Below, one piece after another: positions 1 through 64,000 of a stretch of DNA of 64,000 nt (its first letter is position 1; every line of letters starts with the position of its first letter). The translations under genes and the position numbers were made by a program. The notes beneath the pieces were generated by a model that saw nothing but the letters and a program-made list of their open reading frames with translations, was not told the origin of the DNA and did no database searches. Source of the DNA: Natrialba magadii ATCC 43099. GTDB lineage: Archaea > Halobacteriota > Halobacteria > Halobacteriales > Natrialbaceae. The DNA lies in assembly GCF_000025625.1 (NCBI RefSeq), contig NC_013922.1, forward strand, positions 2,604,001 to 2,668,000. Reading direction: 5' to 3'.

Positions 1-169
1 ATTTCTTGAAAGGGTCTCTGTAACGCCGTTTTCGGTGTTCTCGAAGTCGTCCCAAAAAGCGCCAACAGTACCAGTAAATCGGTACCAGCTGTTTCGCGCT
101 CGGGTGGATTTGTTTTGACATTCCCATAGTGACGACACACTTATTATTTGACACCCTCCATACACACAT

Positions 170-691
170 ATGTCGGTTCCCCGTCGTATGATGGGAGCGG
201 CCCTCCTCGGAGTAGTAGCCGGCTGTCTCTCAATCGGTCCTGGAGCCGAAAACAACACTGGCGACGAACACGAGGCGGCCGACGAATCTGACTCTGAAAC
301 GAACGAGGAAGACGAAAACGACTGTCGAACCACTACGACCGCACGTGTGTACCTTCGAGGTGAGTTCGTTTCCGAATCCGAGCGGCCCGACGACAAGCAC
401 GTGTACGACAGCGACGACGATCGGTTCGACGGCGTTGAACTGTTCGAGGTCCTCTTCGACGCGGCGAGAGACATCCCAGAGGAAGAGCGGTCCGACGGAA
501 CGAGCACAGTGACCACGATCGGCGACGGTGGACTGACAGGAGTAGCGCCAGACGATGACCGTGCAACCGCTGCTGAAGCAGCCTACCATACCGAGCCAGC
601 ACCACCAACGGATGCGCTCTACGTCGAAGACGAAGCGTTCGTACTCAGAGTTCGGCTGCACAAAGAGCAAGACGAAGCCGAACAGTGTTGA
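170..691 (+). CDS. Hypothetical secreted lipoprotein
   Basis: 173 residues. The N-terminus has two arginines, a hydrophobic stretch and a lipobox-like VVAGC, so export and lipid anchoring at Cys19 are likely. After the Cys comes an acidic Asn/Asp/Glu linker of about 30 residues, then a region of roughly 120 residues with no domain I recognise and a second Cys at the C-terminus. An A/T-rich box (TTATTATT, about 140-148) lies roughly 25 bases before the ATG, consistent with a leaderless transcript. It stands alone; the next gene is convergent. The function is unknown. Confidence 0.7.
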   Translation: MSVPRRMMGAALLGVVAGCLSIGPGAENNTGDEHEAADESDSETNEEDENDCRTTTTARVYLRGEFVSESERPDDKHVYDSDDDRFDGVELFEVLFDAARDIPEEERSDGTSTVTTIGDGGLTGVAPDDDRATAAEAAYHTEPAPPTDALYVEDEAFVLRVRLHKEQDEAEQC

Positions 692-982
692 CCACCTCAA
701 GGACTTCTGGGCGGAGATCTAACGCGGTACAGGTATCGCTCAGCCGGTCGCAGTTGCACCAAAACCGTCGTCCAGCGACCGGGTCGTGCTCAATCTGCTA
801 CTCAATTCTACTCACGGGATCGTCGCCGACGAGACACACGTATGGTCGCCGCTGAGTCGGCCGGGACGTGTTCGAAAAGCCGACGGGGACCCGTCGCCCG
901 CGAAACGTCGCCACCGCCCACGCCGTGATGGATAACGCCGTTGATGTCATCGATGACCGCTACCCACAGAGGTTTGTCCCCG

Positions 983-2023
983 CTACCGCTGAAACCGCTG
1001 CGTCCCGAGCAGCGACATCGCGAGCGCGACGACACCACCGATCGCCAAATGCGCCCAGTAGGTCGTCAGCCGGTAGAGGATCGCTCCCGCCGTCGCCACA
1101 TCCGCCGGAACGCCTGCCGTGGCGACGAGCAAACTCGCCAGCACAACCTCGATGCCGCCGCTCCCGCCGGGCAACGGCACGACGCCGCCGAACGACGCCA
1201 GCGGCGCACAGACGAACACCAGCGCCAGCGGCACGTCAACGCCCAGCGCGACCAGCCCGAAATACAGCGGCACCGCGTTGAACACCCAGCTCACGACCGC
1301 GATTCCGAACGCCGCGACGAGCGTCCGCGGCGACGCCTGAATCGCTTCTAGCGTCCCGAAGAAGCCGTCGATCCGACTCGTCAGCGCTCCCTCTAACTGC
1401 GTCAGCCGCGAGAACGGCAGTTTCCCCACCAGGGTTTCCGCGTGGCCGGCCAACTCGAGTGCCACGTGTCTCGCGACCCCGCGGTGGAAGACGATGACGA
1501 CGACGCTCGCTGTGAGGAGTCCGCCGCCACCGAGGACGGCGAGGCTGGCACCGATGGAGTCGAGCGAGCCGTCGCCCGTGAGGACGAAGATGGCTGCGCC
1601 GAGGCCGGCGATGACGAGGCTGCCGATGACGTTGAATCCCTCCGCGGCGGCGACGGCGGCCAGGTTGTCCTCGAACTCGGAGTCGGAGTTGTTCGCGAGC
1701 AGGTAGGCGGTGACGGGGGTACCGGTCGAGCGACCCCAGGGAAGCGCGCTGCGGGCGAAGTAGCCCGAGAGATAGGCGGTCGCGAACGCGGTGCCGCGGG
1801 CTGCGCCTTCGACGGGTGCGAGGAGTCGTTTGACGAGCAGGCCCCGGAGCGCGAGCATGCCGAGACCGGTGAGAAGGGCAGCGGTGAGCGCCGCGGGATG
1901 GGCTTCGCGGACGTTGTCGAGGACGGCATCCCAGCCGACGCCGTAGATGAAGAGCCCAATGACTACGACGGCAACTGTGAGCCCGCCGACCGCCCGCCGC
2001 CAGTGCATACCTTCGCTACGCAC
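983..2023 (-). CDS. Lysylphosphatidylglycerol synthase TM region / UPF0104 family membrane protein
   Basis: 346 residues, almost entirely hydrophobic, with about eight membrane segments. The motif PLPGGSGGIE near residue 285 matches the conserved P-PGG-G--E motif of the flippase-like membrane domain found in the N-terminal half of MprF and in stand-alone archaeal members. No soluble synthase domain follows, so it is the membrane domain only. In archaea such proteins are thought to move or modify lipid-linked molecules, but the substrate cannot be read from the sequence. It lies about 85 bases upstream of the S9 peptidase start side on the same strand order, without overlap. Family assignment is good, function uncertain. 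Confidence 0.8.
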   Translation of the reverse strand: MRSEGMHWRRAVGGLTVAVVVIGLFIYGVGWDAVLDNVREAHPAALTAALLTGLGMLALRGLLVKRLLAPVEGAARGTAFATAYLSGYFARSALPWGRSTGTPVTAYLLANNSDSEFEDNLAAVAAAEGFNVIGSLVIAGLGAAIFVLTGDGSLDSIGASLAVLGGGGLLTASVVVIVFHRGVARHVALELAGHAETLVGKLPFSRLTQLEGALTSRIDGFFGTLEAIQASPRTLVAAFGIAVVSWVFNAVPLYFGLVALGVDVPLALVFVCAPLASFGGVVPLPGGSGGIEVVLASLLVATAGVPADVATAGAILYRLTTYWAHLAIGGVVALAMSLLGTQRFQR

Positions 2024-2109
2024 CTGCAGCGGGTTAACGCCAGTGAATCGGAAGCGCTGGCCGTTTGTTAGTGTAGAGATGTGTTCTCGACTGCGAACGT
2101 CCTGACGCC

Positions 2110-3945
2110 TCAGACGTGCTCGTCGAGGAAATCTGCAATCTCAGAGTACGCTTCGATCCGGTTCTCGAGCTTCGAGAAGCCATGCCCCTCGTCGTCGAAG
2201 AGCAGTTTGCGGACCGGAACGCCCTGCTCCGCCGCCTCCTCGGCGATCTGTTCGGCCTCACCGACCGGCACGCGCGGGTCGTTCTCGCCGTGAAGGACGA
2301 ACAGCGGTGCCTCGATCTGCTCGACGTTGTTGATCGGCGAAATTTCCTCCAGGAACTCCCGGTCCTCTGCGAGCGAGCCGTACTCCGCCTCGCGTAGTTC
2401 GCGACGCCAGTCGCCGGTGTTCTCGAGGAAAGTGACGAAGTTGGCGATGCCGACGATGTCGATGCCGGCTGCCCAGAGGTCGGGATACTCGGTCAGCGAG
2501 GCGAGCACCATGAAGCCGCCGTAGGAGCCGCCCTTCGCGACGATGCGGTCAGGATCGACGGCCGGGTGATTCTGCAACCACTCCACGCAGGCTTTGATGT
2601 CCGTGACGGAGTCCATCCGCTTTTCGACGTCATCGAGTGCGGCGTAGTCAGCTCCGTAGCCCGCCGAGCCGCGAACGTTCGGCTCGAAGTAGCCGTAGCC
2701 CCGGTCGAGGAAGTACTGCTTGACGCTGGAGAAAGATGGCCGGCGCTGGCTCTCGGGACCACCGTGGATGTCGACGATCACTGGCGCGCCGTCGTCGCTG
2801 CCAGCCCCGGCTTCGTTCTCCCCGTCCGGAAGCGTGAGAAAGCCCGGCACCTCCAGCCCGTCGAAGCTCTCGATGTGGACGAGTTCTGACTCGTCGAACG
2901 TCTCCCGCGGAATCCCCGCCGTCGGCGCGCTCGTCCAGCGCTCGGCCTCGCCGGTCTCGATATCGACGACGAAGACGTTCGTGTTGACCGTATCGCCGGT
3001 GGTCGACAGCGCGAATCGTTCGGCGTCAGGATCGAAGCTTACGCCGCCGGAAACGCCTCCCGGCAGGTCGGGTTCAGGGAACTCCTCGAATTCTGTGGGG
3101 GCGTCCGTATCGAACTCGCCGACGGTCAACTCCGTATAGCCCTCTACGTTCTGCGAGTAGACGAACCGCCCCGTCTCATCGTCCAGCGCAATGCCGTCGA
3201 CGTTCCACTCGTCAGCGACGACGGACTCGAGTGCCCCCGACTCGAGATCGAGGTAGGCCAGATAGAGGGTATCGGTGTCGCCGTGGTCGGTCACAAGGTA
3301 GATACCCTCGCCATCCGGTGCCCAGCTCGCGCTCTGATAGCGGACGTCGCCCTCGTGTGGAGTAAGGTGCTCGAGTGTTGGCTTCTCGGCTTCGAGGTCG
3401 AGTACGTACAGATCCTGGTCGAAGTTGGAGTAGGCCTGGGAAACGAGCAGGCGGGAGTCGTCGGGGCTCCAGCCGGACAGGGAGAGCCAGCCGTCGCCCT
3501 CGTAGACGAGTGCTGCCTCGTCGCCCGTTTCGTCCCGGTCCTGCACGTAGACGTCGAAGACGGCCTCGTCGCGGCGATTCGAGGTGAACGCGAACTGGTC
3601 GCCGTCGTGGCTCCAGCCGCCCCAGCGGTGTTTGGCGTCGGGCATCGCTGTCACGTTCTCGATTGTACCGGTTTCTGCGTCGAGTCGGAACAGTTGGGCG
3701 CGCTCGTTGCCACCCTCGTCCATGCCGAAGATTAGTTCCGGACGCTCTGGCGACCAGGAGGCAAACGTCACTCGTTCGTCGGCGAACGTTCGCTGCTCGG
3801 GCCACTCGCGAGGTCCGGTAAGCGTCCAGACCTGCGGCGTTCCCGTTGTATCCATTAGGAACGAGAGTTCGTCGCCGTCCGGACCAAACGAAGCCCCGTA
3901 GGCGCTGCGAATGTTGAGATAGCGTTCGATTTCGTACGCTGCCAT
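2110..3945 (-). CDS. S9 family (prolyl oligopeptidase-like) serine peptidase
   Basis: 611 residues in two parts. About residues 1-340 are WD/TolB-like beta-propeller repeats (WSPDD, WSHDGDQ, WAPDGEG) that gate access, followed by a C-terminal alpha/beta-hydrolase. The triad is visible: Ser474 in GGSYGG, Asp556 in HGENDPRVP and His588 in DEGHG. No signal peptide is seen, so it probably acts in the cytoplasm on short peptides, as acylaminoacyl or dipeptidyl peptidases do. The start chosen is the first in-frame ATG. Upstream (3946-4152) is a 207-base divergent spacer shared with the acidic membrane protein. Exact peptide specificity is not determinable. Confidence 0.9.
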   Translation of the reverse strand: MAAYEIERYLNIRSAYGASFGPDGDELSFLMDTTGTPQVWTLTGPREWPEQRTFADERVTFASWSPERPELIFGMDEGGNERAQLFRLDAETGTIENVTAMPDAKHRWGGWSHDGDQFAFTSNRRDEAVFDVYVQDRDETGDEAALVYEGDGWLSLSGWSPDDSRLLVSQAYSNFDQDLYVLDLEAEKPTLEHLTPHEGDVRYQSASWAPDGEGIYLVTDHGDTDTLYLAYLDLESGALESVVADEWNVDGIALDDETGRFVYSQNVEGYTELTVGEFDTDAPTEFEEFPEPDLPGGVSGGVSFDPDAERFALSTTGDTVNTNVFVVDIETGEAERWTSAPTAGIPRETFDESELVHIESFDGLEVPGFLTLPDGENEAGAGSDDGAPVIVDIHGGPESQRRPSFSSVKQYFLDRGYGYFEPNVRGSAGYGADYAALDDVEKRMDSVTDIKACVEWLQNHPAVDPDRIVAKGGSYGGFMVLASLTEYPDLWAAGIDIVGIANFVTFLENTGDWRRELREAEYGSLAEDREFLEEISPINNVEQIEAPLFVLHGENDPRVPVGEAEQIAEEAAEQGVPVRKLLFDDEGHGFSKLENRIEAYSEIADFLDEHV

Positions 3946-4152
3946 ACCAGACGCTGTGGCGTGGGACCCGGTAGTCGTTTGGGTTGCGGCGAGGCCCCCT
4001 CACAGTAGTCACGGACTAGCACTGCCTGGTACGTCGCCAATAGTCGCCACAGCCTCTCCCCACGTCATCGAGTGGGAACGCGACTTGATTCTGACTGCGG
4101 TGACGTGAATTGCTGTGCTTAACAAAGGCCGCTCGTCGTCCCTGTTCAGTCG

Positions 4153-4719
4153 ATGACAGCCGACGGCACGGATGGGACGGACACGAGGACGTCATCCATC
4201 ACCGGTCCACCGAACAGGCACACCACCGCAGGCACTGAACCGAGCAGCAGCGTCGGGGCGGTCGTCGTCACCATTCTAATCGTCCTCGTCGCCTTCGGCA
4301 TCACCGTCGCCGTCGTCGGACCGGACCTGCTGGGCAGCGACACCGACGCCACCACCACTGACGGCGACGTACTCGACTCCCTCGACACGACTGAAGGTGC
4401 TGGCGTGGGAGATTCGAACGAATCAGAGGCAGAGTCTGAGTCAGAACCAGAGTCAGAGTCCGAGCCAGAGTCTGAGTCAGAGTCCGACCCTGACCCAGAC
4501 GCAGGCGGTGACGATGGAGATGACGACCATGAGCAGGACGACGGCGACGCTGCCGATGCAGGCAGCAGTGACGAAACGACCAACGAGTCTGGGGCGGCCG
4601 ACGATAACTTGCCGGATGACGACAGCAATGAGACCGGTGGAGAGAGCGTCTTCGACGACTTCGACTCGCTCTTCGACGACATGTTCGACGACGATGACGC
4701 GAACGAAACAGACGGGTAG
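4153..4719 (+). CDS. Acidic single-pass membrane protein with Ser-Glu repeats
   Basis: 188 residues. About 35 polar residues precede one strong hydrophobic segment (VGAVVVTILIVLVAFGITVAVVG). The rest is disordered and acidic: a run of SE/PESE repeats at residues ~95-115 encoded by near-tandem GAGTC/GAACC DNA (about 4420-4490), then Asp/Gly/Asn-rich sequence. There is no Lys or Arg after residue ~25. The segment plus short N-terminus resembles archaeal pilin-like N-termini only superficially; I see no processing motif. A TTAACA box about 35 bases upstream suggests a short or absent leader. The next gene downstream is also a low-complexity surface-type protein. Function unknown. Confidence 0.6.
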   Translation: MTADGTDGTDTRTSSITGPPNRHTTAGTEPSSSVGAVVVTILIVLVAFGITVAVVGPDLLGSDTDATTTDGDVLDSLDTTEGAGVGDSNESEAESESEPESESEPESESESDPDPDAGGDDGDDDHEQDDGDAADAGSSDETTNESGAADDNLPDDDSNETGGESVFDDFDSLFDDMFDDDDANETDG

Positions 4720-5076
4720 CGAGTAACGACTGACTGAACACGACTAACGAGTAACGACTGACTGACGCCCACTCTCCCGCCTGAGAACGATTCATCACAC
4801 CTCCAACGCGCACTGTTCAATACCAGTTTCAGGCGGGTAATATCTGATATCGACAGAGATGCCGAGTGTCGCTGGTTTTGCAGTCATTCTTTTGTCCACG
4901 TGGCCACAGACCAGCCCGGGGTTTCGTTCCCGTCTTCGGTGCTGAAACGGTTCAACCGTCGCGGAGAAACGGTTCCATCGATCGAAATACCGATTTTCTC
5001 GATACTTTAGTTCCTGGGTTCAGGGGCCGAATATAGTGTGCAGACAGCCCCGTTCTCCTGATAGGCCATTACGATC
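4720..5076. other. Intergenic region, 357 bases, with a short direct repeat
   Basis: No gene is seen. Just after the stop codon there is a direct repeat of GAGTAACGACTGACTGA (near 4719-4735 and 4749-4765). A CCGAATATAG box around 5028-5037 could serve as the promoter of the following repeat protein. Confidence 0.5.
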
Positions 5077-6783
5077 GTGTCTGGTGACCATAACAAAGAC
5101 CACCTCTCTCAAGTGCTATCGTCGAGGGCCGCGTTGATGAGAGACATACTCGCACAGAAACCAGACGGACGCATAGGGCAGACAGACACACGAAAACGAC
5201 TGCTGGCGGGCTTCCTCACGATCGTCGTGGTAGTCGGGCTTACCATTGCGAGCGTCGGCGGGGCAGCAGCGATAGGGGCACAGGACGACGAGCCAGTGGA
5301 TTCTGAGCTCGGCGACGAACTCCTCGTCACAACGGACTGCGAGGACGAACCACACATCACGGTCGAGAATCCGACGGATAGCGATACCGAGCTGACGATG
5401 GACTGGACCTCCGAGTACGACCAGTTCCAGGTCCAGACACAGGGGCAGCTCCTGATGAATCTCCAGACTGAGAGTATCGCTACCGACGACGGTCAGGAGA
5501 CCACCCACTCACTGACCGTGACGGTGCCGGCGAACGACAACGTCACGTTCGTCGGTCTTCCTGACAGCACCTACGAATTCTCCGCGACCGCAGACGGCGA
5601 CGACGTCGGATTCGATGAGGACGAAGTGGTACTCGAGTGTGAGAGTGAGGTGGACACAGCGGAGCTGTCACTCGATGAGCTCATGGATCGGTACGGACCG
5701 AACGTTGTGCTCGTGTCGTTCGTGATGGATGATGTGGATGAGGAACCGGTTGATGATGCACCAGTGGATGAGCCGGAGAAAGACGATGATGCACTGGTTG
5801 ACGAGCCTGAAAAGGACGAGAAGGATGAGAAGGATGAGAAGGAGGATGATGCGCCAGAGAAGGACGAGAAAGAAGAGCCGGTGAAAGATGACGACGAGGC
5901 ACCGGTGGATGAACCGGAGAAGGAGGACGAGAAAGAAGAGCTAGTTGATGAGCCTGAAAAGGACGAGAAAGATGACGAGAAGCCAGTAACAGACGACGAG
6001 AAACAGGTTGACGAACCGGAGAAAGAAGGGCTAGTTGATGAGCCTGAAAAAGACGAGAAAGATGACGAGAAGCCAGTAACAGACGACGAGAAACAGGTTG
6101 ACGAACCGGAGAAAGAAGAGCCGGTTGATGAAAAGGACGAAGTCGAGGAGCGGGTGATTGACGAACCAGAGAAGGAAGAGAAAGACGACAAAGAAGAGGC
6201 TGAAGCCCTCGACGTTGAGGAGGACGAGAAGGACGACAAGGAGGAGAAAGACAAGGACAAGAAAGCCGACAAGAAGGACGACGATGAGAAAGATGAGAAA
6301 GATGTAGCGGCGCTGGAGGAGCCGGACGACGATAAGAAGGACGACAAGTACGAGAAAGACGACGATAAGAAGGACGACAAGTACGAGAAAGACGACGATA
6401 AGAAGGACGACAAGTACGAGAAAGACGACGATAAGAAGGACGACAAGTACGAGAAAGACGACGATAAGAAGGACGCTGAACCTCTCGACGTTGAGGACGA
6501 AGACGAGAAGGACGAGAAAGACGACGACAAGAAGGAGAAGAAAGCGGATGAAAAGAAACACGATGACAAGAAGGACGACGATAAGAAGGACAAGAAAGAC
6601 AAAAAAGACGACAAGAAGGACGAACCTGACGCAGAAGCGCTAGAGGAGCCGGAGGAGAAGGACAAGAAGTACGAGAAAGACGATAAAAAGAAGGCTGACG
6701 CGGGACACCAGGCCAGCGGCCCATCGTCGATGGTTGAGCAGTTCTCGGACGAAATTGAACTCGCGAACGAACTGTTCGACTGA
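5077..6783 (+). CDS. Secreted Lys/Asp/Glu-rich (KEKE-type) repeat protein
   Basis: 568 residues from GTG; an ATG at 5137 is an alternative start giving 548. A hydrophobic signal or anchor follows KR at about residues 44-68 and ends in AAAIGAQ. Residues ~70-225 look like a small beta-sandwich domain with two Cys residues that could pair. The remaining ~340 residues are a low-complexity tail of Lys, Asp, Glu, Pro and Val. It contains an exact-length 30-residue duplication (DNA 5941-6120) and four DDDKKDDKYEK units (6325-6456). Lysine is very abundant there, which is odd for a haloarchaeon. The final ~25 residues (VEQFSDEIELANELFD end) are non-repetitive. No sorting motif is seen. Function unknown; an extended surface or matrix protein is my guess. 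Confidence 0.65.
   Translation: MSGDHNKDHLSQVLSSRAALMRDILAQKPDGRIGQTDTRKRLLAGFLTIVVVVGLTIASVGGAAAIGAQDDEPVDSELGDELLVTTDCEDEPHITVENPTDSDTELTMDWTSEYDQFQVQTQGQLLMNLQTESIATDDGQETTHSLTVTVPANDNVTFVGLPDSTYEFSATADGDDVGFDEDEVVLECESEVDTAELSLDELMDRYGPNVVLVSFVMDDVDEEPVDDAPVDEPEKDDDALVDEPEKDEKDEKDEKEDDAPEKDEKEEPVKDDDEAPVDEPEKEDEKEELVDEPEKDEKDDEKPVTDDEKQVDEPEKEGLVDEPEKDEKDDEKPVTDDEKQVDEPEKEEPVDEKDEVEERVIDEPEKEEKDDKEEAEALDVEEDEKDDKEEKDKDKKADKKDDDEKDEKDVAALEEPDDDKKDDKYEKDDDKKDDKYEKDDDKKDDKYEKDDDKKDDKYEKDDDKKDAEPLDVEDEDEKDEKDDDKKEKKADEKKHDDKKDDDKKDKKDKKDDKKDEPDAEALEEPEEKDKKYEKDDKKKADAGHQASGPSSMVEQFSDEIELANELFD
5941..6120 (+). repeat. 90-bp tandem duplication inside the KEKE protein gene
   Basis: Two consecutive 90-base units begin with CTAGTTGATGAGCCTGAAAA at 5941 and 6031. 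They encode two nearly identical 30-residue blocks that differ at the last residue and a synonymous position. The reading frame is kept. Confidence 0.85.
6325..6474 (+). repeat. 33-bp tandem repeat, four units plus a partial
   Basis: Units start at 6325, 6358, 6391 and 6424, with a truncated fifth at 6457. Each encodes DDDKKDDKYEK. The unit length is a multiple of three, so copy-number change keeps the frame. Confidence 0.9.
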
Positions 6784-6962
6784 CGCAGTGACGGACGACT
6801 GACGTCGTGGTTTCCAACCGGTGGACGCCCGTTCACCGGTCGCTATGCAGTTCTTTTGTAGCAGAAATCGATAGCTGGTGGCAGCTCTGCTGTTGCTGGA
6901 TCGGCTAGCGTCACCGCGCGAAAGAAGTGACTTTTTATCCTGTCCCTGCGTGGCGATGCCAT

Positions 6963-8024
6963 ATGCGAGTCGCGTTCGTCTCCGCTGAAACGGTTTTTCA
7001 CCGCGACACTGAGACGAACCGACGACTGCAGACCGTTGTCGAACTGCTTGATGAGGCCGGTCACGACGTCCACGTCTACTGTACGCAGTTTTGGGACGGC
7101 GAGCACGCAACGTTCGAACGCGAGGGACTCACGTACCACGGCGTTTCCGTCGAACTCGAGGCCACCGCCTCGTTTCTCGTTCGACTGCCGTTCGTCCTCG
7201 CCCGTGCGCGTCCCGATATCGTCCACGTCAGCGCACAGCGACCCGGACAGGTCATCGCGGCCAGTCTCGGTGCGACGCTGTCCAGAGCACCAATCGTCGC
7301 CGAGTGGTACGGCATGGACGGCATCCCAACGGACCGCTGGCACAAACTCGCCGCCCGATCCGTCGACCGAAGCCTCGTCCCCTCCGAACTCGTCGCAACC
7401 TGGGTTCGAGAACTCGGCGTGAGCGAACAGGCGGTCGACCCGATCGCCAATCCGATCGATGTCGAACGGATCCGCGACGTCGAACCTGGCGACCGGGCCG
7501 ACGTCATCTACGCCCGCCGCCTCGACGACGGAGCAAACCTCGAGAGCCTCCTGCTCGCGCTCGCCGAACACCGCGACCGCGACTGGCGGGCAACCGTCAT
7601 CGGCGACGGCCCCGAGCGCGAGGCGTACGAACGGCTCGCGAGCGACCTCCGGATCGAAGACCGAGTCACGTTCGCCGGCGACCTCTCACTCGGGGAGCGA
7701 ATCGCCGCCTACCGAGGCGCCCACGTCTTCGCCCAGACCGCAGAACACTGTGTCTTCCCGACGGAAATGCTCTGGGCGCTCGCCGCCGGCTGTGTCGGCG
7801 TCGTCGAGTACCACGCCAACTCGAGTGCCCACGAACTCGTCGAGGGCTGGGATCGGGGCTTCCGGACGACGAGCGAGGACGAACTCAGCGATGCGATTAT
7901 CGAGGCGGGGGGACTCGAGTACCAGGATGTCGACGACGAGTTCGACGAGTACGATCTGGCAGAGGTTCGGGATCGGTATCTGACGACGTATCGGGCGTTG
8001 CAGGATTCGTCGGGGCTGTTGTAG
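6963..8024 (+). CDS. Glycosyltransferase family 4 (GT-B fold)
   Basis: 353 residues. I chose ATG 6963 because MRVAFVSAETVFHRDTETNR is a typical GT4 N-terminus and a TTTTTATCC box lies about 33 bases upstream. The N-terminal half is the acceptor domain (residues ~1-165). The C-terminal half is the nucleotide-sugar domain with VIGDGPER, the VTFAGDL strand and a GCVGVVEY segment where the E of the usual EX7E motif sits. It would transfer an activated sugar to a lipid or protein acceptor at the inner membrane face. It is a single gene with no glycan cluster around it, so the substrate is unknown. Confidence 0.85.
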   Translation: MRVAFVSAETVFHRDTETNRRLQTVVELLDEAGHDVHVYCTQFWDGEHATFEREGLTYHGVSVELEATASFLVRLPFVLARARPDIVHVSAQRPGQVIAASLGATLSRAPIVAEWYGMDGIPTDRWHKLAARSVDRSLVPSELVATWVRELGVSEQAVDPIANPIDVERIRDVEPGDRADVIYARRLDDGANLESLLLALAEHRDRDWRATVIGDGPEREAYERLASDLRIEDRVTFAGDLSLGERIAAYRGAHVFAQTAEHCVFPTEMLWALAAGCVGVVEYHANSSAHELVEGWDRGFRTTSEDELSDAIIEAGGLEYQDVDDEFDEYDLAEVRDRYLTTYRALQDSSGLL

Positions 8025-8101
8025 CGAGGTGGGGCACGTCCTCGACAGGAGCAGTCCAGTACGAAGTGGGCGGTGAGTGAACAGACACCCAGGCAAACAG
8101 G

Positions 8102-8109
8102 TATTTAAT
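8102..8109 (+). promoter_or_regulatory. Likely TATA box of the HIT gene
   Basis: TATTTAAT lies 22-29 bases before the ATG at 8131. With archaeal TATA-to-start spacing near 25, this predicts a leaderless transcript and supports the chosen start. Confidence 0.5.
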
Positions 8110-8130
8110 TGTTTACTGAGTGGCCTCGGT

Positions 8131-8655
8131 ATGGACGATGCTGGGAGTGCGGACGGAAACGAGGGCAGCCAGGCAGACACCGATGCGATCACCGGCACCG
8201 AGACGACAGCTGATTCTGCCACCGACACCGACACGACCACCAACTCACACCCGAACTGTGACTTCTGCCAGATAAGCGCAGGTGCTGAACCTGCAGCGCT
8301 GCTCTACGAAGACGACCGAACGATCGCATTTCTTGACCGGCGACCCGCAGTCCGCGGACACACAGTAATCGCACCGCGTACGCACGACGAGGAACTGCTG
8401 CTCATGGACGAGGCCGACACCGCCGCCGTCTTCGACACGGTCCAAACTGTCGCGACGGCACTCGAGTCCACCCTGGAGCCGGACGGCTTCAGCGTCTTCC
8501 ACACGAGCGGGCCGCTAGTTGGGACGGTCGATCACGCGCACGTCCACCTGGTGCCGCGGTTCGAGGACGATAACGTAGGCCTCTCGCTGGCTCGACGGGA
8601 ACTCGAGTCGGCCGACGCAGCGGCGATTGTCTCAGCGGTCCGCGACAAACTGTAA
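8131..8655 (+). CDS. HIT family nucleotide-binding hydrolase
   Basis: 174 residues. The histidine triad is present as HAHVHLVPR near residues 133-141, and a CDFC pair starts the conserved domain at about residue 39. HIT proteins hydrolyse or transfer nucleotides from substrates such as AMP-lysine or dinucleoside polyphosphates. The first ~35 residues are an Asp/Thr-rich tail not needed by the family. ATG 8131 was preferred over the upstream ATG at 8077 because a TATA box sits just before it. It is a monocistronic gene; the specific substrate is unknown. Confidence 0.88.
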   Translation: MDDAGSADGNEGSQADTDAITGTETTADSATDTDTTTNSHPNCDFCQISAGAEPAALLYEDDRTIAFLDRRPAVRGHTVIAPRTHDEELLLMDEADTAAVFDTVQTVATALESTLEPDGFSVFHTSGPLVGTVDHAHVHLVPRFEDDNVGLSLARRELESADAAAIVSAVRDKL

Positions 8656-8670
8656 TCGGCTGCGCAGTGT

Positions 8671-8736
8671 GGCTCTGTTGAAACACTTAGTCTTTGATAG
8701 GTTTTAGTAGCCGTGTTGAATACACAGCGCGTCTCT
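8671..8736 (+). mobile_element. Left element-end-like segment (inverted with 9752-9817)
   Basis: It begins GGCTCTGTTGAAA and, 44 bases in, has GTTGAATACACAGCGCGT. The reverse complement of 9752-9817 begins GGTTCTGTTGAAA and has GCTGAATACAGAGCGTGT 39 bases in. The two therefore share a terminal 13-mer (12 of 13) and an internal block (about 14 of 16) in inverted orientation. No transposase is present. I infer ends of a decayed or non-autonomous transposon. Confidence 0.45.
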
Positions 8737-8850
8737 TCCACGGGGGTTCGGTCTATTTGTGGTTTCTGTGATCGGTCAAGAGGGCGAGTAGTGCGAAACC
8801 GTTCTGCAGACCCAGTATATCAGTGGCCTCGACAGTCGAACACTGACGAT

Positions 8851-8910
8851 GTACTGGTACTGGTACTGGTACTGGTACTGGTACTGGTACTGGGACTGGT
8901 ACTGGTACTA
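8851..8910 (+). repeat. (GTACTG)n hexamer microsatellite
   Basis: About ten tandem GTACTG units with one substitution (GGACTG at 8893). The run ends at the stop codon of the convergent methyltransferase gene (CTA at 8908-8910). Confidence 0.9.
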
Positions 8911-9540
8911 CGTGCGATCGAGTGTTGCATCGAAGAAAATCCAGCTTGCCTCCTCGTCCTCAGCAAGTGTATTCGGAGCGCCGTACTCGGTTTCGATCTG
9001 AAACCCTGCGTTCTCCAGTTGCACTCGGGTCGCCTCAGCACCGGCAATGTACCACTGCATCTCGGTAGCAGCGTCTAACCAATCCGGATTCGTCCCCTGC
9101 CATTCGCCGGGGCCTTCCGACACGAGTAGCTGACCACCTGGACGAAGCACCCGTGCAAACTCGTCAATGACTGCCTGGTGTTCCCCGGCCGGGACGTGGA
9201 TCAACGAGTGGTAGGCAAGCACAGCATCAACTGTGCTGTCGGGTAGCGGTAATCGAGTCATATCGCCACGCAGCAATCTCGCTTCCGGAGCATTCGACTG
9301 AGCCTTCTCCAGCTGTTGTGCAGAAAAGTCAAGCCCGATTGCCCGTTGTGACTGGCTGCTCAGGTGCTGGAGCACTGGCTCTCCCCCTCCACAACCAGCG
9401 TCCAACACCCGTGACTCAGTCGGAATTTTCTTCAGAAACGAGGCCAGGGCCTTCTGCTCCGCATCGCTCGGCGATCTCTCCTCGGCATACACATCCGCAA
9501 TATCCTCGTATCCCTGTAACACCACTTCTTTATCAACCAT
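8908..9540 (-). CDS. Class I SAM-dependent methyltransferase (Methyltransf_11 type)
   Basis: 210 residues. SAM-binding motif I is VLDAGCGGGEP near residue 44, followed by the acidic residue in AIGLDFS, DMTRLPLPDSTVDAVLA (motifs II/III) and VLRPGGQLLVSEGPG (post-motif III). Such enzymes methylate small molecules; the acceptor is not predictable. The gene is more A/T-rich than its neighbours, its 3' end abuts a hexamer microsatellite, and the gene lies between two inverted element-end-like segments, so horizontal acquisition is plausible. The start is the only ATG before motif I. Confidence 0.85.
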   Translation of the reverse strand: MVDKEVVLQGYEDIADVYAEERSPSDAEQKALASFLKKIPTESRVLDAGCGGGEPVLQHLSSQSQRAIGLDFSAQQLEKAQSNAPEARLLRGDMTRLPLPDSTVDAVLAYHSLIHVPAGEHQAVIDEFARVLRPGGQLLVSEGPGEWQGTNPDWLDAATEMQWYIAGAEATRVQLENAGFQIETEYGAPNTLAEDEEASWIFFDATLDRT

Positions 9541-9856
9541 ATCCGGTGTGTATCGGGGGTGAGCAAGAGTGTTTTGACCGTGTGTATACGTGTGTCATGG
9601 CTCCCTCTCCCTCTCTCATATCCAACGCCTGACACGGCAAATCGGTTCCTTCGGCACTCACAGTGTTCTTGTAGTGTTTCTCAGCGTTATTTCATATCGC
9701 TCACTGCTGAATCACTGTTCGTTCGTAATGGTTGAAATCAACGGTAACCAACTGCTGACTACACGCTCTGTATTCAGCAGACCGTTTGTGATAGCCGCCG
9801 AGCATTTCAACAGAACCAGCAGCTTCAACCAGCCTCAGAATCCACACAGACCCTGC
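9541..9856. other. Gene-free A/T-richer stretch containing the right element end
   Basis: 316 bases between the methyltransferase start and the trpB stop. No convincing ORF is seen. Base composition is visibly lower in G+C than the flanks. The inverted partner of the 8671 segment lies at 9752-9817. Confidence 0.5.
9752..9817 (-). mobile_element. Right element-end-like segment
   Basis: Read on the minus strand it starts GGTTCTGTTGAAA and carries TGAATACAGAGCGTGT. It matches the 8671 segment in inverted orientation with a 5-base spacing difference. No target-site duplication is evident outside the two ends. Confidence 0.45.
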
Positions 9857-11026
9857 TCAGAGCTCGAATTTCTCCGCAGCCGTCTCCATGTCCTTATCGC
9901 CACGACCCGAGAGGTTCACGAGAATCGTCTCGTGTTCGCCTTCCTCGGCGAGTTGAATCGCGCGAGCGATGGCGTGACTGGACTCGAGTGCCGGAATAAG
10001 TCCCTCGGTCTCGCTCAGTTCGCGGAAGGCTGCGAGCGCCTCTTCATCTGTAATCCCAGTGTACTCACAGCGGCCGACGGCGTTGAACATGGCGTGTTCG
10101 GGGCCGACGCCGGGGTAGTCGAGGCCGGCAGAAACGGAGTGGACCTCGACGTCGTCGTCGAGCACGCGCGTTTTCATGCCGTGGATGATGTCGTCCTGTC
10201 CCTTCGCCAGCGGCGCGGCGTGGCGACTCGAGTCCGCACCCTCGCCGCCACCCTCTGCGCCGTAGAAGTCGACAGGATCGTCCCGGAAGGCGTGAAAGAG
10301 GCCGATAGCGTTCGACCCACCGCCAACGCAGGCGACTGCGGCGTCCGGGAAGTCGCCGGTTTGCTCTAGTTCCTGGAACTGCTCGCGGGCTTCCTCGCCG
10401 ATGACGGACTGGAAGTCACGGACCATTCGCGGGAACGGGTCCGGGCCGACGACGCTGCCGACGAGGTAGTGCGTATCGTCGACGTTCTCGGCGAAGTCCT
10501 CGAGTGCGACGTCGACAGCGTCGGCGAGTCCCTCACCGCCGCGGGTGACCTCGTTGACCTCGGCACCCATCAGCCGCATTCGGAAGACGTTCATCGCCTG
10601 ACGCTTGGCGTCCTTCTTGCCCATGTAAATCTCCGTCTCGAGGCCGAGCAGCGCGCCGACCATCGCGGTTGCAACGCCGTGTTGGCCCGCGCCGGTCTCG
10701 GCGATGAGTCGGTCACGACCGGCGCGTTTCGCGAGTAGTGCCTGCCCGAGACAGTTGTTGATCTTGTGTGCGCCGCCGTGGAGTAGGTCCTCGCGTTTGA
10801 GGTAGATCTCAGCGCCGTAGCGTTCGCTCAGGTTCGCCGCGTGATACAGCGGCGTCGGCCGTCCGGCGAACGACTCGAGATGGTCGCGAAAGTCGGCCTG
10901 AAAGTCGTCGGTCGATGCGACCTCGTCATAGGCGGCTGCGAGCTGGTCGAGCGGGTCCTGCAGCGGTTCGGGGACGTAGCGTCCGCCGTATCCCTCGAAC
11001 TCGCCTGTAGACTCTCGGTCGGTCAT
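9857..11026 (-). CDS. trpB: Tryptophan synthase beta chain
   Basis: 389 residues. It condenses indole and serine to tryptophan with PLP. Visible hallmarks are GGRYVPEPL at the N-terminus, the PLP lysine in GGAHKINN, the catalytic Glu in AETGAGQHG, the phosphate-binding GGGSNA loop and SGRGDKD at the C-terminus. The loop REDLLHGGAHK replaces the bacterial REDLNHTGAHK, a haloarchaeal-looking variant. I used the ATG at 11026, not the longer frame, because the extension is low-complexity and an A/T-rich box lies upstream. No trpA or trpC is adjacent, so it is a lone copy; whether it is the main or a second TrpB cannot be told here. Confidence 0.9.
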   Translation of the reverse strand: MTDRESTGEFEGYGGRYVPEPLQDPLDQLAAAYDEVASTDDFQADFRDHLESFAGRPTPLYHAANLSERYGAEIYLKREDLLHGGAHKINNCLGQALLAKRAGRDRLIAETGAGQHGVATAMVGALLGLETEIYMGKKDAKRQAMNVFRMRLMGAEVNEVTRGGEGLADAVDVALEDFAENVDDTHYLVGSVVGPDPFPRMVRDFQSVIGEEAREQFQELEQTGDFPDAAVACVGGGSNAIGLFHAFRDDPVDFYGAEGGGEGADSSRHAAPLAKGQDDIIHGMKTRVLDDDVEVHSVSAGLDYPGVGPEHAMFNAVGRCEYTGITDEEALAAFRELSETEGLIPALESSHAIARAIQLAEEGEHETILVNLSGRGDKDMETAAEKFEL

Positions 11027-11356
11027 ATATCCGGTGTGACGCACCTCACCGGCAAGTAAGTTCCGCGCCACTGTGGGCGATGACAGTGCCGCTACCGTCG
11101 CTGCCAGCGTTACGGTGACGGCAGTGACAGTGACCGTGACAGTGACAGCGCTGACGAACGTCCAACGACCCACGAGTCAGTGTCACCGTCGCGTGTCGCC
11201 TGCCGGCCGATGTATTATCCGAGTCGCTGTGGTACGATATCCGTCTCCGATGACGGCTGATACTGCAGCCCAGCGCTCGACAGCGCACCGACGCGAATCA
11301 CGCAGACAGGTCGCCACTCGTCCCGGTATCGCCGTCCAGCCCGGGGTGAGCCGACC
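11027..11356. other. Divergent intergenic region with degenerate GTGAC(A/C/G) repeats
   Basis: 330 bases between the divergent trpB and the 474-residue gene. Around 11110-11150 there is a run of imperfect 6-base units (GTGACN/ACAGTG). Promoters for both genes must lie here. No RNA gene is recognised. Confidence 0.5.
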
Positions 11357-12781
11357 GTGTCCCTGAGACTCTCTCGGCTGCTGGCCGGCGAAGACTCGAC
11401 GCCGCCGGGCCTGCCGAACTTCGACTCAACGACGGTGTTCGTCCGTGCGGCGGCGAGCGCGCTTCGCGGCGAGGAGTTTCCCGCACTGGGGATGTTTCCT
11501 TCCTGGCTGATCCCCGTCGCAGCCCGGCTCAATTCACTGCCGCGACGCGCTCGAACCGGAATCTACACCACCGGCGGCGCGAACGAGGGCGTCTCACCGG
11601 ACGAACTGGGAAACGTCGACGTCGAGCGGTTCCGCCAGTGGGTCGTCGACCAGTACCCAGACCGCGGCTATCCCGCCGTCATCGTCGGCTCGAGCAACGG
11701 CGCGGCGGTCCACCTCGCCGCGCTGCTTGGCGTTCCCTGGCTTCCACAGACCTTTCTCGTCCCCGTCTCGCGCTCGCTCCCACCCGACGCAATCCACGCG
11801 GATCTCGAGTGGGGTGCCGAACACGCCGAGCCCTTCCTCGCGGCCAACCCGGACGTCACCCTCCACCAGATGCACGACCCGAACCAGGACCGGCTGATGG
11901 TCCAGAAACTGGCTTACTTCCGGACGAAATCCCGCCGTCTCGGCGACGCCTACGAGGAGTTCATCGAGACGGTGTTAGCGTCCAACGGGACGATCATCAC
12001 ACTCGAGTGCGAGTACGACTGGCCGGTCGCCAGAATCGACGACCGCCACACGTACCAGGTCGGCGGCCACGGTGGGCTCGACCCCGAGGAGTACTACGAG
12101 GGGAGCGACGAGATTGCGGCGTTCCTCGAGCAGCAGGGAGCGAACCGCGACCGGTGGTACACGCCCGAACCGGACGAGCGCGTTCCCGAGGCGGAGTGGG
12201 GCTTCGAGCCAGCACTGGGTGGGGATATCGACCGCCTTGCGGACGAGAACGGCTACGACGTCCGGCGACTGCGCTTCAACGAGCCACACGAGCTGAGTAC
12301 CTTCGTCGCCGATCGGTACCGCGAGCGCTACGCGGAACTCGGCCGACCGGTCGACCGGCTGTTCGTCCAGTCGTTCGCACTGGTCGAGCCGTGGTGGACT
12401 CTCCGAACCGGTTCGGTGCCCTACTGGACGCCGTTCACCACCGAACCCGACGCCGCACAGTTGGATTCCTATCTGGACGGCGTCGAGCCGTACGACGAAA
12501 TTTGGACGACTCTGTTCGCCCACGGCGTCGACTCCGCTGGCCTGGGATCGATCGATCGTTGGCGCTCCGTCCTCAGCCGGGCACGCGACCAGTACGGATT
12601 CGTCGGCGTCGACGAGACCGAGTTCCCGTACGACATCGAAACACACGTCCGGTATCACGAGGACCTGCCGGAGACGATCCGCGCCCGCTACGCCCACCCC
12701 GCACCGATGGCGTTCGACCGGTTCGATTCGATTGCCGACGACGCTGCCTCGGCGTACGGGATCGGCTGGCGTTCGTCGTGA
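11357..12781 (+). CDS. Conserved-looking hypothetical protein, alpha/beta-hydrolase-like start
   Basis: 474 residues from GTG. I do not recognise the family. Residues ~105-125 read YPAVIVGSSNGAAVHLAAL, which resembles a nucleophile elbow (G-S-S-N-G). A Tyr/Trp-rich C-terminal half includes many aromatic and acidic residues and YHEDLPETIRARYAHP near the end. No membrane segments or signal are apparent, so it is probably cytoplasmic. Its last codons lie inside a 31-bp direct duplication. It is convergent with the pst operon. A hydrolase role is only a guess. Confidence 0.6.
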   Translation: MSLRLSRLLAGEDSTPPGLPNFDSTTVFVRAAASALRGEEFPALGMFPSWLIPVAARLNSLPRRARTGIYTTGGANEGVSPDELGNVDVERFRQWVVDQYPDRGYPAVIVGSSNGAAVHLAALLGVPWLPQTFLVPVSRSLPPDAIHADLEWGAEHAEPFLAANPDVTLHQMHDPNQDRLMVQKLAYFRTKSRRLGDAYEEFIETVLASNGTIITLECEYDWPVARIDDRHTYQVGGHGGLDPEEYYEGSDEIAAFLEQQGANRDRWYTPEPDERVPEAEWGFEPALGGDIDRLADENGYDVRRLRFNEPHELSTFVADRYRERYAELGRPVDRLFVQSFALVEPWWTLRTGSVPYWTPFTTEPDAAQLDSYLDGVEPYDEIWTTLFAHGVDSAGLGSIDRWRSVLSRARDQYGFVGVDETEFPYDIETHVRYHEDLPETIRARYAHPAPMAFDRFDSIADDAASAYGIGWRSS

Positions 12782-12820
12782 AAGGGAGTGGATCGGCTGG
12801 CGTTCGTCGTGAAAGGTAGT
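12759..12820 (+). repeat. 31-bp tandem duplication across a stop codon
   Basis: Units start at 12759 and 12790 (GGATCGGCTGGCGTTCGTCG...) and differ at one base. The first copy contains the stop codon (12779-12781) of the upstream gene, and the second sits just before the pstB stop. Confidence 0.9.
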
Positions 12821-12827
12821 GGATCGA

Positions 12828-13697
12828 CTACTGCGTGACTATAGCCGGCTTATCGCCGGCGTCACCGTCCTGCTCATCCGCGCCGGACGCAGCGTCGGAC
12901 TCGTCTGCGGACCCCTCGAGATACGTCGACGCCCCGTGACCCGAGATGAACTCCTTCGTTCGGTCGGCCTGCGGGTTCTCGAAGAACGTCCGTGCGTCGT
13001 TGGCCTCGACGAGTTCGCCGAGGTAGAGAAAGACCACGTCGTCGGCGAGCCGTCGCGCCTGGTCCATACTGTGGGTGACCATGATGATCGTGTACTCCTC
13101 CTTGAGGGACTCGAGTGTCTCCTCGACCTGCTCGGCCGAGATGGGGTCGAGCGCGGAGGTCACCTCGTCGCAGAGCAGGATCTCGGGTTCGACGGCGAGC
13201 GACCGGGCGAGACAGAGGCGCTGGATCTGGCCGGTCGAGAGCGCTGCGCCGGGGTCGTCGAGTCGGTCTTCGACCTCGTCCCAGAGGTTGACCTTCCGCA
13301 GGCAGGTCTCGACGAGATCGTCGAGTTCCTCGCGGGAGTAGTCGCCGTGGATCTTCGGGCCGTAGGCGACGTTGTTGTAGATCGACATCGGCAGCGGCGT
13401 CGGGGTCTGTGGGACGTAGCCGATCTGGCGGCGAAGTTCCGGCAACGGTTCGTCGGTGTCGTAGACGGTCTGGTCGCCGAAGTGGACCTCGCCGGAAATT
13501 TCTGCGTTTGGCTGGATCTCGTGCAGGCGGTTCAGCGACTTTAGCAGGGTCGATTTCCCACACCCCGAGGGGCCGATGATGGCCGTCAGGGCGTTCTCCG
13601 CGAAGTCGACGCTGACGCCGTCGAGTGCGGTGACTGTTCTGTTTCCGGTGTACGTTACGTCGAGATTGTCGGTGCGGAGTGCTGGCTGGTTGCTCAT
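12828..13697 (-). CDS. pstB: Phosphate ABC transporter ATP-binding protein
   Basis: 289 residues. It powers high-affinity phosphate uptake. Walker A is GPSGCGKST (about residues 42-50), the signature is LSTGQ (Thr in place of the usual Gly) and Walker B is ILLCDEVTSALDP. The H-loop is in VTHSMDQ. The ~35-residue acidic tail after the core domain is typical of halophiles. Its ATG overlaps the pstA stop by four bases, so translation is coupled. It is the last gene of the operon; no phoU follows. Confidence 0.95.
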   Translation of the reverse strand: MSNQPALRTDNLDVTYTGNRTVTALDGVSVDFAENALTAIIGPSGCGKSTLLKSLNRLHEIQPNAEISGEVHFGDQTVYDTDEPLPELRRQIGYVPQTPTPLPMSIYNNVAYGPKIHGDYSREELDDLVETCLRKVNLWDEVEDRLDDPGAALSTGQIQRLCLARSLAVEPEILLCDEVTSALDPISAEQVEETLESLKEEYTIIMVTHSMDQARRLADDVVFLYLGELVEANDARTFFENPQADRTKEFISGHGASTYLEGSADESDAASGADEQDGDAGDKPAIVTQ

Positions 13698-14566
13698 GAC
13701 TGTCTCCCTCCTGGTGCGAACCGGGCGTAGCGCCCGGCGAGTAGTTTCGATGCGACGATCAATGCGAGGACGGCGACGATGAGGACGAACGACGCCGCGT
13801 AGGCGTGCGAGCGGACCTCGGCGTTGAACGACGCGGCCTGCTCGAAGATGAGGATCGGCAGCGTCGTCGCCGGATCGAACGGCCCGCCGGGCATCTGCGT
13901 GCTCCGCCCGGCGGTAAACAGCACCGTCGCGGCGTCACCGATCCCGCGAGCGAAGCCCATGATGATGCCGGCGATGATGCCGGGCAAGGCCGCGCGAACG
14001 GTCACGCGAGCCGTCTCGAAGCGCGTCGCGCCGACCCCGTAGCTCGCTTCCTTGACCGTATCCGGTGTAGCTTTGAGCGCCTCGTCGGCGTACCGGGTCA
14101 TGATCGGATACTGGAAGATCGCGATCGCGATGACGCCGAAGATCAGGCTCGTCTGTGCGCCGACGGCGATGATTACCGTCAGCACGAACACCCCGTAGAC
14201 GATCGGCGGCGTCCCCCAGAGCACGTTCAAGAACATGTTGATGACCTCCGAGGTGCGCTCACTCGAGTAGTCGCTCTGGAGGTAGATCGCCGTCGAGAGC
14301 GAGAGCACTATCGCGATGACGGTCGCCGGGACGACGATGAAGAGGCTCCCCAGCACTGCGTGGAGGAAGCCACCGCCGCCATCGAGCATGTAGCGCGAGC
14401 CAGGCGGCGTGACCGCGACTGCCGGGTCCGTAAGGAACACGCGGCCGCCGCGGTAGAGCGTTACGCCGACGACGAGCGCCAGCACGCCGACGATGAGCGC
14501 GGCGCTTGCGCGAGCGAGCAGGCCGAAGAGCCGCTGTTCGGTGTAGCGATCCATCAGTACTGCCAC
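13694..14566 (-). CDS. pstA: Phosphate ABC transporter permease PstA
   Basis: 290 residues with six predicted membrane segments. The EAA-type cytoplasmic loop that contacts PstB reads EALKATPDTVKEASYGVGATRFET. With PstC it forms the phosphate channel. The start overlaps the end of pstC by 13 bases, and the stop overlaps pstB by four. Confidence 0.95.
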   Translation of the reverse strand: MAVLMDRYTEQRLFGLLARASAALIVGVLALVVGVTLYRGGRVFLTDPAVAVTPPGSRYMLDGGGGFLHAVLGSLFIVVPATVIAIVLSLSTAIYLQSDYSSERTSEVINMFLNVLWGTPPIVYGVFVLTVIIAVGAQTSLIFGVIAIAIFQYPIMTRYADEALKATPDTVKEASYGVGATRFETARVTVRAALPGIIAGIIMGFARGIGDAATVLFTAGRSTQMPGGPFDPATTLPILIFEQAASFNAEVRSHAYAASFVLIVAVLALIVASKLLAGRYARFAPGGRQS

Positions 14567-15531
14567 CTCCGTTTGAGCCGGCGACGAACGAGCATCGCGC
14601 CGAAGTTGAACAGCCAGACGATGACGAGCAACATGAGCCCGACGAGGATGAGTGCGGACTGCGTCAGCGGCAGGCTCATCAGTTCGCCGAAGTCGTTGAC
14701 GATCAGCGTCGGTAGCGTCTCACCGGCGTCGAACGGGCTGTCCGGAATCGCGGTCTGACCGCCGATGAGCATCGCCGGCACGATGGTCGCGCCGAAGACG
14801 CGCCCGAAGCCGAGCAGGATGGCCGAGAAGATTCCCGGCCCCGCGGCTCGCAGGAGGACCGAGCGGATGGTCTCCCACTTCGTCGCACCCACGCCGAGCG
14901 ACGATTCACGAAGTTCGTCGGGCAGCGCCTCGAGTGACTCGACCGACAGCGAGATCATGAACGGCGTGACGATGATCGCCATTACCAGACTCACTGTCAC
15001 GATACCGAGGCCGATGCTGTGTGCGCCAAGCGCCGGCGCGAGGTAGTCGCCGACGAACGGGACGACGACGATCAGGCCGACGAGCCCGAAAATGACGCTC
15101 GGAATCGCCGCGAGCACGTCGATGAACGACGAGACGATCATCTTTGTCCGCCCCTCGGCGTATTCGGCGATGTAGATCGCCGCGAGAATCGCGATCGGCG
15201 TCCCCATCGCCATCGAGAGCACGGTGACGTAGATCGTGCCGACAATCGCCGGCAGGAAGCCGAACTCCTCCTGTGCGGGGTCCCAGTTCGACGAGGTGAC
15301 CATCTCCAGCAGGGAGTGCTCGGAGACGATCGGAATCGACTGCTGGACGAGCGTCAGGACGATGAGCCCAAACAGGGCAATCGCGAACAGGCCGGCACCG
15401 AGCAGCCAGTAGCTGCTCAGCCGTTCGATCGTCAGCCGCCACTCGAGTCGGTCCGAGCGAGCGTCGTCTGTGCTCGGTGGCGTCCCGGGGTTTCCATTCG
15501 TGCCCGCGCCGTGGTCCGTTGTCGAGGACAT
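14554..15531 (-). CDS. pstC: Phosphate ABC transporter permease PstC
   Basis: 325 residues. About 30 polar N-terminal residues precede six membrane segments. The EAA loop is ESLEALPDELRESSLGVGATKWET, closely parallel to that of PstA. The ATG directly follows the pstS stop (TAG-ATG), indicating tight coupling. The haloarchaeal-style N-terminal extension may be an alternative-start artefact, but no better start is seen. Confidence 0.95.
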   Translation of the reverse strand: MSSTTDHGAGTNGNPGTPPSTDDARSDRLEWRLTIERLSSYWLLGAGLFAIALFGLIVLTLVQQSIPIVSEHSLLEMVTSSNWDPAQEEFGFLPAIVGTIYVTVLSMAMGTPIAILAAIYIAEYAEGRTKMIVSSFIDVLAAIPSVIFGLVGLIVVVPFVGDYLAPALGAHSIGLGIVTVSLVMAIIVTPFMISLSVESLEALPDELRESSLGVGATKWETIRSVLLRAAGPGIFSAILLGFGRVFGATIVPAMLIGGQTAIPDSPFDAGETLPTLIVNDFGELMSLPLTQSALILVGLMLLVIVWLFNFGAMLVRRRLKRRWQY

Positions 15532-16578
15532 CTAGCCCGTCACCTCGAACTCGAGTTCGTCGTGTCGGTCCGCGAGTCGCTCCCGTTCTTCTGCGAGTCG
15601 TTCGTCGCTGATCGGGGCGTAGCCGTGGTCGCGGACGTACTCCTGGCCGTCCGTGAGCACCCACCTGGCGAACTCGGCGGCTTCCTCCTCGAATTCCTCG
15701 TTGGCCGCGATGAACATTTCGCGGGCCGGCGGGGCGGGGTAGATTTCTTCCTCGACAGCCGTGAGGAACTCGTCGCGGTTATCGTAGAAGTCCTCCTCGG
15801 GCGAGAGCGTACCGCTCCCGTCGAGGTCGAGCGGTACCGGCCGAATGTTCATCTCGAGGTCGCCCGTGTTGAAGTCGTAGACGTAGTTCAGATTGTTCAG
15901 CGAGATGCCGTGCGAGTCGTTGTTGATCGCCTGGGCGACCTGCTGGTCGCCGTCGAAGTTGCCGTCGGCGTAGTCCTCGAGTTCGTTCTCGGTGTGGGCA
16001 GTGTCTTCGCCGCCGAGGAAGTTCCCCCACTGCTTGTAGGCTGCAGAGGAGTCAGACCGGCCGTAGACGTAGATCGGCTCGTCGACGTTCGCGTCGACCA
16101 GTTCGTTCCAGTTCGTGACCTCGTCAGTGAAGATGGACTCGAGTTGCTCGCGCGTCAGTCCGTGTTCGCGAATCTCGTCGTAGACGGGGTTGTTGACGTT
16201 GATCGTTCCGACGACGGTGTCGATGAGCATGGCCACGGCAAACAGGCCCTGCTCGAGTTCGGCCTCGTCGGGTTCGCGACCCATCATCGCGATGTCGACC
16301 TGGTCGTTCAACACGTCGGAGACGCCGACGCCGGTGCCGCCGCCGGAGACGTCGATGCCGACGCCAGTCTCGGACCGGTACTCGTCGGCCCAGACCTGCA
16401 TCATCGGGAGCGGGCCAACGCCCCCGGAGATGCGAATCGAAGCACTGCCAGAATCAGCACCGGTGAGACAGCCTGCGAGGGCGAGTGTCGACCCGGTTCC
16501 GACCGCCTTGAGCGCCGCTCGACGGGACAGTCCGCGTCGGTCGGGTGGAGACGGTGTTCGGTTGGCCGCACGTTCCAT
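15532..16578 (-). CDS. pstS: Phosphate-binding lipoprotein PstS
   Basis: 348 residues. I chose ATG 16578 because it is followed by a Tat signal (SRRAALK) and a lipobox (LALAGC), so the protein is exported folded and anchored at the outer face. The mature part has the periplasmic-binding-protein fold, with GSGTG-type phosphate-contact loops replaced by GGGTGVG near residue 85. It is first in pstSCAB, the usual order. The 298-base region upstream (16579-16876) should hold the phosphate-responsive promoter. Confidence 0.93.
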   Translation of the reverse strand: MERAANRTPSPPDRRGLSRRAALKAVGTGSTLALAGCLTGADSGSASIRISGGVGPLPMMQVWADEYRSETGVGIDVSGGGTGVGVSDVLNDQVDIAMMGREPDEAELEQGLFAVAMLIDTVVGTINVNNPVYDEIREHGLTREQLESIFTDEVTNWNELVDANVDEPIYVYGRSDSSAAYKQWGNFLGGEDTAHTENELEDYADGNFDGDQQVAQAINNDSHGISLNNLNYVYDFNTGDLEMNIRPVPLDLDGSGTLSPEEDFYDNRDEFLTAVEEEIYPAPPAREMFIAANEEFEEEAAEFARWVLTDGQEYVRDHGYAPISDERLAEERERLADRHDELEFEVTG

Positions 16579-16876
16579 AAGTACAGATCCGTAGCCGTCA
16601 CGCGCTTGAATGGCTGTGTAACCCAGCAACACTTCGGTGAACAACCGAGCCCCTGCAATCCTTTCCGCAGCATCTGGATGGTACCATCCCACATTCGATG
16701 GCAATTGTCCTGTTATCGATCGGAACAGGCCCGCTATGGGTCCGTCACATGAGTCTCTGATTCGGAGAGCAGGTCAGTAGCTGGATACCCCGCAAGTGGC
16801 CACATCGTCGACTTCTGGGCCGTCTCGGCAGTGTTCGCCTGATGCGGAGAATGTTGCCACCAGTGCCGACAGCGAA

Positions 16877-17923
16877 TCAGGGGCCGGCCGCCGGTGTCGG
16901 CAACGCGACACTCACCAGCAAGAGCGAGAGCGAACTCACTACAAGCAGTGCCAGCAGGACGACGACGGCAGGAGTGAGACCAGTCTGGCGGAGTTGTCCG
17001 ATCCGGATTTCGGTTCCCAGTCCGACGAACGCGAGCAGGAACAGCCAGTTGTAGGCGTTCTCGATCGATGCCTGTTGGTCTGCGGAAAAGACGCCAAGCG
17101 TCGAAAGCGCAGCCAGGGCGAGAAAGCCGAGGACGAACTTGGGAAATTCGGCCCAGAGTGTGCCCAGTGTCGACCGGAGTGAACCGAAGGGGGAGGGAGT
17201 ACCATCAGCTGTCCCCGCCGCGGGCGTCTGTTCGCGAGCGTAGTAACTGGCGTACGCGAGCACGACGACACCGATCAACGCGTTGCGTGCGAGCTTGGTG
17301 ATCGTCGCCCACTGGCCCGCGAGCTCGGAGTGGGCGAATCCGACCGCCACGACAGGTCCCGTCGAGAACATGCTGAGTCCCGCCCAGATGCCGAATACCT
17401 GTCCCGAGAGCCCGAGTAGATCGCCAACCAGCGGGTAGACGACGATCGTAAGCGCGTCGAACAGGAGCACCGTCGCGGCCGCGTAGGCGACGTACTCCTC
17501 TCTGGCGCGAATCGCACCGGCGACGGCGACGACAGCCGAGACGCCACAGATGCCACTGCCTGCCGCGAGCAGCGATCCGAGTCGGTCCGTGAGTCCGAAG
17601 ACGAACCGAGAGAGCGCTTCGACGAGCACCACCGTCGTCACGACGACGAGGCCGATTGCGAGCAACACAAATCCGCCCGCCTCACGAATCGCATCGACCG
17701 AAATCGACGCCCCCATGAGCACGATTCCGGCACCGAGCCAGAGCTTGTGCGTTGCAATACCGGGCTCGAGACGCGACGGCACGCCTACCGTGTTCGCGAG
17801 GAGAAACCCGAGTGCAATCGCGAGCAGCAGATGATTCCCACCGATCGTCCCAGAGAAGAACCGAGCGACGAGCGCACCGAGACAGAGTGCAGCGATTCCA
17901 AAGAGTCGGCGAGAGAGAGCCAT
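16877..17923 (-). CDS. YeiH/UPF0324 family putative sulfate exporter-like membrane protein
   Basis: 348 residues with 9-10 membrane segments. The conserved block LAAGSGICGVSAVVAVAGAI and the motif LGAGIVLMGASI identify the YeiH family (conserved hypothetical 698). Members are proposed anion exporters, though function is unproven. Its start lies eight bases after the stop of a 50-residue membrane peptide, so the two are probably co-transcribed. Confidence is high for family, low for substrate. Confidence 0.85.
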   Translation of the reverse strand: MALSRRLFGIAALCLGALVARFFSGTIGGNHLLLAIALGFLLANTVGVPSRLEPGIATHKLWLGAGIVLMGASISVDAIREAGGFVLLAIGLVVVTTVVLVEALSRFVFGLTDRLGSLLAAGSGICGVSAVVAVAGAIRAREEYVAYAAATVLLFDALTIVVYPLVGDLLGLSGQVFGIWAGLSMFSTGPVVAVGFAHSELAGQWATITKLARNALIGVVVLAYASYYAREQTPAAGTADGTPSPFGSLRSTLGTLWAEFPKFVLGFLALAALSTLGVFSADQQASIENAYNWLFLLAFVGLGTEIRIGQLRQTGLTPAVVVLLALLVVSSLSLLLVSVALPTPAAGP

Positions 17924-17931
17924 TCAGTTCG

Positions 17932-18084
17932 CTACCAGCTCCAGGTCCAGGGAATGTGGACATCGAGCACCGACACGAACGCAACGATCAGTGCGCCGAC
18001 CACAACGCTCTGCCAGTCACGCTCGAGTGCGTTCCAGCGCGAACGCACTGCGACGAGCGATGGCAGCCGAGACTCTCCGTTCAT
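17932..18084 (-). CDS. Small single-pass membrane protein upstream of YeiH
   Basis: 50 residues from the ATG at 18084. A basic N-terminus (RSRWNALERDW) is followed by one hydrophobic segment (QSVVVGALIVAFVSVLDVHI) and ends PWTWSW. Eight bases separate its stop from the YeiH-family start, implying an operon. It may be a stabilising or regulatory partner of the transporter, which is inference from position only. Confidence 0.5.
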   Translation of the reverse strand: MNGESRLPSLVAVRSRWNALERDWQSVVVGALIVAFVSVLDVHIPWTWSW

Positions 18085-18226
18085 ACATCGGTTCGGTCCG
18101 CTGGCACACTTAACGTTTGCCGATTCCGTCACCGATGCCGGAGATTGTTGCCCCCACCTGTGACGAGAGTGGTGAGATGAGACGCTGCATGCACACCTCG
18201 AGTGTCAGCTGTCTCTCCAGTTGGAC

Positions 18227-19306
18227 TCACAGCGACTGGAGTTCGCGCCAGAGTGCCGCTGCAACGGTAAAGTCCCCAACCGCTGCGTAGCCACGCTTGA
18301 CGTACGGCTCCCCCGTCACCCTGTAGAGTTCGAGAAACGTTCCGACCGGCGCGAGACAGCGTTCAACGCGTTCGGCCTCCCGCCTCGCCCGCTCGTCGAA
18401 CCCGTACCGACGGAGACCAACCGCGTACGCGAAGCTATTCCAGGGCCAGATCTGGGTGTGGTAGTCCCGGTGAAGCAAGAAAAACGGGTGCACCTCTCGT
18501 CGTGAGAACGACGCCTCGCGCAATCTGAGTCCGTTCGACGTCTCGAGTACCCCAAGCGAATCCACAATCGTCTCAGCCACCGACGGCTCGACGAGGCCGA
18601 AGTACAGCACGGGGACGTTCGCATCGCACGCGAGCACCGACGAGCCCCGGTGCTCGTCGAAGTACGAGCCGTTCCACAGCCGTCCGAGCCCCTTACGGAG
18701 CGCCCCCGAGCGCCCGGTGAACACCGTCTCGATCCCGCGGCACTCGAGTACCCCCGTCGCTGCGAGCAACAGCGCGGTGTTGTAGGCTTCCCGCGGCGCG
18801 GCAGCCGAGTCCCACCACGAACTGCCAGCACCGGTGACGAGACCGAGTTCCGAATCGACGAATTTCCGGTCGTGGAGGGCAGCCAGTGTGGCGATGGCGT
18901 TGGCGTGGTACTCGAGTCGGTCTGCTTCGGCGAGCAAGAGCACGAGTGCGGGGAACGTGTCGACGCCTTCGGCGGGCGTCGCGGCGTTGACGCTGGTGCC
19001 AGTGTGAAAGTCGGTGTAGAAGATATCCGAAAGCTGAGAGACGAGCCAGTCACCGGTTTTGGCGACGGTGTCGCGGTAGCCGGCGGCGACCAGCCCGCGA
19101 GCGGCAAAACAGAGGTCTCGGGGCCAGATACCGTGAAAGTGGCCGCCGGATTCGACGCCACCGGTGGCCCGTTCTGCGAGGATCGTTTCGGTGGCCCGCT
19201 CGAGTGAGCCGTGGTCGGGGTAGCCGTGTCGGCGAACGTGGCCGTAGTGTGCGAGCCGCCGCCAGAGCTCACGACTGTAGTATCGCGTCGCCGAGAGTGT
19301 GCCCAT
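18227..19306 (-). CDS. Six-hairpin glycosidase-like protein (GH15-type fold)
   Basis: 359 residues. The motif HGIWPRDLCFAARGL near residue 60, the TDFHTGT loop, the WWDSAAAPREAYNTALLL helix and QIWPWNSFAYAVGL near residue 285 fit the alpha/alpha toroid of glucoamylase or debranching-type enzymes. It has no secretion signal, so an intracellular glucan- or oligosaccharide-acting role is likely. Its start ATG shares one base with the stop of the upstream gene, so it is translationally coupled. The catalytic acids cannot be assigned with confidence. Confidence 0.7.
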   Translation of the reverse strand: MGTLSATRYYSRELWRRLAHYGHVRRHGYPDHGSLERATETILAERATGGVESGGHFHGIWPRDLCFAARGLVAAGYRDTVAKTGDWLVSQLSDIFYTDFHTGTSVNAATPAEGVDTFPALVLLLAEADRLEYHANAIATLAALHDRKFVDSELGLVTGAGSSWWDSAAAPREAYNTALLLAATGVLECRGIETVFTGRSGALRKGLGRLWNGSYFDEHRGSSVLACDANVPVLYFGLVEPSVAETIVDSLGVLETSNGLRLREASFSRREVHPFFLLHRDYHTQIWPWNSFAYAVGLRRYGFDERARREAERVERCLAPVGTFLELYRVTGEPYVKRGYAAVGDFTVAAALWRELQSL

Positions 19307-20031
19307 TATCGGGCGTGTGACTCGTCGTTCTCGTCCTCGGGATCGTTCTCATCCCCGTCTTCACTCTCACTCTCACTCTCACTCTCGCTTCCAGCGTTGT
19401 CGTCGTCTTCCGTTTCGGATTCGGCCTCGCTGTCGTCTTCGTCCTCGCCAGCGTCTCCTGCACGTTCGTCCGCCAGGTCCTCTCTCGGCGTCGCCTCCGG
19501 CTCCGTTCCTTCGGTCTGGGCGGGTTCTGCCTGTGTTGGGTCCGGCCCGGTTGCCTCAGAGGCTTCACTCATCGTCGCTGATTCGGAGACGTCGATTTCG
19601 ACCTCCCCGTCCTCCGCCTCGGCCCGTCGCGGATCACCGCTCTCGCCGTCGAGACTCGGTTTCGATCGTGGTTCCGAGTCGTCGGTGACGAACTCGATCG
19701 GAGAGGATGCAGCGGAATTGTCTCCTGGATCGCTCTCGTCGGCGAACGATTCGAGATCGGTCTGTTCGGAAGCGCCCTCCTGGCGTTTTGAGAGACCGTA
19801 CTTGAGCAGGCCAACGCCGGCCGCACCGATCGGAATCGACCGGAGTTGACCGCGAAGGAGCGCACGGGCGGCAGAGAGAACCAGAATGCCGCCGCCAACC
19901 AGTGGCAGTGTTCCCGGTTTGGAACCCACGTCGGGCGACACCGCCCCGTCGGTTCCGTATTCGTACCCGCTCGATTCGTCGTCGTCCCGATTCTGATCCC
20001 GGCCGTGATCGGAGGGTGTGTGTGCTGTCAT
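19306..20031 (-). CDS. Acidic membrane-associated hypothetical protein
   Basis: 241 residues from ATG 20031. Residues ~35-75 hold one or two hydrophobic segments (LPLVGGGILVLSAARALL and SIPIGAAGVGLLKYGL). The rest is acidic and disordered, ending in SE and DE repeats encoded by a CTCACT microsatellite (19363-19386). The stop overlaps the glycosidase start by one base. The longer in-frame extension upstream to 20277 is rich in Cys and Ser and unlike coding sequence here, so I rejected it. Function unknown. Confidence 0.6.
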   Translation of the reverse strand: MTAHTPSDHGRDQNRDDDESSGYEYGTDGAVSPDVGSKPGTLPLVGGGILVLSAARALLRGQLRSIPIGAAGVGLLKYGLSKRQEGASEQTDLESFADESDPGDNSAASSPIEFVTDDSEPRSKPSLDGESGDPRRAEAEDGEVEIDVSESATMSEASEATGPDPTQAEPAQTEGTEPEATPREDLADERAGDAGEDEDDSEAESETEDDDNAGSESESESESEDGDENDPEDENDESHAR

Positions 20032-20276
20032 CGATACAATGGTACCCGTCCCGGACGGTTGAAAGTTGGACCGGCAGATGACTACACTCGCGACCGTCGG
20101 CAACGAATCCAGCGGACCGCGACTCGATTCGGTGCTGGACCAACAGGATGGCAGAATGACGGGACGATAGGACAGCAGGACGACAGCACGGCAGCACAGC
20201 AGCACGACAACAGCGAACTGACACCGGATGGTTGACTCTGGCACCACCAGACCACCAAAGCGGCTCCCGCGACCCA

Positions 20277-22799
20277 CTATGATTCCCAGTCGAACCGCTC
20301 CGGATCCCGCGCTGCAAGCGCCGTCCGGACCGCCGCGACGTTCTCCGGCACGTCGTGGACCCGGATGAGATCCGCACCCCGATCCGCCGCGAGCGCACTC
20401 GCCGCAACCGTCGCGTCACGCCGCTCGTCCGGCCCCTGGCCGACGTGGGCGAACATCGACTTGTGCGAGTGACCGACGAGCACCGGATAGCCGAGCGCGC
20501 AGAACTCCTCGAGTCGGTCCAGAATCTCGAACGACTCCGCCGCCGACTTCCCGAAGCCAATTCCGGGATCGACGACGATCTGCTCCCGGTCGACGCCTGC
20601 CTTCTCGGCAAGCAACAGCCGATCTGACAGCTGATCGATCACGTCCTCGACGACGTCGTCGTAGGTCACCTCGCGGTCCGGGTCGACGATCGAATCGATA
20701 CTGTGCATCACGATCAGCCCCGCGTCGTGCTCGGCCGCGACGAAGCGCATTTCGGGATCCTCGAGCCCGGAGACATCGTTGATGATGTCCGCGCCGGCCT
20801 CGAGTGCGGCCTCGGCGACGACCGCCTTTCGCGTATCGATCGAGATAGCAACATCGAGGTCCGCGATCCGCTCGATAACGGGGACGACGCGCTCGATTTC
20901 TTCCTCGACCGGCACCGGCTCTGCACCGGGGCGGGTTGACTCCCCGCCGATGTCGATCACGTCCACGTCGGCCGCGACCATCGCCTCTGCGCGCTCGACG
21001 GCGTCCTCGAGTGCGTCGAACTCGCCGCCGTCGTGGAAGCTGTCGGGGGTGACGTTAAGGATACCCATGACGGCGGTGCGGTCGGCCCAGGGCGGTGTCT
21101 CGGCGCTGGTGGGTGTGGCTGTAGCGGTGTCTGACTCCGGAGCCGCAGTGGCTGCCGACTCGAGACCGAGCGTCTCGCCAATCTCACGCGCAACCGTCTC
21201 GAGTCCGTCCTCGCGATCGAGGGTCGATACCAGTTGCTCGAACTGCGCGAGCGTTCCCATCAACACCGCATCGACGCGCTCCTCGTGTCCGTCCTCGGCT
21301 CCCGACACGACACACTCGCCGCCGAGACGCACCAGTTCCGTTCGCAGTCGGTTCGCCTGCGACGACTGCAGGTTCGTCTTGACTACGCGGTGGACCGCTT
21401 CGCCGTCGAAGCGGTCGACGTCGGCGTCTGAAACCTGTGCGGACTCGAGTGCATTCCGTGCGTCCGACCGGTCGCGGATTCGCTTGGTGATCCCGGTCGT
21501 CGTCCAGCGCGAGCGGGCCTCGGCGACGGCGAACAGCGAGCCCGTGACGAGGACGCAGTCGTCGGGACCGGCGTCGGCGAGCGCCTGCGAGAGCGCGTCG
21601 GGGACGCTCCGCGTCGTCTTTACCTGGGCTGTGCCGGCGTCATCGAAGACAGTCGCGAGCACGTCGCGGTCCTCGGCGCGGTCGAGTCCCGGCTCTGCCG
21701 TAATTACAGCGTCGGGGGTCGGCAGCGCGGCGACCATCTCGCGGTGGTCCTTGTCGTGCATCGCACCGAAGACGAGGTGGAGGTCGTCGAACTCGTACGT
21801 TCCGAGCGTGGCAGCGAGTTGTTCGCAGGCACCGGGGTTGTGCGCGCCGTCGAGGACGACGAGCGGCTCGGTATCCAGCACCTCGAAGCGTCCCGGCCAG
21901 TGGGCGTTTCGCAGCCCGCGTGCGAGTTCGTCGGTCGACACGTCGGCGATCTGGCGTGCGAGTGCGGCGGCGATGCCGGCGTTCTCGGCCTGATGAGTGC
22001 CCGGCAGCGGAATCTGCGTCGAGACGGACCAGTCGTCGGCGTCGATCGAGACCGCGGCTTCGGTGTGGTTTGCGCGCCCGCCGTACTCGACGCGGACGTC
22101 TGGCGCAGTCGTCTCGTCGTCACCGTCCGCTCCCTGCCCCCCACCCCTCGTTCCAACTGTAACGACCTCGCCTGCAACCTCCCGAATGGACTCGAGTACC
22201 GGCCCGGTGACGCCTGTAACGAGCGGTGCGTCCGCGGGTGCGACGTGTGCCTTGTCGCGGGCGATTTCGGCTTCCGTCTCGCCCAGAATGCCGGTATGTT
22301 CGAGCGTCACGCTCGTAACCGCGCTCGCAACGGGATCGACGACGCTGGTCGCGTCGTACCGGCCGCCGATACCGACCTCGAGGACGGCCACGTCGACGTT
22401 TTCGCGGCCGAACTGCCAGATCGCCATCGCGGTCATCGCCTCGAAGAACGTCGGCGAGTTCCCGTCGGCGGCCTGCTCGGTCAGGTAGTCGTGGACCGAT
22501 TCGACGTACGCACAGACAGCTGAGCGGGGAATCTTCCGGCCGTCGACCTGGACACGCTCGCGGAGGTCCTCCAGGTGGGGAGAGGTGTAGAGTCCGACCG
22601 AGAGCCCCGTCTCGCGAAGCGTCTGTTCGACCATCCGCGCCGTACTGCCCTTCCCGTTCGAGCCGGCGACCTGCACGAACGCGACGTCCTCGTGTGGATC
22701 GTCGAGGGTTGCAAGTAGCTGCGCCGTCGACGCCGTCCCCGGCTTCGGCCGAAAGCGCCGCAAGCCGAAGAGAACGTCCGCCGCCTCGTGATACTCCAT
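20277..22799 (-). CDS. Bifunctional folylpolyglutamate synthase / dihydropteroate synthase
   Basis: 840 residues. The N-terminal ~440 residues are a Mur-ligase-type FolC domain (ATP loop GSNGKGST near residue 48, LEHTGILG, LDGAHNPGA). The C-terminal ~265 residues are a FolP domain (GILNVTPDSFHDGG near residue 580, DIGGESTRPGAEPV, SIDTRK, GHSHKSMF). It would both make dihydropteroate and add glutamate. FolC-FolP fusions are known in haloarchaea. ATG 22799 was chosen because a TAAAG box lies ~28 bases upstream and the domain starts at once. Between the domains is a ~130-residue linker with its own folded look. Confidence 0.92.
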   Translation of the reverse strand: MEYHEAADVLFGLRRFRPKPGTASTAQLLATLDDPHEDVAFVQVAGSNGKGSTARMVEQTLRETGLSVGLYTSPHLEDLRERVQVDGRKIPRSAVCAYVESVHDYLTEQAADGNSPTFFEAMTAMAIWQFGRENVDVAVLEVGIGGRYDATSVVDPVASAVTSVTLEHTGILGETEAEIARDKAHVAPADAPLVTGVTGPVLESIREVAGEVVTVGTRGGGQGADGDDETTAPDVRVEYGGRANHTEAAVSIDADDWSVSTQIPLPGTHQAENAGIAAALARQIADVSTDELARGLRNAHWPGRFEVLDTEPLVVLDGAHNPGACEQLAATLGTYEFDDLHLVFGAMHDKDHREMVAALPTPDAVITAEPGLDRAEDRDVLATVFDDAGTAQVKTTRSVPDALSQALADAGPDDCVLVTGSLFAVAEARSRWTTTGITKRIRDRSDARNALESAQVSDADVDRFDGEAVHRVVKTNLQSSQANRLRTELVRLGGECVVSGAEDGHEERVDAVLMGTLAQFEQLVSTLDREDGLETVAREIGETLGLESAATAAPESDTATATPTSAETPPWADRTAVMGILNVTPDSFHDGGEFDALEDAVERAEAMVAADVDVIDIGGESTRPGAEPVPVEEEIERVVPVIERIADLDVAISIDTRKAVVAEAALEAGADIINDVSGLEDPEMRFVAAEHDAGLIVMHSIDSIVDPDREVTYDDVVEDVIDQLSDRLLLAEKAGVDREQIVVDPGIGFGKSAAESFEILDRLEEFCALGYPVLVGHSHKSMFAHVGQGPDERRDATVAASALAADRGADLIRVHDVPENVAAVRTALAARDPERFDWES

Positions 22800-22884
22800 A
22801 TCCGAACCACAGAGCCAGTCCGCTTTAGGGTGTCGGACTCGACCCCAATTCGGGTGACTGCACGTCGGTCTCTTCACCGGTTCC

Positions 22885-23721
22885 TCACGTCGACTGGTGG
22901 TCTGTGAACCGCCCACCGTCCCAGCCGCCGAGTTTCGCTCGCAGCCAGTACTCGACCGCCGCGGCGATGAGCAGACCGACCGCGTACGGCCCAAACAGAA
23001 GGATGTGAACGGGGCTGTCTGTGGTGAGGAACACCTCGACCGCGAGCGCGTATGGAACCAGCGCGAACAGGACAACTGGGATGACCAGCCCGCGCGAAAA
23101 CAGCGCCGCCAGCGGAACCGCGGCGACGGCAGTCGCGACGACGAAGCCGACGAGTACCGACGCCGACGGCTGAATTCCCGCCCGGAGCACGAGCAGCGCC
23201 GTTGCGAGGCCGACGAGTCCGGCAGCGGTGGCGACAGTCCGACCGAGACCGATCCGTGAGAGCGGGAACGATGGCAGGTTTCGAAGTCGTCCATCGCCGA
23301 CGCCGTACCCCCGCCGAAGTCCGAACTCGACGAGCCCGGCCACGACGACCAGCGAGAGCCAGACGTACCACGTGTGGGCGTAACTCGAGACGTGCGTCGG
23401 GCCGTCGACGATCACGTAGCCACCTAGCTCGTCCCACTCTGGCAGCGGTGTCGTGAGTTCGAGGTATGCCGCCCCCGCAAGAACAGCGAGAAAGCCAACG
23501 GCAGGAGTCAGTAACCGGGTATAGGACGTGATAAACAGTGCAACGAACCCCAGCGTGAACCCTGCCAGTACGAGCACTGCGAGCTGTGTGGGAGAGTCAA
23601 GCACCGGGTAGTTCCCACGGGCGAAGAGCGCCAGTATGCACGTGACGTTCAGCAGGCCACCGATGGCACCAGCAGCGAGCGAGCGCAGTGATGGTCGGCG
23701 TGGTGAGTCCGCTGTTGTCAT
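22885..23721 (-). CDS. Hypothetical polytopic membrane protein
   Basis: 278 residues from ATG 23721 with about eight membrane segments. A loop GYVIVDGPTHVSSYAHTWYVW lies between segments four and five. I recognise no family. It shares strand with the ABC ATPase upstream; the 145-base gap between them is filled with degenerate GGATCGAA repeats, so co-transcription is uncertain. Confidence 0.65.
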   Translation of the reverse strand: MTTADSPRRPSLRSLAAGAIGGLLNVTCILALFARGNYPVLDSPTQLAVLVLAGFTLGFVALFITSYTRLLTPAVGFLAVLAGAAYLELTTPLPEWDELGGYVIVDGPTHVSSYAHTWYVWLSLVVVAGLVEFGLRRGYGVGDGRLRNLPSFPLSRIGLGRTVATAAGLVGLATALLVLRAGIQPSASVLVGFVVATAVAAVPLAALFSRGLVIPVVLFALVPYALAVEVFLTTDSPVHILLFGPYAVGLLIAAAVEYWLRAKLGGWDGGRFTDHQST

Positions 23722-23784
23722 ACTCAATCTCTCCTGGGTTCCGATGTGGAGGGGTGTTGGAATCAGTCTGGAACGGGACTGAAA

Positions 23785-23865
23785 TGAGGACTGGATCGAA
23801 TTCGGATCGAACACGGATCGAATCTGCATCGGACCCGAACCGCATCCGGATCGAACTCGAACCCG
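23785..23865. repeat. Degenerate GGATCGAA repeats
   Basis: At least four imperfect copies of (C)GGATCGAA(T/C) occur between the membrane protein start and the ABC ATPase stop. They do not form a simple hairpin and are too short for CRISPR. Confidence 0.6.
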
Positions 23866-23866
23866 A

Positions 23867-24685
23867 CTACTCGAGTCCACCCTCCGCAGCCAGTCCTGCT
23901 GAATCGTCGGCGGAATCCTTCGTAATCTCGAGGAACGCATCCTCGAGGCTGCGTGTCTCTGCTGTCTCGGCACGTGACTTCAGCGTCTCGGGGTCGTCCT
24001 GTGCGACGAGTTTTCCATCGTGGAGCACGCCGATCCGGTCGGCCAGATCGTCGACGACTGAGAGGATGTGCGTCGAGAGGAAGATGGTCATCTCCTGATC
24101 GGCCAGATCCGCAATCGTCTCGCGCATCGTCCGGGCCGCACGCGGGTCAAGCCCACTCGTCGGCTCGTCGAGAAAGGCGACTGCGGGCTCGTGCAGCACC
24201 GCCTGAATAACACCGACCTTCTGGCGCATCCCCTTCGAGTAGTCCGAAATGCGCTTATCCGCGTCTTCGGTGAGGTCGAACCGCTCGAGGAGGCTCTCGA
24301 TTCGCTCGCTCGCTTGCTCGTCCGGCAGGTCCCGCAGACCGGCGGCGTACTCGAGTTGCTCGCGGCCCGAGAGTTCGTCGTAGATCGGCGGCTCCTCGGG
24401 GAGATAGCCGATGTGTGGCGTGACGGATTCGCGGTCGGTGATCGGGTGGCCGGCGACGTGGGCAGTTCCCGACGTGGGCTGTGTCAGTGTCGTCAGCATC
24501 CGCATCGTCGTGGTCTTACCGGCGCCGTTGGGGCCGAGAAAGCCGTAGACGGTGCCGCGTTCGACTTCGATCGTCAGGCCGGAGACGGCAGTGGTGTCGC
24601 CGTACTGCTTCGTGAGATCGTCCGTGACGATGGCAGGGGCTGTTTCGGGCGTCGCCGCCGGTTCAGCGGACTTATCGCGGGCCAT
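23867..24685 (-). CDS. ABC transporter ATP-binding protein (ABC-2 / CcmA type)
   Basis: 272 residues. Walker A is GPNGAGKTT (about 55-63), the signature is YSKGMRQKV and Walker B is VAFLDEPTSGLDP, as in ABC-2 exporters. The first ~20 and last ~20 residues are extensions. It is divergent from the 552-residue permease at 24890 (204-base spacer), which is its probable partner. Substrate unknown. Confidence 0.9.
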   Translation of the reverse strand: MARDKSAEPAATPETAPAIVTDDLTKQYGDTTAVSGLTIEVERGTVYGFLGPNGAGKTTTMRMLTTLTQPTSGTAHVAGHPITDRESVTPHIGYLPEEPPIYDELSGREQLEYAAGLRDLPDEQASERIESLLERFDLTEDADKRISDYSKGMRQKVGVIQAVLHEPAVAFLDEPTSGLDPRAARTMRETIADLADQEMTIFLSTHILSVVDDLADRIGVLHDGKLVAQDDPETLKSRAETAETRSLEDAFLEITKDSADDSAGLAAEGGLE

Positions 24686-24889
24686 ACTGATCGTTTCGTG
24701 TACAGGGAGTTAAATTTGTGACATACTTATCAGGGTAGCGTCGCCTCGGTTAGTCACCCGGCCCTGACAGAGAATGACAACAGTCCGAATTGTTTATGCC
24801 GATCATCGTTCAACGGTCAGTATGGCCCTTCAATTCCTCGCTCTCGCCGTTTTCTCGACGGGGTATACACCACACCCCGGTGATCCCCG

Positions 24890-26548
24890 ATGAGTTCGCC
24901 CGCAACCGTCATCGCGCGAACGCAAGTCCGACGGACGATCCGGACGGTCGTCGGCGATCGAATGAAACTGCTCATGATGGCCGGAATCGCCCTCCTCGCG
25001 CTCGGTCCCATCACCGCGGTTGGGCTGTTGATCCTCCCTGCCTTCGGTGAGGAGGTCGCGACCGGTGCGGTCGACGCACCGATTGCACTCGAGATCGTCT
25101 CGGGCGTCACCGCACTCGCCTGGCTCTTTCTCATCCTCATGGCGGGGATTCGAACGTTTACCGCCGCCGCGAACCTCGACCAGCCCGCGCTCGTGTTGCC
25201 CTCCGCGCCACTCCGTTCGACCGTAATCGGCAACATCGTTGCCGAGATCCTCCTCTTTGCAATCTGGCTCGTGCCGCCAGTCGTGGTCTACTCCGCTGCG
25301 TTCGCAAGCGGAGCAGGAACGGTACTCCCCGCGCTCGCGATTCCGTTCGTCGCCGTTCTCCTGCTCGTTACTGCCGTTCCCATCGGCTTCGTGGTCGGCA
25401 CCTGGGCGCGACACTTGCTGACGGTTTACGAACCGATCGCACGTTACCGGACGCCGGTTATCGTTCTCCTCGCACTCGCCTACTTTGGCTCGATCGCCAC
25501 CGGCTGGTTCGATACAGTCGCCACGTTCCTGTTCGACCTCGTCGGCGACGGCCCACTTGGCTGGTTCGGCCACGTACTTTTCCTCGGGATTCCGACGATC
25601 GACCCCGACCCCGCCGCCGTCGTCGGCGCGATAGTTGGCTCGGCCGTCCTGATTCCGGTCGCCGTCGCAATCGGCGTCGTCTCCGCCCGCGTTCACTGGT
25701 ACGCTGACCCGGCACGCATCCAGGACGACTCAGAGCCTGCCGCGACTGGTGAGGGTACCGACCGACTGTCTGGACTCCTCGATCACGGCCTCTCAAAGCC
25801 AGTCAGGACGATGACCGTGACGGCGATCCGCCGAACGAAGCGCGCACCGATTCGGCTCGCCTACGCCGCGTACCCGCTGTTCGGCATGCTCTTTTTCGCA
25901 CAGGAGATCATCGAGACCGGGACAATTCCTAGCTACATCGCCGTGCTCCTCTGTCTGTACGTCGTCTGGGGAACCGGCGTCCTGTTCGCACTCAACCCGC
26001 TCGGCGACTTCGGCCGGGCGCTGCCTGCTGTGATGACCTCGTCAGTCGCCGGGAAGACGGCCGTCCGAAGCCGTCTCATCGCGAGCGCACTCGTCGGCGT
26101 CCCGCTCGCCGTCGTCGTCTCGCTCTCGGTTGGCATCATCAGCCCACTCTCACTCGAGGAGACCGCCGTGCTGGCAACCGGAACCATCCTCGGGGCGTTC
26201 GTCGCGCCGGCACTCGCAGTCGGTGTCGGCTCGGCGTTCCCCCGATTCGGCTCGGTGGCAGTCACCAGTAACAGCGAGGCGGTCATGCCGAGCAAGATGG
26301 CCTTCCTCGTCTACTCAGCGGGGATCATCCTGCCGACGATGGCCGCCGTCGTGCTGTACACGGAGGCCGCACCGGTGGCAGCGGAAATCGCCACTGCACT
26401 CATCACTTTGCTCCCGGAACTCGAGTTCACGATTACTGGCGACCAGCTCACGCTGGCCGCGTGGGCGGTGCTGATCGCCGGCATCGTTGCGCCGCCGGTT
26501 GCCTACCGCTACGCGGTCGAGCAGTTCGACTGGTATCGGATTGACTAG
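24890..26548 (+). CDS. ABC exporter permease, large
   Basis: 552 residues with about 12 hydrophobic segments in two similar halves, the layout of fused ABC-2-like permeases. No ATPase motifs are present. It pairs with the divergent ATPase at 23867-24685. The ATG follows a spacer with TTGTTTATG around 24789. Transported substrate unknown. Confidence 0.8.
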   Translation: MSSPATVIARTQVRRTIRTVVGDRMKLLMMAGIALLALGPITAVGLLILPAFGEEVATGAVDAPIALEIVSGVTALAWLFLILMAGIRTFTAAANLDQPALVLPSAPLRSTVIGNIVAEILLFAIWLVPPVVVYSAAFASGAGTVLPALAIPFVAVLLLVTAVPIGFVVGTWARHLLTVYEPIARYRTPVIVLLALAYFGSIATGWFDTVATFLFDLVGDGPLGWFGHVLFLGIPTIDPDPAAVVGAIVGSAVLIPVAVAIGVVSARVHWYADPARIQDDSEPAATGEGTDRLSGLLDHGLSKPVRTMTVTAIRRTKRAPIRLAYAAYPLFGMLFFAQEIIETGTIPSYIAVLLCLYVVWGTGVLFALNPLGDFGRALPAVMTSSVAGKTAVRSRLIASALVGVPLAVVVSLSVGIISPLSLEETAVLATGTILGAFVAPALAVGVGSAFPRFGSVAVTSNSEAVMPSKMAFLVYSAGIILPTMAAVVLYTEAAPVAAEIATALITLLPELEFTITGDQLTLAAWAVLIAGIVAPPVAYRYAVEQFDWYRID

Positions 26549-26602
26549 GGCTGGATTTGAGGGCTGAAACGCTGCTAGAACCGACGTACACCCGTCGTCC
26601 GC

Positions 26603-26824
26603 TCACGACTCCTCCTTTTTCCGATCCTCGATAAACAGCCGCACACCCATCACCGGAATAAACAGGAAGAACGCGAGCAACATCATACCGACAAAGATGG
26701 CGTTTGCGAACGCTGGCGACAGTGCCGGTGTCATCATCCACGACGCCAACACGAACCCACCGACGACGGAGATCACCACGAGGGCGTAGAGGTCGGTCCG
26801 CCGAACCGGGACTTCCTCAGTCAT
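26603..26824 (-). CDS. Small two-TM membrane protein
   Basis: 73 residues from ATG 26824, chosen over a longer frame. It has two hydrophobic segments (DLYALVVISVVGGFVLASWMM and FANAIFVGMMLLAFFLFIPVMG) and a basic/acidic tail RLFIEDRKKEES. It is convergent with the permease gene, leaving 54 bases between the stops. Function unknown. Confidence 0.65.
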   Translation of the reverse strand: MTEEVPVRRTDLYALVVISVVGGFVLASWMMTPALSPAFANAIFVGMMLLAFFLFIPVMGVRLFIEDRKKEES

Positions 26825-27029
26825 AGTCGACCGTTGCGACTGGACCCATATAGAGTGTCGTATCTCAGTCGCTGACAGCACGTCCTCGACATCCCTTCAA
26901 TCTCGCAGTTCGCTCCCGGTACGCGGTTGACCGGTTCGACTGATGCGCCCTCGAGTGACCGGCCATTTCGATCGCTATCTTCGATACTATGAATAAATTT
27001 TTGTATTATTGGACGAAATTTCGAATAAC

Positions 27030-27719
27030 GTGCGTCTTGAACGGTCCGTTGTTGCTGGATCTGCCCTCCTCGCTACCGTTGCGCTCGGTTTCTCGGCGTC
27101 AGCCCTCGAGACGGCGTCGGTTTCGTCGTCTCCAGCGCCGGACCTAGCGGCTGAGAATGGGGGTGGGTCAGCGCTATCGATCTTCGCCGCGGTCATGGCA
27201 GTTCTGGATATGCTGCTCAGTCTTTTTGGTATCGACCTCGAGTCTGCCACGTCTGGTTCCGCACCCGGATCTTCCCTCGAAGTGCTTTTTACCGTTGCCC
27301 ACGCCGCGTACCCGATTGTTCTTCTCGCCCTCATCGTCCTCGTCGTGGGTGCCACCGGAGTGTTCTCGCGGCGTCGGCTTCCGTCGTCGACACTCGCGCT
27401 GGCACCCACCGTAGTGAATCCCCGGTGGTGGGCTCGAAAACCGGCGGAGAACGAGACACCTGCTGATTCCTGGCCTCCCGAAACCGCACCGGACGAAGCC
27501 ACTCGAGAGTGGCTCGAGTTAATTGAGGGAATCGACGCGAGCAGTCCTCGGTCCCGAACGCCCGCGGAGTGGGCGACCGAGGCCGTCGATTCCGGGTACG
27601 ACGAGTCGTCCGTCGAAACCGTAACGCAGCGGTTCAGGGAGGCGCGATACGGGTCGGACTGCCAGGCGTCATCGCGGAATCGGACTCCAACCGACGCGGA
27701 CGAACCCCGTGACGTCTGA
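27030..27719 (+). CDS. DUF4129 domain-containing membrane protein
   Basis: 229 residues from GTG 27030 (TTG 27009 is an alternative; a GAATAAATTT box lies at ~26991). A signal-like segment is followed by a second hydrophobic segment (AAYPIVLLALIVLVVGATGVF). The C-terminal ~70 residues (RTPAEWATEAVDSGYDESSVETVTQRFREARYG) have the DUF4129 pattern, a domain usually found at the end of transglutaminase/TgpA proteins. It opens a tightly overlapping four-gene operon; its stop overlaps the next ATG by one base (TGATG). Confidence 0.8.
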   Translation: MRLERSVVAGSALLATVALGFSASALETASVSSSPAPDLAAENGGGSALSIFAAVMAVLDMLLSLFGIDLESATSGSAPGSSLEVLFTVAHAAYPIVLLALIVLVVGATGVFSRRRLPSSTLALAPTVVNPRWWARKPAENETPADSWPPETAPDEATREWLELIEGIDASSPRSRTPAEWATEAVDSGYDESSVETVTQRFREARYGSDCQASSRNRTPTDADEPRDV

Positions 27720-28306
27720 TGGGGGCGGTTTCTCTCGTTCGAACGACGCTCGTCGGGGTGGGCCTCTTGTCGTTCGCCGCAGGACTCGTTCTCGTGACGA
27801 GTTCGACAGCGGCGACGACGATTCGGTGGCCGTGGTCTGACGAGTTGCTCCTGGTTTCAATCTTCACGCTGTGTTTCCTGCTTGCAACCTCACTGATTCC
27901 GTTCGGTGTCTTTCCGTTGCAGGATCCATCGGAGACCGAGCCAACCGCACCCGGACAGGTTCCGCCGACGCCAGCCCCAGGACGCGATGTCGAGCGGGTC
28001 GTCGATAGTCGCTGGCCAGCGTCCCTGCCACGGCACCGACGCCGCCGACTTCGACAACGGATGCGCGAAACCATCGTTCGAACGCTCGTCCGACGGACCG
28101 ACTGCGACGAAACGACGGCCGAAGCAATGATAGCGAACGGAACGTGGACGGACGATCCAATCGCAGCAGCGTTCGTCCGCACCGATTCAGAGCGAACTGA
28201 AACCCGTCTCGAATCGATGACTGACCGTCTTCGGTTCACTCGCCGATTGCGACGAACAGTGCAGGCAGTACTGGCACTCGAGGACCGGGAGGTGGACGGC
28301 CGGTGA
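27719..28306 (+). CDS. DUF7269-type membrane protein
   Basis: 195 residues with two N-terminal hydrophobic segments, a Pro-rich linker and a basic C-terminal half (RHRRRRLRQRMRETIVRTL). It lies between DUF4129 and DUF58 genes with 1- and 4-base overlaps, a context typical of the haloarchaeal DUF7269 family. The family name comes from context and recall, not a search. It is probably part of a membrane complex with the DUF58 protein. Confidence 0.65.
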   Translation: MGAVSLVRTTLVGVGLLSFAAGLVLVTSSTAATTIRWPWSDELLLVSIFTLCFLLATSLIPFGVFPLQDPSETEPTAPGQVPPTPAPGRDVERVVDSRWPASLPRHRRRRLRQRMRETIVRTLVRRTDCDETTAEAMIANGTWTDDPIAAAFVRTDSERTETRLESMTDRLRFTRRLRRTVQAVLALEDREVDGR

Positions 28307-29571
28307 CGCCACGACGCACCGTCCGGTGGAACGTCCCCATCGTCGCCGGACTGTGCGCAATCGGGACGGGCGTTCTTTTCGAGGAACCGACAACGCTCCT
28401 GCTTGCGGTTCCCGCGCTCGTGTTCGCGGCGTACGGCTACCTCGCGCCAATGTCCGCGATGGCACTCGAGATCGATCGAACGCTCTCCGTGGACCGACCC
28501 GCGAGCGGCGAGGCGGTCGAGGTCACCGTGACGATTCGAAACGCCAGCCGACGACCGATTTTCGATCTCCGCGTTGCGGACGGGGTTCCTCGACTGCTCG
28601 CCGTGGAAGACGGGTCCGCTCGACACACGGCAGTTCTCTCCCCCGGCGAAGAGACGGCGTTCTCGTACACCGTGGTTGTGACCCCCGGCGTGCACCGGTT
28701 CGAACCGGCGTCCGTTCTCGTCCGGGGTCTCGCCGGAAGTACCGAAGTTGTGGCCGAACTCGAGACCGAGACGGTACTCGCGTGCCAACCGACCGCTCGA
28801 ACGATTCCGATCGAACGTACGAGGCGACGCCAGCCCGGATCGAACGCCGCCGTCGATACTGGCGACGGACTCGAGTTCGACGCAGTGCGAGCGTATCGGA
28901 GGTGAGATCCGGTAACCCGAATCGACTGGAACAGATACGCTCGCTCCGGAACGCTCTCGACGGTCCGGTTTCGCGACGAGCAATCGCGCTCGGTCGTCCT
29001 CTGTCTGGACGCGCGAGCAACGTGTTACGCGTCCACCCCCGACGAACCGCACGCGGTGGCCTACGAGGTCGCAGCCGCCCGTGCAGTGCTCGATACGATC
29101 GAAAAACGGGACGAATCAGTTGGTATAGCAGTGCTAGGCCAGGAGTTCGAGTGGATTCCAACGGGCAGCGGCTCACACCACGTCGCGACGGTTCGACGGG
29201 CACTCGAGTTCGAAGCCGACGGGTTCGTCCCGATCGATCCGCCGACGTCGGAACGAGGGTCGGAAGCCACACCGTTCGACGAGCAGGTTCGAACGGTCGA
29301 AACCCACCTGGTGGGCGGAGCCGCCGTCATCCTCTGTTCCCCGCTTCTGGACGACAAGCCACTCACTGCGGCGCGAACACTCGAGTCAGCGGGGTGTTCG
29401 GTGACGGTCCTCTCACCCGATGTGACGACGGACCGGTCGCTTGGATCCGAACTGGCGCGTCTTCAGCGCGACAATCGAATCAACTCGCTCCGTCGAACCG
29501 GAACCGGCGTGATCGACTGGCAACCCGACCACTCGCTCGAGGCGGCGATCCAGCGGGGGCTCCGACAGTGA
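28303..29571 (+). pseudogene. DUF58 protein gene interrupted by one in-frame TGA
   Basis: The frame runs 423 codons. The 5' part (28303-28905, 200 residues) has two membrane segments and a beta-rich domain and ends at TGA 28903-28905. The same frame continues as DPVTRIDWNRYAR..., the conserved heart of DUF58 (normally Y-R-P-G-D-x-x-x-x-I-D-W), through a vWA-like half to 29571 without any other stop. So a Gly codon appears changed to TGA and the preceding Pro to Arg; it is not a frameshift. The upstream and downstream gene overlaps (GTGA both times) are intact. It is either a recent nonsense mutation, a sequencing error, a split protein or readthrough. Confidence 0.8.
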
Positions 29572-30284
29572 CGTCGTTTCCGAGCAGTCCCGAAAGTGGG
29601 ATCCCAACCGCGACAAGCGGGTATATATCGCTTTTTACCGCCGTTTCAGCATGTTTTGTCGGCATGACGGAACCGTTCCAGATCGCGCCACTTCTCGTCC
29701 TCGCGGCGGGAATCGTGTTTTTCACCGGCGGCACAACGCTTCGGCACCGCGGCGTCCGAATCGGCGGCCGAATACTCACAGGAATCGGCATCGTAGTCGG
29801 CGGTGGCGCGGTCGTCGGTGCACTCGCTCTCGCCCCGTCACTGCTGGGGCTCGTTTCGATCCTGCTCTGTAGCATTGGCGTCGCCTTGCTGGCGATCGCC
29901 CTGTTACCGACGTACGTCCTGTGGCTTCGCGGACTCGCGCTCACGGGTTTGGCGCTGGTATTTCTGGGACTCATCGCGAACACGGTGATCGGAGAGCCGC
30001 CGCTCTGGCGATCGGTCTGTGCCGTCTCGCTGCTGTTCGTCTCATGGGATACCGCCGAACGTGGAATTTCGCTCGGCGAACAGGTTGACAGCGAGACCGA
30101 AACGGCTGCACTCGAGTTCACGAGCATCGCAGCGACGGGACTCGTCGGCGGGGTCGCCCTTCTCCTGACGCTCACCGTTGCGCTCCTTCCAACAAAATCC
30201 CCGTCACTTCTCGGGATCGGCGCACTCCTGATTGCCGTGGTTGCCTTCGGACTCGCGTTCTTCCGGTTTCCGTCGGAACGATAA
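29568..30284 (+). CDS. DUF7519-type polytopic membrane protein
   Basis: 238 residues from GTG 29568, which overlaps the DUF58 stop by four bases. It has about seven membrane segments and no soluble domain. The much longer frame extending upstream is antisense-like shadow of the DUF58 gene and was rejected. Position at the end of the DUF4129/DUF7269/DUF58 cassette suggests the DUF7519 family and a shared complex. No MoxR ATPase, the usual partner of DUF58 proteins, lies on either side in this window. Confidence 0.7.
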   Translation: MTSFPSSPESGIPTATSGYISLFTAVSACFVGMTEPFQIAPLLVLAAGIVFFTGGTTLRHRGVRIGGRILTGIGIVVGGGAVVGALALAPSLLGLVSILLCSIGVALLAIALLPTYVLWLRGLALTGLALVFLGLIANTVIGEPPLWRSVCAVSLLFVSWDTAERGISLGEQVDSETETAALEFTSIAATGLVGGVALLLTLTVALLPTKSPSLLGIGALLIAVVAFGLAFFRFPSER

Positions 30285-30305
30285 ATTGGTGGCCAGACGA
30301 CAGGG

Positions 30306-33300
30306 TTACTCGTTGCGACCCCACTTCGCAGCGTGCTTCGGTCGCTCGCTGATAGAGTCGACCTCGAGTTCTCCCTCGAACGCGTCGAGCGCCTCGACGT
30401 ACGCCTCGGCGCTGGCTTCCGTCGAGAGATACGGAATCTCCTCTTCGACGGCCATCTCCAGCGAGTCGCGGTCGCGGCTGACGACGAAGTCGACCTCGCC
30501 CTCGCGGATCGCCTGCGGCACGTCGTCGAACTCGGCGATCTCGAAGTGGGTCTCGAAGCCATCCACGTCGAAGTCGACAACTGCAGTCCCCTCGCTAACG
30601 GCGTTGTACGCAGCCTGCTGAGCCTTCCAGTAGGCCGTACCGAAGTCGCTTGCGGTTCCCATCACTTCGCCGGTGGACTTCATCTCCGGACCGAGACGTG
30701 GGTCCGAGCCCGGCAGGCGGTCGAACGGCAGCACGACCTCCTTGATCGAGGTGTGGTCCGGCACCTGCTCGGTCGCCTCGAGACTCGAGAGGGTCTCGCC
30801 GGCCATCACCTTCGCGGCGAGTTTGGCGATCGGGACGCCGGTCGCCTTCGAGACGAACGGAACGGTGCGCGAGGAGCGCGGGTTCGCTTCCAGCACGTAC
30901 ACTTCACCGTCCTGAACGGCGAGCTGGACGTTCATCAGGCCCTTCGTCTTTAGCGCCTCAGCGATGTCCTCTGTGACCTCGCGGACGCGAGCCAGCGTGT
31001 CGTCGTCCAGCGAGCGCGGCGGGATCATACACGCCGAGTCACCGGAGTGCACACCGGCGCTCTCGACGTGTTCCATGATACCGCCGATGAGGACGTTTCG
31101 GCCGTCGGAAACCGCGTCCACGTCGAGTTCGACCGCGTTCTCGAGGAAGTCGTCCACCAGAATCGGCTTTTCTGGACTGACACGCACTGCCTCCTCGATG
31201 TAGGTCTCGAGTTCCTCATCGGTGTAGACGACATCCATCGCGCGGCCGCCGAGCACGTAGGACGGGCGGACCAGCACGGGGTAGCCGATATCGTGAGCCA
31301 ACTCGAGTGCCTCTTCCTTGGAGAAGGCGGTGCCACCCTCTGGTTGGGCGATCTCGAGTTCGTCCATGAGGGCGTTGAAGCGGTCGCGGTCCTCAGCGAG
31401 GTCCATCGCCTCGACGCTCGTCCCCATGACCTCGCAGTCGAGGCCACGGCGGTGGAGTTCGTCCTCGAGCGGTTCGCCGATGTTGACGGAGGTCTGGCCG
31501 CCGAACTGGACCATGACGCCGTCCGCGCCGGTGGCTTCGGCGACGTCTGCAACCTCCTCGGCCGTGATCGGTTCGAAGAAGAGGCCGTCGGAGGTGTCGT
31601 AGTCCGTCGAGACGGTTTCGGGGTTGTTGTTCACCACGTGGGCGTCGATGCCAAGTTCTCTGAGCGCGCGGACCGCGTGGACCGAACAGTAGTCGAACTC
31701 GACCCCCTGGCCGATGCGGATCGGGCCGCCGCCGACGACGATCACGCTCTCGATTTCGGGGTCGACTTCGAGTTCGCCGGCAGCGGCCTGGCCCTCGAGC
31801 GGGCCGGACTCGAACTCGTTCTGGCGTGCGGAGTAGTAGTACGGCGTCTCGGCCTCGAACTCGCCGGCACAGGTGTCGACCTGCTTGTACGTGCGGCCAG
31901 GGACTTCCTGTTCGACGGAGCCGACGTCGGTGCCGGCGGTGGTCGCGATCGAGGCGTTCGTGTGGCCGGCGATCGCGGCCTCGGTGAAGTCACCTTCCTG
32001 TGCGGCGCGGACCGACTCCGCGATGCGGCTGTAGCGCTCGGTGTACCACTCGAAGATGCCAGTCAGGGAAACGACTTCTTCGACGCTGTAGCCGCGTTCG
32101 AACGCTTCGAACATCGCGTACGGACGGTCGGGGGATGGGCGCTCGAGATAGTGGGACTCGAGTTCCTCGTCGCTCACGTCGGCCCAGGCGACATCCGGCT
32201 CGTATTCACTCGAGCGCAGCGCCTTGAGCAGCGATTCCTCGAAGCTGCGGCCGATGGCCATCGCCTCGCCGGTCGACTTCATCGCAGTCGTGAGTTCGAA
32301 GTCGACGTCGTCGAACTTGTCCTTGGGCCAGCGCGGCACCTTCGTGACGACGTAGTCGATCGCGGGCTCGAAGGCAGCGGTCGTCTCGCCGGTGATTTCG
32401 TTGTCGATTTCGTGGAGGCGCTTGCCGAGGGCGACCTTCGCGGTCACGCGGGCGATTGGATATCCGGTTGCCTTCGAGGCCAGCGCGGAGGAACGGGAGA
32501 CACGCGGGTTGACCTCGACCACACGGTACTCGCCGCCGGGCGTGCCGTCGTCGTGCCAGGCGAACTGGATGTTACAGCCGCCCTGGATCCCGAGTTCCCG
32601 GATCACGTCGAGCGCTGCGGTACGCATCTCCTGGTGACCCTCGTCGGGGACGATCTGGGAGGGCGTGACGACCGTCGACTCCCCGGTGTGGATGCCCATC
32701 GGGTCGATGTTCTCCATGTTACAGATGATGATACAGGAGTCGTCGGCATCGCGCATGACCTCGTACTCGTACTCGACCCAGCCCGCGATGGACTCGGTGA
32801 TGAGCACCTCGCTGTTGCGCGAGAGGCGAAGCCCCTTGCGGACGCGCTCGATGAGTTCGTCCATCTCCTCGACGACGCCCGACCCGGAGCCACCAAGGGT
32901 GTACGTCGTGCGCGCGATGACCGGCAGCCCGCCGACCTCGTCGACGGCGGCCTCGACTCGCTCGCGCAGGTCGTCCTCACTCAGACTCGTCGCAGACTCG
33001 CCCTCCTCGAGTGTGATCGTCGTCGAGCCGGGAACCGGCTGTCCGATCTTCTCCATGCGCTGGCGGAAGAGGTCGCGGTCCTCGGTCGCGTAGATCGTCT
33101 CGAGTGGTGTGCCCATGATCTCGACGTCGAACTCTTCGAGGATGCCCTCCTCGGCGAGTTCGGCGGTGACGTTGAGGCCAGTCTGGCCGCCGAGGCCGGC
33201 GATGACGCCGTCGGGGTTCTCCTTCCGAATAATCTCGGCGATGGCGTCGGTGGTGATCGGCTCGATGTAGACTTCGTCCGCCATCTCCGGGTCCGTCATG

Positions 33301-33476
33301 ATGGTCGCCGGATTCGAGTTGACGAGGACGACGCGAGCGCCTTCCTCTTGCAGCGCCCGGCAGGCCTGAGCCCCCGAATAGTCGAATTCAGCGGCCTGCC
33401 CGATCTGGATCGGGCCGCTCCCGATCAGCAGGATCGTACGTCCGTCCCCTGGAGTCTCGTCGTGGTCCGTACTCAT
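30306..33476 (-). CDS. carB: Carbamoyl-phosphate synthase large chain
   Basis: 1056 residues. It makes carbamoyl phosphate from bicarbonate, ammonia and two ATP for arginine and pyrimidine synthesis. Two homologous ATP-grasp halves are evident: IQIGQAAEFDYSGAQA and GLGGQTGLN in the first, IRIGQGVEFDYCSVHA and FGGQTSVN in the second. The oligomerisation region lies between and a C-terminal MGS-like allosteric domain ends the protein. Length is close to the usual ~1070. A CTTATTA box about 31 bases upstream (33507-33513) fits a nearly leaderless start. carA is not adjacent. Confidence 0.97.
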   Translation of the reverse strand: MSTDHDETPGDGRTILLIGSGPIQIGQAAEFDYSGAQACRALQEEGARVVLVNSNPATIMTDPEMADEVYIEPITTDAIAEIIRKENPDGVIAGLGGQTGLNVTAELAEEGILEEFDVEIMGTPLETIYATEDRDLFRQRMEKIGQPVPGSTTITLEEGESATSLSEDDLRERVEAAVDEVGGLPVIARTTYTLGGSGSGVVEEMDELIERVRKGLRLSRNSEVLITESIAGWVEYEYEVMRDADDSCIIICNMENIDPMGIHTGESTVVTPSQIVPDEGHQEMRTAALDVIRELGIQGGCNIQFAWHDDGTPGGEYRVVEVNPRVSRSSALASKATGYPIARVTAKVALGKRLHEIDNEITGETTAAFEPAIDYVVTKVPRWPKDKFDDVDFELTTAMKSTGEAMAIGRSFEESLLKALRSSEYEPDVAWADVSDEELESHYLERPSPDRPYAMFEAFERGYSVEEVVSLTGIFEWYTERYSRIAESVRAAQEGDFTEAAIAGHTNASIATTAGTDVGSVEQEVPGRTYKQVDTCAGEFEAETPYYYSARQNEFESGPLEGQAAAGELEVDPEIESVIVVGGGPIRIGQGVEFDYCSVHAVRALRELGIDAHVVNNNPETVSTDYDTSDGLFFEPITAEEVADVAEATGADGVMVQFGGQTSVNIGEPLEDELHRRGLDCEVMGTSVEAMDLAEDRDRFNALMDELEIAQPEGGTAFSKEEALELAHDIGYPVLVRPSYVLGGRAMDVVYTDEELETYIEEAVRVSPEKPILVDDFLENAVELDVDAVSDGRNVLIGGIMEHVESAGVHSGDSACMIPPRSLDDDTLARVREVTEDIAEALKTKGLMNVQLAVQDGEVYVLEANPRSSRTVPFVSKATGVPIAKLAAKVMAGETLSSLEATEQVPDHTSIKEVVLPFDRLPGSDPRLGPEMKSTGEVMGTASDFGTAYWKAQQAAYNAVSEGTAVVDFDVDGFETHFEIAEFDDVPQAIREGEVDFVVSRDRDSLEMAVEEEIPYLSTEASAEAYVEALDAFEGELEVDSISERPKHAAKWGRNE

Positions 33477-33841
33477 TGGTCTTGTCCGTTCGAAGTTCGC
33501 ACATCGTAATAAGCCCCACGATACAATACGATTCTCGAAATGGTTTTTCGAAATTCGAACCGTCCGTGAAACCGAAGCGAATCAACGCGTCGAGCGGCCG
33601 TTCTGTCGGTAGCCAGACCGCTCCATGTCGGCTCGGGTATGAGTCGCCCCTGAACTCGAACCGCGTACTGTCCCGACCCGCACCTAGTAACACGCTCGTC
33701 AGGCGGTGTCGTCGATGTCCGGGAATTGATATATGTACTCGAGTGCCTACCAGCTACTGCGATGAACTCAGCTACTGTCTGTGACTTTGTATACGTTCGA
33801 CATGATAACCAAAGCAGTCAAGAAGGAGAGGTGTTTGCCTA
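33477..33841. other. Divergent promoter region of carB and doxX, 365 bases
   Basis: No gene is seen. It holds the carB promoter box near 33507-33513. An imperfect inverted pair of TTCGAAAT/ATTTCGAA-like words lies near 33533-33556. Further right, GATATATG (33728-33735) and TTGTATACG (33786-33794) are candidate promoter words for the DoxX gene. Confidence 0.45.
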
Positions 33842-34255
33842 ATGTTTGACGCGCCTGGTGCCGACGTGCTCTTCGTCCTTGCACGAGTGCTCTTTGGCGG
33901 CGTCCTTGCGTTCACCGGTCTGAATCACTTCCTGAACGTCGAGGAGATGGCGGGCTACGCCGAGTTTAAGGGCATTCCAGCGCCGACAGCGTCGGTCCTC
34001 CTTAGCGGTCTCCTGCTCGTCTTCGGCGGTGTCTCCATCGTCCTCGGGATTTTCCCAGCAGTCGGCGCTGCGGGACTCGCTATCTTCCTTGCCGTCTCAG
34101 CGATCACGATACACGACTTCTGGAACGTCGACGGCGCGGACGCACAGGACGAATTCAACAGCTTCCTCAAGAATATCTACGGCAGCGGTGGTGCGCTGCT
34201 GTTCCTCGTCGTGAGTAGCACCCACTGGCCCTACGCGTTGAACGTCGGGCTCTAG
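33842..34255 (+). CDS. DoxX family membrane protein
   Basis: 137 residues with four membrane segments. The N-terminal LARVLFGGVLAFTGLNHFLNVEEM and the repeated small-residue helices fit DoxX. These are often tied to quinone or thiosulfate oxidation or redox stress, but function varies. The gene stands alone between carB and a convergent DUF5815 gene. Confidence 0.82.
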   Translation: MFDAPGADVLFVLARVLFGGVLAFTGLNHFLNVEEMAGYAEFKGIPAPTASVLLSGLLLVFGGVSIVLGIFPAVGAAGLAIFLAVSAITIHDFWNVDGADAQDEFNSFLKNIYGSGGALLFLVVSSTHWPYALNVGL

Positions 34256-34277
34256 AGCAGCTTCAACCAACCTCTCC

Positions 34278-34835
34278 TCAGAGCGCGCGGTCGTGCTCGC
34301 TCTCGAAATCGCGCTGCTGGCGGTACTGCTCGACGAACTCGCTCACGTCGAACTCGAGCATCTGCGACTCGAACTCGCTTACCGCCGTATCGTCCTCGGC
34401 GTGGCTGATCGCGTGCTCCATCAATTCGACGACCAGTTCGACGATAATCTCGTGCAGTCGCCGCGCATCGAAGTCCGTCACCCAGACCATCGAATATCCC
34501 ACGGCGCCGTCGTCACTCGCGTCGTGCGTGACGACTTTCTCCGGAAATTCCTCTAACACCACGCCCATGAGATGGGGCGTGCCGAACTCGCCGAAATCGT
34601 CCTCCGTGTCGATCGTCTCCTGGAGAATCGTCACGAGCGACTCCGGGAAGAACCGGGAGGGCGGGTGGACGTCTGTAACGACTGCGTGGGTCTCTCCGCA
34701 GGAGTCCGCGTCGGGGCCACCCGGACACGTGAACTCGCGCATCCCCAGATCGATCTCGTGCGGATCGATCGTCGCACCGCAGGGTAACTCGAGTTGCCGT
34801 TCGTCCTCGGGACCCGGGACACGGGGAGTTGCCAT
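34278..34835 (-). CDS. DUF5815 family protein
   Basis: 185 residues, acidic and soluble. Three Cys residues (LPCGATID, FTCPGG, SCGETH) and His residues in the first 55 residues suggest a metal-binding N-terminal part. A conserved-looking GYSMVWVTDFDARRLHEIIVELVVELMEHAISH segment follows. The naming as DUF5815, a haloarchaeal family, is from recall. No function is known. Confidence 0.7.
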   Translation of the reverse strand: MATPRVPGPEDERQLELPCGATIDPHEIDLGMREFTCPGGPDADSCGETHAVVTDVHPPSRFFPESLVTILQETIDTEDDFGEFGTPHLMGVVLEEFPEKVVTHDASDDGAVGYSMVWVTDFDARRLHEIIVELVVELMEHAISHAEDDTAVSEFESQMLEFDVSEFVEQYRQQRDFESEHDRAL

Positions 34836-34883
34836 CGGCGAGGATTAGGTCGGATTGGGGATAAGGGCGACGACTCGATTCGC

Positions 34884-35756
34884 TCAGAGATCGGCTGCGA
34901 CAAACCTGGCGTAGCCGACGGCGAGTGGAACGAGCAGCCACAGAGCGAGAATCACGATCCCGATTTCCGGACTCGCATAGAGGGGCTCAGCTTCCGCGGC
35001 CGTTACCTCGACGCCAGCGCCGGTCTGGGCCGGTTCAGCGCCGGCCGTCTCCGCGAGGTCAGGCAACAGCGCGACGATCGACGAGAGGTACGCGGACGAC
35101 GGCGAGAGTTGCGTGACGGTGAACGTCCAGTCCGGCACTGTCGACGGGAACGAAAACCCGTTAACGACGTAGAGAATTCCCATCGGGACCACGTCCCACA
35201 GCAGTTCGAACACGACAAAGAAGCCGAGTGCCAGCGTCGTCGCCCGCGATGTCGATCCCGTCATCGCCGAGATGCTGACGACGACGGCCGCGTAGACGGC
35301 CGCAAACGACAGCGTAACGAGGACGAACACCGCGAGGGCGACGGCGTCGATCTCGCCGAGCAGTACGGCACCGAATCCGAGTCCGACGACGAGTCCGACG
35401 CCAAGCCCAAACGCGAGGACGCCAGCCCGTCCGACGACTTTCCCGGCGAAGACCCGGCCGCGAGTGGTCGGCAAGGAGAGCAAGAGCTTGATGCTACCGA
35501 GTTCGCGCTCGCCGGCGAGCGATTTGTAGCAGACGACGATCGCCGCGAGTGGAACGAACAGCCCGACGAGTCCGACGGTAAAGAAGAGCAGGCCGCCGAA
35601 CGTTGCTCCTTCCGGCGAACCGAACAGCTCGGGGACCTCGACGTACGCGTACGTAGAAACCATCGAGAGCACGACGAAGACGGAGACGAGCGCCCACAGT
35701 GCTCGCGACTGCACGGCGTCGCGAAAATCCTTCGTCGCGACGATGCGCCAGGTCAT
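34884..35756 (-). CDS. ABC-2 type permease
   Basis: 290 residues with six membrane segments. An N-terminal amphipathic region (WRIVATKDFRDAVQSRALW) and LAGERELGSIKLLLSLPTTRGRVFAGK match NosY-like ABC-2 permeases. Its ATG overlaps the stop of the ATPase gene by four bases, so the two are translated together. Substrate unknown. Confidence 0.88.
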   Translation of the reverse strand: MTWRIVATKDFRDAVQSRALWALVSVFVVLSMVSTYAYVEVPELFGSPEGATFGGLLFFTVGLVGLFVPLAAIVVCYKSLAGERELGSIKLLLSLPTTRGRVFAGKVVGRAGVLAFGLGVGLVVGLGFGAVLLGEIDAVALAVFVLVTLSFAAVYAAVVVSISAMTGSTSRATTLALGFFVVFELLWDVVPMGILYVVNGFSFPSTVPDWTFTVTQLSPSSAYLSSIVALLPDLAETAGAEPAQTGAGVEVTAAEAEPLYASPEIGIVILALWLLVPLAVGYARFVAADL

Positions 35757-36670
35757 GCCTCGACCTCCTGGTCTTCCGACGTGTACCGAACGAACAGATC
35801 CTCCAGCGACGATTCAGTAACCGAGAAGTCCTGCACTCCCGCTTCCTGGTCGATCGCGTGCAGGACGGCGAACTTCGAGTCGCCGTCGACGGTCACTCGT
35901 AGCCGGCCGTCGTCGATCGACGCGTCACCCACGCCCTCGAGTTCCCGAACGCGTTCGAGAACTCCCTCGTCGAGTTCGGCGACGTAGACGGTCAGCGTCT
36001 CGCCGGTCTCGGTCGAATCCCGGAGGCCGTCGATGGTATCGACGGCGACGAGTCGTCCCCGATTGATGATCGCGACACGATCGCAGACTGCCTCGACCTG
36101 TTCCATGACGTGACTCGAGAAGAACACCGTCGTACCGCGGTCGTTTTCCTCGCGAATGATCTCACGCATCTCCCGGGCCCCGTTCGGGTCCAGTCCAGTC
36201 GACGGTTCGTCGAGGATCAACAGATCGGGGTCGCCGACCAGCGCCATCGCCAGGACAAGCCGCTGGCGCATCCCCTTCGAGTAGCCGCCGGCCTTCCGGT
36301 CGGCCGCGTCAGCGATCCGGACGCGCTCGAGTAGCGCCGCCGGATCGTCGTCGACGCCTTTCATCTTGACGGCAAACTCGACGTGCTGTCGCCCGGTGAG
36401 TCGGTCGTAGACGTGATAGCCGTCCGGAAGAACACCGGTTCGGCTCCGAACGGTCTGTCCGGCCGACTGGGCGTCGTGGCCCAGCACGGTCGCTGTCCCG
36501 TCGGTCGGTCGGATGAAATCGAGCAGGATGTCGATCGTCGTCGACTTGCCTGCACCGTTCGGTCCCAGAAAGCCGAATATTTCGCCCTCTTCGACGGTGA
36601 GGTCGAGTCCGTCGACAGCGACGACATCGCCGAAGCGTTTCGTCAGCCCGGTGAGTTCAATCGCCGCCAT
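35753..36670 (-). CDS. ABC transporter ATP-binding protein
   Basis: 305 residues from ATG 36670; a GTG two codons earlier is possible. Walker A is GPNGAGKST, the signature is YSKGMRQRL and Walker B is LLILDEPSTGLDP. A ~75-residue C-terminal domain after the core is typical of ABC-2 exporter ATPases. The permease overlaps its stop. Upstream lies an A/T-rich 276-base region with an inverted repeat and then a regulator gene on the same strand, which may control this exporter. Confidence 0.9.
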   Translation of the reverse strand: MAAIELTGLTKRFGDVVAVDGLDLTVEEGEIFGFLGPNGAGKSTTIDILLDFIRPTDGTATVLGHDAQSAGQTVRSRTGVLPDGYHVYDRLTGRQHVEFAVKMKGVDDDPAALLERVRIADAADRKAGGYSKGMRQRLVLAMALVGDPDLLILDEPSTGLDPNGAREMREIIREENDRGTTVFFSSHVMEQVEAVCDRVAIINRGRLVAVDTIDGLRDSTETGETLTVYVAELDEGVLERVRELEGVGDASIDDGRLRVTVDGDSKFAVLHAIDQEAGVQDFSVTESSLEDLFVRYTSEDQEVEA

Positions 36671-36789
36671 ACCCACCCTCCTGGAGTGTCAGTATCTCGT
36701 GCAGTATCGGTGAGACAGAGAGCATATACGTTCATACGCGGCGATCGAAATAAATATTGTCATCATCCGAACATATTGACAGCGGCGCT

Positions 36790-36807
36790 ACTCAAATTTG
36801 TTTGAGT
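36790..36807. promoter_or_regulatory. 7-4-7 inverted repeat upstream of the ABC-2 operon
   Basis: ACTCAAA-TTTG-TTTGAGT, 120 bases before the ATPase start and downstream of the regulator stop. It could be an operator for the neighbouring winged-helix regulator or an intrinsic stem-loop; the A/T-rich promoter words (AATAAATATT) lie between it and the gene. Confidence 0.35.
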
Positions 36808-36946
36808 CAGACAGACAGGCCAACACCGGCGGCTCCAGTACAAGCGACAGCAGTTCACGCATCGATCGCACTGCTCACGGCCCTCACTCGATTCGCTCCT
36901 CTGAACCGCATACCACGGATCTCTGTTCGGTTGGGCAGCACTCCCC

Positions 36947-37867
36947 TCAGTGGGTGTTACAGCGCTCGTCGGCCCGGACGGGAGCCACCCGCAGCGAATC
37001 GCTCACGTCGAGCATCTCGAGTTGGAGCGTCTCGTGGTCGACCGTGAACTCGACCGTCGCCTCGAGTGGGTCGAGAGTGTTGACATCGGTCGTCACGACA
37101 TCCGTGATGAGGAACTCGAAAAATTCCCAGAGGGGCAGTTCCGGCACGGAGATTCCGTGTTCCCAGAAGAAGCCGACGGCGGCGGGGTGTGCCGCCGCAA
37201 CCACTTCGAGCGGCACGTGAATTGTGAGCCAGCACTCGCGGCACGTGCATCCGAGCGTGTAGAGCGTTCGGCCGTCGTGGCGGTGGGAAGTGACACTGGT
37301 ATCGACCCACCCATAGCATTCCGGACAGACCGATCCCCGAACCAGCATCCCCGTGACCCAGATTCGACGACCGACGCTATCGATGATCTCCGAGGCCGAT
37401 CTGTGACGTGTCTGGCTTCGAGGGAGCAGGTCAATCAGGAGCGTCGATCCACACCCGTCACAGCGGATGCGGAACTGCTCCTCGTCGACCATCGCGACGA
37501 GCGAGGATGCCTCGCAGAATACACAGACGCCGTCCACAGCGGTGTCGTCGAACGAGCTGGTGCTCTCGTACAGTCCGGAGAGAATCGTTCGGACGATCTT
37601 GTCACCACCGTACGTCAACCGGTAGCCGTCCGCTGTTTCGGCGACGAAGTGACCGACGAGTCGGTCCAGATGGTACGAAAACTGTGACGTGCTCTCGACA
37701 CCGACGGCGTCGTAGAGCTCCGTAAACGACAGACGGGGCCACTGTTCCTTTCGTTCCCGTTCCACTTCGGCCAACGCAAGCAGAATCTCGAGCCGCGTTC
37801 GGTTTCCGAGCGCACTGATCGACTCGACAACATCCGGATCGATACGCGCCTCGTCTATCGAAGTCAT
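36947..37867 (-). CDS. Winged-helix regulator with zinc-ribbon C-terminal domain (paralogue of 41422)
   Basis: 306 residues. Residues ~15-95 form an ArsR-like winged helix (ALGNRTRLEILLAL, STSQFSYHLDRLVGHFV). Then come three Cys-rich pieces: CVFC...CDGC, CPECYGW and CTCRECW, probably binding zinc. The C-terminal part is beta-rich. Architecture and order match the gene at 41422, including SFSYHL-type recognition helices, so the two are paralogues (the haloarchaeal DUF7347/DUF7351 type by recall). It precedes an ABC-2 exporter on the same strand, a plausible target. Confidence 0.8.
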   Translation of the reverse strand: MTSIDEARIDPDVVESISALGNRTRLEILLALAEVERERKEQWPRLSFTELYDAVGVESTSQFSYHLDRLVGHFVAETADGYRLTYGGDKIVRTILSGLYESTSSFDDTAVDGVCVFCEASSLVAMVDEEQFRIRCDGCGSTLLIDLLPRSQTRHRSASEIIDSVGRRIWVTGMLVRGSVCPECYGWVDTSVTSHRHDGRTLYTLGCTCRECWLTIHVPLEVVAAAHPAAVGFFWEHGISVPELPLWEFFEFLITDVVTTDVNTLDPLEATVEFTVDHETLQLEMLDVSDSLRVAPVRADERCNTH

Positions 37868-37980
37868 TGATTTTGGCCTCCACTCGTCAATCCTGCTCTG
37901 ACGAGTTCTGGAGCGAACGGAGGGGGCCGTTCAGCGCTGCGTCCGATCGCAGCTGGAGTGTCGTCTCGCTGGTGGTATCG

Positions 37981-38103
37981 GTTCCGTCGATGCCGTCGAT
38001 GCCGTCGATGCCGTCGATGCCGTCGATGCCGTCGATGCCGTCGGTTCCGTCGGTTCCGTCGGTTCCGTCGATGCCGTCGATGCCGTCGGTGCCATCGATA
38101 CCA
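37981..38103. repeat. 9-bp tandem repeat, about 13 units
   Basis: Units are ATGCCGTCG and GTTCCGTCG in blocks (one GTT, six ATG, three GTT, two ATG, then a variant). On the minus strand one frame would read Gly-Ile-Asp and Gly-Thr-Asp triplets. The repeat starts directly after the DUF7124 stop codon at 38107. Confidence 0.9.
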
Positions 38104-38106
38104 GCT

Positions 38107-38517
38107 TCAGGGCCAGTCGTCTCGAACCGGTTCAGTATCGTCTTCTTCCTCCTCGACGTTCGTCGCGAGAATCCAGTCCGCTGCCTCTGCGGCATCGTCG
38201 ACAGCGAGATACTCCCAGTCGACCTCCTCGGCTAACTGTTCGTCCTCGTCGTCGACACCGATATAGACGTAGCGGTCGGTATCGAACTGATCTTTGACAC
38301 CCTCGAGACTCTCTGCCTTCCCGCGCGGACCCGAAAAGAAATCCTGTCGGATGCGGTTCTTTCGGGTGAAGTTCGTCACGACGTAGGTCGGCTTTTCAGA
38401 GACCACGCCGATGTACTCGGTCCAGCCGCGTGCGTCCTCGAAGACACTCTCCGGCGAGGCGAACTTCTTGAGCGCCTCGAGTTCGAACGCCAGGGTCATG
38501 TCGCTACCGCCGTTCAT
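38107..38517 (-). CDS. DUF7124-type haloarchaeal protein
   Basis: 136 residues, acidic and soluble. Conserved-looking parts are FASPESVFEDARGWTEYIG, YVVTNFTRKNRIRQDFFSGP and the C-terminal DDWP. Homologues that I recall end at the same DDWP, so the stop is probably real although the next 120 bases continue as an open repeat in another frame. The ATG at 38499 is an alternative start. Function unknown. Confidence 0.7.
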   Translation of the reverse strand: MNGGSDMTLAFELEALKKFASPESVFEDARGWTEYIGVVSEKPTYVVTNFTRKNRIRQDFFSGPRGKAESLEGVKDQFDTDRYVYIGVDDEDEQLAEEVDWEYLAVDDAAEAADWILATNVEEEEDDTEPVRDDWP

Positions 38518-38705
38518 ACTGTCTCAAAACGGCGCACTGGGGAAAACGGCTTCGATACGTCCGACTCGTCGGGTGCCCACGAGCAGGGTACTCGAGTACC
38601 AGTGTCCGGCACCGGAACGGCAGATCGGAGTAGTGGTACTGAACAGACATATCGCGTGCGAGGCGTCAAGTTGATAGCGAGAGAGTCCTTCGGATTCGCT
38701 TACCT

Positions 38706-39776
38706 ATGCCGCCCGCATCAGCCGGGGCCGACGGGATATCGGCCGCCGGTCTCGAGTTCGCAGGCGACGCTGCGGTTTCGTCCGTGTTCGCGTTCGCATC
38801 CGCGTCGGGCTCCGTCTCCGGTCCCGCAATCGCGTCGACGCTCATCGATTCGCCGCTGACTGACGTGCTCGCGTGGCTCGCAATCGGCGCGTTCCTCGCC
38901 GCGGTCGTCCTCCAGTGGAACGGTGCCGTCGATGGCGCGCGCCAGCTTGCGGCGGCCGCGTGGGTCGTCTTCGGCGTCTTCTGGCTCACGATGTTTCCGT
39001 ACTACTACTACGAGATGCAGAGCCCGCTGCAGACGATTCTGACGGTCGTCGCCCTTCCGCTGTGTGTCTACGTTGCCTACCTGCTCTACACCGGCCGGCA
39101 ATCGCTCCTCTTGCTCTCGAAAGCCGTGGCGCTCATGGGGGTGATCTACCTCCCCGTCGAGACGATTCCGGTCGTTCGCACGTGGCTGATCGAAACGACG
39201 GCGATCCAGACCCATTACGGAATGGAACTGCTCGGCCATAGTCCGGGCATCAACGAGGGGGCGAACGGCTACCAGAGTCGGTTCGACTTCGACCCTGACG
39301 AGACAGTAACGGGACGAACGACGTACATCATCCTCGCCTGTACTGGAATCGGAAGCATGGCGATCTTTGGGGGACTGATCGCTTCGGTCAGCGCCCCACT
39401 CAAGCGGAAGGTTCCGGCGTTCGTGATGGCGATCGGCGTCATCTGGTTCCTCAACCTCCTCCGAAACGTCTTCATCGGCCTCGCCTCGCCGTGGGGCTGG
39501 TTCCAGCAGGACTGGGTCGTCTCGTTCATGACAACCTACATGGGCGCAGAAGCCAACCGGGTCTCGTTCCTCGTCGCGCACAACTACATCGCCCAGGCGC
39601 TGTCGGTCGTCGCGCTCATCGGGATTACCTACCTCGTCGTCAAACTCGTCCCGGAAGTGCTCGCGCCGCTGGAGGACGTACTCTTCGTCCTGACGGGTAA
39701 CGAGTACGACCTCTTCGAGGCGCTGAACGTCGAGGAGTATCGGCCGGCGAACGCCCCAAGTGCGCTCGAGCAGTAA
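38706..39776 (+). CDS. artA: Archaeosortase A
   Basis: 356 residues with about eight membrane segments. It is a membrane transpeptidase that cuts C-terminal PGF-CTERM signals and links the protein to lipid, as for the S-layer glycoprotein. Candidate active residues are Cys212 in ACTGIGSM and Arg253 in LLRNVF, 41 residues apart, plus Arg285 and His292 in the next extracellular helix. An Ala-rich ~50-residue N-terminal extension precedes the first core helix, so a later start is possible. A metallophosphoesterase follows after 15 bases. Confidence 0.93.
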   Translation: MPPASAGADGISAAGLEFAGDAAVSSVFAFASASGSVSGPAIASTLIDSPLTDVLAWLAIGAFLAAVVLQWNGAVDGARQLAAAAWVVFGVFWLTMFPYYYYEMQSPLQTILTVVALPLCVYVAYLLYTGRQSLLLLSKAVALMGVIYLPVETIPVVRTWLIETTAIQTHYGMELLGHSPGINEGANGYQSRFDFDPDETVTGRTTYIILACTGIGSMAIFGGLIASVSAPLKRKVPAFVMAIGVIWFLNLLRNVFIGLASPWGWFQQDWVVSFMTTYMGAEANRVSFLVAHNYIAQALSVVALIGITYLVVKLVPEVLAPLEDVLFVLTGNEYDLFEALNVEEYRPANAPSALEQ

Positions 39777-39791
39777 GCACCGCTACCGCCA

Positions 39792-40553
39792 GTGACGTCC
39801 GCCACCGATACCAACGATACCGGCACTGACCGCTCGTTCACGCTCCGCTCGCGCGCCGCCTTCATCCCCGCTGCCGAGACGCTCGTCATCGCCGACCTCC
39901 ACCTCGGTCGCGGCCGTTCCTCCGCCGTCGACGCACCCATCGACGCCACCGAGAATATCCAGTCGCGACTCGCTACGCTTCTCGAGTACACCGGCGCAAC
40001 GACCGTCGTCGTCGCCGGCGACCTCCTGCACGCGTTCGACTACGTCCCACAAGGTGTCGAAGAATCACTGGGGGTACTCGAGTCCACCGTCGAGTCGGCG
40101 GGTGCAGCACTGATCGTAACGCCGGGAAACCACGATTCGATGCTGTCGTCGGTGTTCGAAGGTGAGACGCAGCCAGTGTGGGAACTCGAGCACGAAGACG
40201 TACACAAACGCGAACTCGAGACCACCGCAATTGCCGTCTGCCACGGACACGAGGAACCGGACCGTGAGGCAGACCTGTACGTCGTCGGCCACGATCACCC
40301 GGCGCTGTCGATCGAGGGCCGAAAGAAGCCGTGCTTTTTGTTTGGACCAGCGGCCTACGATGGGGCAGACGTGCTGATGCTACCGGCGTTTACCGAACTT
40401 GCGGGTGGGGCGACGGTGAACGGGATGCGTGCTCGCGACTTTCAGTCGCCGCTCGTAACGGATGCGGACGCCTTCCACCCGATCGTCTGGGACGACGGCG
40501 CTGGGGAGTCGCTGTGGTTTCCGCCGCTTGGGGAGTGTCGGCGACTGTTGTAG
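39792..40553 (+). CDS. Metallophosphoesterase
   Basis: 253 residues from GTG. The calcineurin-like metal-binding motifs are all visible: ADLHLGR, AGDLLH, GNHDSM, CHGHE and GHDHP. Small archaeal members of this group resemble the exonuclease core and are annotated as putative phosphoesterases. It starts 15 bases after artA and is probably in the same transcript, although a functional link is not established. The first ~15 residues are Thr/Asp-rich. Confidence 0.88.
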   Translation: MTSATDTNDTGTDRSFTLRSRAAFIPAAETLVIADLHLGRGRSSAVDAPIDATENIQSRLATLLEYTGATTVVVAGDLLHAFDYVPQGVEESLGVLESTVESAGAALIVTPGNHDSMLSSVFEGETQPVWELEHEDVHKRELETTAIAVCHGHEEPDREADLYVVGHDHPALSIEGRKKPCFLFGPAAYDGADVLMLPAFTELAGGATVNGMRARDFQSPLVTDADAFHPIVWDDGAGESLWFPPLGECRRLL

Positions 40554-40610
40554 CACCGTCAGTGTCGACGGCTACTGTCGCCTCCGTGAGTGCCGACTTT
40601 ATGCTGTTGC

Positions 40611-41366
40611 CTACACGAACGGCACCGCACTGAGAAACAGCACGGCATTGAACGCGCCGTGGACCAGCGCCGGGACGACGAGCGTTCCCGTCCGTTCGTA
40701 GACCACGCCGAAGATTGCCCCCATCACGGAGTAGTAAACGGTCATGTGGGCAATGACCGTAGTGGGTGCCTCGAGCAGGAGAATCGGGTAGAAGTGAAAG
40801 AACGCGAAGACGAAGCTCGCGAGGCCGATGGCCGCGACCGGCCCGAATACTGCACGAAGTCGCCCCTGAATCACACCCCGAAAGAGGAACTCCTCGACGG
40901 GACCGACGATGAGCAGTGAGAGCACTGCTCCGAGAACCAACACCGACAGTGAGGAGACATTGTATCCCGAATATGCCGTGAAATCTGGCCACAACTCGAG
41001 AGCGGGAACCACTACATCGGTGCTGGCAAACGAGAGTGCCACAGCGACCAGTCCGGCCACAAGACCCCCACCGGCCAGAGCCAATTCGTCTCGAGTCGGC
41101 CACCGAACTGAGACCGTCATCCCCGGTCGGTACCACAGGTAGCCAACGCCGACAACAAGAAACGACATCTGGATTGCAAGCAGATTTTGTGCAAACGCCA
41201 GGCTCTCGTTGCCGAAGTCACCCATCCGAAGAGTGAGTACGCTGGCTGCGGTGTTGGCGACCACTGCTGCAAGACTGAGCGCCGCGACGACGGCCAGTGC
41301 CCGAGTGCGTCCGGAGCGGTCAGTTGGAGTGTCGGTACCACCACGTTGTTGGGTTGTCTCAGCCAT
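40611..41366 (-). CDS. CPBP family intramembrane metalloprotease
   Basis: 251 residues from ATG 41366 with about eight membrane segments. The three ABI/CAAX motifs are present: EEFLFRG, FAFFHF and HGAFNAVLF. These proteases process prenylated or membrane proteins; the substrate here is unknown. The gene diverges from a winged-helix/zinc-ribbon regulator with only 55 bases between the two start codons, so the regulator is a likely controller. Confidence 0.9.
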   Translation of the reverse strand: MAETTQQRGGTDTPTDRSGRTRALAVVAALSLAAVVANTAASVLTLRMGDFGNESLAFAQNLLAIQMSFLVVGVGYLWYRPGMTVSVRWPTRDELALAGGGLVAGLVAVALSFASTDVVVPALELWPDFTAYSGYNVSSLSVLVLGAVLSLLIVGPVEEFLFRGVIQGRLRAVFGPVAAIGLASFVFAFFHFYPILLLEAPTTVIAHMTVYYSVMGAIFGVVYERTGTLVVPALVHGAFNAVLFLSAVPFV

Positions 41367-41387
41367 ACCGATTCGTTGGAACCTGAC

Positions 41388-41398
41388 ACAATAATTGT
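41388..41398. promoter_or_regulatory. Palindrome ACAATAATTGT between CPBP protease and regulator
   Basis: A perfect 5-1-5 palindrome in the 55-base divergent spacer. It could be a regulator binding site or overlap the promoter words of both genes. Confidence 0.4.
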
Positions 41399-41421
41399 TA
41401 TCTGTATGACATTTAAGTTGA

Positions 41422-42336
41422 GTGGTTGACAGGTTCGCAACAACTATTCGGACAGGAGACGATACGCGAGTCGTGCCTCCGGAGTACTCCGTCCCCAACG
41501 ATGCGTACGCGGCCCTCGGTGACGAGACGCGACTCGAGATTCTGTTCGAACTGGCCGACCACTACGATGAGGCGTGGTCGTCCGGGTGGCTCTCCTTTAG
41601 TGCACTCTGTGAGCGGGTCAGCGTCGACGACACGAGCCGATTCAGCTACCATCTCGGGAAGCTACAGGATCAGTTCGTCGTCAAGGAGCGCGAACAGTAC
41701 CGGCCGACGATCGCTGCGCTCGAGGTCGTAACTGCGATCCGCGCTGGTACGTACGACGACACGACGACTCGCGAGACGACTATTGACGCGTCCTGTCCTC
41801 ACTGCGCCCAGTCGCTGCTCGCCCGTCACCACAACCACATGCTGACGCTTTCCTGTTCAGACCATGGCGTTGCGATGGGCTATCCCGTCCCGCCGATCGC
41901 TGCCGCCCACCATTCACTCGAGACGGTGGTCGATCTCGTACTCCAGCGACACGCAGCCCACGTCGAGTCGCTTCGTCGCGGCGTCTGTCCGTACTGCTGG
42001 GGTCCAGCCACCCTCTCTCTGCCATACGAGGAGATTCCCGAATTCATCCTTCAGTATGACACCGTCTACGCGACAGCAGCCTGTGAGGAGTGCTGGATGT
42101 CCTACCCGCTCCCAGTTCCCGAACTGCTCGTTTCACATCCCGCTGTCCACGCGTTGTACGCCGCTCACGACCTTGAGCCGCCAGCCACCCACCTCGGCTC
42201 GAATTCACTGGTGAACCTGAGCGATGTCAATCTTCTCGAGGACGGCGGGGCCAACGTCACAATCTCACTCGAGGAGGCAACGCTCGTCGTCGAGCTCCGC
42301 GACGATGGTTCCCTCGAGCAGTGGCACGAATCCTGA
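41422..42336 (+). CDS. Winged-helix regulator with zinc-ribbon C-terminal domain (paralogue of 36947)
   Basis: 304 residues from GTG 41422; GTG 41470 is an alternative better spaced from the TTTAAG box at 41412. The winged helix (ALGDETRLEILFELADHY, DTSRFSYHLGKLQDQFV) is followed by CPHC...C, CPYCWG and CEECW pairs, then a beta-rich tail. Same domain order as the regulator at 36947-37867. It diverges from the CPBP protease, the probable target, and may regulate itself through the palindrome between them. Confidence 0.8.
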   Translation: MVDRFATTIRTGDDTRVVPPEYSVPNDAYAALGDETRLEILFELADHYDEAWSSGWLSFSALCERVSVDDTSRFSYHLGKLQDQFVVKEREQYRPTIAALEVVTAIRAGTYDDTTTRETTIDASCPHCAQSLLARHHNHMLTLSCSDHGVAMGYPVPPIAAAHHSLETVVDLVLQRHAAHVESLRRGVCPYCWGPATLSLPYEEIPEFILQYDTVYATAACEECWMSYPLPVPELLVSHPAVHALYAAHDLEPPATHLGSNSLVNLSDVNLLEDGGANVTISLEEATLVVELRDDGSLEQWHES

Positions 42337-42465
42337 ACGATGTCCGATCTGGATCTACGCCCTGGCAACGTTTGGGCCCCACGTGGCGACAGTACCCCCT
42401 GATACTGAACAGCGCGCAGGTCTCTATAATTGACCAATCGACGGCTGAGAAGCCGTCACCACCGA

Positions 42466-43833
42466 TCACCTCGACAGGTCCTTGAGCACCGCTCTCGCCG
42501 CTTGCCGGCCGCTCTCCATTGCGCCCTGAATCGACGACCAGCGCGTGTAGTCGCCAGCAAGATACACCGGCCCCTCGGGATCGCGCACGTCCGGCAAGCG
42601 CTCGTACACGCCTGGCGGCTGGGCAAACTGGGCGAATTCGATACGCTCGGTGTGTACCGGCTCGAGTTCACCGACGGCTCGCTCTGGGTACCAGGACTCG
42701 AGTGCCGCCTGCGTTCGATCCGTGAGTTCCTGGTCGCTCTCCTCGCGGTGACCGAGATAGGTCGCGCTCAGAAGCGTCTCGTCGGGCGGTGCGTACTCGG
42801 GTGCGACCTCGCTGTGGGGAACGACGTGGACGGGGCCGTCGTCGCTGGCGTTCAAGAGGAGCCGCCGACCGGTATTCAGCGTGGTTCGACCAGAGAGCCG
42901 ATAGTACTGCGTCGTAGACGCCCGGCCCTCGGTTGGGATTGCCGACACGCCGGTGAGTGACTGGGCTGTCGGCGGGTCGGCCGCGACAATGACGGCGTCG
43001 ACGTCACGGTTGGCTGTTCCGCCGTCGTGGTTGTCGTCGCTCTCGTGGCTGTCGTCGCTGTCGCCGTTATTGTCATCATCACCGTCCTCGAGCGAGACGG
43101 TGACAGTCTCGTCACGCTCTCGATACTCAATCGTTTCAACCTCGCACCCTGTTTCGATCGTCGCACCAACTGCTCTGGCACGATCTGCGAGTTGTGCCGG
43201 AATAGCACCCATCCCCGCAGCGGGAACCGCGGTCGAACCGGATGCGAGCGCCGCGAACGTGTACTCGAAGACGCGGCTCGACGTCGAGAGCGAGCGATCG
43301 AGAGTGATACCGCCGTAGAACGGTGCTACGAAGCGCTCGCGAAACCGATCCGAAAAGCCGCGGTCGCGAAGGAACTGATCGATCGTCGTGTCCTCGCTAC
43401 GGTCGGCCGCGAACACCGCGTCGGGATCGTGTTCGCGTCCGCGGAGCTCTCGCCACAGCGAGAGCACACGGCGCTTGTCGCCGACCGTGATGTCGGGATT
43501 GAGCAGCGTACTGAGGGCGGCACGCGGCTCACGGAGCGGGTCCGACAGCGTCGACCGGTGGCCCGGCCGAGCAATCGTCGCTCCCGGCGCGAACGCTCGC
43601 AGGTCGAGCGCCTCGAGATCGAGTTCACGCTGCACCGCAGGATAGGCGGTAAACAGCACCTGAAAGCCCCGATCGAACCGAAAGCCATCCCGCTCAATCG
43701 TCCGGACCCGGCCACCGACCGTGTCGCGTCGTTCGAGCAGCGAAACGGTAACACCACCGCCAGCGAGATGCCGTGCGGCAACGAGTCCAGCAAGGCCACC
43801 ACCGACGACGAGTACTCGAGGAGTCGACTGCAT
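42466..43833 (-). CDS. FAD-dependent amine oxidase / phytoene desaturase-like oxidoreductase
   Basis: 455 residues. The Rossmann FAD motif VVGGGLAGLVAARHLA starts at residue ~9 and RDTVGGRVRT continues the family signature. The C-terminal VYLAGDYTRWSSIQGAMESGRQAA is the FAD-closing motif of this superfamily. An acidic low-complexity insert (about residues 240-270, DNA 43010-43090) interrupts the middle. No membrane segment. Substrate unknown; carotenoid-like or amine substrates are both possible. Confidence 0.85.
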   Translation of the reverse strand: MQSTPRVLVVGGGLAGLVAARHLAGGGVTVSLLERRDTVGGRVRTIERDGFRFDRGFQVLFTAYPAVQRELDLEALDLRAFAPGATIARPGHRSTLSDPLREPRAALSTLLNPDITVGDKRRVLSLWRELRGREHDPDAVFAADRSEDTTIDQFLRDRGFSDRFRERFVAPFYGGITLDRSLSTSSRVFEYTFAALASGSTAVPAAGMGAIPAQLADRARAVGATIETGCEVETIEYRERDETVTVSLEDGDDDNNGDSDDSHESDDNHDGGTANRDVDAVIVAADPPTAQSLTGVSAIPTEGRASTTQYYRLSGRTTLNTGRRLLLNASDDGPVHVVPHSEVAPEYAPPDETLLSATYLGHREESDQELTDRTQAALESWYPERAVGELEPVHTERIEFAQFAQPPGVYERLPDVRDPEGPVYLAGDYTRWSSIQGAMESGRQAARAVLKDLSR

Positions 43834-43925
43834 CTGTCTCTGTCTACCTCACCATTGGACGGCCAGGGAATAAACGCTCGACCTAACGAGGGACTCGAGT
43901 GTGGCCGGTGGGTTACCATGGATTT

Positions 43926-43981
43926 CCAGCGAAAGCTGGCGATGGGAGGGAGTGACGTCCACCCACGACTGAAGTCGTGGG
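43926..43981. mobile_element. Hairpin pair resembling a lone IS200/IS605-type end
   Basis: CCAGC-GAAA-GCTGG at 43926-43939 (a GNRA-loop stem) is followed by CCCACGACT-GA-AGTCGTGGG at 43962-43981 and then GCTTTCTCGCC. Strong CCCACGAC...GTCGTGGG hairpins mark the ends of IS605/TnpB elements in haloarchaea. No tnpA or tnpB is nearby, so this would be a relic. The terminal-hairpin match is from recall. Confidence 0.4.
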
Positions 43982-44048
43982 CTTTCTCGCCTACTCTCTG
44001 GACGATTGGGGCTGGGGTCGGCGTACTTGGGCGTTTCGTCCCCCTTTC

Positions 44049-44183
44049 TCACAGATCGGTCCCAATCCTGAGGATGATCCCGAGGAGAATTACGATCACG
44101 CCCAGAATGGTAGCGATCGGAGGGATTGGGACGAAGAGCAATCCGATACCGACGAGGATGACGACTGTCGATAGTCTGACCAT
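44049..44183 (-). CDS. 44-residue hydrophobic membrane peptide
   Basis: ATG at 44181-44183, stop at 44049-44051. The sequence is almost entirely hydrophobic with a central PIPPIAT turn, giving two short helices that could form a hairpin (VILVGIGLLFV and ILGVIVILLGIILRI). Short hydrophobic proteins like this are common and conserved in haloarchaea. No partner is evident. It is real by composition and clean start/stop; function unknown. Confidence 0.5.
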   Translation of the reverse strand: MVRLSTVVILVGIGLLFVPIPPIATILGVIVILLGIILRIGTDL

Positions 44184-44307
44184 AGTGGGTACTCAACGGA
44201 CAGGATGGTAGTAGTATGACCGGCATTGTCAGTTCGCACGTCTCACCTGATGTCGTTCTGATCAGCTGGCGTGGACAGAGGCCGGACTAACTGCGTCGTT
44301 GTGGCTG

Positions 44308-44964
44308 TTAGTCGTCCCCGGTTTGGTTTCCATCATCGTTCTCGTCCACCTGATCGCCGTCGCCGTTTGCATCCTGATCTCCATTTTCATCTTCGGACTC
44401 ATCCTCATCCTCGTCCTCGTCTTCCGCAACAACGATCGCACCTCGCATTCCGTCGGGTTCGTGCGCTGTACAGACGTAGAGGTAGGTCCCCGCTTCGTCG
44501 AACTCGTGTTCAAACGTGTGCCCTTCTTCCTCAGTGAGGTCAGTCTCGAATTCGGGTTCCAGATCGTCGTCTTCGTCGACGTCGTCCTCTTCAGTATCAT
44601 CGTTATTGACGTCATCGCTATCGCCACCGTTCTCGAGTTGCTCCTCCTCTGCATCGGGATCGTGGACGACATCGTGTGAACCCCCGTCGCCGGTCCACTC
44701 CCAGACGACCGTCGTTCCCTCGGAAATCCGAACGGCCTCGGGATCGAATCGGTTTCCATTGTCGCCCGCCCCGACGGCGATTTCGACCTCGTCCTCGCCA
44801 GTTTCGTCCGCCGGTTCGTCGACGTCTTCGAGCCAGTCGCCGAACTCGGGCTCCCCGCGTTCGTCGTCGTCCTCGTTCTCGCCGGCCACGACACCGCCGA
44901 ACCCGACGAGCGATGTTGTGATACCGATTCCCTTGAGCGCCGTCCGCCGATCGAGTTGTCGCAT
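44308..44964 (-). CDS. Halocyanin-like blue copper protein with acidic insert
   Basis: 218 residues. A Tat-type N-terminus (DRRTALKGIG) exports it. The plastocyanin fold carries copper ligands in GGSHDVV, YVCTAHEPDGM (Cys, His, Met). It would shuttle electrons at the membrane face. Two oddities: about 35 acidic residues (EEEQLENGG...DDDLEPE) are inserted between the first His and the Cys, roughly doubling the usual spacing, and the C-terminal ~35 residues are an acidic tail. No lipobox Cys is present. Confidence 0.8.
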   Translation of the reverse strand: MRQLDRRTALKGIGITTSLVGFGGVVAGENEDDDERGEPEFGDWLEDVDEPADETGEDEVEIAVGAGDNGNRFDPEAVRISEGTTVVWEWTGDGGSHDVVHDPDAEEEQLENGGDSDDVNNDDTEEDDVDEDDDLEPEFETDLTEEEGHTFEHEFDEAGTYLYVCTAHEPDGMRGAIVVAEDEDEDEDESEDENGDQDANGDGDQVDENDDGNQTGDD

Positions 44965-45188
44965 ACCGCCCTTCCGCGAGACGAAGGGAAAGCGCCGCGG
45001 CCTTCACACCAACCGTTTGTCTGTGAGCAATCCCCGCCTGTGGAGTTATACCAGATCAGCAATACGTCTCTCACATCTCAGTAGAAACACGTCACGAGTC
45101 ACGGGCCACAAGTCGCGAGCCACAACTCCAACAACCGCTCGCCTGCCGCAGCCGGTACGACTTTACCGATTCCACTGGCCCTGCTAGT

Positions 45189-45767
45189 ATGGCAACTGAT
45201 GACAAGACTGAGGCGACGTTTCAGCCGGTCTTCGAAAACCGCGTTCGCTTCGCCGAAACAGACCTCCAGGGAATCGTCTTCTACGGCGAGTACTTCACCT
45301 TCCAGGACGAGGCCATCTCTGCATACCTCCGTGAACTCGAGTACGGCTACGAAGAGATGGTCGACGACGGCTGGCAGATCCACGTCGTCAACGCAGAACT
45401 CAATTATCGTGACGGCGCGCAGTTCGGCGACCGTCTGATGAACGAGGCCCGCGTCGTCGAGGTGGGCAACTCGAGTATCACCTTCGAGTATCGCGTGCGG
45501 CGGGTGGGGCGAGACGAGGGTCGGCGTGAGCGTGCGGAACTCGAGTTGGAGTCGGAGGAGAGAGGCGAATCGGATGGGACAGACAGAGACGAATTGGATG
45601 AGTCAGATACAGACGGACCGGATGGGGGAGACGCGAACGAAACTGGCGAGCCAATTCTCGCCGAGGGGACGGTCACCCACGTTGGCGTCGACCTGGAAAC
45701 GGAGGAACCGATCCGGATTCCGGATGCGTTCCGGGATGCTGTTGTCGCGCTTCAGGGCGGAATTTGA
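45189..45767 (+). CDS. 4HBT thioesterase (acyl-CoA thioesterase) with acidic insert
   Basis: 192 residues. The hot-dog-fold motif is clear: VRFAETDLQGIVFYGEYFTFQDEAI, where Asp after ET is the usual active-site residue. After the first strand group an acidic stretch of about 45 residues (ERGESDG...NETGEP) is inserted before the last strands. It would hydrolyse acyl-CoA to free acid; chain length unknown. Tandem GATTTGAG repeats start at its stop codon. Confidence 0.83.
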   Translation: MATDDKTEATFQPVFENRVRFAETDLQGIVFYGEYFTFQDEAISAYLRELEYGYEEMVDDGWQIHVVNAELNYRDGAQFGDRLMNEARVVEVGNSSITFEYRVRRVGRDEGRRERAELELESEERGESDGTDRDELDESDTDGPDGGDANETGEPILAEGTVTHVGVDLETEEPIRIPDAFRDAVVALQGGI

Positions 45768-45769
45768 GG

Positions 45770-45893
45770 GCGATTTAAGCGCGATTTGAGCACGGTTTGA
45801 GGGCGATTTGAGGAGTCGAGGGGATTTGAGGGCGATTTGAGGAGCCGAGGGGATTTGAGGGCGATTTGAGGAGTCGAGGGGGATTTGAGGATA
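45770..45893 (+). repeat. 29-bp tandem repeats (three units) in GATTTGAG-rich DNA
   Basis: Units of about 29 bases begin GGCGATTTGAGGAGTCGAGG at 45802, 45831 and 45860, preceded by looser GATTTGAG/GATTTAAG copies from 45770. The block starts right after the thioesterase stop and lies in the convergent gap before the MBL hydrolase. Confidence 0.85.
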
Positions 45894-45946
45894 GGGGTGG
45901 CGGCGCACGTTCAGGACAATCACTGCGTCCGCTCAGACGGTCCGTC

Positions 45947-46969
45947 TCAGTCGTCGGCCGTCACCACGTGATCGATCTCGACATCGTCTGCATTGTCGAT
46001 GAGTCGATACTCGCCGTCGTCGAACTCGACGACGCCTTCGTGGCGCAGGTGATCCAGATGGGCGTAAGCCTCGCCAGGCCCGTGGACGATGTGGATCCCT
46101 TCGAGGTCACCGAACAGGTGGGCGCTGACGGTCCAGGCGTCCGCCGGGCCGTGCTCGGCGAGCACGTCGAGGACGTTCTCGGTTCGCTCACGGTGGTGCT
46201 CGGCGATGGTCAGCGCACGATCGGTCGGCTCGTCGATCGGATCGCGGTGACCGGGCCAGATGCGGTCGTAGTCGCGGTCGGCGAGTCGGCGAAGCGCCGT
46301 GAGGTACTGCTGGAGTGGCCGTTCGACGCGAACGTCTGCACCGCCCACATTCGGGGTGTACACCGGCAGGATGGCGTCGCCGACGAACGCCTCGGCACCG
46401 TCGTCGACGGCGTCCGCGTGGGCCGTCTCCGGACCATCCCGGATTTCGTAGCAACAGAGGCCTGCTGCGTGGCCCGGCGTGTGGATCACCTCGAGCGTCC
46501 GGCCGCCGACCTCGAGTACGTCGCCGTCTTCGATCGTCGTCACGGCTGCGGGTTCGCCCTCGATTTCGGCGGAGGAATCGAGGAAAGAGAGCAGTTCCGC
46601 CTGCGAGTCCTCAGGGACACCCCACTCGTCGAGGTACGCACGCCGGCGCTCATCGAGGGCCGCGAGCGCGTCGGGCTCCTGTTCGACCATCGGGGCGTCG
46701 GCCTCGTGGACGTAGACCGTCGCGCCGCTTTCAGCCTGAATTTCGCCGGCAAGCCCGGCGTGATCAACGTGAAAGTGCGTGAGCACGATGTCGTCGACGT
46801 CACTGAAGTCGTAGCCGCGTTCGGCGAGGCCGTCCGCGAAGTCTGCGCGGATGTCGGGGGTCGCGATCCCGGTGTCGACGAGCGCGAGCGCGTCGCTGTC
46901 GGGGTCTGCGAGCACGTAGGCGTTGTTGTGTCCTTCGAACTCGTCGTTACCCAGCGAAATGCGGTCCAT
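45947..46969 (-). CDS. MBL-fold metallo-hydrolase (glyoxalase II-like)
   Basis: 340 residues. The zinc-binding signature HFHVDHAG appears near residue 64 and further His/Asp ligands follow (VIHTPGHA, WPGHRDP). A C-terminal winged-helix-like region of ~80 residues (WTVSAHLFGDLEGIHIVHGPGEAYAHLDHL) fits the LACTB2-type extended family. It is cytoplasmic. Possible roles are thioester or RNA hydrolysis; not resolvable. Confidence 0.87.
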   Translation of the reverse strand: MDRISLGNDEFEGHNNAYVLADPDSDALALVDTGIATPDIRADFADGLAERGYDFSDVDDIVLTHFHVDHAGLAGEIQAESGATVYVHEADAPMVEQEPDALAALDERRRAYLDEWGVPEDSQAELLSFLDSSAEIEGEPAAVTTIEDGDVLEVGGRTLEVIHTPGHAAGLCCYEIRDGPETAHADAVDDGAEAFVGDAILPVYTPNVGGADVRVERPLQQYLTALRRLADRDYDRIWPGHRDPIDEPTDRALTIAEHHRERTENVLDVLAEHGPADAWTVSAHLFGDLEGIHIVHGPGEAYAHLDHLRHEGVVEFDDGEYRLIDNADDVEIDHVVTADD

Positions 46970-47070
46970 ACCGACAGGGATCCGTTGAGCGCTAATAACT
47001 CACAGGGTATCGGAACAGCAGTCGGTCCGGGCGTGGTGTGAAAATGGGCTCCTGCAGGCTGTGTGGGTCG

Positions 47071-48567
47071 TCAGTCGTCGAGTTCGGCTCGCAGCAGCTG
47101 ATTCACGTCACCCGGATCCGCACTGCCGCCGGTCTTTTGCATCACCTGGCCGACGAGGAAGTTGATCGCGCCGTCGTCGCCAGACTCGTAGTCTGCCACC
47201 GCGTCGGGGTTCTCGTCGATCGCTTCGACGACCGCCTGCTGCACTTCGTCCTCGCCCGTCTTGCCGAGTCCTTCCTCGGCGACGACCTCGTCCGGAGTCC
47301 GACCGTCGTCGAGCATCGATCGCAGCACAGTTTCGCGGGCGTTCTTCGCCGTAATCTCGTCCGTCGCGACGAGTTCGACGAGTCGCGTGACTTCGTCGAG
47401 ACGGCTCTCGATCCCCGTAATCTCCATGTCACGGTAGTTGAGTTCGCCGAGCAAGTTGTCCGCAACCCACGTCGCAGCCAGATCCGGGTCGAACTCGCTC
47501 GCGATGTCCTCGTAGAAGTCAGCCACCTGCTTCGTCGAGGTAAGCTTCGAGGCAGCCTCCTCACTCAGACTGTATTCGTCCTGGAAGCGCTCCCGGCGTG
47601 CCGAGGGGAGTTCCGGAATCGAAATCTCGTCTTTCCAGTGAGAGACCCGCAGCGGCGGCAGATCCGCCTCCTCGAAATACCGGTAGTCCTTCTCTTCTTC
47701 CTTCGAGCGCATCGAGACCGTGATCCCACGGGACTCGTCCCAGTGGCGCGTCTCCTGTTCGACCGCTCGGCCGCGCTGGATGGCGTTCTTCTGGCGTGTC
47801 TCCTCGTAGGCCAGCGCCTTCTCCGCACCCTTGTGACTCGAGATGTTCTTGACCTCGGTGCGGTTCGCGGCCGCCAGTGCCTCCTCACCGATCTCCGTCA
47901 CGTCGTCGCTCTCAATTTCGTCTTCCGGGATAATCGAGAGGTTGGCGTCGATCCGGAGACTGCCGTCTCGTTCCGCGTCGAAGACGCCGAGGTACTCGAG
48001 TACCTCCTCGAGTTCAGCCAAAAAGGCGCGGACCTCGCCGGGGCTGCGGAAGTCAGGGGCGGTGACGACTTCCATGAGGGGCGTGCCAGCGCGGTTGTAG
48101 TTGACGAGCGTGTAATCGGCGGAGTCGATGCCGCCACCGCCGCCGACGTGCTGGAGGCTGCCGGGGTCCTCTTCTAAGTGCGCCCGTTCGATCGTCACGG
48201 TTCGGCGCTCGCCCTCGACGGAGATTTCGAGGTCGCCGTCGGCGCAGATCGGTTCGTCGTACTGCGTGATCTGGAAGTTCTTGGGCAGGTCGGGGTAGTA
48301 GTAGTTCTTCCGGTGGAAGCGGGTTTCTTCGGGGATGTCGGCGTCGATGGCTTTGCCGATCTTGACAGCGGCTTCGACGGCACCCTCGTTCAGCACCGGC
48401 AACGCGCCGGGGAGGCCGAGACAGACGGGGCAGACGTTCTCGTTCGGTTCGTCGGTCTGGTCCGTCGAGCAGCCACAGAAGATCTTCGTGTCGGTTTCCA
48501 GCTGGACGTGGACCTCGAGCCCGATGACGGTTACGAGGTCGCCCTGCTGGACGGTTTGGGCAGTCAT
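47071..48567 (-). CDS. gatB: Asp/Glu-tRNA amidotransferase subunit B
   Basis: 498 residues from ATG 48567. It converts mischarged Asp-tRNA(Asn) or Glu-tRNA(Gln) to the amide with GatA and GatC. Visible are VIGLEVHVQL at the start, zinc-site Cys residues (FCGCS, VCPVCLG) and LPGALPVLNEGAVE, with a YqeY-like tail domain (residues ~350-498) that binds tRNA. Other subunits are not in the window. The length is normal. Confidence 0.95.
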   Translation of the reverse strand: MTAQTVQQGDLVTVIGLEVHVQLETDTKIFCGCSTDQTDEPNENVCPVCLGLPGALPVLNEGAVEAAVKIGKAIDADIPEETRFHRKNYYYPDLPKNFQITQYDEPICADGDLEISVEGERRTVTIERAHLEEDPGSLQHVGGGGGIDSADYTLVNYNRAGTPLMEVVTAPDFRSPGEVRAFLAELEEVLEYLGVFDAERDGSLRIDANLSIIPEDEIESDDVTEIGEEALAAANRTEVKNISSHKGAEKALAYEETRQKNAIQRGRAVEQETRHWDESRGITVSMRSKEEEKDYRYFEEADLPPLRVSHWKDEISIPELPSARRERFQDEYSLSEEAASKLTSTKQVADFYEDIASEFDPDLAATWVADNLLGELNYRDMEITGIESRLDEVTRLVELVATDEITAKNARETVLRSMLDDGRTPDEVVAEEGLGKTGEDEVQQAVVEAIDENPDAVADYESGDDGAINFLVGQVMQKTGGSADPGDVNQLLRAELDD

Positions 48568-48732
48568 TGAGCCACGATTCGGCCCGGTGGGGGTAAAGCG
48601 TAACGGGATAGCGCTCCCGCCACGCGTGCATGCAATCGGAAACCGACCCCTGGTTGCCGATACTGGCCGTGAGAACCCGGCTGTCGCGCGGCTACTCCGA
48701 ACCATTATGCTGTCGGATGTACAATATTTCGT

Positions 48733-49170
48733 ATGGAACTCCCTGCCTGGTTTCGCGACCTGCCGCCGGGGACAACGGTTCTGATAGCTCTGTTCGCAGT
48801 GTTCGTTGGTTTGACAGCGCTGTCGATGGTTCTCGGAATCGTCTTTGCAGGGATCGCGCTGGGACTCGAGTTCGGTAGTCTGACGCTGGGCATCCTCACT
48901 GCCCTCTTTGGATTGGCTATCGTCGTCGTTCCGTTCATCGCGGCTCTCAAGGTGCTCTCGAACGGCGGCAACGACGTGGACAGTACCGACGAGGAGTCAG
49001 ACCCGGTCGAGGCGCTCCGGGCGCAGTACGTCGCCGGTGAACTCGACGAGGAAACGTTCGAACAACGGCTTACTGCCTTGCTCGACGATCATGGCCGCGA
49101 CGGTGAACCCGACAAGACATCGGCCATCGCCACCGATGAGGAGCGATCGCTTCTCGAGGACCACGACTAA
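48733..49170 (+). CDS. SHOCT-domain membrane protein
   Basis: 145 residues. Two hydrophobic segments (TVLIALFAVFVGLTALSMVLGI and LTLGILTALFGLAIVVVPFIAALK) precede a C-terminal SHOCT motif, DPVEALRAQYVAGELDEETFEQRLTALL, a short helical oligomerisation element. The tail is acidic. Function unknown. It diverges from gatB by 165 bases. Confidence 0.8.
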   Translation: MELPAWFRDLPPGTTVLIALFAVFVGLTALSMVLGIVFAGIALGLEFGSLTLGILTALFGLAIVVVPFIAALKVLSNGGNDVDSTDEESDPVEALRAQYVAGELDEETFEQRLTALLDDHGRDGEPDKTSAIATDEERSLLEDHD

Positions 49171-49295
49171 CACACGCTGCAGACAGCAGTTCTCGAACGA
49201 GTCCGATCAACTGTGTGCTGTGAGATCGATGCGTATTTTGTCAATTAGTATGGGAAGTCCACCACCGTTGCCATCACTAAACGCCAAACGGTGAG

Positions 49296-49760
49296 TCAGA
49301 ACCAGCCGGGACTGTGGGTGCACCGGCTCTGTTTGAATTCGATATACCGATCACCAGTCTCGCGTTCGGTTCGAGCCTCGATGAACAGTACGTCGTCGGT
49401 GCGCTCGCTCGCTTCGCAGTCGGGGTAGTACTGATAGGCCGCTCTCGTCGCCGGCGCGTTGTCGAGATGGACCCGAACGAGATAGCGGTCGCTCTCCAGC
49501 AGATCCGCCTCAGTATGTTGCTCTGCGGTACGGTCCTCGGGCGGCGTCCCGAGTTCGTACTGTTCTCGAAGCACGACGGCATCGCTGTGCTGGTCGGCGT
49601 CGGCTCGAAGCATTTCGACAGCGATCGTATGCGGTTCGGAGTCGAAGTTCAGGAAATGTAGGGTGAGATACTCGGGTTCGGAACGCAGAGCGGTACAGCC
49701 AGCGAGCGCCGTCGTACTCAGTGTGGCACCGAGTGCGAGTGTTCGTCGTCGGGAGGGCAT
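49296..49760 (-). CDS. Hypothetical Tat lipoprotein
   Basis: 154 residues from ATG 49760. SRRRTLALG with lipobox TALAGC gives a secreted lipoprotein, about 130 residues after the Cys. It is beta-rich (EYLTLHFLNFDSEPHTIAVEML) and has two more Cys residues that could pair. I recognise no domain. It diverges from the halorhodopsin gene by 226 bases. Confidence 0.7.
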   Translation of the reverse strand: MPSRRRTLALGATLSTTALAGCTALRSEPEYLTLHFLNFDSEPHTIAVEMLRADADQHSDAVVLREQYELGTPPEDRTAEQHTEADLLESDRYLVRVHLDNAPATRAAYQYYPDCEASERTDDVLFIEARTERETGDRYIEFKQSRCTHSPGWF

Positions 49761-49900
49761 CAGCAACTATCGATTCAGCGACGATTGGTTTAATTGTTGT
49801 CGTTATTCGAGTGGATGAATTGTGGCCTGAATCGCTGCCACAAACGGCGCGAGCGAGGTCCCGACTGCACCGCAGGTGGACGTGGGATGCAACGGTGCTT

Positions 49901-49916
49901 CCCGCCTCTGAGCGGG
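49901..49916. other. Short stem-loop in the halorhodopsin upstream region
   Basis: CCCGC-CTCTGA-GCGGG, 70 bases before the halorhodopsin ATG. It could be a regulatory hairpin or a terminator-like element of unknown origin; no transcript is evident on either side. Confidence 0.35.
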
Positions 49917-49986
49917 GCTTCAACTAGTCCCTTATTAGTACGGCACCTCCTTCATATCGTCTGGGCACAAACATAAACTCATAGTC

Positions 49987-50826
49987 ATGAAACTGAACGG
50001 AGTACAGGACATCGTCCTGCAAACACCGGAAACCCAGCGAGAAATTTTCGAGTTCGTGTTCGAAGATACCCTGCTCGCACTCTCGTTCGTGGCGAACATC
50101 GCCCTCGCAGGCCTGACGATCCTCTTTATCGTCGCGATGGCCAGAGGGGTGACCGACCCACGAACGAAACTGATCGTCGTCGCGACCATGTTGATCTCGA
50201 TCGTCTCGATCTCGAGTTACACCGGGCTCACGTCGGGTCTGACGTTGAGATTCATCGAGATGCCCGCGGGCCACCCGCTCGCAGGTGAGGAGGTCCTCAC
50301 GATGTGGGGCCGGTACCTCACCTGGACGTTCTCCACGCCGTTCATCCTGCTCGTGCTCGGGATGATCGCTGGCTCGAACCTGACGAAAATACTGACAACC
50401 TGCGCGATGACGATTGCGATGTGTGTTACCGGTCTGGCGGCCGCGCTGACCACCTCCTCGTACCTCATGCGCTGGTGGTGGTTCGTGCTCAGTTCGACGT
50501 TCTTCCTGGTGATCGTCTACGTTATCCTGGTCGACTGGACCCGCGAAGCCGAACGGACCGGCACCTCGGACCTGTTCACGAAGCTAAAGATCCTCACCGT
50601 CGTCGGCTGGTTCGGCTACCCGATCCTGTGGGCGCTCGGCGTCGAGGGCTTCGCCCTGCTCGAGGTGTGGATGACCTCCTGGGGCTACAGCGTGCTGGAC
50701 GTCATCACCAAATACATCGTCACCGTGCTGATCGTACTGTACGTCATCGACGAACCGGAGACGATCACCGCCGACGCAGACTACGGGTCGACGCTGAAAG
50801 GCGTCGGTGCGCCCGCGGACGACTGA
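49987..50826 (+). CDS. hop: Halorhodopsin (light-driven chloride pump)
   Basis: 279 residues, seven helices. The Schiff-base lysine is Lys242 in LDVITK with the Asp counter-ion at 238. At the positions of bacteriorhodopsin Asp85, Thr89 and Asp96 it has Thr112, Ser116 and Val123 within RYLTWTFSTPFILLV, the T-S pattern of chloride pumps. The B-C loop (SGLTLRFIEMPAGHPLAGE) and the C-terminal GAPADD resemble Natronomonas halorhodopsin. Val in place of the usual Ala at the third position is unusual. It stands alone; a CTTATTAG box lies ~50 bases upstream. Confidence 0.95.
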   Translation: MKLNGVQDIVLQTPETQREIFEFVFEDTLLALSFVANIALAGLTILFIVAMARGVTDPRTKLIVVATMLISIVSISSYTGLTSGLTLRFIEMPAGHPLAGEEVLTMWGRYLTWTFSTPFILLVLGMIAGSNLTKILTTCAMTIAMCVTGLAAALTTSSYLMRWWWFVLSSTFFLVIVYVILVDWTREAERTGTSDLFTKLKILTVVGWFGYPILWALGVEGFALLEVWMTSWGYSVLDVITKYIVTVLIVLYVIDEPETITADADYGSTLKGVGAPADD

Positions 50827-50877
50827 TCCAGTTCGCTGGTCCCCTGTAACCCGGTGTGCGAAATCGCAGTCGGTCGG

Positions 50878-52902
50878 CTACCGTGCGTCCTCGAGTTCCT
50901 CGAGTGCGGCCGGGTTCTCGATGCTGCTCATGTCACCGAGGTCTTCACCGGTGTAGGTTGCCTCGATAGCGCGGCGAATGATCTTGCCTGATTGCGTTTT
51001 CGGGAATTCGTCGACGAACAGGATTTCCCGGGGACGGAACGGCTTGCCGAGTTCCTCGCCGACCTGCCCCCGAAGCGCTTCGCGGAGGTCGTCGGTTTCG
51101 TCGACGCTGTCCTCGAGGATGACGTAGGTGACGACCGCGGTGCCGGTGGTGTCGTCCGGCGCGCCGATGGCGGCGGCCTGGTTGACCGCGTCGTGGTCGA
51201 TGAGCGCGCCCTCGACTTCGGCGGGGCCGACCTTCCGGCCGGCGACGTTCAGCGCGTCGTCGGCGCGGCCGTGGAGGAACCAGAAGCCGTCCTCGTCTTG
51301 CTGGGCCCAGTCGCCGTGGTCCCACATCGGCGGCTCCTCGAACGTCGACCAGTATTCGTTCAGGTAGCGTTCGTCGCCCGACCAGAGCGACTTGGTCATG
51401 GAGGGACAGGAGTCGCGGGCGACGAGGAAGCCGCGTTCGTGATCATCTTTGACGGACTCGCCCGACGAGTCGACGATGTCGATATCCATCCCGATCCCCG
51501 GCCCGCCGAGCGTGCAGGGCTTGAGGGATTCGGTCGGCATCGGCATCAGGAAGCAGCCACAGATTTCGGTGCCGCCGGAGATGTTGATGATCGGACAGTC
51601 GCCGCCGCCGACGTGCTCGTAGAACCAGCGCCAGGATTCGGGGTCCCAGGGTTCGCCGGTCGAACCGAGGATGCGCAGCGAGGAGAGGTCGTGACCCTCG
51701 AGCCACTCGTCCCCGTGCTTTCGCAGGGCGCGAATTGCGGTCGGAGAGATACCGAACTGGGTGAGTTTGTGGCGGTCGATCATCTCCCAGAAGCGGTCCG
51801 GTTCGGGGTGGTCCGGCGCGCCCTCGTACATGAAGACAGTACCGCCGAAGGTGTGGGTCCCGATGAGGGTCCACGGCCCCATCATCCAGCCGATGTCCGA
51901 AACCCAGAAGAACCGGTCGGACGGCTTCAGGTCCATTCCGAAGTAGACCTCCTTGGCACACTGGACCTGCACACCGGCGTGGGTGTGGACGATCCCCTTC
52001 GGCTTGCCGGTGGTGCCAGAGGAGTACAGCAGCATAGACTCCTGACCCGAGGGAACCGATTTCGTCTCGTAGTCGTCGGACTGCGGATCGACGGCGTCGG
52101 CCCACCACTGGTCGCGGACGTCGTCCCACGGAATCTCGTGTTCGCTGGTGTCGTCGCTCGCACCGAGGCGGTCGAAGACGATGGTGTCCTCGACGTAGCC
52201 CGCCTCCTCGATGGCATCGTCTGCTGCGCCCTTGAGGTAAACCGGATCGCCGCGGCGGTAGAAGCCGTCACCCGTGAAGAGGACGGAGCACTCCGAATCC
52301 GCAATGCGCGTCGCCGCAGCGTCGACGCCGAAGCCCGAGAAGATCGGGACCGCGATCGCGCCGACCTTGAAACAGCCATAGAGGATCGAGACGACCTCCG
52401 GCACCATCGGCATGTAGAGCCCGACCGTATCGCCGGTCTCGATGCCGCGCTGTTCCAGGGCGTTCGCGACCTGGTTCGACTGCCGGCGGAGTTCGTGGTA
52501 CGTAACCTCCCGCACGTTGCCGTCCTCGCCTTCCCAGATGGTGGCGACCTTGTTTCGGCGCTCTTCGTCGACAGCGGCGTGGCGATCGACCACGTTGTGT
52601 GCCACGTTGAGTTCGCCGCCGGGGTACCAGTCGGTGAACTGCGGTCCATCGCCGTCATCTCGGACCGTCTCGTAGTCTTCGTAGAACTCGATATCCAGGT
52701 AGTCGACGATCTCGTCCCAGAACCAGTCGACGCCGCTGTCTGGCTCTCCCGCAATATCGGTCGTCGTTCGTTCGATTAGCTCCTCGTACCCACCGATCCC
52801 GTAGGTCTGCATGAACTCGGCGACGTTCGTCTCGTCGACGAACTCCTGGCTGGGTTCGTGGACGATTTCGTCGACGTCGTCGAGACTCGTGTTCGCTGTC
52901 AT
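50878..52902 (-). CDS. AMP-forming acyl-CoA synthetase, acetyl-CoA synthetase-like
   Basis: 674 residues from ATG 52902. The ANL fold is clear: YSSGTTGKPKGIVHTHAG (P-loop), DIGWMMGPW, GEPWDPESW, the hinge and GKIIRRAIE lysine at the C-terminus. Where acetyl-CoA synthetases have WWQTETG, this protein reads SGGTEIC, replacing the pocket-blocking Trp with Gly, so a larger acid than acetate is likely. It lies 14 bases after a 3-hydroxybutyrate dehydrogenase-like gene, suggesting hydroxybutyrate or acetoacetate as substrate. Confidence 0.88.
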   Translation of the reverse strand: MTANTSLDDVDEIVHEPSQEFVDETNVAEFMQTYGIGGYEELIERTTTDIAGEPDSGVDWFWDEIVDYLDIEFYEDYETVRDDGDGPQFTDWYPGGELNVAHNVVDRHAAVDEERRNKVATIWEGEDGNVREVTYHELRRQSNQVANALEQRGIETGDTVGLYMPMVPEVVSILYGCFKVGAIAVPIFSGFGVDAAATRIADSECSVLFTGDGFYRRGDPVYLKGAADDAIEEAGYVEDTIVFDRLGASDDTSEHEIPWDDVRDQWWADAVDPQSDDYETKSVPSGQESMLLYSSGTTGKPKGIVHTHAGVQVQCAKEVYFGMDLKPSDRFFWVSDIGWMMGPWTLIGTHTFGGTVFMYEGAPDHPEPDRFWEMIDRHKLTQFGISPTAIRALRKHGDEWLEGHDLSSLRILGSTGEPWDPESWRWFYEHVGGGDCPIINISGGTEICGCFLMPMPTESLKPCTLGGPGIGMDIDIVDSSGESVKDDHERGFLVARDSCPSMTKSLWSGDERYLNEYWSTFEEPPMWDHGDWAQQDEDGFWFLHGRADDALNVAGRKVGPAEVEGALIDHDAVNQAAAIGAPDDTTGTAVVTYVILEDSVDETDDLREALRGQVGEELGKPFRPREILFVDEFPKTQSGKIIRRAIEATYTGEDLGDMSSIENPAALEELEDAR

Positions 52903-52916
52903 GGTGATCGTGACTC

Positions 52917-53774
52917 TCACTCGTACGTTAGCGTCATGCCCCCATCAAACAACAGGTCGCCGCCGTCCAGATGCCGGCCCAGTTCGGAAAAGCCGAGCAC
53001 AAAGAGATTGCCGACGTCGATTGGCGCCATCATCTCTGTGACGCGGGACTGGCCGAGCATCACGTCCTGAATCACCTCGTCGACCGAGATGCCCCGCTGC
53101 TCGGCCGTGTCCTCGAGTTGGTCCATCACGAGCGGCGTCTGGACGTACCCGGTGCTGATCGAGAACGAGCGAACGTCGCCTGCACCTTCAGCCGCTATCG
53201 ACTGTGTGAGGCCGCGTAGCCCGAATTTCGAGATGTTGTACCCGACCTTGTCGCTCGTGACGTAGTGGCCGTGGACCGATGCCATGTTCCCCACACAGCC
53301 ATCACCGCTCGCAGTGTCACGGAAGTGAGGAAGACACAGTTTCGAGAGATACAGCGGTGCTCGAACCATCACCCGATGCATGCGATCGTAGGCATCCATC
53401 GGGAAGTTTTCGATCGCATCAATGTGTTGCATTCCGGCGACGTTCGCGAGGTACTTGATGTCACCGTGGCTTGCGGCCGTCTCGACGATTTGTTCGATGT
53501 CGTCGTCGACCGTGAGGTCACCGACGATTTGCTCGATTTCACCCTGCAGATCGAGTTCGTTGCGTCGGGCGACCGTTTCCGCGAGTGCGTCCTCGTCGAT
53601 ATCTGTCGCCGCGACGGTCAACCCGTTTCCGGCGGCGGCGAGTGCGGTTGCACGACCGATCCCAGAGCCCGCTCCGGTAACGAGACAGACGTTCCGTGCA
53701 GTGAACGAGTCGTCGTCGATCGTATGGATATCCGAGCGCGTTACCGACGGTGGCGCGACCTGTTGCTGTGACAT
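52917..53774 (-). CDS. SDR dehydrogenase, 3-hydroxybutyrate dehydrogenase-like
   Basis: 285 residues. The NAD-binding motif VTGAGSGIGRA is near residue 32, NVAGMQH near 105 and the catalytic Ser-Tyr-Lys set is NMASVHGHYVTSDKVGYNISK. The NxAGxQH motif and ASVHG pattern are characteristic of 3-hydroxybutyrate dehydrogenases. An N-terminal ~25-residue extension precedes the core. It is first in a two-gene operon with the acyl-CoA synthetase and diverges from an HTH-10 regulator. It would oxidise 3-hydroxybutyrate to acetoacetate; the substrate is inferred. Confidence 0.82.
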   Translation of the reverse strand: MSQQQVAPPSVTRSDIHTIDDDSFTARNVCLVTGAGSGIGRATALAAAGNGLTVAATDIDEDALAETVARRNELDLQGEIEQIVGDLTVDDDIEQIVETAASHGDIKYLANVAGMQHIDAIENFPMDAYDRMHRVMVRAPLYLSKLCLPHFRDTASGDGCVGNMASVHGHYVTSDKVGYNISKFGLRGLTQSIAAEGAGDVRSFSISTGYVQTPLVMDQLEDTAEQRGISVDEVIQDVMLGQSRVTEMMAPIDVGNLFVLGFSELGRHLDGGDLLFDGGMTLTYE

Positions 53775-53869
53775 AGCTGTATACGATAAAACTCCGTCTA
53801 GATGACGCTAAACACAGGCGTTAACATATCAACAGAACACACGACCAGTTTATCGCAGCGGCTGATGAC

Positions 53870-53900
53870 TGGATATATTATAATAAGTATTAATACAACT
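53870..53900 (+). promoter_or_regulatory. A/T-rich promoter region of the HTH-10 regulator
   Basis: The string GATATATTATAATAAGTATTAATAC gives several TATA-like words 25-50 bases before the ATG at 53923. This is the most A/T-rich stretch around and sits just upstream of the palindrome. Confidence 0.5.
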
Positions 53901-53902
53901 GT

Positions 53903-53923
53903 TTGCTAGGTCATACCTAGCAA
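53903..53923. promoter_or_regulatory. Perfect 9-3-9 palindrome at the regulator start codon
   Basis: TTGCTAGGT-CAT-ACCTAGCAA. Its last base is the A of the ATG of the regulator gene. Placed where a leaderless transcript would start, it is an ideal repressor site. It is the strongest inverted repeat that I see in the window's intergenic DNA. Confidence 0.6.
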
Positions 53924-54636
53924 TGATCGATCTCGATATCGACATGCGGCAGTACGATTGCCCGTTCATCGACACGACCGATGACGTCGATATCGCCTTC
54001 TCGGCCGTCCAGTGGCAACTCGACACTGACGACGAAACACTCGAAACACGACTCATTGCACGGGGCGATTCGGTAGGTGCACTCGAGAACGGATTGCACA
54101 CGCTCCGCAATCACTCGAACATGACCGACTGTTACGTCCTCTCGAAGCGGGGGAACGTCGCCCAGATTGGGACGACCATCGAAGAGACGAACGCGATGCG
54201 GACGATCCAGCGAAACGGCGGCTACATTACCGGTCCGTTCCAGATCGAAAACGGCCGCGAACACTGGCGCGTCGGGTTCGACAGTGACGAGGACGAGGAC
54301 CACACGCTCGCCGAACTCGAGCGACACAACGAGTTCAACGTCGAGGACCGAGATCAGTTCGGCCCGGCGGCACTGTTCGATCTCCTCGATAACTCGAGTA
54401 GTGCGATGCGATTGCTCGAGGGCTGTCGGTCACTGACCGAGACTGAACGCGAGACGTTCCGGATCGCGTCACAGAACGGGTACTACGAGACGCCGCGCGA
54501 GACGACGCTTGGCGAACTTGCAGATCACTTCGGCATCTCGAAGACGGCGGTTTCGATGAACCTCCGTCGGAGCGAACGGAAGATTCTGCAGGGGGCGCTT
54601 TCGGTTCTGGACGATATCGACGACGAGTCGTTCTGA
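53923..54636 (+). CDS. HTH-10 (Bat-type) transcriptional regulator
   Basis: 237 residues. The C-terminal ~55 residues (LTETERETFRIASQNGYYETPRETTLGELADHFGISKTAVSMNLRRSERKIL) are the HTH-10 domain of the bacterio-opsin activator family, here with AVSMN in the recognition helix. The N-terminal ~170 residues are a beta-rich sensing domain of the haloarchaeal type with no metal motif seen. It diverges from the dehydrogenase/synthetase operon with 148 bases between, and its start is tight against a palindrome, implying autoregulation and control of that operon. Confidence 0.85.
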   Translation: MIDLDIDMRQYDCPFIDTTDDVDIAFSAVQWQLDTDDETLETRLIARGDSVGALENGLHTLRNHSNMTDCYVLSKRGNVAQIGTTIEETNAMRTIQRNGGYITGPFQIENGREHWRVGFDSDEDEDHTLAELERHNEFNVEDRDQFGPAALFDLLDNSSSAMRLLEGCRSLTETERETFRIASQNGYYETPRETTLGELADHFGISKTAVSMNLRRSERKILQGALSVLDDIDDESF

Positions 54637-54981
54637 CAGAGGGCTGTTCTGCTGGCGGGTATTCTGCCGGCCGTTGTTCTGCTAACGGGTTTGTTCTGCG
54701 AGTAAATCGTCTGGCGGAGATTGGTCTGGGAGTGAGCCGTTCTGAACTCGATCTGCCAGGGATGTCGGGACCCAACGACACCACCGACCGTCTACAGTAT
54801 GGCGACAACTGTGGAGCCTGTTTACACAACTGCGTCGGAGGTGCCTCCGTCTCGTCGACGACCTGGAGAGTCGCTCGCGGTCGGCATCTCCCAGTTCTCG
54901 CCGAGCGAATGCGCACGATATGCCAAACCGAGAATATGTGTCTGACGTACGTTTATGTGTCAGGCAACAGGCCTAGAACGT
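54637..54981. other. Intergenic region, 345 bases, with TTCTGC-type repeats
   Basis: No gene is seen. Between 54637 and 54705 imperfect copies of TTCTGC(T/C)(G/A)(G/A)CGG occur three or four times. The promoter of the condensin operon lies at its right end (TTTATG, 54952-54957). Confidence 0.5.
54952..54957 (+). promoter_or_regulatory. Likely TATA box of the smc operon
   Basis: TTTATG about 27 bases before ATG 54982, spacing typical of a leaderless archaeal transcript. It supports that start over the upstream ATG at 54955. Confidence 0.4.
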
Positions 54982-55299
54982 ATGTCGAACAATCGCGTCG
55001 AGCAGCTCGAATCGACGGTCGCCGAACTCGAGTCGACCGTAGAGGGACTGACCGACGAACTCATCGAAGCCAAAGAGCGAATTCGCGTTCTCGAGGCCGA
55101 ACTCGATACGGAGACGCCGACGCGCGTCCCAGAGCGCCGCCAGAACGAGACAGGAACGACCGAGATCGACGAAACGCCTGAAGCTGCACCGGAAGAAGTC
55201 GAAGAAGCGACGGCAGACGCCGACACCGACGCGGCGGAAGACGCCCAGTCCGGTGACGAAGCGGAAGACTCAGGTAGCGACGATATTATTGTCGCATAA
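54982..55299 (+). CDS. Short coiled-coil protein (DUF7518 type) before smc
   Basis: 105 residues. The first ~45 residues form a Leu-heptad coiled coil (VEQLESTVAELESTVEGL). A Thr/Pro linker and a Glu/Asp/Ala tail follow, ending in SDDIIVA. Its place directly before smc recurs in haloarchaea as I recall, so a role in condensin assembly is plausible but unproven. It stops 130 bases before the smc start. Confidence 0.6.
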   Translation: MSNNRVEQLESTVAELESTVEGLTDELIEAKERIRVLEAELDTETPTRVPERRQNETGTTEIDETPEAAPEEVEEATADADTDAAEDAQSGDEAEDSGSDDIIVA

Positions 55300-55429
55300 C
55301 TGCACGGCGTACGGCGTCTCGCAGTCGGAAAGAGGGACCTGAGGCGGCCGCGTGGCGGCCGACTCGTTCGCCAACTCGCTGGTCGACTCCGATTGCGAGC
55401 CCCGACGGCACGGAGGGCCCGGACAACAA

Positions 55430-58400
55430 ATGTATATCAAGGCAGTCGTTCTGGACAAGTTCAAGAGCTTCGGTCGAAAAACGAAGATTCCGTTCTACGA
55501 GGATTTCACCGTCGTTACCGGGCCGAATGGCTCGGGCAAGTCGAACATTATCGACGCCGTCCTCTTCGCGCTCGGACTGGCACGGACCCGCGGCATTCGC
55601 GCGGAGAAACTGACTGATCTCATCTACAACCCCGGCCACGAGGACGGCTCGGACTCTACCGGGCCACGCGAGGCCATCGTCGAAGTCATCCTCGACAACT
55701 CCGACGAGACGCTCTCCCGCTCGCAGGTCGTCAACGCCGCGGGCAGCGAGGACGTCGGCGACGTCGACGAAATCCGAATTCGTCGCCGCGTCAAGGAAAC
55801 AGAGGACAACTACTACTCCTACTACTACCTGAACGACCGCGCGGTCAATCTCTCCGACATTCAGGATCTGCTCGCACAGGCCGGCGTCACCCCGGAAGGT
55901 TACAACGTCGTCATGCAGGGCGACGTGACCGAAATTATCAACATGACGCCCCACGCACGCCGGCAGATCATCGACGAAATCGCCGGCGTCGCCGAGTTCG
56001 ACGCGAAGAAGGAGGACGCCTTCGAGGAACTCGAGATCGTCGAGGAACGCATCGACGAGGCCGAACTGCGTATCGAGGAGAAACGCGACCGCCTCGACCA
56101 GCTCGCAGACGAGCGCCGCCAGGCCATGCGCTACCGGCGGCTCCGCCGCGAGAAGGAGGAGTACGAGGGCTACAAGAAGGCAAGCGAACTCGAGGAGAAA
56201 CGCGCCGAACTCGAGTCGGCCGAGGATTCGGTCGACGACCTCGAGTCCGATCTCGAAGACCTCCAGCGCGAACTCGACGAGCGCCAGGGGAAAGTCGTCC
56301 GGCTACAGGAGGACCTGGAAGATCTGAACGCCGAAATCGAGCGCAAGGGCGAGGACGAACAGCTCCGGATCAAGAGCGAAATCGAGGAGATCAAAGGCGA
56401 CATCTCCCGACTCGAGGACAAGATCGAGGCCAGCGAGGAACAGATCGAGGACGCCGAATCCACGCGCCGCGAGGCGTTCGTCCAGATCGATCGCAAGCAA
56501 GAGACCATCGAGGAACTCGAGGACGAGATGCGCGAGCACAAACTCGAGAAGGCCCAGCTCAAGACGGAAATCCAGGAGCGAAAGACGAAACGGGACGAAC
56601 TCGAGGCCGAAATCGACGCCGTCGACACCGAGTTCGACGAGCTCAAGGCCGATCTCGCGGAGCGAAAGAGCGACCTCGAGGAGGCAAAAACCGAGAAGAA
56701 CGACCGCCAGCGCGAGCAAGACCGCCTGCTCGACGAGGCTCGTCGCCGCTCGAACACGATCAGCGAGAAAGAAAATACGATCGAAGAGCGTCGCAAGGAA
56801 CTACCGGAACTCGAGAACAGACGCAGCGATCTCGAGCGGGAACTCGAGAAGGCCGAGAAGAATCGCGCGAACATCTCGGAAGTCGTCGACGACCTCAAAA
56901 CGGAGAAGCGCCGCACACAGTCCGAGATGGACGAGCTGGACGACAAAATCCAGGCCAAACAGCAGGAGTACGCCGAACTCGAGGCCAACGCGGGCGAGAG
57001 CGGCGACTCCTCGTTCGGTCGCGCGGTGACGACGATCCTGAACTCGGGAATCAACGGCGTTCACGGGGCAGTAGCCCAGCTCGGAACCGTCTCCGGCGAG
57101 TACGCCGTGGCCTGTGAGACGGCCGCCGGCGGTCGACTCGCGAACGTCGTCGTCAACGACGACGTGGTCGGCCAGCAGTGTATCGAGCACCTGAAGTCCA
57201 GAAACGCGGGTCGGGCGACCTTCCTGCCGCTGACGGACATGAGCCAGCGTGGGCTCCCGAACGCGCCGACCGACCCGGGCGTCGTCGACTTCGCGTACAA
57301 CCTCGTCGACTTCGACGACCAGTTCGCCGGCGTCTTCTCGTACGTCCTCGGTGACACCCTCGTCGTCGAGGACATCGAAACCGCCCGGTCGTACATGGGC
57401 GACTACCGGATGGTCACCCTCGACGGCGACCTGGTCGAGAAGAGTGGCGCGATGACCGGCGGCTCCCGGAAGGGGTCGCGCTACTCGTTCACCGGCGGCG
57501 GCGAAGGCCAGTTAGAACGTGTCGCCAAGCAGATTACGGATCTGCAAGAAGAGCGCGAATCGCTCCGTGAGGACCTGCGCAGCGTCGAAGAGCGCCTCGA
57601 CGACGCCCGCGACCGCAAGACCGACGCCGCAGACGAGGTGCGCTCGATCGAGAGCGAACTCGAGTCCCTCGACGAGAAACGCGACGCTATCGAAGACGAG
57701 ATCGAGACACTCGAGCACGAACTCGAGGAGCTCCGCGAGGAGCGCGAGTCGGTCGACGAGCGGATGAACGAGATTGCCGCCGAGATCGACGAGCAGACCC
57801 AGGAGATCGAGGCCATCGAGGCCGACATCGACGAGCTCGAAACCGAGCTCGCAGATTCGAAGATTCCGGAACTCACCGCAGAGATCGAGGAACTCGAGGC
57901 CGAAATCGACGACCGCGAGGACACGATCGCGGATCTCGACGGGAAACTCAACGAACTCGGACTCGAGAAGGAGTACGCAGAAGACGCAATCGAAGACCTC
58001 CACGACGACATCGAAACGGCCCAGAACCGGAAGGCCGAGCACGAAGACCGGATTTCGGAGCACGAGGAGGCAATCGCCGAGAAGCGCGAGACACTCGAGG
58101 CGAAACACGAGGCCGTCGAGGAGCTCGAGGCCGAACTCACCGAGCTGAAGGGCGAGCGCAGCGACCTCAAAGAGGAACTCTCTGCGGCCCGCACGAACCG
58201 CGATCAGCAACAGGACCGCGTCAACGCCGTCGAGAGCAAACTCGAGGACAAACGTGAGCGTGTCACCAGTCTGGAGTGGGAGATCGAGAGCCTCGAAGCC
58301 GAGGTCGGCGACTACGACCCCGAGGACGTGCCCGATCACGAGACCGTCCTCGAGATGATCGACCTCCTGCAGGCCGATATGGAGGCGATGGAACCGGTCA

Positions 58401-58999
58401 ACATGCTCGCGATCGACGAGTACGACGAGGTCCGCAGCGATCTCGACGAACTCGAGGAGGGTCGTGCGACACTCGTCGAAGAAGCGGAGGGGATCCGCGA
58501 CCGGATCGAGCAGTACGAGACCCAGAAGAAGCAGACGTTTATGGACGCCTACACGGCGATCTCCTCGCACTTCACGGAGATTTTCGAGCAGCTTTCGGAG
58601 GGGACCGGCACGCTGCATCTCGAGGACGAGGACGACCCGTTCGAGGGTGGGCTAACGATGAAGGCACAGCCGGGTGACAAACCGATTCAGCGCCTGGATG
58701 CGATGTCTGGTGGCGAGAAGTCCCTGACCGCGCTGGCGTTCATCTTCGCGATCCAGCGGCACAATCCGGCACCGTTCTACGCGCTGGACGAGGTCGACGC
58801 CTTCCTCGATGCGGTCAACGCCGAGCGGATCGGCGAGATGGTCGAGGAACTGGCCGAGCAGGCCCAGTTCGTCGTCGTCTCACACCGCTCGGCGATGCTC
58901 GATCGCTCCCAGCGCGCGATTGGGGTGACGATGCAGGACGACAACGTGAGTGCTGTGACGGGGATCGATTTGAGTGAAGGGGTGCCGGCTGATGACTAG
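55430..58999 (+). CDS. smc: Chromosome segregation ATPase SMC
   Basis: 1189 residues. The N-terminal ATPase has Walker A GPNGSGKSN near residue 31, two long coiled coils (residues ~165-530 and ~690-1030), a hinge domain at ~540-685 (GVHGAVAQLG, GRATFLPLTDM), and the C-terminal ATPase with signature MSGGEK near 1092 and Walker B FYALDEVDAFLD. It forms a dimer that loops and condenses DNA with ScpA. I used ATG 55430 (MYIKAVVLDKF), which matches the family start; the upstream GTG extension was rejected. Its stop overlaps scpA by eight bases. Confidence 0.97.
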   Translation: MYIKAVVLDKFKSFGRKTKIPFYEDFTVVTGPNGSGKSNIIDAVLFALGLARTRGIRAEKLTDLIYNPGHEDGSDSTGPREAIVEVILDNSDETLSRSQVVNAAGSEDVGDVDEIRIRRRVKETEDNYYSYYYLNDRAVNLSDIQDLLAQAGVTPEGYNVVMQGDVTEIINMTPHARRQIIDEIAGVAEFDAKKEDAFEELEIVEERIDEAELRIEEKRDRLDQLADERRQAMRYRRLRREKEEYEGYKKASELEEKRAELESAEDSVDDLESDLEDLQRELDERQGKVVRLQEDLEDLNAEIERKGEDEQLRIKSEIEEIKGDISRLEDKIEASEEQIEDAESTRREAFVQIDRKQETIEELEDEMREHKLEKAQLKTEIQERKTKRDELEAEIDAVDTEFDELKADLAERKSDLEEAKTEKNDRQREQDRLLDEARRRSNTISEKENTIEERRKELPELENRRSDLERELEKAEKNRANISEVVDDLKTEKRRTQSEMDELDDKIQAKQQEYAELEANAGESGDSSFGRAVTTILNSGINGVHGAVAQLGTVSGEYAVACETAAGGRLANVVVNDDVVGQQCIEHLKSRNAGRATFLPLTDMSQRGLPNAPTDPGVVDFAYNLVDFDDQFAGVFSYVLGDTLVVEDIETARSYMGDYRMVTLDGDLVEKSGAMTGGSRKGSRYSFTGGGEGQLERVAKQITDLQEERESLREDLRSVEERLDDARDRKTDAADEVRSIESELESLDEKRDAIEDEIETLEHELEELREERESVDERMNEIAAEIDEQTQEIEAIEADIDELETELADSKIPELTAEIEELEAEIDDREDTIADLDGKLNELGLEKEYAEDAIEDLHDDIETAQNRKAEHEDRISEHEEAIAEKRETLEAKHEAVEELEAELTELKGERSDLKEELSAARTNRDQQQDRVNAVESKLEDKRERVTSLEWEIESLEAEVGDYDPEDVPDHETVLEMIDLLQADMEAMEPVNMLAIDEYDEVRSDLDELEEGRATLVEEAEGIRDRIEQYETQKKQTFMDAYTAISSHFTEIFEQLSEGTGTLHLEDEDDPFEGGLTMKAQPGDKPIQRLDAMSGGEKSLTALAFIFAIQRHNPAPFYALDEVDAFLDAVNAERIGEMVEELAEQAQFVVVSHRSAMLDRSQRAIGVTMQDDNVSAVTGIDLSEGVPADD

Positions 59000-60209
59000 G
59001 GAGGGGCCCGAGGAACCGAAGGTGACGCAGGGGTCCTCCCAAAAACCGAGCGGGGAGCGAAGCGACCCGCGAGAGAGCGAGGAACGTAGTTCCTCGAAAA
59101 GTGCGAGCGGCAACGCCGCGAGCAGGGAGTCGCTACGCGACTCCGAACAATCGAACGGGGTGCGAAGCGACTCGCAAGAGCGCACGGAACTCCGCACCGA
59201 CGGCGGCGACGACATCCCCCTCCAGATCGCCGGCCACGAAGACCGGGAGCGACCGGGAACAGCCAGCGACGAAGAAGATGATAATGATGATGGGACGGTA
59301 CTCGAGTTCGCCGAGTCCGCATCGTCGTCTGAACCGTCGTCTGCGGTGGAAGAGGGAATTGGCGACGGGGATGGCGCGGACGGCGACGACGAAGACGAGG
59401 TCGAACCCGTCGAACTCCTCGTACAGCTCGCCGAGGACGGCGAAATCGACCCCTGGGACATCGACGTTGTCCGGGTGACGGACAAGTTCCTGGCGGCGCT
59501 CGACGACGCCGACCTGCGGACCTCCGGTCGGGCGCTGTTCTACGCGAGCGTTCTGCTGCGGATGAAAAGTGACGAGTTGTTCGCGACGGACGAGCCCGAG
59601 GAAGAGGAACTGCCGCCGTGGGAGGCTCCGTTCGCCGACGACGGGCCGATGGGCCACGGTGGTGGCGCGCCCGACGAGGACGGCACACCCGGGTTCGACC
59701 CCGTCGAAGGCCTCGAAGCCGAGATGGAGCGCCGACTCGAGCGCAAGCACGTCCGCGGAAAGCCAGAGACGCTCGACGAACTGGTTCGGGAACTCCGTAG
59801 CGCAGAGCGTGGCACCTGGTGGAAGGAATCTCGCAGCTACGACACGAGCGATTCCCCACGGGGCTACGACCGCGGGATGCAGGAACTGAGCTACCACTCG
59901 GGCGATGACTTCCGGGTCGACGACGAGCCGACGAGCGACGACGTGACGCATACGACCCACGAGGAGGACATCGAGACGGTGATCGACGACGTCGAAGCCG
60001 TACTCGAGGAACACTACGAGAACGGACGTGATGAAGTGCTGTACGCTGAAATCGACGAAGAAGGTGGCTCGCGTGTGATGACCTATCTCGCGTTGCTCTT
60101 TCTGGCCCACCGCGGTCGCATCACGCTCGAACAGGACGAACTGTTCGGTGACCTCTGGGTTCAGCAGGCGACACCCGAGGCAGAGTCCGAAGAAGCGGTT
60201 GCAGATTGA
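58992..60209 (+). CDS. scpA: Segregation and condensation protein A
   Basis: 405 residues from ATG 58992, inside the smc end. The core is recognised by EPVELLVQLAEDGEIDPWDIDVVRVTDKFL, the N-terminal SMC-contact domain, and a C-terminal winged helix (VMTYLALLFLAHRGRITLEQDELFGDLWV). ScpA is the kleisin that closes the SMC ring. The first ~130 residues are a disordered Ser/Arg/Glu extension, coded by DNA with two palindromes (59078-59144). This extension is unusual and probably derives from an inserted repeat. Middle residues are also acidic and linker-like. No scpB is visible. Confidence 0.88.
   Translation: MTREGPEEPKVTQGSSQKPSGERSDPRESEERSSSKSASGNAASRESLRDSEQSNGVRSDSQERTELRTDGGDDIPLQIAGHEDRERPGTASDEEDDNDDGTVLEFAESASSSEPSSAVEEGIGDGDGADGDDEDEVEPVELLVQLAEDGEIDPWDIDVVRVTDKFLAALDDADLRTSGRALFYASVLLRMKSDELFATDEPEEEELPPWEAPFADDGPMGHGGGAPDEDGTPGFDPVEGLEAEMERRLERKHVRGKPETLDELVRELRSAERGTWWKESRSYDTSDSPRGYDRGMQELSYHSGDDFRVDDEPTSDDVTHTTHEEDIETVIDDVEAVLEEHYENGRDEVLYAEIDEEGGSRVMTYLALLFLAHRGRITLEQDELFGDLWVQQATPEAESEEAVAD
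59041..59190 (+). repeat. Palindromic repeat element embedded in scpA
   Basis: CGAGGAAC-GTA-GTTCCTCG at 59078-59096 and GGAGTCGC-TAC-GCGACTCC at 59126-59144 are perfect 8-3-8 palindromes, set among GAGCGAAGCGA and GCGAGAG words. The element keeps the scpA frame. Repeat DNA of this style occurs in haloarchaeal genomes, by recall. Confidence 0.65.
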
Positions 60210-60246
60210 GCCGGTCTCGAAAAGCGAACCGGGACTGACTGACGGG

Positions 60247-60370
60247 GTTGAATACGATGGCTACTGGCAGCTGTCAGCGACGGAGTTGAATACGATGGCT
60301 ACTGGCAGCTGTCAGCGACGGAGTTGAATACGATGGCTACTGGCAGCTGTCAGCGACGGAGTTGAACACG
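60247..60370 (+). repeat. 38-bp tandem repeat, three units plus 10 bases
   Basis: Units GTTGAATACGATGGCTACTG... start at 60247, 60285 and 60323 and are identical; a partial copy starts at 60361. The repeat fills the convergent gap after scpA and contains a near-palindrome TGGCAGCTGTCA in each unit. Confidence 0.92.
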
Positions 60371-60434
60371 TCGTGACTCGACCTGAAGCCGCGTTTGCGT
60401 CCACACGAGAGTCCGCCAGCTCCACCAGGCCGCC

Positions 60435-61505
60435 TCAGGGAAGGTAGTGTTCCCGATGGACAATCGTCTCGTCACCGTCCTGAGCGATTCTGACGACGAT
60501 TTGGTCGCCCTCAGGATGGTAGGTGACGGTTCCCCAGGAACGAGACCAGCTGCTCCCGACTTCGAAGTGGCCGCCGTCGATCGTGGATTCGGCCCGGACG
60601 GCGTCGGCCTCGATACCGGGCTCGTCCGTGAATTCGACGCGAGCCATCTCGACGTCGTCGAGGTGACCGTGTTCGTCGTCCTGGTCCTCCGGCTGGTCCT
60701 GTTCGTGCTCCCAGTCGATCTCCGCGACGACGTCTTGATCTTCGTCGATGATCTCCTCCTCGAAGGCCTCGGTCGGGTCCTCGGGCGGCTCTTCTTCTTC
60801 GGCCCCCATGAAGAGGAGCCGCCACTCGTCGTCCTCGGTGGCCAGCGCCCAGGTCGTGACCTCGGGCTCCTCCTCGAAGTCGTAGTCGACGCCAACGCTA
60901 TCGTCGTCATCGTCGTCCGCGACGGCTTCCGCTTGCTCGAGCCAGTCCTCGTCGGCCCGGACGAGTGCGAGCTGGTCGTCGGCGAGTTCCGCCTCGAGGT
61001 CGGTTTCCATGAACAAGAACTCGGCGCCCTCGAGTTCGAGCACGTCGTCGACGGTCCCGTCCGCGGTCACGATCTCACCCTCGAACGGGGACGGCACCTC
61101 GCCGTCGCCACCCTGGTATTCCCAGCCGTCTTCCTCCCACTGGGCCGGATTCAAGGGATTCAGGCTGTGCATCACGTCGTCGATCGCCTCGAGGTCGCCC
61201 TCTGCAGCGGCCTCGAAGTAGGCGTCCAGCACGGCGAACAGTTCGTCCTCGAGTTCCTCCTGTTGGGTTTCCTCACTCTCTCTACTCGTGCCGTCGCCGT
61301 TTCCATCGTCCGCGTTGCCGTCATCGTCACTGGAACCGTTGTCGTCGTTGTCATCGCCGCCAGTTGACTGTTCGTCGAGACAGCCGGCCATTGCAATCGT
61401 GGCGACTGCTGCGCCACCAGAGAGGACCGAGCGGCGCGAACGCAGCGTGGGAGTGGTCGATCGGTCGTCGGTACCGCGCGGGGAGTGTGTCGGGCGTTGC
61501 GACAT
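60435..61505 (-). CDS. Hypothetical acidic Tat lipoprotein
   Basis: 356 residues. SRRSVLSGG with lipobox IAMAGC (Cys ~42) gives a Tat lipoprotein. A ~45-residue Asp/Gly/Asn linker follows, then a first NTF2-like region (FAVLDAYFEAAAEGDLEAIDDVMHSLNP) and a second beta-rich half with acidic inserts (DDDDDDS, EEEEPPED). Probably anchored outside the cell. No known function; the NTF2-like call is tentative. Confidence 0.7.
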   Translation of the reverse strand: MSQRPTHSPRGTDDRSTTPTLRSRRSVLSGGAAVATIAMAGCLDEQSTGGDDNDDNGSSDDDGNADDGNGDGTSRESEETQQEELEDELFAVLDAYFEAAAEGDLEAIDDVMHSLNPLNPAQWEEDGWEYQGGDGEVPSPFEGEIVTADGTVDDVLELEGAEFLFMETDLEAELADDQLALVRADEDWLEQAEAVADDDDDDSVGVDYDFEEEPEVTTWALATEDDEWRLLFMGAEEEEPPEDPTEAFEEEIIDEDQDVVAEIDWEHEQDQPEDQDDEHGHLDDVEMARVEFTDEPGIEADAVRAESTIDGGHFEVGSSWSRSWGTVTYHPEGDQIVVRIAQDGDETIVHREHYLP

Positions 61506-61815
61506 AGGTACACGTTCGACGACGACCTCCTTCAGTATTCATCAGTTATCGACTATAGTAATGGTACTTAGATTACTATTGAGACTGTCAGGAGTGTCGA
61601 CACCGGAAACACCTAAACCAATCGACTACAGCCGCTCGTTTCGAGGCGCATGGTCGCCAACCAACCCACCACATCGGTACCAAACGGCCCTAGAGATAGT
61701 CCTCAAAACCTTCCCTGCGGCAGTATCTCTGACGAAAACGTTCCTGCCAGACCCCAATCAAAACTCACAGACCGTCTCGGCGCAATCTTCCTGGGGACTG
61801 TCGCCAATCACCCAC
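61506..61815. other. Intergenic region, 310 bases
   Basis: No gene is seen. A 7-9-7 inverted repeat TAGTAAT...ATTACTA lies at 61556-61578, about 50 bases upstream of the lipoprotein start. The rest is unremarkable. Confidence 0.4.
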
Positions 61816-62676
61816 TCACTCCAGATACTCGCCAACCAGCAGGTCGACCCGCTCGCGCGTTTCGTCCGGAATCGCCTCCGTCGGCGTGTTGATCGTCCCC
61901 TCGAGTGCACTCCAGGCGTCGCTCTCGAAATCCTCGGGCATCGTCCGGATCGCTGCTTCGATCACCGCGTTGATCGACTCCTGGTTGGCCGCAGCGTTCT
62001 CGAGTACCTCCTCGAGTGTGACCTCGCTATCTTGCTTCCAGACGTCGTAGTCGGTGATGCCTGCGATGGTCGCGTAGCTCAGTTCGGCCTCGCGGGCGAG
62101 TTTGGCCTCCGGAATCGTCGTCATGCCGACGACATCCCAGCCCTGGTCGCGGTAAAACTCGCTCTCGGCGCGCGTCGAGTACTGTGGGCCCTCGATGCAG
62201 ACGTAGGTGCCGCCCTGTTCGGTTTTTGTTTCCGCGTCGGTCGCCGCCTCAGCCGCAGACGCGAGGTGGTCGACCATTGCGGGACAGTACGGTTCGGCAA
62301 AGCCCATGTGGACGACGATGCCATCACCGAAGAACGTCGGAGAGCGGTGTTTCGTCCGGTCGAACGTCTGGTCCGGAACGACGAGCGTCTGTGGCGGCAG
62401 GTCCTCGCGCAGACTCCCGACCGCGTTCGTCGAGATGACGCGATCGACGCCGACAGACTTGAGCGCGTAGATGTTCGCGCGGTACTGTGCATCCGTCGGC
62501 GTGTGCTGGTGGTCCTCGCCGTGGCGCGGCAAGAATGCGACCTCGTTGCCGGCGAGTTCGCCGAGCGTTACGTCTTCGCTCGGCTCGCCGTAGGGAGTCG
62601 AGACCGATTCGGTGCGGGTGTTCTCGAGTGGCAGTGCCTCGTAGATGCCGCTGCCGCCGATGACGCCGATAGTCAT
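61816..62676 (-). CDS. mtnP: S-methyl-5'-thioadenosine phosphorylase
   Basis: 286 residues from ATG 62676. It splits methylthioadenosine with phosphate in methionine salvage. GVIGGSGIY at the start, FLPRHGEDHQHTP, TNAVGSLRED, YVCIEGPQYSTRAES and GMTTIPEAKLAREAEL mark the PNP/MTAP family. Asp of GITDYD fits purine selectivity for adenine. ATG 62676 was chosen by the conserved start; upstream codons are unlike protein. It diverges from the MATE gene. Confidence 0.92.
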   Translation of the reverse strand: MTIGVIGGSGIYEALPLENTRTESVSTPYGEPSEDVTLGELAGNEVAFLPRHGEDHQHTPTDAQYRANIYALKSVGVDRVISTNAVGSLREDLPPQTLVVPDQTFDRTKHRSPTFFGDGIVVHMGFAEPYCPAMVDHLASAAEAATDAETKTEQGGTYVCIEGPQYSTRAESEFYRDQGWDVVGMTTIPEAKLAREAELSYATIAGITDYDVWKQDSEVTLEEVLENAAANQESINAVIEAAIRTMPEDFESDAWSALEGTINTPTEAIPDETRERVDLLVGEYLE

Positions 62677-62809
62677 GCTGGCACGTGGTTGGCGAATCAC
62701 TGTAAACGGCCCGGGTTTTCCGGACGGATTCCGTGCGTGTGCGCGAGTCAGTGCAGTACGATACCACATCTCCCAAGTGGTCAAGTACGATGAACGACTG
62801 TGATCTGGT

Positions 62810-64000
62810 ATGTCTTCCAGCGAGAACTCGGATAACGGCTCTCTCACTGAGGGGGAGTTGGTTGGTCCGATGTTCAAGCTGGCCTGGCCGCTCGTCGTCA
62901 TCCAGTTGCTGCAGGTCGCCTACAACGTGGGCGACACGATCTGGCTCGGTGCACTCTCAGGCGACGCGGTCGGTGCGGTGAGCCTCGCGTTCCCGCTGTT
63001 ATTCCTCCTGATCGCAGTCGGCAGCGGCTTCACGACGGCCGGTGCGATCTTGATCGCCCAGCACACAGGTGCAGAAAGTGGCAAAGGCGGTTTGATCGCC
63101 GGCCAGACGCTCTCGTTCATCTCGCTTGTCGCCATCGGACTCGGAATCCTCGGCTACTTCCTCACCGTCCCGATGCTCGAGGCGCTGCCCGCGGATCCAC
63201 AGACCGACGAGGCGATCATCCCGCTCGCGGCGGACTACCTCCAGATCTTCTTCCTGGGGCTGCCGTTCGTGTTCGGCTTCTTCGTCTTTGTCGCGCTCAT
63301 GCGCGGCTACGGCAACACGCGCGCACCGATGCGAGTGATGTTCATCAGCGTCATCATCAACCTCGCTATCGACCCACTGCTCATCTTCGGCGTCGGACCG
63401 CTGCCCCGTCTCGAAGTCGCCGGTGCCGCCGTCGCAACCGTCATCTCCCGCGGCGTCGCGACAGCGATCGGCTTCTACCTGCTGTACTACACCGACGTCG
63501 GCCCCGAAATTGAGGCCGCCCATATTCGGCCCCGACTCGAGTACGTCCGAGAAATCACGCGCCTCGGTGTGCCGACGGCGCTGGAGCAGTCGATGACGGC
63601 GATGGCGCTGGTCGCGATGACGGCGATCGTCGTGACGTTCCCGCCGGAGGTCGTCGCGGCGTACGGCCTCGGGAACCGGCTGGTCTCGCTGGCGTTCCTG
63701 CCGGCGCTCGGAATGGGACAAGCAACTGACTCGATTGTCGGCCAGAATTTGGGCGCGGGGATGGCAGATCGGGCAGAGCGAGCCGTCGGCATAGCTGCGG
63801 GTGTGGTCGGCTCGATCATGTTCGTCTCGGCACTGGTTGCGTTTCTGTTCCCGGAGCCGTTCGTTTCGGTGTTCCTGCTGGCGGAGGAAGAGGGACGCGC
63901 GACGATTATCGACTACGGGGTGACCTACCTGCAGTTTTCGGCGGTCGCGTTCGTTTTCATGGGTGTTATGCAGGTCGTACAGGGTGCGTTCCGCGGTGCA
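62810..64000 (+). CDS. MATE family efflux protein, cut by the window end
   Basis: 397 codons seen; the frame is open to the last base, so the 3' end lies outside. About ten membrane segments are visible, with NVGDTIWLGALSGDAVGAVSLAFP near the start and GLGNRLVSLAFLPALGMGQATDSIVGQNLGAG in the middle, characteristic of MATE transporters. It would export organic cations or drugs using Na+ or H+. The first ~20 residues are polar and acidic. Start ATG 62810. Confidence 0.9.
   Translation, partial: MSSSENSDNGSLTEGELVGPMFKLAWPLVVIQLLQVAYNVGDTIWLGALSGDAVGAVSLAFPLLFLLIAVGSGFTTAGAILIAQHTGAESGKGGLIAGQTLSFISLVAIGLGILGYFLTVPMLEALPADPQTDEAIIPLAADYLQIFFLGLPFVFGFFVFVALMRGYGNTRAPMRVMFISVIINLAIDPLLIFGVGPLPRLEVAGAAVATVISRGVATAIGFYLLYYTDVGPEIEAAHIRPRLEYVREITRLGVPTALEQSMTAMALVAMTAIVVTFPPEVVAAYGLGNRLVSLAFLPALGMGQATDSIVGQNLGAGMADRAERAVGIAAGVVGSIMFVSALVAFLFPEPFVSVFLLAEEEGRATIIDYGVTYLQFSAVAFVFMGVMQVVQGAFRGA

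What the first reader, a model, noticed from the sequence alone, without database searches (positions are those of the whole stretch)
5077..6783. Lysine-rich KEKE repeat tail on a secreted protein in a salt-in proteome
Seen: a signal-like segment, a ~155-residue two-Cys domain and ~340 residues of K, D, E, P and V. Haloarchaeal proteins are usually poor in Lys and strongly acidic; a dense mix of Lys with Asp/Glu is against that trend and suggests a special purpose (charge-patterned polymer, mineral or polymer binding, or phase separation). The neighbour at 4153 is also a surface-type low-complexity protein.
Basis: partly seen in the sequence, partly recalled or inferred. Interest (0 to 1): 0.6.

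Follow-up and report, generated by a model that had tools for sequence, protein, structure and literature searches.

The report
Lysine-acid bristle protein of haloarchaeal envelope
A salt-loving archaeon, whose proteins almost never use lysine, makes an exported protein with a long unfolded tail packed with lysine and acids; close relatives keep that odd make-up while the sequence drifts, and the gene shares its promoter signal with an all-acid partner and a fibre-like protein, which points to a dedicated surface-coat material.

Summary
The true start is ATG 5137 (548 aa), not GTG 5077. The tail is 20% Lys, 50% Asp/Glu and still net acidic (-0.29 per residue). Lys is 14.1% of the ORF as listed, against 1.7% on average in 763 sampled genes of the same genome.

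It belongs to a Natrialbaceae family (24 of 125 genomes) with no Pfam or NCBIfam hit: hydrophobic export segment, Ig/Fn3-like two-Cys domain, variable tail. Of 23 members examined, 16 have Lys/Asp/Glu tails built from unrelated repeats, 6 have a short or no tail, and one is Asp/Glu/Gly/Asn-rich. The gene sits between an S9 peptidase and a GT4 glycosyltransferase, usually beside an acidic-tail gene whose tails hold 0 Lys in about 3,455 residues.

New here: a conserved box (CATAACAAAG) precedes this gene in every member checked. Related forms precede the acidic neighbour and a widespread secreted Gln/Asn-repeat protein that carries its own Lys/Asp insert in several genomes.

Best reading: an envelope or matrix polyampholyte co-expressed with a polyanion and a fibre-like protein. 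Composition, conservation and box are shown; location, co-expression and function are inferred. A simple link to alkaliphily was not supported.

The parts
5137..6783 (+). CDS of the Lys/Asp/Glu-tail protein, 548 aa, start ATG (conserved ATGAGAGAC)
   Evidence: Conserved start and upstream box in relatives; domain under purifying selection
5089..5098 (+). Promoter-like box CATAACAAAG, 38 nt between its end and the ATG; preceded by TGTCTG at 5078-5083
   Evidence: ATAACAAAG found upstream of the gene in every one of 23 members; CATAACAAAGN{30,60}ATGNGNGA gives 17 hits in 16 of 125 genomes, all at this gene, reversed control 0
5200..5271 (+). Hydrophobic segment (residues 22-45), Sec-type signal peptide or signal anchor; followed by small residues GGAAAIGA
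   Evidence: Sequence; conserved position in alignment A1. Cleavage not tested
5314..5643 (+). Two-Cys Ig/Fn3-like beta-sandwich domain (residues 60-169; invariant Cys68 and Cys168)
   Evidence: Alignment of 21 members; predicted all-beta fold, pLDDT 71, pTM 0.66; nearest PDB folds are generic beta-sandwiches, Z at most 7.8
5644..5736 (+). Linker (residues 170-200), strongly conserved within Natrialba, short predicted helix and strand
5737..6702 (+). Lys/Asp/Glu tail (residues 201-522): PEVK-like first half, DDKKDDKYEK-type second half
6325..6475 (+). 33-bp tandem repeat, 4.6 copies, 100% matches (DDDKKDDKYEK)
6703..6780 (+). C-terminal 26 residues GHQASGPSSMVEQFSDEIELANELFD, conserved in the four Natrialba members with the gene
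4153..4719 (+). Neighbour: acidic-tail protein (188 aa), hydrophobic segment near the N terminus, tail 41% Asp+Glu with no Lys
4118..4127 (+). Box CTTAACAAAG of the acidic-tail gene, 25 nt before its ATG
6963..8024 (+). GT4-type glycosyltransferase gene, conserved downstream neighbour
   Evidence: Pfam PF13439/PF00534; synteny
2110..3945 (-). S9-family peptidase gene, conserved divergent upstream neighbour
   Evidence: Pfam PF00326; synteny

Best explanation
An exported cell-envelope protein. A membrane-proximal or secreted two-Cys Ig/Fn3-like domain carries a long, disordered, charge-mixed Lys/Asp/Glu tail that stands out from the cell as a hydrated polyampholyte bristle. It is made together with a purely acidic tail protein and a secreted Gln/Asn-repeat, fibre-like protein under a shared promoter box (TAACAAAG). 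In near-saturated salt, where long-range charge effects are screened, the lysines make many weak short-range contacts with Asp/Glu-rich partners (the neighbour, the acidic envelope), helping to build or hold a surface coat or extracellular matrix. SHOWN by sequence: the composition and its contrast with the proteome; the domain family; composition kept while tail sequence turns over; the conserved box in front of three exported-protein families; synteny. INFERRED: export and surface location, disorder of the tail, co-expression, the Lys-acid contacts, and the matrix role.
For: Lys outlier in its own genome. 16 of 23 members have Lys/Asp/Glu tails of 112-414 aa with different repeat units (PEVK-like, DDKK, EKDE, VEKKTEKEP), while every domain is Lys-poor. 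Adjacent acidic tails, with an ample supply of single-step Glu-to-Lys mutations, hold 0 Lys in about 3,455 residues (leaving out the broken G047 copy), so Lys is kept here and kept out there. Box: found upstream of all 23 members, CTTAACAAAG or a close form before the acidic gene in 18 genomes at 24-30 nt from the ATG, GATAACAAAG in 29 of 30 genomes before the Gln/Asn-repeat protein. WTAACAAAG occurs only 13 times in the genome; besides these three genes it lies 15-45 nt before two phosphodiesterase-like genes, a Gfo/Idh-type oxidoreductase and a PadR-like regulator. The Gln/Asn-repeat protein holds a Lys/Asp insert of up to 18 Lys per 30 aa, larger in genomes with the Lys tail. Charges are mixed more evenly than in shuffles in all 16 Lys tails.
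Against: No expression, localisation or interaction data were available. WTAACAAAG is not enriched genome-wide (13 sites; reversed control 20). The gene is absent from about 80% of Natrialbaceae and six members have a short or no tail, so the tail is dispensable for the domain. The acidic partner is not adjacent in G038, G040, G041, G099, G016 and G036, though weak relatives lie elsewhere in G040, G041, G099 and G118. The link between Lys insert and Lys tail is not phylogenetically independent: it fails within genus g16.
Confidence: 0.45

Rival explanations
1. Selfish or neutral repeat growth: slippage expands an Asp/Glu-rich repeat in which Glu-to-Lys changes are tolerated; the tail has no job beyond being soluble.
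For: Perfect 33-bp repeats; tails of 0 to 414 aa, unalignable between genera; N. magadii has the highest low-complexity content among Archaea surveyed (PMC6821194); tail reading frames appear lost at the ends in G081 and G109.
Against: Tails built from unrelated units in at least eight genera arrive at the same Lys/Asp/Glu mix, whereas the acidic tail next door, open to the same mutations, has no Lys in 17 genomes. Shuffle test shows even charge mixing in all Lys tails, though repeats exaggerate its significance.
Confidence: 0.2
2. Adaptation to alkaline brines: lysine is favoured outside the cell at high pH.
For: N. magadii is an obligate alkaliphile (PMC3403918); within Natrialba four genomes have the gene and three lack it.
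Against: Halobiforma lacisalsi AJ5 (G081), to my knowledge not an alkaliphile, has a Lys-rich tail, while Natrarchaeobaculum sulfurireducens (G037), to my knowledge a haloalkaliphile, has a tailless copy (identities by plasmid match). The acidic neighbour in the same organism has no Lys. The pH preferences are recalled, not looked up.
Confidence: 0.08
3. Hydration or desiccation protectant comparable in effect to plant LEA proteins or dehydrins: the tail buffers water and ions at the surface when the brine dries or is diluted, without specific partners.
For: Extremely hydrophilic, strongly charged, Pro-containing and well-mixed tail; polyampholytes are expected to swell in salt (polymer physics, general knowledge).
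Against: No LEA or dehydrin family hit; it does not explain the shared box with a fibre-like protein, nor the opposite Lys rule of the neighbour.
Confidence: 0.15
4. Charge-patterned condensate former.
For: Long low-complexity polyampholyte of fraction charged 0.70.
Against: Charge segregation is lower than in shuffles (z -3.8 for this tail; negative in all 16 Lys tails); few aromatic residues; high salt screens charge-driven coacervation (general knowledge).
Confidence: 0.07

Closest known systems
KEKE motifs of triadin and junctin, which bind the Asp-rich tail of calsequestrin (muscle)
   Same: Short N-terminal part, one hydrophobic segment, then a Lys/Glu/Asp-rich region on the far side of the membrane; disordered; partner is a highly acidic protein (PMC3427183). 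Segments of this tail meet the published motif definition.
   Different: No sequence homology was found or expected; this protein has an Ig/Fn3-like domain, a much longer tail, and works in molar salt; binding to the acidic neighbour is untested.
PEVK region of titin
   Same: Pro/Glu/Val/Lys-rich polyampholyte, strikingly so in the first half of this tail and in G099 (recalled comparison).
   Different: PEVK lies between folded domains under tension; here the tail is C-terminal and free.
Acidic low-complexity surface proteins of haloarchaea, such as the neighbour at 4153
   Same: Hydrophobic N-terminal segment, long charged low-complexity tail, similar promoter box.
   Different: Those tails have essentially no Lys; this one has 20%.
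Lys-rich repeats of exported Plasmodium proteins (PMC5207086)
   Same: Fast-growing Lys-rich tandem repeats on exported proteins (abstract).
   Different: Unrelated organism, location and function.
Ig/Fn3-like beta-sandwich modules of surface proteins
   Same: Predicted fold of the N-terminal domain; sub-threshold Pfam hits to fn3_5 and NPCBM_assoc in relatives.
   Different: No family passes its cut-off; fold matches are generic.

Membership tests
KEKE motif (definition as given in PMC3427183) | More than 12 residues, no W/Y/F/P, no five like charges in a row, over 60% K and E/D | tested here: met
   136 of 380 tail residues covered, longest stretch 51 aa; the definition is compositional and loose
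Triadin/junctin family | Sequence homology to triadin or junctin | tested here: not met
   No Pfam or NCBIfam family at E up to 1; the comparison is of mode of action only
Triadin/junctin family | Binding of the Lys/Glu region to an acidic partner protein | not testable with these tools
   Needs purified proteins at high salt
Ig/Fn3-like domain families (Pfam fn3_5, NPCBM_assoc) | Score above the curated cut-off | tested here: not met
   Best 18.8 bits against 27.6 for fn3_5, in a relative
Ig/Fn3-like beta-sandwich fold | Structural match clearly above background | tested here: inconclusive
   All-beta model, pLDDT 71 from 3 sequences; best Z 7.8, generic
LEA/dehydrin proteins | Pfam LEA or dehydrin match | tested here: not met
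   No match in Pfam
Natrialbaceae Lys-tail envelope family described here | MRD start, hydrophobic segment, invariant Cys pair with NP and GLxDGTY motifs | tested here: met
   Alignment A1; 24 of 125 genomes
Natrialbaceae Lys-tail envelope family described here | Upstream box ATAACAAAG about 36-48 nt before the start, and position between S9 peptidase and GT4 genes | tested here: met

The most novel reading that the evidence does not exclude
Natrialbaceae build an extracellular coat from a matched set of low-complexity polymers with opposite rules for lysine (a Lys-free polyanion and a Lys-rich polyampholyte) plus a Gln/Asn-repeat fibre-like protein with Lys/Asp inserts, switched on together through a dedicated TAACAAAG promoter box that also precedes some polysaccharide-type genes.
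Probability: 0.25. Interest if true: 0.75.

Novelty: new variant of a known kind. Interest (0 to 1): 0.5.

Why it matters
Haloarchaea are the textbook case of proteins that avoid lysine. A family that keeps about 7-27% Lys in an exported tail, next to a gene whose tail holds none, gives a natural paired experiment on what lysine does in a saturated-salt environment. If the shared promoter box is real, it also marks a small set of envelope genes whose co-regulation and role in a surface matrix can be tested directly.

Tried and rejected
Pfam and NCBIfam scans of the protein, its domain and the neighbour: nothing above cut-off. Solved structures by sequence profile: one meaningless hit. Fold search: only generic beta-sandwiches, and no claim on function is drawn from it. 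Search of 391 haloarchaeal genomes with the domain profile: outside Natrialbaceae only short, weak pieces of repeated beta-domains. Tail used as a query in 242 genomes: only itself, but low-complexity scoring and a candidate limit make this weak. Alkaliphily as the cause: two named genomes go the wrong way. Two further plasmid matches failed to name their genome. Literature: no paper found on haloarchaeal polyampholytes or on a haloarchaeal Lys-rich tail of this kind. The published N. magadii proteomics (PMID 29888524, cited in PMC7613761) was not searched for and not read here, so expression is unknown. A first version of the script on the Gln/Asn-repeat loci crashed after 22 genomes and was rerun with changed settings. 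Structure prediction used only the window sequence and two search for related loci relatives, because its rule does not name loci from other tools.

Full report
WHAT WAS CHECKED. The window lies in a genome of 4,443,643 bases whose replicon sizes (3,751,858, 378,348 and 254,950 were seen) equal those published for Natrialba magadii ATCC 43099 (PMC3403918). The ORF 5077-6783 is present as described.

START AND ANATOMY. Relatives share ATGAGAGAC as their start, at window 5137 here, so the protein is 548 aa. Residues 22-45 are a hydrophobic export segment; whether it is cleaved was not tested. Residues 60-169 form a domain with two invariant Cys (68, 168) and conserved NP and GLxDGTY motifs. AlphaFold2 with three sequences gives an all-beta domain (pLDDT 71, pTM 0.66); fold comparison finds only generic Ig/Fn3-like sandwiches (Z at most 7.8). 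The tail follows, then a 26-residue C-terminal stretch conserved in the Natrialba members.

COMPOSITION. From the second Cys to the end the protein has 20.3% Lys, 27.4% Asp, 22.1% Glu, net charge -0.29 per residue; the part before has 1.2% Lys. In 763 genes called by a simple codon-position rule from 1.26 Mb, mean Lys is 1.67% (sd 1.40%); this ORF, at 14.1%, is the highest. Other stretches dense in Lys plus Asp/Glu in that sample were a 46-codon microsatellite frame, two that look like cytoplasmic coiled-coil proteins (one resembles GrpE, judged by eye), and one exported protein discussed below (the stretch holding the latter was added on purpose).

THE FAMILY. The domain is found in 24 of 125 Natrialbaceae genomes and, as a full domain, not outside them in 391 haloarchaeal genomes. 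Of 23 members examined, 16 carry Lys/Asp/Glu tails with 7-27% Lys, six have a short or no tail (G011, G012, G016, G035, G036, G037), and G055 has an Asp/Glu/Gly/Asn tail with 3.5% Lys. Repeat units differ between genera. On a tree of the domain the tail class changes at least four times, and the label is not clearly clustered (60 of 500 shuffles as low), so gains and losses are frequent. Domain dN/dS is 0.18-0.23 for this gene against two other Natrialba genomes; other pairs range from 0.04 to 0.43. Tail values are unreliable because repeats align arbitrarily.

NEIGHBOURHOOD. The order S9 peptidase (divergent), tail genes, GT4 glycosyltransferase is kept across most genomes with the gene, usually followed by HIT and TrpB genes, and in many genomes without it. 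Between them most genomes have an acidic-tail gene like the one at 4153. In 17 intact copies its tails contain no Lys in about 3,455 residues (total printed 3,709 with 17 Lys, of which the broken G047 copy accounts for 254 residues and all 17 Lys). Glu and Lys codons differ by one transition, so this contrast argues that lysine is kept in one tail and kept out of the other. In G038, G040, G041, G099, G016 and G036 there is no room for the acidic gene at the locus; weak relatives exist elsewhere in some of these genomes.

THE BOX. ATAACAAAG precedes the Lys-tail gene in all 23 members, including tailless ones. A pattern of box plus start finds only this gene in 125 genomes (17 hits in 16 genomes, reversed control none). 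The acidic gene has CTTAACAAAG or a near form 24-30 nt before its ATG in 18 genomes, the spacing expected of a TATA-like element in front of a leaderless or nearly leaderless transcript (inference). In the own genome WTAACAAAG occurs 13 times, no more than its reversed control (20), so the word is not enriched as such. Its positions are the point: several sites lie 15-45 nt before gene starts: the two tail genes, a Gfo/Idh-type oxidoreductase and a phosphodiesterase (PF01663) side by side, a second phosphodiesterase-like gene, a PadR-like regulator (PF03551), and a secreted 556-aa protein. A DUF1616 gene, itself preceded by a PadR-like gene, has the box 85 nt upstream of its ATG. These assignments are by inspection and were not tested against a formal null.

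THE GLN/ASN-REPEAT PROTEIN. The 556-aa protein (C1, about 183.2-184.85 kb, minus strand) has a signal-like segment, Gln/Asn/Ala repeats suggestive of a beta-solenoid or fibre (by eye; no Pfam or NCBIfam hit), and a Lys/Asp stretch DKKYDKKDKKYDKKHDDKKDKK. It is found in 99 of 125 Natrialbaceae genomes. GATAACAAAG stands 45-61 nt before the matched start in 29 of 30 genomes read. The most Lys in 30 residues is 4-18 in genomes with a Lys tail and 1-9 in those without (Mann-Whitney p 0.0005). This is not corrected for descent; within Natrialba it holds, within genus g16 it does not. The region and window for this count were set after the first look at these loci.

CHARGE PATTERN. In all 16 Lys tails local charge segregation is below shuffles (z from -1.2 to -5.3), meaning evenly mixed charges. 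Repeats are not independent sites, so only the direction is used. It favours a swollen, well-solvated chain over blocky, sticky charge patterning.

MECHANISM. Most likely the protein is an envelope-bound or secreted polyampholyte bristle made together with an acidic polymer and a fibre-like protein. The nearest analogue in mode of action is the triadin/junctin KEKE region, which binds the acidic protein calsequestrin (PMC3427183); segments of this tail meet the KEKE definition. This is a resemblance in working, not membership. Neutral repeat growth and a LEA-like hydration role remain open. Alkaliphily as the simple cause is not supported by two named genomes, the pH preferences being recalled.

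LIMITS. No expression, localisation or binding data. Gene calls for the Lys census are approximate and cover 28% of the genome. Many choices (windows, thresholds, spacing ranges) were made while looking at the data, and some analyses were rerun with changed settings; p-values are descriptive.

Noticed in passing
G000:C1 about 183200-184850 (-), L190/L002/L243: Secreted Gln/Asn-repeat protein, 556 aa, no Pfam or NCBIfam hit, in 99 of 125 Natrialbaceae genomes, with the same promoter box and a Lys/Asp insert of varying size.
   Followed up: partly
G000:C1:3098403, 3114656, 3115987, 3141247, 2750316: WTAACAAAG boxes near a DUF1616 gene, a Gfo/Idh-type gene, two phosphodiesterase-like genes and a PadR-like regulator; another PadR-like gene lies just upstream of the DUF1616 gene.
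   Followed up: partly
L044 (G081) and L038 (G109), tail ends: Tails end in Arg-rich sequence that looks like the Lys/Asp repeat read in a shifted frame; a real frameshift or a sequencing error.
   Followed up: no
L088 (G047), 1555-2445: Acidic-tail gene holds an ambiguous codon (X) after which the frame turns Arg/Lys-rich: sequence gap or frameshift.
   Followed up: no
L196 2563-3009 (-): Asp/Glu/Met repeat protein (DDEM units) next to the box-bearing PadR-like gene.
   Followed up: no
L122 near 11010 (-): Short frame with a perfect KEKEKE microsatellite, probably not a gene.
   Followed up: no
window 8713-9078: ORF with a VLVLVLVL-type dinucleotide-like repeat, probably a chance frame.
   Followed up: no
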